This document shows, one piece after another, positions 1 through 26,494 of a DNA stretch of 26,494 bases. The DNA comes from a virus. The stretch lies in IMG/VR virus record IMGVR_UViG_3300009537_000936, positions 1 through 26,494 of that record, one strand, 5' to 3'. The position numbers were made by a program, and so were the translations under genes. Position 1 is the first letter of the stretch. The number at the start of each line of letters is the position of its first letter. The notes beneath the pieces are model-generated. The model saw nothing but the letters and a program-made list of their open reading frames with translations. It ran no database searches and was not told where the DNA came from.

Positions 1-32
1 AAGCAATGAGTGAAGAGATTGTTTGGGATTGA
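1..32 (+). CDS. 3' end of an upstream gene (partial, possibly portal)
   Basis: The frame starting at position 3 reads AMSEEIVWD and then a TGA stop at 30-32. Only the last nine codons are present, so no function can be read directly. The next gene looks like a phage scaffold protein, and in tailed phages the portal gene often lies just before the scaffold, so a portal C-terminus is a guess. This segment is less AT-rich than the rest of the window and probably belongs to a different genome. Confidence 0.3.
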   Translation, partial: AMSEEIVWD

Positions 33-77
33 TTCGGCTTTTTTATTGCAAACAACCACAAAAAGGAATTGCGAATA

Positions 78-566
78 ATGGCAAAAGAAAACGAAGGCAC
101 GCTCGCTGCTGAAATATTGCAGGACACTTTGGATAATGCCGATGTTGAAGAAACAGAAGCAAACCAAAATGCTGAAGGTGTGCAACAGACTACGGAAACA
201 GAGGACAATCAAGCAGATGAATCCGGCGAGGACAATCAAGAGCTTGAATCCGATGAACCGATTGTAACCGAAGATCAAGTGAAAGAATGGGGAATGCCTA
301 AGAGTTTTGTAGGGAAACCGGTTTCGGAGGTTTTCAAATCTTACAAGAATCTACAAGGGCAATCGACGAAAGTTTCTCAAGAACTTGCTGATCTTAAAAA
401 ACAGCTTACTCCTAAAGAGGAAAAGAAGGTTGATGAAGCGCGAAAGATCATTCCGCTTGCATACAAGGCGCTGGACAAAGCCGCGAAAACCAACGCCATT
501 AAAAAAAATAACGCGGCCCGCAAAAAATCCCGCCTTATGAAATTGTTCAAAAAAATAAGGAATTAG
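78..566 (+). CDS. Chimeric ORF: phage scaffold-like N-terminus joined to ribosomal protein S20 C-terminus
   Basis: The preferred start is ATG at 78, with an AAGGA-type ribosome binding site about 10 bases upstream. An in-frame TTG at 69 is an alternative. The first ~60 residues are Glu/Asp/Gln-rich and disordered-looking. They are followed by a WGMPKSFVGKPVSEVFKSY segment and a short coiled coil, a pattern I associate with phage capsid scaffold proteins. From about base 400-415 the protein changes abruptly to the C-terminal helix of ribosomal protein S20, including ALDKAAK, then KKN and AARKKSRL. No known protein joins these two. Base composition is less AT-rich than downstream. The simplest reading is two unrelated fragments fused in assembly. 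A real fusion is possible but unlikely. Confidence 0.6.
   Translation: MAKENEGTLAAEILQDTLDNADVEETEANQNAEGVQQTTETEDNQADESGEDNQELESDEPIVTEDQVKEWGMPKSFVGKPVSEVFKSYKNLQGQSTKVSQELADLKKQLTPKEEKKVDEARKIIPLAYKALDKAAKTNAIKKNNAARKKSRLMKLFKKIRN
405..554 (+). pseudogene. rpsT: rpsT (ribosomal protein S20) 3' fragment
   Basis: This part encodes the S20 signature: Asp-Lys-Ala-Ala-Lys, then Lys-Asn, Ala-Ala-Arg-Lys-Lys-Ser-Arg-Leu, and a basic Met-Lys-Leu-Phe-Lys-Lys tail. S20 binds 16S rRNA in the small ribosomal subunit. Only about the last 45-50 residues are here; the basic N-terminal half is missing. The Lys-rich style resembles S20 of small-genome bacteria such as candidate phyla radiation members (inference). 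The left boundary is approximate, between about 395 and 440. The right boundary lies within gaaattgttcaaaaaaataa (539-558), which also reads sensibly in the intein frame downstream and so could be the shared word at which unrelated reads were joined. Confidence 0.65.
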
Positions 567-871
567 CTAACAATATTGTATTCTTAGCAAGAAGTTTAGG
601 TTACTATACTACAATAGTTGAGAAATTAGTTAAATCACAATTAGGAACAGAATCAATAGTTTATAGAATAAATATAAAAGGGGAGGTATGGAAAATTCCA
701 TGCAGGGTGGAAAGAAAGAAAGCTCAAAATTTTAAAAGAGTATCAAATTCTTCTTGTACACAAATAAAAGTAGAAGAAATAGGAAAAGGAAAGTATTATG
801 GTTTTGAGTTGGAAGGAGAGAAAGAAGAGGATAAATTATTTTTTTTAGAGGATTTTACAATAGTACATAAT
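539..871 (+). other. C-terminal part of an intein inside the terminase gene
   Basis: The frame ending in the terminase is open from base 512. From about 539 it reads as the C-terminal part of a Hint (intein) domain: a KELANNIVFLARSLGYY block, a beta-rich stretch with KGEVWKIPC, an IKVEEIGKGKYYGFEL block (typical intein block F), and DFTIVHN immediately before Cys (block G). The penultimate His and final Asn at 866-871 and the +1 Cys at 872 are the residues expected for protein splicing. The N-terminal splicing block and any homing endonuclease domain lie upstream and are missing because the contig changes identity near 539. The splicing end looks intact, but activity cannot be judged from half an intein. 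Confidence 0.85.
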
Positions 872-2185
872 TGTGGAAAAGCTCCAAATTTATTAGATTT
901 TGCAGATGCTACTATGGATTCATTATCTTCTGGATTAAATAGTAGTACAGGACAGATTATATTTTTTGGTACAGGTGGTGGTAATAATACAGATTGGGAA
1001 GGATTTAAAGAAATCTTTTTTAGACCTTCTAAATATAATTGTTTAGAGTTTGAAAATACTTGGGATGAAAACTCATTAGGTACATATTGTGGATTATTTA
1101 TTCCTGATTATTGGACTGCTGAGGGATTTATGACTGATAATGGTGAATCCTTAATAGAATTAGCAAAGGAAGCAGAAATTGGGCATCAAGAAGATATATA
1201 TATTAGAAAAGGAGACATAAGAGGATTAGTTGCAAGAAAAATGGAACATCCTTTAACTCCATCAGAAGCATTTGCAATAAGTGGAAATAATATATTTGAT
1301 GTTATAAGTATAAGAGAATGGAGATTAAAAGTAGAAAGAGAAGAATTACATACTACATTAGGAAATGTGGGTTCTTTCTCAAGGAAAGATGATGGTAAAT
1401 TAAAGTTTAATATTAATGCAGAAGCTGTACCTTTTTGGGATTATCCTATACAAAGAGATTTAGGAACAACAAAAAGTGCAGTAATTATATGGAAAGCACC
1501 ATTAAAAATTGAAGGAAAGATTCCTTCTAATTTATATATTGTAGATGTAGATACATATAGATTTGACCACAGTTCAGGAATATCAGTTGGAGCATGTTAT
1601 GTTAAAATAAGAAGTAGTAACAAAGTTGAATATAATCAGGATGATAGAATTGTTGCACAATATATAGGTAGACCTAGAACTAAAGATGATTTTTCTAAGA
1701 TAGTATTTGAATTGGCTGAATATTACAATGCAAAAATAGGATATGAAAATGATGACCAGACTTTACTTGATTATGCTAAATTAAAAAGAATGGATTTATC
1801 TAAGTGGTTGGAAGGAGAATTTCAACTTGCTTATGATGAGAAACTGAAAACTTCCAATAGTAAAGTAAAAAGAAGGTATGGAATGCACATTGGTAGTGGT
1901 AAACTAAATGAAAGAAAATATACTGGAGATGAATATATAAAAGAGTGGTTGGAAACTAAGAGAGCTGTGGATGATTTAGGAAATATACAATTGAATTTAC
2001 ATACTATATATGATATTGGATTACTAAAAGAATTAGAGAGTTATAATCCAGAGAAAGGAAATTTTGACAGGATAGCTGCATTTAGAATATCAATGTATCA
2101 TGGAAGAGAATTGGTATATAATAGAATGGAGACAATGTTGGATGAAAAGAAAGATAATATATTGCAAAGAGCATTTTTTAAATAA
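539..2185 (+). CDS. terL: Terminase large subunit (TerL), 5'-truncated, intein-containing
   Basis: This protein would drive DNA into the capsid through the portal (ATPase) and cut concatemers (nuclease). The mature part begins at Cys (872) with CGKAPNLLDF, followed by IIFFGTGG (about 953-980), which fits the ATPase region just after Walker B and the coupling motif. The C-terminal half carries an RNase H-like nuclease pattern: YIVDVDTYR near 1535-1560 with candidate metal-binding Asp, GYENDDQ near 1740-1760, and a late FDRIAAFR near 2060-2090. The ATP-binding Walker A half is absent. Only 437 mature residues are present, compared with roughly 600-700 in full-length enzymes. The GTG at 707 is an internal codon, not a true start. 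The portal gene follows 17 bases downstream, the usual packaging order. Confidence 0.85.
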   Translation, partial: EIVQKNKELANNIVFLARSLGYYTTIVEKLVKSQLGTESIVYRINIKGEVWKIPCRVERKKAQNFKRVSNSSCTQIKVEEIGKGKYYGFELEGEKEEDKLFFLEDFTIVHNCGKAPNLLDFADATMDSLSSGLNSSTGQIIFFGTGGGNNTDWEGFKEIFFRPSKYNCLEFENTWDENSLGTYCGLFIPDYWTAEGFMTDNGESLIELAKEAEIGHQEDIYIRKGDIRGLVARKMEHPLTPSEAFAISGNNIFDVISIREWRLKVEREELHTTLGNVGSFSRKDDGKLKFNINAEAVPFWDYPIQRDLGTTKSAVIIWKAPLKIEGKIPSNLYIVDVDTYRFDHSSGISVGACYVKIRSSNKVEYNQDDRIVAQYIGRPRTKDDFSKIVFELAEYYNAKIGYENDDQTLLDYAKLKRMDLSKWLEGEFQLAYDEKLKTSNSKVKRRYGMHIGSGKLNERKYTGDEYIKEWLETKRAVDDLGNIQLNLHTIYDIGLLKELESYNPEKGNFDRIAAFRISMYHGRELVYNRMETMLDEKKDNILQRAFFK

Positions 2186-2202
2186 AGGTTAATTTAGAAA
2201 AA

Positions 2203-4518
2203 ATGAACGTAACAAGACCAGAACAAAGATTACGGTTTAAAGATAAGGGAGAAGATTGGAAAAAAAGTAATGTCGAATATTGGACAAACATAAGTACTGC
2301 TTATTCTATTACAAATGGTGATGCTACAGTTTTATATGATGTAGCAGCAGGAAAGTTAGATGAAAGCTTATATACTTATGTAACTAATCCGTTAAATGAG
2401 GAGAGGGCAAATCTGAAAGGATACCCATCAAAGATGAGAAATATTGATATTATAAGCTCTAACATTTGGATGCTTATGGGTGAACTCTCCGAAAGATTTT
2501 TTAATCCAATTGTCGTGGCGTTAAATTCCAATTATAGCTCCGAAAAAGAGAAATTAGAATTTGATTTACGTCTAAAACAGCTCCAACAACAGTTTGTTAA
2601 TGGACTTGTGCAAGAAGGTGTACTACCAGAAGAAATTGCACAAACCCCTATGCCAGAGGATATTCTGAAACTTACAGTTTCAAATTTGAAAGACCAACTG
2701 GCTATTCTTGGGCAAGTAGCCATTGATGTCATAATGCAAGATAATGAAGTTGACAGAATCAGGCGTAAAACTTTTTATGATTTTATTGTACTTGCCCGAT
2801 GTTTCACTTATAAAGATGTTTCAATGAATGATGTACGTTATATGTATATTAGTCCTATGGAATTAAGTTTTACAAGTAGTCCTAATGTAGACTTTGTAGA
2901 AGATTGTGAGGCAGTTAAGAGAACTGTATCCATGCCAATATCACAAATGATGGATTTATTTGGAGATGACAAGGAATTTCAAAAGTTTTTACCAGAATTA
3001 GAACAGAAATCTGGATTAGTTGGTTATCAATCTTTATATTCAGGAGGTACTAATAATACTTTAAGTGGAATATTTGGTAATAATAGTGTTAATCAAATTG
3101 AGGGTGTTCAATTAGAACATGTACAATGGGATAGTATGAGATTGCTTAAAAAAATTACAGGAATTGATGTTACAGGAAATCCATATAGTGAAGTATTTGA
3201 TGAAGACTATATAGCAATAGAAGGAGAAGAAGTTGAGGAGTTTTGGGTAAAAGAAATATGGGAAGGATATAGAGTAGATAATAATCATATCTTTGGTGTT
3301 GAACCATTAGCTAATCAAAGAGGAACTTATGATAATCCTAATAGAGTAAAAAAATCTTATAATGGTAGAATATTTAATAATAATTATGTAATACCACAAT
3401 CTATTGTAGAAAAAGGATTGATATTTCAGATAAAATATAATATTGTACATTATCAGTTGGAAATGACTCTTAATAAGAATATGCACAAGATTACATTCTT
3501 TCCACTTGGTATAATTCCTAAGAAAGAAGGATGGGATGAATTTACTTTTCTATATTATGCTAAAGCAACAGGATTTGGATTTGTAGATGAAACTAATCCT
3601 GCAACAGCAGCAGCACTTCAATATATGAAGGCTATTGACCTTTCTCTTGGACAATATATAAAAGAAATGTATGATATTCTTAGAATGATAAAGGAAGATT
3701 GGGATGAATCAGTTGGAATTTCAAGACAGAGGAGAGGAAAATCAATGGCATCTGATGGTAAAGCAGTTACAGAAGAAGCTATATTTAGAAGTAGTGTAAC
3801 AAGTGAAGAATTCTTTAAACAACATGAAGAAATCATAGTAAGAGATTTGAATGGATTACTTGATTTATCTAAAGTAGCATGGATAACAGGTAGAAAAGGT
3901 AGTTATATTAATAGTGAATATAAAAGAGTGGACTATGTTTTAGACCCAGAAGTATATCCATATAGTGAACATCAGGTATATGTACAAAATTCAGCTAAAG
4001 CAGCAAAACAAGTTGCAATGATGCAAAATCAAATTGGTACAATTGCTCAACAAACCCAACAGTTTAGTATCTTACCTAGAATTGCACAAGCTGTTAATAT
4101 GCCACAATTAATAGAGCAGTTGGAAGCAATAGAAGCTAATTTAGCTAAAAATGCTAAAGCACAACAAGAAGCAGAACAAGCAGTAGAACAAGCTAATATT
4201 GAATCTTTAGAGAAAGATAGGCAATTAAGAATCTATGAGATAGATGAAAATAATGAAGCTAAAAGAGAAGTTGCTTTGATACAAGCTCAAACTTCTCTAT
4301 TAGCTATAGACACAACAGATGAAGGAGCAGTAGATGCAATTAAACTCGAAGAGTTAAGTAATAAGAGAATGGAAGCATTTGAAAAACTTAGAATAGAGAG
4401 AGAAAAAATACAAGAAGCTAAAGCAGATAGAATAAGTAATGAGAAACTTACCAGAGAAAATATGGTAAATGATAAGGAAGTGGCGCAGATAAATGCAAGA
4501 AACAGGGGAAAGAAATAG
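2203..4518 (+). CDS. Portal protein
   Basis: Likely forms the dodecameric ring at one capsid vertex through which DNA enters and leaves. It is 771 residues, the length usual for crAss-like portals. The N-terminal part has LYTYVTNPLN followed by YPSKMRNIDIISSNIWMLMGE, a pattern I associate with this family. A mixed alpha/beta core follows. From about residue 640 to the end there is a long Ala/Glu/Gln-rich coiled coil, consistent with the crown or barrel region. The start is ATG at 2203 after an A-rich leader (gaaaaaATG) without a Shine-Dalgarno site. Position right after the terminase and before scaffold and capsid genes supports the call. The first ~600 bases are richer in C-containing codons than the rest of the gene, which may reflect recombination. 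Confidence 0.82.
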   Translation: MNVTRPEQRLRFKDKGEDWKKSNVEYWTNISTAYSITNGDATVLYDVAAGKLDESLYTYVTNPLNEERANLKGYPSKMRNIDIISSNIWMLMGELSERFFNPIVVALNSNYSSEKEKLEFDLRLKQLQQQFVNGLVQEGVLPEEIAQTPMPEDILKLTVSNLKDQLAILGQVAIDVIMQDNEVDRIRRKTFYDFIVLARCFTYKDVSMNDVRYMYISPMELSFTSSPNVDFVEDCEAVKRTVSMPISQMMDLFGDDKEFQKFLPELEQKSGLVGYQSLYSGGTNNTLSGIFGNNSVNQIEGVQLEHVQWDSMRLLKKITGIDVTGNPYSEVFDEDYIAIEGEEVEEFWVKEIWEGYRVDNNHIFGVEPLANQRGTYDNPNRVKKSYNGRIFNNNYVIPQSIVEKGLIFQIKYNIVHYQLEMTLNKNMHKITFFPLGIIPKKEGWDEFTFLYYAKATGFGFVDETNPATAAALQYMKAIDLSLGQYIKEMYDILRMIKEDWDESVGISRQRRGKSMASDGKAVTEEAIFRSSVTSEEFFKQHEEIIVRDLNGLLDLSKVAWITGRKGSYINSEYKRVDYVLDPEVYPYSEHQVYVQNSAKAAKQVAMMQNQIGTIAQQTQQFSILPRIAQAVNMPQLIEQLEAIEANLAKNAKAQQEAEQAVEQANIESLEKDRQLRIYEIDENNEAKREVALIQAQTSLLAIDTTDEGAVDAIKLEELSNKRMEAFEKLRIEREKIQEAKADRISNEKLTRENMVNDKEVAQINARNRGKK

Positions 4519-4596
4519 GCTTATATAATGAGATTATGGGCATATATATTATATAGAAAAAATGGGGTATAGATAAACACTATATTATTGTGTAAA

Positions 4597-4627
4597 TTTG
4601 TATTCGTTTTATTGAAAATTAACTTTA
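4597..4627 (+). promoter_or_regulatory. Candidate Bacteroidetes-type promoter upstream of the scaffold gene
   Basis: The portal-scaffold gap (4519-4646, 128 bases) is the longest in the phage part of the window. It contains TTTG at 4597-4600, a 19-base spacer, and TAACTTTA at 4620-4627. Bacteroidetes primary-sigma promoters are described as TTTG or TTG, about 19-21 bases, then TAnnTTTG, so only the last base of the -7 box differs. The ATG at 4647 follows 20 bases downstream. In sequence this AT-rich, chance matches are easy, so confidence is low. Confidence 0.3.
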
Positions 4628-4646
4628 AACTTAAAATAAAACAAAC

Positions 4647-5666
4647 ATGGTAGAACAAAAAGATGGGAACTTTCCTCAAGGAGTAGAGTTTTCAAAAGAC
4701 ACAACAGAACGTCTTTCTTCATTATTTGGTGATAAATTAATAGAAATTGAGGATAATTTAGACGAAGAGGAGGAGGAAGAAGTAAAAGAAACAGCAGAAG
4801 AAATAGCAACAAGGGAAGCTGCGGAAGTCATAGCAAAAGAAAAACCTGCTGAAATAGATGAAGATGAAACTCCACTTGCATTCTTAGCAAGGGCGTATGG
4901 ATACAAAGAAGATGACTTAGATGGGATTGACCTAAAAAATGATAGTATCCAAGAAATCAAAAAGTTTTATGATAAAAGAGATGAGAGTGTAAAAGACTCA
5001 GCTATAAAAGAACTATTTGAGTTATATCCAGATGCAGGAGATTTAGCAAAGCATTTAGCTAATGGTGGTAGTATTGATACATGGAGAATGAAACAACAAA
5101 CTGCTAATTGGAATTTTAAATTAGAAGAAGACGATGTGGAGACTCAAGAAAATGTATTGAAACATCATTATAAGAACTTAGGATTTTCTGATAAAAAAAT
5201 TAATACACTATTAGAAACAGCTAAAGATGATGGAGAATTATTTAGTGAAGCTAATGAAATTGTAGAACTAAATAAAAAAGCACAAGAATCTTATATAGCA
5301 GGAGAGTTAGCTAAAGAGCAGAAGATGAATGCTGAAATAGATAGGCAGAATAAAGAAATAGAAAAGCAAATTAATACAACTATTAAAAGTGGGAATTTAG
5401 AAGGGAGGATAATTATACCAGAAAAACAAAGAGCAGAATTTCAGAAGTTTGTACTATCAGAAGAGAGAACAAAGAAATGGAATGAACTACCTTTAGAAAG
5501 ACAATTATTATTAGATTATCTTGTAATGACTGATTTTGAAGTTAAAGGACTGGAAAAACCAAAAGGAAAAACAATTGTGGTTACTAAACGACCTACTATT
5601 AGTGGTACAACAGATGATACACATGAAATGTCATTTGAAGAACTAAAGAGAAGAGCTAAAAAGTAG
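4647..5666 (+). CDS. Putative capsid scaffolding/head morphogenesis protein
   Basis: A 339-residue, strongly charged protein between portal and major capsid genes, the place where crAss-like and many other tailed phages keep the scaffold. Residues ~30-75 are very acidic (runs of Glu), the middle is helical with a predicted coiled coil rich in Lys, Glu and Gln (about residues 200-250), and the C-terminus is basic (LKRRAKK), as expected for a scaffold tail that binds the capsid protein. No protease signature is visible, so cleavage during maturation cannot be claimed. Start is ATG at 4647 after an A-rich leader. The function is inferred mainly from position and composition. Confidence 0.6.
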   Translation: MVEQKDGNFPQGVEFSKDTTERLSSLFGDKLIEIEDNLDEEEEEEVKETAEEIATREAAEVIAKEKPAEIDEDETPLAFLARAYGYKEDDLDGIDLKNDSIQEIKKFYDKRDESVKDSAIKELFELYPDAGDLAKHLANGGSIDTWRMKQQTANWNFKLEEDDVETQENVLKHHYKNLGFSDKKINTLLETAKDDGELFSEANEIVELNKKAQESYIAGELAKEQKMNAEIDRQNKEIEKQINTTIKSGNLEGRIIIPEKQRAEFQKFVLSEERTKKWNELPLERQLLLDYLVMTDFEVKGLEKPKGKTIVVTKRPTISGTTDDTHEMSFEELKRRAKK

Positions 5667-5714
5667 GGATAGAATAGAAACCTATTTTTAATAATAAATA
5701 TAAATCTAAGAAAA

Positions 5715-7220
5715 ATGGCAAAAATTGCGTCCGAATTAAAACTTTATCAAGATGTGTATCGTGATAAAGAGTATTCCAGTATGACAGAGCTTACTAAAGC
5801 TATGCAGAGTGAATCCACTATACTGTCTCCTATTGTTACTCACTTACTATATAATAGTAAAGAGTATGGTAAGAAAAACTTTCCTATTCTTGCATATACA
5901 GAAGGAAATTTGGAAAGTAAAGTGAAATCAGTATCTAAAGTAACTTTAGATAATGCTAGTCATGAATATCGTTACCCTGTTATGGGTGCACCTAAAAAAT
6001 CATCTATGGTAGTAAATGGCTATGCTACTGCTACATCAAAAATTGGTTTAAATGGTGGACAATTTAAAGTAGTATTTGGAGATAGATGGTTCTATAGAGG
6101 ACAGATTGTATATCCTCCACATGCAAGTCGTGCAAAATTACAATGCCAAATTGATGCTGACCCAGTAAATGTTGGTGGTACAAATTGGGAATACACTATG
6201 TCGTTAATGACAAAACCTCCTGGATTATTCATGCCATTTGCTTGTTTGGTATCTGGTGCAGTTTGGACAGGTGGTGTTGCTAAAGTAGGATTTGAGAAAT
6301 CTAAAGGTGTTGAATCAAGAAGTCAATTACCATCAATGGTTACTAACATGATTTCTATCATGCGTAGTAGCTACAAATATTCAGGAAATCTTGCAAAGAA
6401 AACAATGATGTTCCATATTCCTATTGATGGAAAACTATTCAAATCTTATATGGATTATGAATTGTATATGTCAATGTTGACTTTCAATGAGCAAAGAGAA
6501 CATGATATATGGTGGAGTCAATATGGAAAAGCAGCTACAGGTGATTTTTACAAATATGATAGTGAGACTGGTATTGGAATTCCTTCTGGTGCTGGTATTG
6601 ACCAACAAATTCCTCCAAGTAATGTAGATACATATAGTATACTTACCTACAATAAATTCTTTAATGTAGTAAGAGATGTTACTTTTAATATTACTGATGA
6701 ACTTGCTGATATACATATCTATACAGGTAGAGGTGGTATGCAAGATTTCGATAGGATGATTAAAACCGAAATGAAAGGTTTCACACAATATATTGATAGT
6801 CGTCAATTTAGTAGTGGTGAAAATTCTCATAATATGGTTTATGGTAGTTTCTTCACATCATTTCGTCATATTGATGGACAGATGTTGACAGTACATTATC
6901 ATCCAATGTTTGATAGAGGTATTTATGCAGAAGGACAACCTATTCATCCTATATCAGGATTACCAATATGTTCACATCATTTCTATTTTGTTGACCAAAC
7001 AACTTATGAAGGTGAATCAAATATGCAATATATAATTCAAGCAGGAATGGAAAACATCAGCTTTGTAGTTGCTGGAGTTCATACACCACTTGGTTATCCA
7101 GAAACAGTTTATCGTTCAACTGATAGAGACGAAACAAGTATCGAAAATGTAAGAACAGGTGGAATTCAAATTAAGAGACCTAGTTCTTGTTTTAAGTTAC
7201 TTTGTGGACTTGGGCAGTAA
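5715..7220 (+). CDS. Major capsid protein (HK97-fold, crAss-like)
   Basis: A 501-residue protein expected to form the icosahedral shell. Length and position (after portal and scaffold) match crAss-like capsid proteins. Features I associate with that family are the VYRDKEYSSMTELTKA start, a long middle domain rich in Tyr, Trp, Gly and Phe, and a C-terminus with STDRDETSIENV followed by GIQIKRPSSCFKL. There is no cleavable-looking N-terminal extension. The start is ATG at 5715 after aagaaaa, again without a Shine-Dalgarno site. Codons in the first ~280 bases are somewhat less AT-biased than in the middle, as in the portal. A minus-strand frame near 6471-6830 is a shadow and was not called. Confidence 0.85.
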   Translation: MAKIASELKLYQDVYRDKEYSSMTELTKAMQSESTILSPIVTHLLYNSKEYGKKNFPILAYTEGNLESKVKSVSKVTLDNASHEYRYPVMGAPKKSSMVVNGYATATSKIGLNGGQFKVVFGDRWFYRGQIVYPPHASRAKLQCQIDADPVNVGGTNWEYTMSLMTKPPGLFMPFACLVSGAVWTGGVAKVGFEKSKGVESRSQLPSMVTNMISIMRSSYKYSGNLAKKTMMFHIPIDGKLFKSYMDYELYMSMLTFNEQREHDIWWSQYGKAATGDFYKYDSETGIGIPSGAGIDQQIPPSNVDTYSILTYNKFFNVVRDVTFNITDELADIHIYTGRGGMQDFDRMIKTEMKGFTQYIDSRQFSSGENSHNMVYGSFFTSFRHIDGQMLTVHYHPMFDRGIYAEGQPIHPISGLPICSHHFYFVDQTTYEGESNMQYIIQAGMENISFVVAGVHTPLGYPETVYRSTDRDETSIENVRTGGIQIKRPSSCFKLLCGLGQ

Positions 7221-7274
7221 CAATGAATAATTGTTTTTGTTGAAACATTTAATTTAAACTTTAATTTATAAAAA

Positions 7275-8231
7275 ATGGACAACCAAACAATAGCAACAGC
7301 AAAAACTACGACTAATAAAGTGGAAACACCTAAGACAGTAGAAGTATTATATCAGATTTCAGTAAATAAAAGGGGAGGGGGGTACAATTCCCTCCCCAAA
7401 TCTGATAGAGTTTACAAAGGTAGAATATCATCTGAATATAGAGTAATAGATGGGATTTCTACAGGAGCAATAATCAGAGGATTGACTACAAGTCAGGAGA
7501 GATTATATGCTTCACAATTAATAAATAAAAACCCTAAAGATATGGGGTATGATGAAGCAATGACAATCTATTGGGCAGATTTTACAGTAGATATACCAGA
7601 AGCAGGAATAGCTTTAGATGCTTCATACAGAATAGAAAAAAGAAAGATAGATGAGATAGAGGAACAAATAGAAATTCCACTAAATCTATTTAGTTATATG
7701 AAAGCTAAGTTTGCAATGCAATCTAGTAGAGTAGCTAAAAATGAATTGGAATTTGCTAATAGTGAATTATTTGACTTTAAAATTATAGATTTGTCTATTA
7801 CTAAGAAAGTAGCATTAGACCAATTTAAACTACAAAATGAAGCAGATAGTAAATACATGGAATTAGTGAAAGGTTATACAGATGGACAAACAGCAGAGAA
7901 AATAGATTATCTGTTAGATACGTTGAAAAATCCAACTGAACATTTCTATTCCAAATCAATAGAAGATAAAATGATGAGATTGAAAGAGATATGTCAAGCA
8001 AAACCTGAATTATTTAAGGCAGCATTTGATAATGCACATCTTGCAACTGAATCATTGATTTATAGACTGGTTCAAACTAAATTAGTCATTAAAGAAGGAG
8101 ATTTATATTTTATAGATGATAAAAGTTTTACCTACAAGGAAGCTATTAAGTACCTAGAAGACCAAATAAATTCTGCTAGTGTAGCAAAACTGAAAGCTCA
8201 ATTGAAAGAAGCAATGTTCTCTAAAGTATAG
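7275..8231 (+). CDS. Conserved phage protein of unknown function, head module
   Basis: A 318-residue protein I do not recognise by name. The first ~60 residues include a Thr/Lys-rich start and a KRGGGYN turn. The middle is mixed alpha/beta (about residues 60-190). The C-terminal half is strongly helical and charged, ending in KLKAQLKEAMFSKV. It lies directly downstream of the capsid gene and upstream of a beta-rich structural protein, so a role in head assembly or as a minor head protein is plausible, but nothing in the sequence proves it. No signal peptide or membrane segment is visible. A GC-rich hairpin lies inside the early coding sequence (see the repeat at 7372-7397). Start is ATG at 7275 after ataaaaa. 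Confidence 0.6.
   Translation: MDNQTIATAKTTTNKVETPKTVEVLYQISVNKRGGGYNSLPKSDRVYKGRISSEYRVIDGISTGAIIRGLTTSQERLYASQLINKNPKDMGYDEAMTIYWADFTVDIPEAGIALDASYRIEKRKIDEIEEQIEIPLNLFSYMKAKFAMQSSRVAKNELEFANSELFDFKIIDLSITKKVALDQFKLQNEADSKYMELVKGYTDGQTAEKIDYLLDTLKNPTEHFYSKSIEDKMMRLKEICQAKPELFKAAFDNAHLATESLIYRLVQTKLVIKEGDLYFIDDKSFTYKEAIKYLEDQINSASVAKLKAQLKEAMFSKV
7372..7397 (+). repeat. GC-only inverted repeat inside a coding region
   Basis: GGGGAGGG (7372-7379) pairs perfectly with CCCTCCCC (7390-7397) around a 10-base loop that starts with three further G residues. In a genome this AT-rich, eight consecutive G-C pairs are exceptional. The segment encodes Arg-Gly-Gly-Gly-Tyr-Asn-Ser-Leu-Pro, so it is translated. 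It could fold in the mRNA about 100 bases after the start codon. Confidence 0.75.
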
Positions 8232-8272
8232 ATGTAAGTTTTTAATTAGTAAACAATTAAACCCAAATCAAA

Positions 8273-9601
8273 ATGAACAAAGTTTTAATTTTAAGTGGAA
8301 ACCAGAATTATGCTGCTTCCTCAGTTGTAACAGTAGATACTGCTGTTACAGCAGATTTATTGGCTATTGGTGCAATAGCTATGTATGGATTTGTAGATGC
8401 AGATGCCACAACTTCTGCAAATAATAAATCTAATGTTTTAGTTACATACGCTGCAACAGGTGCAGGTGTAACTCTTTATTCCGATTTCGTAAAAGGTGCT
8501 GATTCTTTAAGAATGGTACAAGGTGCTGCAACTTATCCTGTAGAAACTGGACATATTCAGTTAAAAGGGGTAACTAAAGTAGTTTATACTGCTTATAGTG
8601 CTGCTGTAAAACAAGTTTCTTTTGTTGGATGGAATGGAAAAACTGGAGCAGGTAACTTACCAACAATTTTAGAAGGAACTACTTCAACATTACAAGCAGT
8701 GCAAGTAATTCCAACTACTCCAAATTTAATTAGAGATGTAGAACATTATTCTATAAGTTCTAATGCTTCTGATAGTATGAGAACTGTAATGATTACTATG
8801 ATTAATGCAATTAATAATAATAGTTATAAGACACATAGTGCATTTTTAACTAATAATGCAACTACAATTAATACTTATACAACTGGTAGTAGTCCAGGAA
8901 AAGCCACTTTAACTAAAGGAAGTACTATAATTACATGGGAATCAGCTAGTCCTACAGGAGCAGCATCAGGTGATGATATTATAATTGCAAATACTTCTGG
9001 AAATGTAGTAGGAACAACTGTAACTAACATTAATGGAGTGGTTTATAAAATTGCAGATATTACAAGTGCAGTTTGGACATTAACTACACCATATATGGGA
9101 GAGACAGAAACTATTGCTAGCCAAACAGCAAGTTTAGCTGGAATTCGTAAATTAACTACAGCAGGAACTGAATTTGGTATTAAATTACTAACAGATACTG
9201 CTGGACATGCTTACAAATATGCTCTGGATGGTAATCTTCAATACGCTACTCTCACTTATGGAGAATCAGCAGTAACTGGAAGTTTGGCTGTACAATCTAA
9301 TAAAGGAACAGGTGTTGGTAGTGATGTGGTACTTATAGAAGATGGAACTATTGCTTATAGGGGACAATTTGATACTGTAAGTAAATGGCAACAACAACTT
9401 CCTAAGTTTGCAAATGCTGCAACAAACTATGCCACTTTCTACATTCAGTATACAAATAGTACAGTAGTATCAGGAACTAGTCAATCAAGAAGTATTAATA
9501 ATCAATTGGTTATTTACATTCCTTCTGCTGCTAGTACTGCTATTACAAATTTACAAATAATGTTTAAGGGATTGTTTCCTAACGCTTCATGTAACTGGTA
9601 A
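8273..9601 (+). CDS. Putative virion structural protein, beta-rich
   Basis: A 442-residue protein rich in Thr, Ser, Ala, Asn and Gly with few charges, typical of an extracellular or virion beta-structure. The N-terminus (KVLILSGNQNYAASS) leads into beta-like repeats, a VSFVGWNGKTG segment near residue 115, and a Ser/Thr-rich insertion around 190-290 that may be an Ig-like domain. The C-terminus ends in PNASCNW. I do not recognise a named family. An abundant head-decoration, fibre or tail component would fit the composition and position between head genes and the fibre module. Start is ATG at 8273 after aatcaaa. Confidence 0.55.
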   Translation: MNKVLILSGNQNYAASSVVTVDTAVTADLLAIGAIAMYGFVDADATTSANNKSNVLVTYAATGAGVTLYSDFVKGADSLRMVQGAATYPVETGHIQLKGVTKVVYTAYSAAVKQVSFVGWNGKTGAGNLPTILEGTTSTLQAVQVIPTTPNLIRDVEHYSISSNASDSMRTVMITMINAINNNSYKTHSAFLTNNATTINTYTTGSSPGKATLTKGSTIITWESASPTGAASGDDIIIANTSGNVVGTTVTNINGVVYKIADITSAVWTLTTPYMGETETIASQTASLAGIRKLTTAGTEFGIKLLTDTAGHAYKYALDGNLQYATLTYGESAVTGSLAVQSNKGTGVGSDVVLIEDGTIAYRGQFDTVSKWQQQLPKFANAATNYATFYIQYTNSTVVSGTSQSRSINNQLVIYIPSAASTAITNLQIMFKGLFPNASCNW

Positions 9602-9612
9602 TAATTACCGAA

Positions 9613-10335
9613 ATGACAGTACGGGATGCTTATATTCATGTTCAACAAGGGCTGCAAAACATTGCAGCCTTTGTGAACAAGAACATTGAACCAGATGAAT
9701 TAGATTACATCTGGAATCAAATGTTCTATAAATTTATTGACTTATCTTTTCTACCAGAAGAAAAGAGGAGATTACCACAATACCAATTATTTCAAGAAAT
9801 TCAAGCAAGTGTAGATGATTTAAGAAATTTACAGGAATCTGATTACACCAATACATTAACTTTATTTTCTAATGGAAAGAAATTACTATTACCATTAAAT
9901 GATTATCACCATTTAATAAATGATAGAACATTAACATCTAAAGTGTGCAAAGATAAATGTGGAGTGGAAACTAAACAAACTTTAATAGGCACAAATAGAT
10001 TAACCAAAGCAGAAGAATTACATAATAAATTAAACAATACTTTAGCTAAAACAACTCCAGAAAATCCAATTTCCAAATTAGATGGAGATTTCCTTTTTGT
10101 ATATAATACATATAAAGGAAAGAAAGTGTTTGATATAGATGCAATTTATATAGACTACATAAAAACACCAGAATTTACTAAATACAATGACACTGGATTT
10201 CCTTTAGGAACAAAAGTTTATGAAATACCTGACCAAACTTGTTACAAATTAGTGAGAATGTGTATTATATATATTTCAACAGTTACACAACAAAATCCAC
10301 AAAAAATATCAAACCTTGTTAATACTACAACATGA
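9613..10335 (+). CDS. Conserved phage structural/assembly protein, unknown
   Basis: A 240-residue mainly helical protein. The N-terminus (MTVRDAYIHVQQGLQNIAAF, then EPDELDYIWNQMFYKFI) resembles small proteins I have seen between capsid and tail genes in Bacteroidetes phages, but I cannot give a tested name. A KVCKDKCGVETKQT segment around residues 115-130 has two Cys. The C-terminus has a Tyr/Ile-rich stretch (LVRMCIIYISTV). It is a candidate adaptor or ring component joining the portal to the tail, by position only. Its stop overlaps the next start (ATGA at 10332), suggesting coupled translation. Confidence 0.55.
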   Translation: MTVRDAYIHVQQGLQNIAAFVNKNIEPDELDYIWNQMFYKFIDLSFLPEEKRRLPQYQLFQEIQASVDDLRNLQESDYTNTLTLFSNGKKLLLPLNDYHHLINDRTLTSKVCKDKCGVETKQTLIGTNRLTKAEELHNKLNNTLAKTTPENPISKLDGDFLFVYNTYKGKKVFDIDAIYIDYIKTPEFTKYNDTGFPLGTKVYEIPDQTCYKLVRMCIIYISTVTQQNPQKISNLVNTTT

Positions 10336-11447
10336 CATTAATACCTAAATGGAAACTAACAACATCGAAAGATGTTAGTTATGTTCAATATAAAGATATA
10401 ACAGGAGAATATGATGCTAAATTCAATCCTAATGGATATGGAGTACTTACAGTAGGAAAAAATGGAACAGTTAATTCAGATTCGGAAATAGTAACCTTAT
10501 CTGCTCATGGATTAAGTAATGCAGACTATGTATTAATAACTGCATTAAGTTCAGAAACTTTTGCAAAAATAGGTTGTATATATAAAGTTGATTATGTAAG
10601 TAGTACAAAATTTAGATTAGATATAAATGGAGATTATGCGGGATTAGCAGATGGAACAACTATTAGTTACAAGGTATTGATTGAACCTATTAACAAACCT
10701 TTACATTCTTATGGTGTTATAAGAACAGAAGTTCAAATATCAACATTAGATAATAATCAAGAATTTAGTTTAGTTGCATTTGATAGTACTACAAGCGAAT
10801 TTTTTCCACAAATAGATAATCCTGTAAATATAACTTATGAAGAAGTAACAGGAATAGATGGTGCATTTCCAGATAAAATATATTTATCAACTGATTATAT
10901 ATGGTATCCGTTAAGTATATTATCTATTAGTACTGATGAGGCAATTTTAAAATTAGCTAATGATGGTAGTAAAAAACAAATAGTAGGAAAAACATCAAAT
11001 ACTAAATTTGAAATAAATAATAATCTTACATCTTATGGTGATACTCCTTATGTAAAAGTATTTGGTACATCATCAGGGAAAAGTTTAATAACAGGAATTA
11101 ATAGAGGTGTTAGTGGAGCAAATTTTTTAGTTTTAACAGCTGCTTTAACAGAATTAACAGTTGAAGAAGATGTTCTTGTATATGTGGGTTATAAAATAAA
11201 TAATTACTTTGTAGCTGATGCAGAAGTTAAACTTTGTTTATCTAAAGCAATAGTGCAAGTAGATATAGACGACTGCTGTAATAGCTGTGAAGAATGTGTT
11301 GAGTTGGGATTTACTAAATTATCCGATATTTATACTACTTTAATTGCTATAAAAGAACAAGCAAAACAAGGTATGTACAATGAAGCAAGTAAGAATCTAA
11401 TAGCAATAAATAAATATTGTACAAATTGTTGTAGCTGTGATGAGTAG
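10332..11447 (+). CDS. Putative virion protein with Cys-rich C-terminus
   Basis: A 371-residue protein with two visible parts. Residues 1-~300 look beta-rich (many Thr, Val, Ile, Gly and Tyr), with repeated short beta-turn patterns. The last ~65 residues hold two Cys clusters, DDCCNSCEEC and CTNCCSCDE, separated by a helical segment of about 45 residues. The clusters could bind a metal or form disulfides, and I associate a similar Cys-bracketed helical tail with other Bacteroidetes phage proteins. I know no function. It overlaps both neighbours (ATGA at the start, 8 bases at the end), so it belongs to one transcription unit with them. Confidence 0.55.
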   Translation: MTLIPKWKLTTSKDVSYVQYKDITGEYDAKFNPNGYGVLTVGKNGTVNSDSEIVTLSAHGLSNADYVLITALSSETFAKIGCIYKVDYVSSTKFRLDINGDYAGLADGTTISYKVLIEPINKPLHSYGVIRTEVQISTLDNNQEFSLVAFDSTTSEFFPQIDNPVNITYEEVTGIDGAFPDKIYLSTDYIWYPLSILSISTDEAILKLANDGSKKQIVGKTSNTKFEINNNLTSYGDTPYVKVFGTSSGKSLITGINRGVSGANFLVLTAALTELTVEEDVLVYVGYKINNYFVADAEVKLCLSKAIVQVDIDDCCNSCEECVELGFTKLSDIYTTLIAIKEQAKQGMYNEASKNLIAINKYCTNCCSCDE

Positions 11448-11703
11448 AACTGAATTACAGAATTTAATAGATAAAGTAGCTAAAAAATTAGCTTATGTGA
11501 ATATGCACTTTATGTATCATTATAGATTTGGTACGGATATATGTATGACAAGAGAAAGACAATATGCACTGTTTCTATACTACTGGATATTACTTAATTA
11601 TGATGTAAATGAGGATGGGAGTACAAATGGACAATACAACTATATAACAGAAATAGAATTTAATACAGTAATACAGAAAATTAAAAAAGCATTACTTTGG
11701 TAG
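11440..11703 (+). CDS. Small conserved hypothetical protein (87 aa)
   Basis: I chose ATG at 11440. A GTG codon just before it (11437) could also start. The protein is helical and rich in Tyr, Phe and Met (NMHFMYHYRFGTD and ALFLYYWILLNYD), with a central hydrophobic stretch that is too broken by polar residues for a confident membrane helix. It overlaps the preceding Cys-rich gene by 8 bases and the following fibre gene by 7. I do not recognise the family. A role in fibre or tail assembly is possible by position only. Confidence 0.5.
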   Translation: MSRTELQNLIDKVAKKLAYVNMHFMYHYRFGTDICMTRERQYALFLYYWILLNYDVNEDGSTNGQYNYITEIEFNTVIQKIKKALLW

Positions 11704-12695
11704 AAATAGATGACATATTAGATGAACATGGTGATTCTATAAAGTTACGTTGTAGTCCAACTACAGTTATTCCTCCATGTGGAACTGAAAGTGGAATACC
11801 TGAACCAACACCAGAACCAGAACCCACTCCTATAGCAGGAGGGGGAGATACTCCTGTTGGTGGAATAATAATGTATGGTGGAACAACTGCACCTGATAAT
11901 TGGTTTTTATGTAATGGTGCAGAATATGATACAGAAACATATACTGAATTATTTGCAGTAATTGCTTATACATTTGGTGGGGCGGGAGAAAAGTTTAGAG
12001 TACCATCAGGAAATGGGAGAAGTCCAATAGGAACAGGAAATGCAGGAACACCTAATACAACAAATAGAACATTAGGAACGAAATATGGAAGTGAGAAAGT
12101 AGATGCTAATCATGGACATATTTTAGTCATAGACCAAGAAGAATTAATAAATTCTGTAGAGATTCCTGTTGTTGTTGATAATGTTAATATTGACGCACAT
12201 TCTTTAACTGACATTAAATTAGACATTAACTCTTTAAATTTAAAACATAATCATGGTTTAGGAGACCCTGTAACTATACCAATAACTATAGAAGCAGTAG
12301 ACCCACCACCTACTCCAGTTCCAATAGAATTAGATGGTGTAACATGTACTAGTAAAAGTAATGGAACAGTTTCTAATGCCTTAGCTTGCGACCCAGAAGG
12401 AGACGCACCATCAATAACAATTACAGGAGCAGATATAGTACCATTATTGACAGCTAGCATTAGTGTTGGTGGAGGTAGTACAGAGGATGCTTTAGAAGAA
12501 TTAATACCTATAACAGGAACGATAAAAGCAGGAGAAGAATTAACTCATACTCCACATACTCATGGTGCTAATATAGAAGCAGCAGCATTAGATTTTACTC
12601 ATAGTCATGGAGGAGAAGTACAAGCTACAGGAGCTTGGAAATTAGATATACTTCATCCAGTATTTGCAATTAATTATATAATAAGATATAAATAA
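11697..12695 (+). CDS. Tail/head fibre protein with phage collar domain and HxH sites
   Basis: Probably a host-contact fibre. Starting from TTG at 11697 (the next in-frame ATG is 175 bases later and would cut the protein), residues 34-50 form a Pro/Glu linker. Residues ~54-115 match the phage tail collar domain: GGIIMYGGTTAPDNWFLCNG, then FRVPSGNGRSPIG. The rest is beta-rich with four His motifs: HGH (139-141), HNH (184-186), HTPHTH (284-289) and HSH (302-304). HxH motifs in trimeric phage fibres such as T4 gp12/gp37 bind metal ions along the fibre axis. The C-terminus LDILHPVFAINYIIRYK is typical of collar fibres. Two small fibre-type genes follow. Confidence 0.75.
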   Translation: MVEIDDILDEHGDSIKLRCSPTTVIPPCGTESGIPEPTPEPEPTPIAGGGDTPVGGIIMYGGTTAPDNWFLCNGAEYDTETYTELFAVIAYTFGGAGEKFRVPSGNGRSPIGTGNAGTPNTTNRTLGTKYGSEKVDANHGHILVIDQEELINSVEIPVVVDNVNIDAHSLTDIKLDINSLNLKHNHGLGDPVTIPITIEAVDPPPTPVPIELDGVTCTSKSNGTVSNALACDPEGDAPSITITGADIVPLLTASISVGGGSTEDALEELIPITGTIKAGEELTHTPHTHGANIEAAALDFTHSHGGEVQATGAWKLDILHPVFAINYIIRYK

Positions 12696-12701
12696 AAGAA
12701 A

Positions 12702-12959
12702 ATGGAAAAATTATTAGACATGTTATTTAGTTCAAGTTTTGGACAAAAAGGACATATTAAAATAACTGCAACAGGTACAATTACAGGTAAATTTGTTTTA
12801 GTAGAGGCATTTGGTGATGTAGTTATTAGTAATATGAAAGTAGGAGGAAGTGCAGATGTTGCTGAAACATTAAAAGATGGAAGAATCATATATGGTAATA
12901 TAACTTCTATTACTTGTACTATATCAAGTACTGAATTTTTAAGAGTATATAAAGCATAA
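12702..12959 (+). CDS. Small beta-rich fibre-associated protein (85 aa)
   Basis: A short protein with alternating hydrophobic/polar residues: HIKITATGTITGKFVLVEAF, DVVISNMKVGG, a turn at DGRIIYGNITSI and a final LRVYKA. This pattern (a test-and-turn beta protein with a late IYGxIT segment) recurs in fibre modules of Bacteroidetes phages as far as I recall, but no function is established. It sits 6 bases after the collar fibre and 5 before the large Ig/BspA protein, so it may be a fibre subunit, cap or chaperone. The ATG at 12702 follows aaaagaaa. Confidence 0.55.
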   Translation: MEKLLDMLFSSSFGQKGHIKITATGTITGKFVLVEAFGDVVISNMKVGGSADVAETLKDGRIIYGNITSITCTISSTEFLRVYKA

Positions 12960-12964
12960 GTATA

Positions 12965-14779
12965 ATGCCAAAATTAGGTTTAGGTTTAGGTTTAGATAAA
13001 AGAAGAGGTAATTTGATTGCCGCACCAGTAGCAATAGCACCTTATCCTTTTATTTCTGGAAATTTAACAGAGGGAAGTACGTTGTCAATCACTCCTGGTA
13101 CGTGGACAGGAATACCAACTCCAACTCTTTCTTATCAGTGGAAAAGGGGAGCGACAAACATTGGCGGAGCAATAGGAACAACTTATGTAAGTGTTCTTGC
13201 AGATAGTGAAGAAATCATAACCTGCGTAGAAACGGCAACCAATGAAGCAGGTTCAGCATCACAGGCGAGTAATGCCTTAACAATGAATAATTACAAGCCT
13301 GTTAATACAGGTGCTCCTGTTGTAAGTGGTAATTTAACAGAGGGAAGTACGCTAACTACAACTAACGGAACTTGGACAGGAACAGGAATAAGTTATACTT
13401 ATCAATGGACACGAAACGGAGTTGATATAGGAGGAGCGACAAACAACAGTTATGTATCTGTTTTAGCTGATTCAGAAAAACAAATTCTATGTGTCGTTAA
13501 GGCAACGAACTCAGCAGGAAATGCAAGTGCAAACAGTAATTATTTAACAATGAATAATTACAAACCTGTTAATACCGTTGCTCCAGCAGTAACCAATGCA
13601 GTTACAACTGGATTGTTCGGAATAGGTGAACAACTATCTTGTTCAGAAGGAACTTGGACAGGAACAGGAATAAGTTATAGTTACACATGGTACAGAGGTG
13701 CAACTGTTTTAGCAACAATAAACACTTATACACCTGTTACAGCCGACATAGGGCAGTCGATTAAGTGTGTAGTGAGAGGAACGAATGCAGCAGGATTTAC
13801 AGATGCTGATAGTAATGCAGAAACTATTGTAAATGTATTCGTAAGTACATGGGATACCACAAAGGCGGGAAGTGCAAGTAATACAATTGTTTTACCTTAC
13901 GAAGCAGCAGGAACTTATGAAGGAACTATTTATTGGGGTGATGGAACGACAAGTACAAACGCTTACGCAAATAGAACTAAAGTATATGCAGCAAGTGGAA
14001 TTAAAACAGTAAAAGTAGTTGGAGTTACAACAGGATTTAGATTTGCTAATGCAGATGATAAATTAAAAATAACTAACATAGCAAGGTGGGGAGCGTTGCG
14101 ATTAGGAAATAGTGGCGAATATTTTCGGGGATGTAAAAATTTAACATTAACAACGGTTGCAGATATATTAGATTTAACAGGAACAACTGATTGTTCATAT
14201 ATCTTTGCCGATTGTACCGCTTTCACAACTGTAAATAATATGAACAGTTGGAATATGGGTGCTGTAACAAAAATAACAGGTATGTTTCAATTGGCAGTTG
14301 CTTTCAATCAAAACATTGGAAGTTGGAATACAGGTGCTGTAACAGCTATGAATAATATGTTTTTTGGTGCAGCTGCTTTCAATCAAAACATTGGAAGTTG
14401 GAATACAGGTGCTGTAAAAAATATGGAGCAAACATTTAGGGGAGCAACTGCTTTCAATCAAAACATAGGAAGTTGGGATACTGCGAAGGTAACAAATATG
14501 TATGCTATGTTTTATAATGCACTTGCCTTTAATCAGAACATTGGAAGTTGGAATGTAAGTCTTGTTACTAATTTTACAGATTTTATGTTCGGAAAAACAG
14601 CCGCAACATTCTCAGCCGCCAACTTAGATGCAATCTATAACGGTTGGAGTTCTCGTTCAGTACAAGCATCAATAACAATAACATTTGGCTCTATAAAATA
14701 CACATCAGCAGGAGTAGCAGGAAGAGCAGTTCTAACAGACGCTCCAAACAATTGGAGTATAACAGATGGAGGTATATAA
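12965..14779 (+). CDS. Ig-like and BspA-type (DUF285) repeat protein, putative host-adhesion fibre
   Basis: A 604-residue putative surface-binding protein. Order: an N-terminal Gly-Leu repeat and DKRRG; three Ig-like domains of ~90 residues (about 18-110, 111-200, 201-290), each with a GNLTEGSTL- or GEQLSCSEGT-type start, GTWTG, a Tyr/Trp core strand and a Cys near the end; then the BspA entry (TWDTTKAGS to YWGDGTT); then four to five 25-residue repeats with AFNQNIGSWNTGAVTNM-type cores (about 425-560); then a capping segment ending NNWSITDGGI. DUF285/BspA repeats form leucine-rich-repeat-like surface proteins in bacteria. There is no signal peptide, which fits a virion protein. Base use is less AT-biased than in neighbours, suggesting acquisition. 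Its stop overlaps the next start. Confidence 0.78.
   Translation: MPKLGLGLGLDKRRGNLIAAPVAIAPYPFISGNLTEGSTLSITPGTWTGIPTPTLSYQWKRGATNIGGAIGTTYVSVLADSEEIITCVETATNEAGSASQASNALTMNNYKPVNTGAPVVSGNLTEGSTLTTTNGTWTGTGISYTYQWTRNGVDIGGATNNSYVSVLADSEKQILCVVKATNSAGNASANSNYLTMNNYKPVNTVAPAVTNAVTTGLFGIGEQLSCSEGTWTGTGISYSYTWYRGATVLATINTYTPVTADIGQSIKCVVRGTNAAGFTDADSNAETIVNVFVSTWDTTKAGSASNTIVLPYEAAGTYEGTIYWGDGTTSTNAYANRTKVYAASGIKTVKVVGVTTGFRFANADDKLKITNIARWGALRLGNSGEYFRGCKNLTLTTVADILDLTGTTDCSYIFADCTAFTTVNNMNSWNMGAVTKITGMFQLAVAFNQNIGSWNTGAVTAMNNMFFGAAAFNQNIGSWNTGAVKNMEQTFRGATAFNQNIGSWDTAKVTNMYAMFYNALAFNQNIGSWNVSLVTNFTDFMFGKTAATFSAANLDAIYNGWSSRSVQASITITFGSIKYTSAGVAGRAVLTDAPNNWSITDGGI
12974..12995 (+). repeat. Short TTAGGT tandem repeat at the gene start
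   Basis: Three full copies of TTAGGT plus TTAG encode the Leu-Gly-Leu-Gly-Leu-Gly-Leu stretch just after the start of the Ig/BspA gene. The unit is six bases, so copy number changes would keep the frame. Similar Gly-Leu N-termini occur in other phage fibre proteins as far as I recall. Confidence 0.7.
14300..14567 (+). repeat. 75-bp direct repeats in the DUF285 region
   Basis: A 43-base core starting gctttcaatcaaaacat begins at 14300, 14375, 14450 and 14525, so the period is exactly 75 bases (25 residues). The first two cores are identical, the third has drifted in its second half, and the fourth is more diverged. A degenerate copy precedes them at about 14225. In-frame units this similar can recombine to change the number of repeats. 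Confidence 0.85.
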
Positions 14780-14991
14780 TGGAGATAATTAAACCAAACG
14801 AAACAACCTATTGGATAGGAACAGATGATAAAGATGATACAAATATTCATTACGGAGAGGTTACACCTGAACAGGAATTAACAACGGCAAAAATAGATGT
14901 GTGGACTACTTTTGATAAAGAAGAATGGATAGCTAAATTACTTACTTGTGGTATTGAAATAAAAGATTTAACAATTAACAATGACAACTAA
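14779..14991 (+). CDS. Small hypothetical protein (70 aa)
   Basis: I chose ATG at 14779, which overlaps the TAA of the preceding fibre gene (taATG) and follows a GGAGG-like stretch (tggaggta) that may act as a ribosome binding site. A longer open frame reaching upstream lies inside the previous gene and is not a believable start. The 70-residue protein is acidic (TTYWIGTDDKDDTN) and ends in a helical EEWIAKLLTCGIEIKDL stretch. There is no known domain. Its base use resembles the adjacent fibre gene, so it may be an accessory or assembly protein that travels with it. Confidence 0.55.
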   Translation: MEIIKPNETTYWIGTDDKDDTNIHYGEVTPEQELTTAKIDVWTTFDKEEWIAKLLTCGIEIKDLTINNDN

Positions 14992-15316
14992 AGAATTTAA
15001 AACTAAAATTACAAATGATTTTTCATGGAGTAAAATCATCCAGTGGGCATTTACAATTATAATATCAATAAGTGGTGCAATAGGTGGCGCATATACAGTT
15101 ATAGGCGGGCATAATGACAGGCTTATTATTCTGGAAACTAATCAGGGCTACATGATGAAAAATCAGGAAAATATGGTTAAAAAGATTGATGATATTAATC
15201 TTGACTTTAATGATGTCAATAAAAAAATCGGAACAATAAACGGAAATATAGAAACCATAGACGTCAAATTGGGATTTATGATAGGTGGAATAAATTCATT
15301 AAATAAAAGACAATGA
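14981..15316 (+). CDS. Membrane-anchored coiled-coil protein, possible lysis accessory
   Basis: A 111-residue protein with one predicted membrane helix at about residues 18-42 (IIQWAFTIIISISGAIGGAY), followed by a long coiled-coil-like region with regular Ile/Leu/Asn spacing (QENMVKKIDDINLDFNDV). The layout of one helix plus a coiled coil resembles XhlA-type or holin-accessory proteins, but similarity is structural only. It overlaps the upstream gene by 11 bases and the downstream small membrane protein by ATGA, suggesting they are made together. Confidence 0.55.
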   Translation: MTTKEFKTKITNDFSWSKIIQWAFTIIISISGAIGGAYTVIGGHNDRLIILETNQGYMMKNQENMVKKIDDINLDFNDVNKKIGTINGNIETIDVKLGFMIGGINSLNKRQ

Positions 15317-15507
15317 TAACTAAAAAAAGTTTACATAGCAGATTCATAAAGAATTGGATTAGCACACTGATAGGAATAGGTGTAATAGTATTGGATTGTG
15401 TTATGCTTTATCAAGGCAAACTCGATGCTTCTGAATTTTCATTAGTATTTGGAGTGGGTGCTATTATTGCAGGACTTAAATATAAATCAGCAGTAACAAA
15501 TGACTGA
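15313..15507 (+). CDS. Small membrane protein, holin-like candidate (64 aa)
   Basis: A basic N-terminus (MITKKSLHSRFIKNW) precedes a membrane helix (STLIGIGVIVLDCVMLYQ, about residues 17-34) and a second weaker hydrophobic segment (FSLVFGVGAIIAGL, about 43-56). Two short helices and small size fit a phage holin, but many phages carry similar small membrane proteins of other function. ATGA overlap links it to the gene before and TGATG overlap to the gene after. Confidence 0.5.
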   Translation: MITKKSLHSRFIKNWISTLIGIGVIVLDCVMLYQGKLDASEFSLVFGVGAIIAGLKYKSAVTND

Positions 15508-15617
15508 TGGGAGAATATATAATAGTGATATTAGCAGTACTACTATTAATTTATGTAATAATTGAATTTATAGACGATGGTAACACAAAAAATAACTCTC
15601 AAAAGAGAAAAAGTTAA
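15507..15617 (+). CDS. Very small single-helix membrane protein (36 aa)
   Basis: The ATG overlaps the stop of the previous gene (TGATG, 15505-15509). The product has one membrane helix (YIIVILAVLLLIYVIIEF) and then an acidic and basic polar tail (DDGN to SQKRKS). It is only 36 residues, so coding status rests on the exact stop/start overlap and a clear helix. It could be a lysis-related peptide or a virion membrane protein. It overlaps the following small basic protein in another frame by about 40 bases, an arrangement seen in compact phage cassettes. Confidence 0.45.
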   Translation: MGEYIIVILAVLLLIYVIIEFIDDGNTKNNSQKRKS

Positions 15618-15708
15618 AGTAAAGAGAAAAGGAATTCATGCTAAAACTAAACATAGTAGTAGCAAGCACGCTAAATATTATAAAAAATTAAGTATTGGAC
15701 AAGGATAA
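15577..15708 (+). CDS. Small highly basic protein (43 aa)
   Basis: ATG at 15577 begins inside the previous small gene in another frame. The product is 43 residues with roughly 40 percent Lys/Arg/His, including KRKGIHAKTKHSSSKHAKYYKK and a GQG end. I recall similar short proteins (basic, with a KGxHAKxK motif and a YKK...GQG tail) in other Bacteroidetes phages, always unassigned. A nucleic-acid-binding or DNA-condensing role is a natural guess from charge. No domain is known. Confidence 0.55.
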   Translation: MVTQKITLKREKVKVKRKGIHAKTKHSSSKHAKYYKKLSIGQG

Positions 15709-15724
15709 AAAATAAATCTAAATT

Positions 15725-16156
15725 ATGGAATTAAAAGTTAAAAGATTTAAAAATGCTGTTAAATATACAGCAGGAAAATTATATATTGATGAAGTGTATT
15801 TTAGTTATACATTAGAAGATACTAATAGAATGCTAACTTCAAGTATGGATTTAGACATAATAAAGAAGATTAAAGTAAAGAATGAAACAGCTATACCTAC
15901 AGGAAAATATGAAATAGTAGTAAATTTTAGTAATCACTTTAAAAAGCAGATGCCATTATTAATAGGAGTAAAAGGATTTGAAGGTATAAGAATACATGCA
16001 GGCAATAAACCTGAAGATACTGAAGGTTGTCTATTAGTAGGATATGAAGATAGTAGTGATGGATTCATGGGTAATAGTAGAGATGCAGTAACTGCATTAT
16101 ATACTAAATTATTTGAAGCAATTAAAACAGAAAAAATCTGGATAACATACGAATAA
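15725..16156 (+). CDS. DUF5675-like protein
   Basis: A 143-residue protein resembling the DUF5675 family as I remember it: an N-terminal KVKRFKNAVKYTAGKLYID strand pair, AIPTGKYEI, then GIRIHAGNKPEDTEGCLLVG around residues 95-115. The His, Asp, Glu and Cys in that last segment recall the active-site arrangement of L,D-transpeptidase-like folds, but enzymatic activity is not established for the family. These proteins are common in Bacteroidetes phages, often near lysis genes, so a link to cell-wall interaction is an inference from context. Start is ATG at 15725 after aaatta. Confidence 0.65.
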   Translation: MELKVKRFKNAVKYTAGKLYIDEVYFSYTLEDTNRMLTSSMDLDIIKKIKVKNETAIPTGKYEIVVNFSNHFKKQMPLLIGVKGFEGIRIHAGNKPEDTEGCLLVGYEDSSDGFMGNSRDAVTALYTKLFEAIKTEKIWITYE

Positions 16157-16160
16157 CATT

Positions 16161-16565
16161 ATGGAAGATTATGCTTTTGGATTAATGATATTATGTTCTA
16201 CATTATTAATATGTTTAGCTGGAATGGCTAATGGAATTATGGATAGTATAGCATGGCATGACTATTATAAGAAATCTGGTTGTAAAGATAAATCATATTG
16301 GTTATCATCTTGGAAATCAATATATGATAAAAAAGGAGTAACAACTTGGTGGAAATCAAATATAATGATTTTATTTTGGAGTAAATGGCATACGTTTAAA
16401 ATGATTATGCTATTTTCTTTTTATTTGGTAATCTGCCTTAATGTCTTCTTTTCTTTACAAGGTGTCAGCTTTGAAAATACTTATCATCTACTAACATTTT
16501 TACTTATTTATTTTGTATATTTGTATATACTTTTTTATCTTTCATTTAACTTTTTTTATAGATGA
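16161..16565 (+). CDS. Multi-pass membrane protein, unknown (134 aa)
   Basis: Three hydrophobic segments: residues ~6-25 (FGLMILCSTLLICLAGMANG), ~77-97 (KMIMLFSFYLVICLNVFF) and ~104-131 (HLLTFLLIYFVYLYILFYLS). Between the first and second is a polar stretch rich in Trp and Lys (WHDYYKKSG, YWLSSWKS and TWWKS). I recall similar small proteins in other Bacteroidetes phages but know no function. Position between a DUF5675-like protein and a single-anchor protein suggests a lysis or envelope role. Its stop overlaps the next start by 4 bases. Confidence 0.5.
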   Translation: MEDYAFGLMILCSTLLICLAGMANGIMDSIAWHDYYKKSGCKDKSYWLSSWKSIYDKKGVTTWWKSNIMILFWSKWHTFKMIMLFSFYLVICLNVFFSLQGVSFENTYHLLTFLLIYFVYLYILFYLSFNFFYR

Positions 16566-17155
16566 ATGATTTTAGACCATATATAGTAGTATTAGCAGCA
16601 GGATTTTTAATAGGAATATTAACTTATAGAGCTTGTAATACTAAATCTACAATTATTATAGATACAGTATTTGTTATGAGCAAACCTATAATTGTAATAG
16701 ATAGTGTTCCATATCCTGTATATACAGGAACATCATATATTTCTAATCATTTTAAACCATTACCAGTTGATACTTCAAAAAAAGACAGTTGTTGTGCAGC
16801 TTACAACAACTGTTTTCTTTCATATAGTAATCTATTCTCATATAGTGATAGTATCATCAGAAAAAGATACTATCCTATGAGGATAGAGAATGATACTATT
16901 AGAATAGATATTGGAGATAGTACATTAGGAACATTAGATTATAGATGGGTATCATATTACATAAAACCAATAAGAATTAAAAAATTAATTCCTAAAGATA
17001 AAATAGGAATTTATGGTAATATAGGATATGATTTAACAACTAAAAATGTATTAATAGGTAGTGATATTACTTATAGAGATTTAACAATTGGATATTTGGG
17101 AAATATGAAAGACCAAAATGGTATAAAATTAGGATATAGAATATTTAATAAATAA
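16562..17155 (+). CDS. Membrane-anchored protein with extracytoplasmic domain, possible spanin-like
   Basis: A 197-residue protein with an N-terminal membrane anchor (YIVVLAAGFLIGILTYRAC, about residues 7-25) and the rest outside the membrane. Residues 26-70 have many Ile, Val and Pro, residues ~78-90 hold a Cys cluster (DSCCAAYNNC), and the C-terminal half has beta strands (KIGIYGNIGYDL and DITYRDLTIGYLG) that look like short outer-membrane-type strands. It could connect inner and outer membranes as a spanin does, or be a phage envelope protein; neither is proven. Several strong inverted repeats lie within the gene. Confidence 0.5.
   Translation: MNDFRPYIVVLAAGFLIGILTYRACNTKSTIIIDTVFVMSKPIIVIDSVPYPVYTGTSYISNHFKPLPVDTSKKDSCCAAYNNCFLSYSNLFSYSDSIIRKRYYPMRIENDTIRIDIGDSTLGTLDYRWVSYYIKPIRIKKLIPKDKIGIYGNIGYDLTTKNVLIGSDITYRDLTIGYLGNMKDQNGIKLGYRIFNK
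16785..16813 (+). repeat. Strong inverted repeat, terminator-like hairpin within a gene
   Basis: ACAGTTGTTGT (16785-16795) pairs perfectly with ACAACAACTGT (16803-16813) around a 7-base loop. The stem is preceded by a run of A and followed by TTTC, so it resembles a weak bidirectional terminator. It lies in the coding sequence of the membrane-anchored protein at 16562-17155. Confidence 0.7.
16847..16885 (+). repeat. Two adjacent inverted repeats within a gene
   Basis: GATAGTATC (16847-16855) is the exact complement of GATACTATC (16866-16874) with a 10-base loop. It overlaps a second hairpin, TATCCT (16871-16876) with AGGATA (16880-16885), with a 3-base ATG loop. The two stems share bases and would compete, which is a pattern seen in switching RNA structures but also possible by chance. 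Confidence 0.6.
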
Positions 17156-17160
17156 AGAAA

Positions 17161-18024
17161 ATGGCACAACAGACATTATTACAAAAACTCGAAGTCTCTA
17201 TAAACAAATCTGACAAAGTACAGGTAGCTTTATATGAAGTTATAAAACTTTTATATGAGAATTCAGATGCAGTAGAGGGAACTGCTTATGCTGATATTAT
17301 TTCAGAATTTACAGTTGGAACAGGAGTAACCGTTGATGGGGTATTAATTAAAGATGGTAGAATAGCAAGTATTATTAATGAACTTATAACAGATATAGGT
17401 ACTACTTATTCATCAGCAGGAACATTATCAGGAACAGATACAATAATTCAAGCATTAACTAAACTTAATGGAAATATTATTGAGTTACTTACAAGAGATA
17501 AAACTTTTATAGGAATAAAGACATTTGATTCATTTCCAATAGCTCCTTCAAATCTTCCTACAACTGATTGGCAATTAGCTAATAAGGCTTATGTGGATAC
17601 TAAAGCATCAGGATTAATACCGAAAGAAAGTGTAAAAGCAGCAACAGTTACTACATTACCAGCTTGTACATATACAGGTTCAGGTGTTGGAGGTTACTTG
17701 GAAGCAGATAGCAATGATGCAATTTTACCTAATATTGATGATGTTACACTTATTGTTACAAATAGAGTTCTTATAAAAAATGAAAATAGTCCAATAACAA
17801 ATGGTATTTACACGGTAGATACGGTTGGAGAAGTAGGTGTATCAAAATGGAAATTAATAAGAGCAACTGATTATGATTCAACAGCAGAAGTAGTAAGTGG
17901 CACTTTTATGCTTATAGAAGGTGGAACAGTAAATGCAAATAAATGGTATGCACAATTAACAATTGCTCCTACATTAGATACTGACTCACTTAATTTTGGA
18001 ATTGTTAAGTTACCAACAGCATAA
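17161..18024 (+). CDS. Putative fibre protein (head or tail)
   Basis: A 287-residue protein with an N-terminal helical segment (QTLLQKLEVSINKSDKVQVALYEVIK), a beta-like middle, then a linker ending in NKAYVDTKASG (residues ~140-150), which recurs in phage fibres before a trimeric domain. The C-terminal domain has ESVKAATVTT, RVLIKNENSPITNGIYTVD and KWKLIRATDYDS, a widely distributed phage fibre pattern. It probably forms a trimer contacting the host or decorating the head. It is directly upstream of the ring-protein genes, separating that block from the lysis-like genes. Start is ATG at 17161 after aaagaaa. Confidence 0.65.
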   Translation: MAQQTLLQKLEVSINKSDKVQVALYEVIKLLYENSDAVEGTAYADIISEFTVGTGVTVDGVLIKDGRIASIINELITDIGTTYSSAGTLSGTDTIIQALTKLNGNIIELLTRDKTFIGIKTFDSFPIAPSNLPTTDWQLANKAYVDTKASGLIPKESVKAATVTTLPACTYTGSGVGGYLEADSNDAILPNIDDVTLIVTNRVLIKNENSPITNGIYTVDTVGEVGVSKWKLIRATDYDSTAEVVSGTFMLIEGGTVNANKWYAQLTIAPTLDTDSLNFGIVKLPTA

Positions 18025-18028
18025 TAAA

Positions 18029-18667
18029 ATGAAATTATCAGTATTAACAGATATTATTGCATACGAACTTAAAAGACCAGATGATGCTGTTCTTAAAGAA
18101 ACTATATCTAATTTAATTATTAGTGCAAGAGCCACTCTTATTAGACAGCAGTTTGTTAATACAAAATCTTTTTCTACAAATGCTTTATTAAATTTATGTG
18201 TACCATTAGAAACTGTAGATAGTGCAGAATGTTGTGGAGAAAATTTAGGGTGTAAATTTGCAGTATCAGAACAAATTCCTGTACCTATAGATGTAAAGGA
18301 TGAAATAAACTTTAACTTTGTAGGAAGTATAGATGGATTAATTGGATTTGGTTATATTAAACCAGATGAAATGAGATTCATTAAATACAGAAAATTCAGT
18401 AAAAATCTTATATACTATACATGGATGAATAGAAGAATAATGATAGTAAACAAACCTTCTATTGAACAAGTTAAAGTAAGATATGTACCTATGAATCCAT
18501 TAGAATTTTTAAAATATAATGATTGTGAAGGAAAGTCATGTTTTAATTTAGATGATGAAACATTTATAGAAGATACTTGGGAAGATGCAATAACAAGAAT
18601 AATTATACCTAAACTAAAAGATACTAAAGAAGAACAAATTAAAATTAACGAAAATGATGGAGTATAA
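18029..18667 (+). CDS. Portal-proximal ring-type protein (crAss-like)
   Basis: I chose ATG at 18029 (212 residues). An open frame starting at a TTG inside the previous gene is less likely. Features I associate with a conserved crAss-like structural protein are a helical ARATLIRQQFV segment (about residues 31-41), LCVPLETVDSAECCGENLGC (about 53-72), FVGSIDGLIGFGYI (about 100-113) and a helical C-terminus with DAITRIIIPKLKDTKEEQIK. In crAss-like virions such proteins form rings below the portal that extend the DNA channel. This gene, then an unknown, a second ring-type protein and the muzzle-type protein follow in the order expected for these phages. Confidence 0.68.
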   Translation: MKLSVLTDIIAYELKRPDDAVLKETISNLIISARATLIRQQFVNTKSFSTNALLNLCVPLETVDSAECCGENLGCKFAVSEQIPVPIDVKDEINFNFVGSIDGLIGFGYIKPDEMRFIKYRKFSKNLIYYTWMNRRIMIVNKPSIEQVKVRYVPMNPLEFLKYNDCEGKSCFNLDDETFIEDTWEDAITRIIIPKLKDTKEEQIKINENDGV

Positions 18668-19202
18668 ATTAGGTAATTTTTCTAAAGATTATAAAAGAGA
18701 AATAAAATCTGACTTGACTATAGGTCAGATTAATAGAGTATTAAAAGATTTGAATGATTATTTTTTAGATTATATATTATTGGAAAATGGTGAACTTTCA
18801 CTATATGGATTATGTAGTTTTCATTTAGAAAGATTACAAAGAAATTTTGATAAATTAGCAGTTGATTGGTATAGAAGTAATAAGAATAAAAAAGAGATAT
18901 TAGCAAGAGGAGGAAAAATAGCTACAAAAATAGGAATATCAGATAAAGGAAATCCTATTTTTGATGATGGAGAAAAGTGGATGGTATTCTTTTTAGATGA
19001 TTTTTACTTTAGGGTAGTGAAAAAGAATTTATGTATAAAGAAAGAGGATGGTACTATTAAACCATTAGTTTTTAATGTTTTCTTTTGGAAATATATACAA
19101 AATGATAAGTTGTTAAAGAGATTTAACCACTATAAAAATAATAATAAACTTAATATACTTGATATACCTTTAAATAATGGACATAAAAACGATTTCGTCT
19201 AA
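18654..19202 (+). CDS. Conserved hypothetical protein of the ring-muzzle block (182 aa)
   Basis: Two adjacent Met codons (18654 and 18657) could start it. The N-terminus is LTIGQINRVLKDLNDYFLDYILLENGELSLYGLCSFH, a helical pair followed by a beta turn, loosely like an HU/IHF-type layout, but I do not claim homology. The middle is basic (WYRSNKNKKEILARGGK) and the C-terminus has many aromatic residues. It overlaps the genes on both sides (14 and 26 bases), so it is co-translated with ring-type proteins and may be a minor virion or assembly protein. Confidence 0.5.
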   Translation: MMEYKLGNFSKDYKREIKSDLTIGQINRVLKDLNDYFLDYILLENGELSLYGLCSFHLERLQRNFDKLAVDWYRSNKNKKEILARGGKIATKIGISDKGNPIFDDGEKWMVFFLDDFYFRVVKKNLCIKKEDGTIKPLVFNVFFWKYIQNDKLLKRFNHYKNNNKLNILDIPLNNGHKNDFV

Positions 19203-20076
19203 CTATGTTGTTCAAAGATTATTAGCTAACCATACTATAAATAATAGTAATTGGATAAATGATAGTAAAGATTGGGTAGCACAGGCTATGAGATTTATTG
19301 GAAAGCATGTTGGTTTTCCAGTAAAAATATGTGAGGATGTTTTAGTACAGGATTACCATACTTGTTATCCACATGATATGGAAGGAATACTTGCTGTAAT
19401 GTATAAAGGTAATTTATTACCACTTGGAAGTGATATTTCTGGAATTGGATATACAAGACAATTAAATAAACAAGTAACTGATTCAATAGGATATAGTAAT
19501 ACATTAGAACTAAATAAATTAGAAGCACAAAAAGAAGCATTAATAAAACAATATGCTGAACACCCCACATCAGATATAGAAGAAGAAATAAATAGAATTG
19601 CAGCCAAAGTAAATAAACTTACCAAATTCATTTCTGCAAGTGTTCAATTAACTTCACAATCAAGAAAAACAAGAGGAGAGTTTTATAATACAAAGACTCA
19701 AGTTTTACAAACTTCTTTTGCTGAAGGTTATATAGATATTATCTATGTAGCATTTCCATTAGATGATGATGGATTTCCATTAATATTAGATGATGAATAT
19801 TATATTCAAGCAGTTGAATGGTATATATTATTAATCTTAATGCAGAAGGGATACCAGCATCCTATATTCAAGTATCAAGAAGTATATAATATGTTTTTTG
19901 GTAGTAGAAAAACTGGAGAAATAGGATGGAAAGATATGGCAGCTAATCATGCGAGAATACCATCTATACAAGAAACAGAAAGATTAGCAAGAATGTGGGA
20001 ACAGTTTAAATTTAGAAGAGAATTACCAATACAATTATTTAATAAAACAGAACAATCTTTTGGGTTAGTGTACTAA
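19177..20076 (+). CDS. Second ring-type tail protein
   Basis: A 299-residue protein with DSKDWVAQAMRFIGKHVGFPVK, TCYPHDMEGILAVMYKG and LPLGSDISGIG in its first 95 residues. This is a pattern I associate with a conserved crAss-like tail protein encoded before the muzzle protein. Residues ~110-160 are a coiled coil (EAQKEALIKQYAEH, then EEEINRIAAKVNKL). The C-terminal third is mixed with a helical EWYILLILMQKGYQ. Likely a component of the portal-to-tail rings, though which ring is not clear. The gene overlaps its upstream neighbour by 26 bases and lies 8 bases before the muzzle gene. Confidence 0.62.
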   Translation: MDIKTISSNYVVQRLLANHTINNSNWINDSKDWVAQAMRFIGKHVGFPVKICEDVLVQDYHTCYPHDMEGILAVMYKGNLLPLGSDISGIGYTRQLNKQVTDSIGYSNTLELNKLEAQKEALIKQYAEHPTSDIEEEINRIAAKVNKLTKFISASVQLTSQSRKTRGEFYNTKTQVLQTSFAEGYIDIIYVAFPLDDDGFPLILDDEYYIQAVEWYILLILMQKGYQHPIFKYQEVYNMFFGSRKTGEIGWKDMAANHARIPSIQETERLARMWEQFKFRRELPIQLFNKTEQSFGLVY

Positions 20077-20084
20077 AATAAACT

Positions 20085-23000
20085 ATGAAACCAAAAAAAC
20101 TCAATTTAGATACTAACAAGACAGAAATGCCAGAGGGTGATTATGTTGGAGCAAGAAACATAACATCTGTTCAAAATGCTGATTATAAAATAAATGAGCA
20201 TGGAGTAAGAATATTTGAAAAACCTGGTACACTGAATAATAATAGATATAGTCAACCACATATAGTAGATGATGAACCATATAGATTAGAACCTATTGGA
20301 GAAAAAGTAATAGATGATGGTAGAGTAATTATATTTTCAATTGGTTATTTTGGAAATTCCACACAGATTGCATTTAGTGAAATTGGTATAATAGATAAAG
20401 AAGGAGTATATACAACAGTAATTAATGATTTTTTTAGAAATATATATACTCTCGATAATACATTAAAATTTAATCCATATTTTCCAATAGTAGCAGAATA
20501 CAACTATGTAAAGAATGATTTAATAGTTGGATTTACTGACTTTAATGAAAAACCTAAAGTAATTAATATTGATTACTATTTAAGAAAACCACCATCACCT
20601 ACTGATAAATTTAACATCAATAATATATTGATGTTTCCTGATTTTAAAATACCAAGAACTAAAGTAACTACTAATTTAGGCAATGACTATGGTGGAATAA
20701 CTGTAAACAATTCTGGAGGAACTAATTTAGAATCTGGTAGTCATCATCTATGTTTTGCTTATGAAGATGTTGATGGAGCAATAACAGATGTTACACCACC
20801 ATTACCTGCTATTTATATATTTAAAGATGCTATAGAGATTGCAATTTCTAATGATGGTGCAGAAGGAAGTCTTCCTGATGTATTAACTTCTAAATCTGTA
20901 ACAGTAGAATTAATAGATGTAGATACAAGATTCAAATACTTAATAGTGTATAGTCTTCAAAAAGTACAAGGTGGACAGGTTGTAGCTAAAAAATGTAATA
21001 GAGTAAATATTACAGCAAGTACATTAAGTTTTGTATATGGTGGTGGAACTTGGGAAGATGTAGATTTGAATCAGATATTAATAGGAAGAAGATATATTTC
21101 TAAAATGAAACATCTTACTCAAATTAATAATGCTTTATATTCAGTAGATACAGAAGGAAGAAGAAGAATAAAATATCAGAAATATGCTAATTTAATTGAT
21201 ATTCATATAGAAAGTAAATTTGTTGATATAAGAAGTACAGCAGACCCAGTAATACCACCAAAAGATGCAAAGGCAAGTGCATACTCATTTAATAATGTGG
21301 GATTACAACATAGAGAAGTATATGCTGTTTATTTTCATTGGGTATTAACAGATGGAAGTTTAAGTGAAGGATTTCATATTCCTGCATTTAGGAAATTAAC
21401 ATCAGCACAAATAGATGGGAAAGGATGGAGAGCAGACTCTACCGTAGTAAATGAATTAGTTGCAAAAAAATTTCAAGTAGAAGATACTTGTGCATTAGTC
21501 GGAGAAAGAATAGAAACTGGGTTTTGGGAAAATGAAGATGAAAAATATCCTATAACAGAAAATCATGATTTTGATTCAACAACTGATTATAATGGAAATA
21601 CTTTAACTGGTGGAAAAAATTTAGAAGGACAAAAAGTAAGACATCCAAGAATGCCATCTATAGCATGGATGAGAGCTAATGTATATAATTCAGGAAATAG
21701 TCCAGCAACGTATGGAAAAACAGGATTAGATATGTTAGGAATAAGTTTAACTAATGTTATTCTTCCTTCTGAATTAGCACCATATGTAGATGGATGGACT
21801 GTATCTTTTGCAGAAAGACAATATGGTAATAGTTTAGTACTGGGACAATCACAATTAATTGCATCTGCTTATAGTCCAATACTTAATAAAAGAATAAGTA
21901 ATGGGATAAATAAAGCAATAAAGCGTTTTATCCCTTATGCGTTAGAACATAATTTAGTTGGAGGTGGTGTTAGATTTTATGATTTTGCAATGATGAAAAA
22001 TATGCCAGCTTTTTCAACAAGTTCATATTTAGCATTGGAACTACAATTTGATAGTAATAGTTGGTATGTACGTTCAAATCAAAGTAACATAAGTCCTCCT
22101 CAATATAATAGAATAACAGGATATGTAAATGTTGGAGAAGATGCTACTATTACTGCAAATGGTACAAGATTTAAAATTAACTCTTATAATTATTTACCAA
22201 CAAATGCTACAACAGGAGAAGTAGATAATAGATTTTTAGAAAATACTTTAGAATTAGCAGTAAATGGAGCTTTTGATTGGGGAAGTGAGTATATTACTAA
22301 TGATGAATATGTGGGAAAACATGGTGGTGTTGACGGAACAAAACAGATTTTAGCAACATTAGTAAATCATACTACTAATGTATATAATTCAGTTTTTAAA
22401 CAGAAACTTAGATTAACAGGACTATATGTAAAAAAGAATGTATTACAGGGAACTTTTTATAGAGGAGATGTATATATTGTACATAATAGTATAAATGCAA
22501 TGGGGCATTCAGCAGATAATGACCCATCACTACATGGAGAATATGGAGGATTTAGATGGGCGTATGTTTGGATATGTGAGAGTATATATAATTCTGAATT
22601 AAGAAATTCTTATAGTAATTATGCAAGAACACAATACTTTTTTAAATATGGTGTAATTCAGGCTTTTAATAACAGATTAGCTGACATAAATGGCAAAGAT
22701 TGTGCATTACCTTATGATTTTAATACTGATTATGTATCATCTAATTCATATAAACTAATACCACCATTTGACCCAGATAGATTAGATAGAGAAACTTTAG
22801 ATAAAGATAGATTTAAAATTAGTAGAAGTTTACCACAAGTAGCTGATGTTAATATCAATATGTGGAAAACATGGTTGGTAAATGATTATAAAAACTTTTA
22901 TAAAGACAAGGGGGATATAACTAATGTTCAAGGATTTGATAGAAACTTATTGATTCATACTGCTACAGCATTATTTATGACTAGAAGTAATGAAGAATTA

Positions 23001-24215
23001 AAAGTTGATTTAGCATCAGTATTTATTGGACAAGGAAATATATTTGAAAGAGACCCAGAAGAAATAATACCAAGTGAAGAAGGTACATTTGGAACACAAC
23101 ATAGATTCTCATGTAAACTAACAGAAGTTGGTTATGTATTTATAGATAGTGAAAAAGGTAGATTATGTTTATTTGATGGTGGAAAAAATGTTATTGTACT
23201 AAGTGATGTAATGATGAGAGCCTTCTTACAATCAAATCTACGGATTACACCCCCCAGCAAAATCGCTGACACGATTCTCATGGGGATAAAACCCACCGAT
23301 GACAACCCTTATTTCTTTAATGGCTTTAATGTAGTATATGATTCACTATATAAACGATTAATCATCTCTAAAAAACATTTTGTATTAAGCCCTACCGTCC
23401 CTCTTATATTAAAAAATGGTAAATATACAATTGGGGAATTTTTAATAGGATATGATAATATTTCATTTGAAAACAAGTCTTTTACTCTTTCCTATTCCTT
23501 AATTGACAATGGATTTACTTGTTTCCATGATTATATTCCAGATAGATTAATCAATACCAGAACTGAAGTTTTAGCATTTGTTAAATATATTAGTACAAAT
23601 AATAAAACTACTATCTGTAGATTATTTAGACATAATTTTGAAGGTAATAAAGGAATCTATTACAATACTTCTATAATAAATATAGATACACTAACTGAAG
23701 CAGCTACTCCATTTTCTTCTTATGTAGTAATGTGCTTTGCTCCAACTAAAGGAGTGCAAGGTAGACCATCTATTGAATTTATTAATGCTTCATGGATTGC
23801 AGATATAATTACAAAAACAGGTGCTAAACTATCATGGGAAACTTTTAATTACATATTAGCATTTAATTCCTATCAATCAACTGATGAATTTCTATTAAAA
23901 CCATTTAATTTTACTAATTATTTTGAGTCTAATACCAGAAATATAAAAAATACTTGGTACTTTGATAAACTAATAGACCTATTGCGTGATGATATATTTA
24001 TTACAGGTATTCCTTTTCAACCATTTATTGTTAATGATAAACTTAATTTAGACATATCTCCAATAGACCTTGATAAACACTTCTTTAATAAACTTTCTCT
24101 TATAGATAAATTTTTATGTGTAAAACTCTTGTATTCTAATGAATTAAATGGTATCTTGCAAAATGAAATTAGAATACTTGACATTAGTGTAGATGGTATT
24201 ATTTCACCACGTTAA
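20085..24215 (+). CDS. Muzzle/tail stabilisation-type protein (crAss-like, 1376 aa)
   Basis: The largest gene in the window. The N-terminus (KKLNLDTNKTEMPEGDYVGARNI) followed by IIFSIGY, FSEIGIID, AEYNYVKNDLIVGFTD and KPKVINID is a layout I associate with the large crAss-like muzzle or stabilisation protein, which forms the end of the short tail. Blades of beta strands continue through residue ~600, then Tyr/Asn-rich regions. No signal peptide or membrane segment is visible. From about base 23,230 the codon and base use change sharply (more C, less G) until the gene ends, suggesting a mosaic C-terminal third. The gene fits between ring-type and cargo-type genes. Confidence 0.72.
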   Translation: MKPKKLNLDTNKTEMPEGDYVGARNITSVQNADYKINEHGVRIFEKPGTLNNNRYSQPHIVDDEPYRLEPIGEKVIDDGRVIIFSIGYFGNSTQIAFSEIGIIDKEGVYTTVINDFFRNIYTLDNTLKFNPYFPIVAEYNYVKNDLIVGFTDFNEKPKVINIDYYLRKPPSPTDKFNINNILMFPDFKIPRTKVTTNLGNDYGGITVNNSGGTNLESGSHHLCFAYEDVDGAITDVTPPLPAIYIFKDAIEIAISNDGAEGSLPDVLTSKSVTVELIDVDTRFKYLIVYSLQKVQGGQVVAKKCNRVNITASTLSFVYGGGTWEDVDLNQILIGRRYISKMKHLTQINNALYSVDTEGRRRIKYQKYANLIDIHIESKFVDIRSTADPVIPPKDAKASAYSFNNVGLQHREVYAVYFHWVLTDGSLSEGFHIPAFRKLTSAQIDGKGWRADSTVVNELVAKKFQVEDTCALVGERIETGFWENEDEKYPITENHDFDSTTDYNGNTLTGGKNLEGQKVRHPRMPSIAWMRANVYNSGNSPATYGKTGLDMLGISLTNVILPSELAPYVDGWTVSFAERQYGNSLVLGQSQLIASAYSPILNKRISNGINKAIKRFIPYALEHNLVGGGVRFYDFAMMKNMPAFSTSSYLALELQFDSNSWYVRSNQSNISPPQYNRITGYVNVGEDATITANGTRFKINSYNYLPTNATTGEVDNRFLENTLELAVNGAFDWGSEYITNDEYVGKHGGVDGTKQILATLVNHTTNVYNSVFKQKLRLTGLYVKKNVLQGTFYRGDVYIVHNSINAMGHSADNDPSLHGEYGGFRWAYVWICESIYNSELRNSYSNYARTQYFFKYGVIQAFNNRLADINGKDCALPYDFNTDYVSSNSYKLIPPFDPDRLDRETLDKDRFKISRSLPQVADVNINMWKTWLVNDYKNFYKDKGDITNVQGFDRNLLIHTATALFMTRSNEELKVDLASVFIGQGNIFERDPEEIIPSEEGTFGTQHRFSCKLTEVGYVFIDSEKGRLCLFDGGKNVIVLSDVMMRAFLQSNLRITPPSKIADTILMGIKPTDDNPYFFNGFNVVYDSLYKRLIISKKHFVLSPTVPLILKNGKYTIGEFLIGYDNISFENKSFTLSYSLIDNGFTCFHDYIPDRLINTRTEVLAFVKYISTNNKTTICRLFRHNFEGNKGIYYNTSIINIDTLTEAATPFSSYVVMCFAPTKGVQGRPSIEFINASWIADIITKTGAKLSWETFNYILAFNSYQSTDEFLLKPFNFTNYFESNTRNIKNTWYFDKLIDLLRDDIFITGIPFQPFIVNDKLNLDISPIDLDKHFFNKLSLIDKFLCVKLLYSNELNGILQNEIRILDISVDGIISPR

Positions 24216-24225
24216 TTGTATGTAA

Positions 24226-25779
24226 ATGAACTACCTAAGAAGTATATATGATTTTAAAAAGACTCTTCCAAAGTATCGAGGTGGTGGACTATCTGATTAT
24301 ACCAGAGGAAATTTCGGAAAAAATAATAATAAAGTAAGTTTAACTGCACCACAACCATTTTCTAAAATGAGTAGCGGATTAGGACTTGCAGCAATGGCTG
24401 CTGCTCCTATATTGGATGAAACAGGAAAAAAGAAAGAACAAGACATTTACGGAAATGAATATGTTAAACAAGATGAAGGAACTTCTATATTAGATAGTGC
24501 ATTATCTGGTGCTGCGATGGGGTCAAATATAGATATTATGACAGGTGGTGCTACAATGGGATTAGGTACTGCTGTTGGTGCAATTGCAGGTGCAGGATAT
24601 GGTTGGTATAAATCAGCTACAGGAAACAGAGAAATAGATGACCAAATAAATAAAGCAAGAGAAAGACATTCAGAAGAAAGTAAAGCAGAAGGAGTAAATA
24701 ACTACAATTTAGCAAAAGCAAGTGGATTTAATGATAGTGGGAATAGATATGCAAGTATGTTTAAGAGAGGTGGATATTTAAAGAAATATCCTGAAGGTGG
24801 ATTAATAAATGATAATGAAGGATATAGACAATCTAACATAGCTAATTTTACTAACAAAAAAGTAATAAACAGTAATTACATAGATACTAATAATATGTCT
24901 GTACCTGCTATTATGGCTAATGGAAAGAAACTATATAATAATACAGGAACTCATTATATTAAAGGAAAGAATGTAACTGAATATCCTGTGTTTCAAGGTG
25001 GTGGAAAAATAAAACCTAAATTAGACACATCTAATTGGGAGCAAAGTAGTTTAGATAGTTTAAGTTTATATAATAAAAGCAGACAGTATCAAACAAATAT
25101 TGAAAAGGGCTATGATGATTATTATAAAGATAGTTATCCTACCTATAATAAAGATTTTATTAATGTAGCTTATAATAACAAAAAGCTCCCCTCTAGAAAA
25201 TTAGTATTACTAAAAGAATATCCTAAGTTGAGGGAAGACAATAAAAATTATAGTATAGATGAAGAGATAGATGAATTTAAAAGATTTGGATATGGTAAAG
25301 GTTTGGATGAAATCATACATACTAATTTACAAAATTTAAAAAATCTTCAAAATGATAAAATTAAACCTTATAAAATATTTGTACAAGCAGAATCTCCTGA
25401 TTATCCAATTTACAAAAAACCAGTAGGAGTTCAGAAGAAAGTTGAACAACCTGTTATACCAACAGATACTACAACAGTTGTACCACAATCTGTTGTTCCA
25501 GAACAAACAAAACCTAAATACACAAGTGAAAAGAAATTTTATCAAGGTTATAAAGAATTAATTAATCCTACTGGATTAAGACCAGATTATTATCATCCTG
25601 AACAAGTTGATAGTGCAAGAGTAGCAAAAACTGCTGAGTGGGATAATAGAAATAAAAAGAATTTAAAAACAGGAAATAGTTTAGCTACTACAAAATTTAA
25701 AATGGGTGGAGAAATAAATGTAGATGATAAAGAATTAAATAGATTAAAGAAATTAGGTTATAAATTTGATATATTATGA
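24226..25779 (+). CDS. Putative cargo/ejection protein with Gly-Gly motifs (517 aa)
   Basis: A virion-internal protein candidate. It repeats short motifs ending in Gly-Gly: PKYRGGG (15-21), GGYLKKYPEGG (182-192), PVFQGGGK (254-261) and KMGGEI near residue 500. Residues ~93-130 form a Gly/Ala-rich, glycine-zipper-like hydrophobic stretch (GGATMGLGTAVGAIAGAGYG) that could insert in a membrane. The middle and C-terminus are Lys/Tyr/Asn-rich with a Pro/Thr/Val linker near 405-430. In crAss-like phages, proteins encoded after the muzzle are packed in the capsid or tail and leave with DNA. The stop overlaps the next start (ATGA). Confidence 0.6.
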   Translation: MNYLRSIYDFKKTLPKYRGGGLSDYTRGNFGKNNNKVSLTAPQPFSKMSSGLGLAAMAAAPILDETGKKKEQDIYGNEYVKQDEGTSILDSALSGAAMGSNIDIMTGGATMGLGTAVGAIAGAGYGWYKSATGNREIDDQINKARERHSEESKAEGVNNYNLAKASGFNDSGNRYASMFKRGGYLKKYPEGGLINDNEGYRQSNIANFTNKKVINSNYIDTNNMSVPAIMANGKKLYNNTGTHYIKGKNVTEYPVFQGGGKIKPKLDTSNWEQSSLDSLSLYNKSRQYQTNIEKGYDDYYKDSYPTYNKDFINVAYNNKKLPSRKLVLLKEYPKLREDNKNYSIDEEIDEFKRFGYGKGLDEIIHTNLQNLKNLQNDKIKPYKIFVQAESPDYPIYKKPVGVQKKVEQPVIPTDTTTVVPQSVVPEQTKPKYTSEKKFYQGYKELINPTGLRPDYYHPEQVDSARVAKTAEWDNRNKKNLKTGNSLATTKFKMGGEINVDDKELNRLKKLGYKFDIL

Positions 25780-26494
25780 CAAGAATAAGAATTACAGGTA
25801 TTCCACAATATCAACAAGGTGGAAATGTAAATAATCCTGAATATGAAGTGGAAAACCAAGAAATAATTCAAGGACAGGGAACTCAATTAGAAGGACAGGA
25901 AAATTTAGCATCTGATATGACTAAAGCTGTTGGAGCTACCCATGAAAATGGTGGTGTTGAAGGACAAGGTGGTGAAAGAGTATTTTCTAATAGGTCTTAT
26001 CCTTCACCTATGCTTATTTCTTCTTTATCTGCTTATAAATTAAAGGTAAATCCTAATGATAGTCATGCTGCTATTGCTGAAAAACTTGGTAGAAGAAAAG
26101 GAAGATTTGAAAAGAAGATAAAAAGTAATGAGCCAATTGCTTCAAGAACAGGAAAAGCAATGACTGATAGAATAAATGAAGCAACTGAACTTACATTTCA
26201 AGACCAAGAGATGCAGAAACAACAAGAGATGCAACAACAACAAGGAATGATGATGGCTGCTTATGGTGGAAAATTACCTAAGTATCAATTAGATATTAAA
26301 AGAAAAGCTATAAATAAATTAGCAGGATTTACTCAACTACAAGACCCGAATACTATTATTAAAAAGCCATCATATCCAGATAATTTTTATTTTCAAAATC
26401 CATTATTTAATTCTGCTAATTATGCTGAAAATCAAAATATAATGGGTGGAGGAAAATCTCCATTAAACCCAGATTACATAAATCCATTATTTAA
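25776..26494 (+). CDS. Cargo-type virion protein, 3' end beyond the window
   Basis: ATG at 25776 overlaps the TGA of the previous gene. The frame stays open for 239 codons to the window edge. Motifs: RITGIPQYQQGGNV at the start, THENGGVEGQGGERVFSN (about residues 55-72), a helical KLGRRKGRFEKKIKSNE region, a Gln/Met-rich stretch (QEMQKQQEMQQQQGMMM) and AAYGGKLPKYQ. I recall the THxxGGV...GERVFS block from large virion proteins of Bacteroidetes phages, where its role is not established. It shares the Tyr/Gly-Gly motif style with the preceding protein. Likely a large internal virion protein; incomplete. Confidence 0.62.
   Translation, partial: MTRIRITGIPQYQQGGNVNNPEYEVENQEIIQGQGTQLEGQENLASDMTKAVGATHENGGVEGQGGERVFSNRSYPSPMLISSLSAYKLKVNPNDSHAAIAEKLGRRKGRFEKKIKSNEPIASRTGKAMTDRINEATELTFQDQEMQKQQEMQQQQGMMMAAYGGKLPKYQLDIKRKAINKLAGFTQLQDPNTIIKKPSYPDNFYFQNPLFNSANYAENQNIMGGGKSPLNPDYINPLF

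Follow-up and report, generated by a model that had tools for sequence, protein, structure and literature searches.

A putative PI-SceI-like intein directly after the presumed Walker B glutamates of a crAss-like phage terminase

Phage record IMGVR_UViG_3300009537_000936 of IMG/VR, whose whole 26,494-nucleotide stretch we call the window, appears to carry an intein fragment, the C-terminal third of a class-1-type, PI-SceI-like element (Hint plus LAGLIDADG). The fragment lies in frame in a crAss-like terminase large subunit (TerL), directly after the Glu–Glu pair (EE) of the presumed Walker B motif, and its upstream half was probably lost to a mis-join in the contig; we put the probability of this reading at roughly 93%. 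Observed directly are the intein C-terminus, the Cys at +1, the insertion site, homologous inteins at that same site in other phages, and close relatives that lack the insert.

The intein fragment

A reading frame free of stops (536–2185, plus strand) spans both the intein fragment and the terminase C-extein that follows it. The intein portion, 112 aa at 536–871, comprises the second half of a LAGLIDADG endonuclease domain and the Hint C-terminal blocks F and G, as judged from its homologues (L004–L007 and L105–L183), a Vibrio phage match, and alignment with the complete inteins of two other contigs, L108 and L116. Of the LAGLIDADG domain the window holds just the part downstream of the second LAGLIDADG motif, and the N-terminal ∼240 aa, two-thirds of the intein and with them Cys1 and blocks A and B, are missing from the contig. 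The translation of 536–871 runs YEIVQKNKELANNIVFLARSLGYY...KIPCRVERKK...GKGKYYGFELEGEKEEDKLFFLEDFTIVHN, of which the last element is the block F/G region (782–871). An earlier note on this DNA, made from the letters alone, had begun the intein at 539; the intein nature of the segment is upheld, while its start moves to 536, the Tyr of YEIVQKN (compare SYEIA in L108 and L116).

In an alignment of 33 inteins, the terminal Asn (869–871) is invariant and the His before it (866–868) nearly so. Followed by Cys+1 (872–874), the first C-extein residue, they give HN|C at 866–874, which is the C-terminal signature of a class 1 intein (Asn, usually after His, then Cys, Ser, or Thr at +1). Block F contains a four-residue insert, which reads EKEE in the window (818–829). 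The L108 and L116 inteins also have an insert of four residues here, whereas the remaining 30 inteins of the alignment have none of that length; the L110 intein has a shorter, two-residue insert in this block. Block F also has a Lys (DK) in the window intein, as in L110 and L111, at a place where many relatives have His (DH).

The earlier note had named these features (blocks F and G, terminal His–Asn, and a +1 Cys before CGKAPNLLDF); the residues are as it stated, and homologues bear it out. A tblastn search of 539–871 against 2.3 Gb of phage records matched 226 records, nearly all across most of the query, the best being a Vibrio phage homing endonuclease (43.8% identity, E 2e-20), and a profile scan of IMG/VR yielded 80 confirmed intein homologues, with E down to 5e-28. 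Pfam returned only sub-threshold matches for the lone 111-aa fragment (Hom_end_hint, E 0.035; Hom_end, E 0.057). No relative of the intein was confirmed in bacterial genomes, and plasmids gave no match. The window contains no tRNA and no Rfam family, and thus neither a suppressor tRNA nor a group I intron was seen. Taken by its sequence, we read 536–871 as the C-terminal end of a PI-SceI-like, class-1-type intein in a crAss-like TerL.

The host terminase and the insertion site

The C-extein (872–2185, plus strand), extending from just past the presumed Walker B glutamates to the stop codon, matches the terminase large subunit family phrog_6681 (E 3e-64), covering profile positions 298–742 of 758. 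It is followed by a portal protein gene (2203–4518, plus strand; phrog_6547, E 1.5e-75) in the crAss-like TerL–portal order. The window also carries the Crassvirales markers Crass_capsid (PF23898, E 9.5e-58) and CrAss_Ring_2 (PF25702, E 3.5e-16). Its TerL family match is of crAss type and its gene order is TerL–portal–MCP, which together identify the contig from ∼536 onward, on gene content, as a crAss-like phage. Farther along, the structural genes include a tail collar-domain protein (11697–12695), a 604-aa protein downstream of it (12965–14779) with DUF285 (BspA-like surface repeat) domains (E 2e-43), and a DUF5675 protein (15725–16156, E 4e-29).

Similarity to TerL begins only at residue 2 counted from Cys 872–874, and hence the in-frame sequence before 872 is extra. 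The C-extein, 437 residues and open throughout, is 63–68% identical to TerLs at nine close loci (L014–L022, which include several near-copies of each other), and none of the nine, as fetched, has the insert: their sequence over this position is RGKDADEIYVEE-SGKAPN (IYVEE, then SGKAPN). Because these relatives run from EE straight to the next residue, the insertion point falls directly after EE, i.e. EE|intein|CGKAPNLLDF. Across the nine loci, then, the element is in frame, is absent from related host proteins, and interrupts exteins that are continuous without it. The earlier note had allowed for 539–871 being ordinary terminase sequence; the nine loci, which have no such stretch, rule this out. 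At +1 the window has Cys. The nine close loci that lack the intein have Ser there, and the other crAss TerLs that we read have Ala, Gly, or Met.

Across the aligned TerLs, a hydrophobic stretch and EE precede the site. We presume this strand and its glutamates to be Walker B from the order of the motifs; comparison of the TerL profile with Terminase_3 by hhalign gave no signal for Walker B, and an AlphaFold model of TerL was poor (pLDDT 42) and uninformative on that point. The location next to the ATPase active site that the earlier note proposed is sustained as an insertion right after EE, with the name Walker B going by motif order only.

Related inteins at the same site

Two other phage contigs carry complete inteins at this site. 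That of L108 (a 93.9-kb contig) has 351 residues (...TMCFEE|CLGKGTKVFMF...LEDFTITHN|CGRFKGLLDAY) and that of L116 has 352 (...RSLLDE|CFAKGTKILMD...LEDFTISMN|CGKFPKEV); the L116 contig begins some 60 residues ahead of its intein, so that TerL is cut off upstream. Both inteins are contiguous, start with Cys1 (CLGKGTKV in L108, CFAKGTKI in L116), and include a LAGLIDADG domain. The L116 intein (182–1237 of its contig) ends in Met–Asn in place of His–Asn. TerL and portal of both contigs belong to the same PHROGs as those of the window, and their TerLs are broken at phrog_6681 position 296–298. The earlier note had called for recovery of the 5′ half from related contigs: a whole Cys1-to-Asn LAGLIDADG intein was found at the same site in L108 and L116, and a search for the window phage's own half gave no match.

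These complete homologues also bear on whether the window holds a decayed, splicing-dead intein remnant, or a TerL fragment that is a pseudogene, in either case with no splicing. Only the C-terminal third of the intein is readable, and block F has both the four-residue insert and Lys where His is common, as such decay might produce; yet the complete L108 and L116 inteins have an insert of identical length, His–Asn–Cys is intact, and the 437-residue C-extein is open and still 63–68% identical to intact relatives. We regard a dead remnant as very improbable.

The window, L108, and L116 inteins form one clade in a tree of 70 inteins (SH-aLRT 91, a moderate support given the few columns of that tree), and 0 of 500 shuffles were as clustered. 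Identity to the window is 50% (L108) and 45% (L116) in the C-terminal part of the intein and 29% and 25%, respectively, in the C-extein, a comparison that rests on a short intein sample of 111 residues. The inteins are thus more alike than the terminases that host them, which is unexpected under plain descent and makes transfer into the same site the simpler reading; the pattern fits horizontal homing into one TerL site.

The kind of intein and its wider family

We describe the family from the complete L108 intein. It contains Hom_end_hint (PF05203, E 1e-19), Hom_end, and LAGLIDADG_3 domains, with the LAGLIDADG motifs GAWLGDGE and LAGLLDTDG. It matches PI-SceI by sequence (E 4e-14) and by family profile (E 4e-48, the match ending at the last PI-SceI residue, 454), and its predicted structure (pLDDT 91.8) has PI-SceI as top Foldseek match (E 5e-26). 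The L116 intein, too, has the full architecture, and between them the two match PI-SceI or the Pfam families of PI-SceI. PI-SceI, the yeast VMA1 intein, shares domain architecture and fold, but is 454 aa long rather than about 350, resides in another host gene, and has ∼20% identity by fold alignment.

Homologues with a recognizable N-terminus are mostly Cys-led, of ∼330–385 residues, with LAGLIDADG motifs, and interrupt a nucleotide-binding protein; by these homologues the window intein looks to be of class 1 type. Their usual site is in or beside the P-loop (GK|C...HN|T/S) of helicases and Terminase_3 large subunits. Phage Hint–LAGLIDADG inteins such as those of Aeromonas phage pIS4-A, Salmonella phage ST44, L005, and L007 belong to the same family as the window intein, but are situated at this Walker A position and mostly have Thr or Ser at +1. 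Two further cases are recorded here as observations in their own right. The crAss-like phage cr118_1 (NC_055872.1; L186 293–3880, L024 301–3471) has inteins in two adjacent genes, TerL (at a C-terminal site) and portal, of which the portal intein is of the window's PI-SceI-like family. A family member in L176 (3501–3824) occurs at GDF|C...HN|CQLPP, a site that may be Walker B in a RecD-like helicase and that has Cys at +1.

The chimeric left end of the contig

Upstream of the phage sequence is a piece of a Patescibacteria rpsT gene (ribosomal protein S20), namely its 3′ end (417–554, plus strand; Pfam S20, E 2.8e-10; TIGR00029), with nucleotide identity of 80% over 135 bases to L025 and of 79% over 138 bases to the Patescibacteria MAG L026. 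Before it, 1–416 (plus strand) is foreign or unplaced sequence, including an ORF from 69 that is fused in frame with the S20 piece and that, over 69–416, has no relative among phages, viral contigs, or PHROGs. GC3 is 0.345 in 1–416 and 0.35–0.58 in the left end, and it is 0.16 in the intein, 0.14 in the C-extein, and 0.14–0.18 in phage genes. The ∼18 bases at 536–554 (TATGAAATTGTTCAAAAAA) can be read either as the S20 end (LMKLFKK) or as intein (YEIVQKN), and may represent a short common word in the assembly graph. From these data the left end of the contig is, we conclude, a chimera of ORF 69–416, then rpsT 417–554, then phage, with the mis-join at ∼536–554. The upstream half of the intein is absent because the contig was mis-joined to the rpsT fragment, and the intein front was most likely lost by assembly, not evolution. 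The left 535–555 bases of the IMG/VR record are accordingly non-phage, and the gene calls there are wrong (a fused S20-like ORF, and TerL starting at 707).

Since the upstream sequence is bacterial rpsT, a contig artefact rather than the start of a phage gene, it also speaks against a naturally split intein, in which the C-half and C-extein would form a separate gene and the N-half would be encoded at some other place in the genome. The record indeed has no N-terminal half immediately before the C-half, as a split would entail, but the fragment breaks off within the endonuclease domain and the L108 and L116 inteins are contiguous; we consider a split more improbable still than decay. Least credible is that assembly also created the intein–extein join at 871/872, by attaching to this TerL the intein end of a different genome. 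The contig has one chimeric join ∼300 bases upstream, but that at 871/872 is exact and in frame, at Asn/Cys+1, a position at which related inteins are present in two other phages, and GC3 is similar on either side.

No second record of the window phage was found: the exact 29-base junction had no match in IMG/VR, a degenerate HN-x-GKAPN search gave only two chance matches in unrelated short frames, and a DEIYVEE-Cys search for the 5′ half had no match.

Discussion

That 536–871 is the end of an intein whose front was lost by mis-joining suggests the following course for the intact phage gene, for which we infer Cys1 and the upstream half, splicing, endonuclease activity, and horizontal homing. 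By homology to the complete L108 intein, the window intein would start with Cys. A thioester would form at Cys1, the N-extein would pass on to Cys+1, and the terminal Asn would cyclize, aided by the penultimate His. Splicing would leave an uninterrupted terminase (...VEE-C-GKAPN...), and no other form would be expected to function as an ATPase motor. The endonuclease, for its part, would cut intein-free terL genes, and repair would copy the intein in. An unspliced precursor would have ∼350 residues within the ATPase core, and packaging should therefore depend on splicing; the proposal of the earlier note that the phage would need protein splicing to package its DNA is, from the sequence, a sound one.

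TerL inteins have already been published for crAss-like phages of the Delta group (Yutin et al. 2021, PMC7886860), and those of OBYQ01000140 were called Hint-Hop type (PMC7886860). The Delta inteins of cr56_1 and cr118_1, the two that our site comparison covers, are likewise in a crAss-like large terminase, but in its C-terminal part (VAEH|..|CITP and IAG|..|CDPYDHD), as opposed to the window's position after the presumed Walker B. Among mycobacteriophages, the TerL1-e intein is in the Walker B motif of TerL (Kelley et al. 2016, PMC5050341); it and other mycobacteriophage TerL inteins splice in a reporter, and two of them cleave intein-free sites (PMC5050341). The likeness to TerL1-e is thus one of location in a phage TerL, whereas TerL1-e is treated among class 3 inteins (PMC5050341) and belongs to the terminase_1 TerL family, and the window intein looks, by its homologues, like class 1. 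A literature search of partial coverage, based on main texts, found no account of this site after Walker B being occupied in three distant crAss-type phages. Given that inteins in crAss TerLs and in the Walker B motif of a mycobacteriophage TerL are known, this copy adds a further member.

At even odds, we propose that a dedicated homing-intein lineage moves among very distant crAss-like terminases, invading a single site next to the glutamates of the ATPase and bringing in its own +1 Cys through co-conversion; it would then leave an EE-C-G Cys scar in every invaded motor, with Ser, Ala, Gly, or Met in those uninvaded. For a phage group of great abundance, the finding adds an intein site in the DNA-packaging motor, and the matched intein-free and intein-bearing relatives make both homing and splicing testable.
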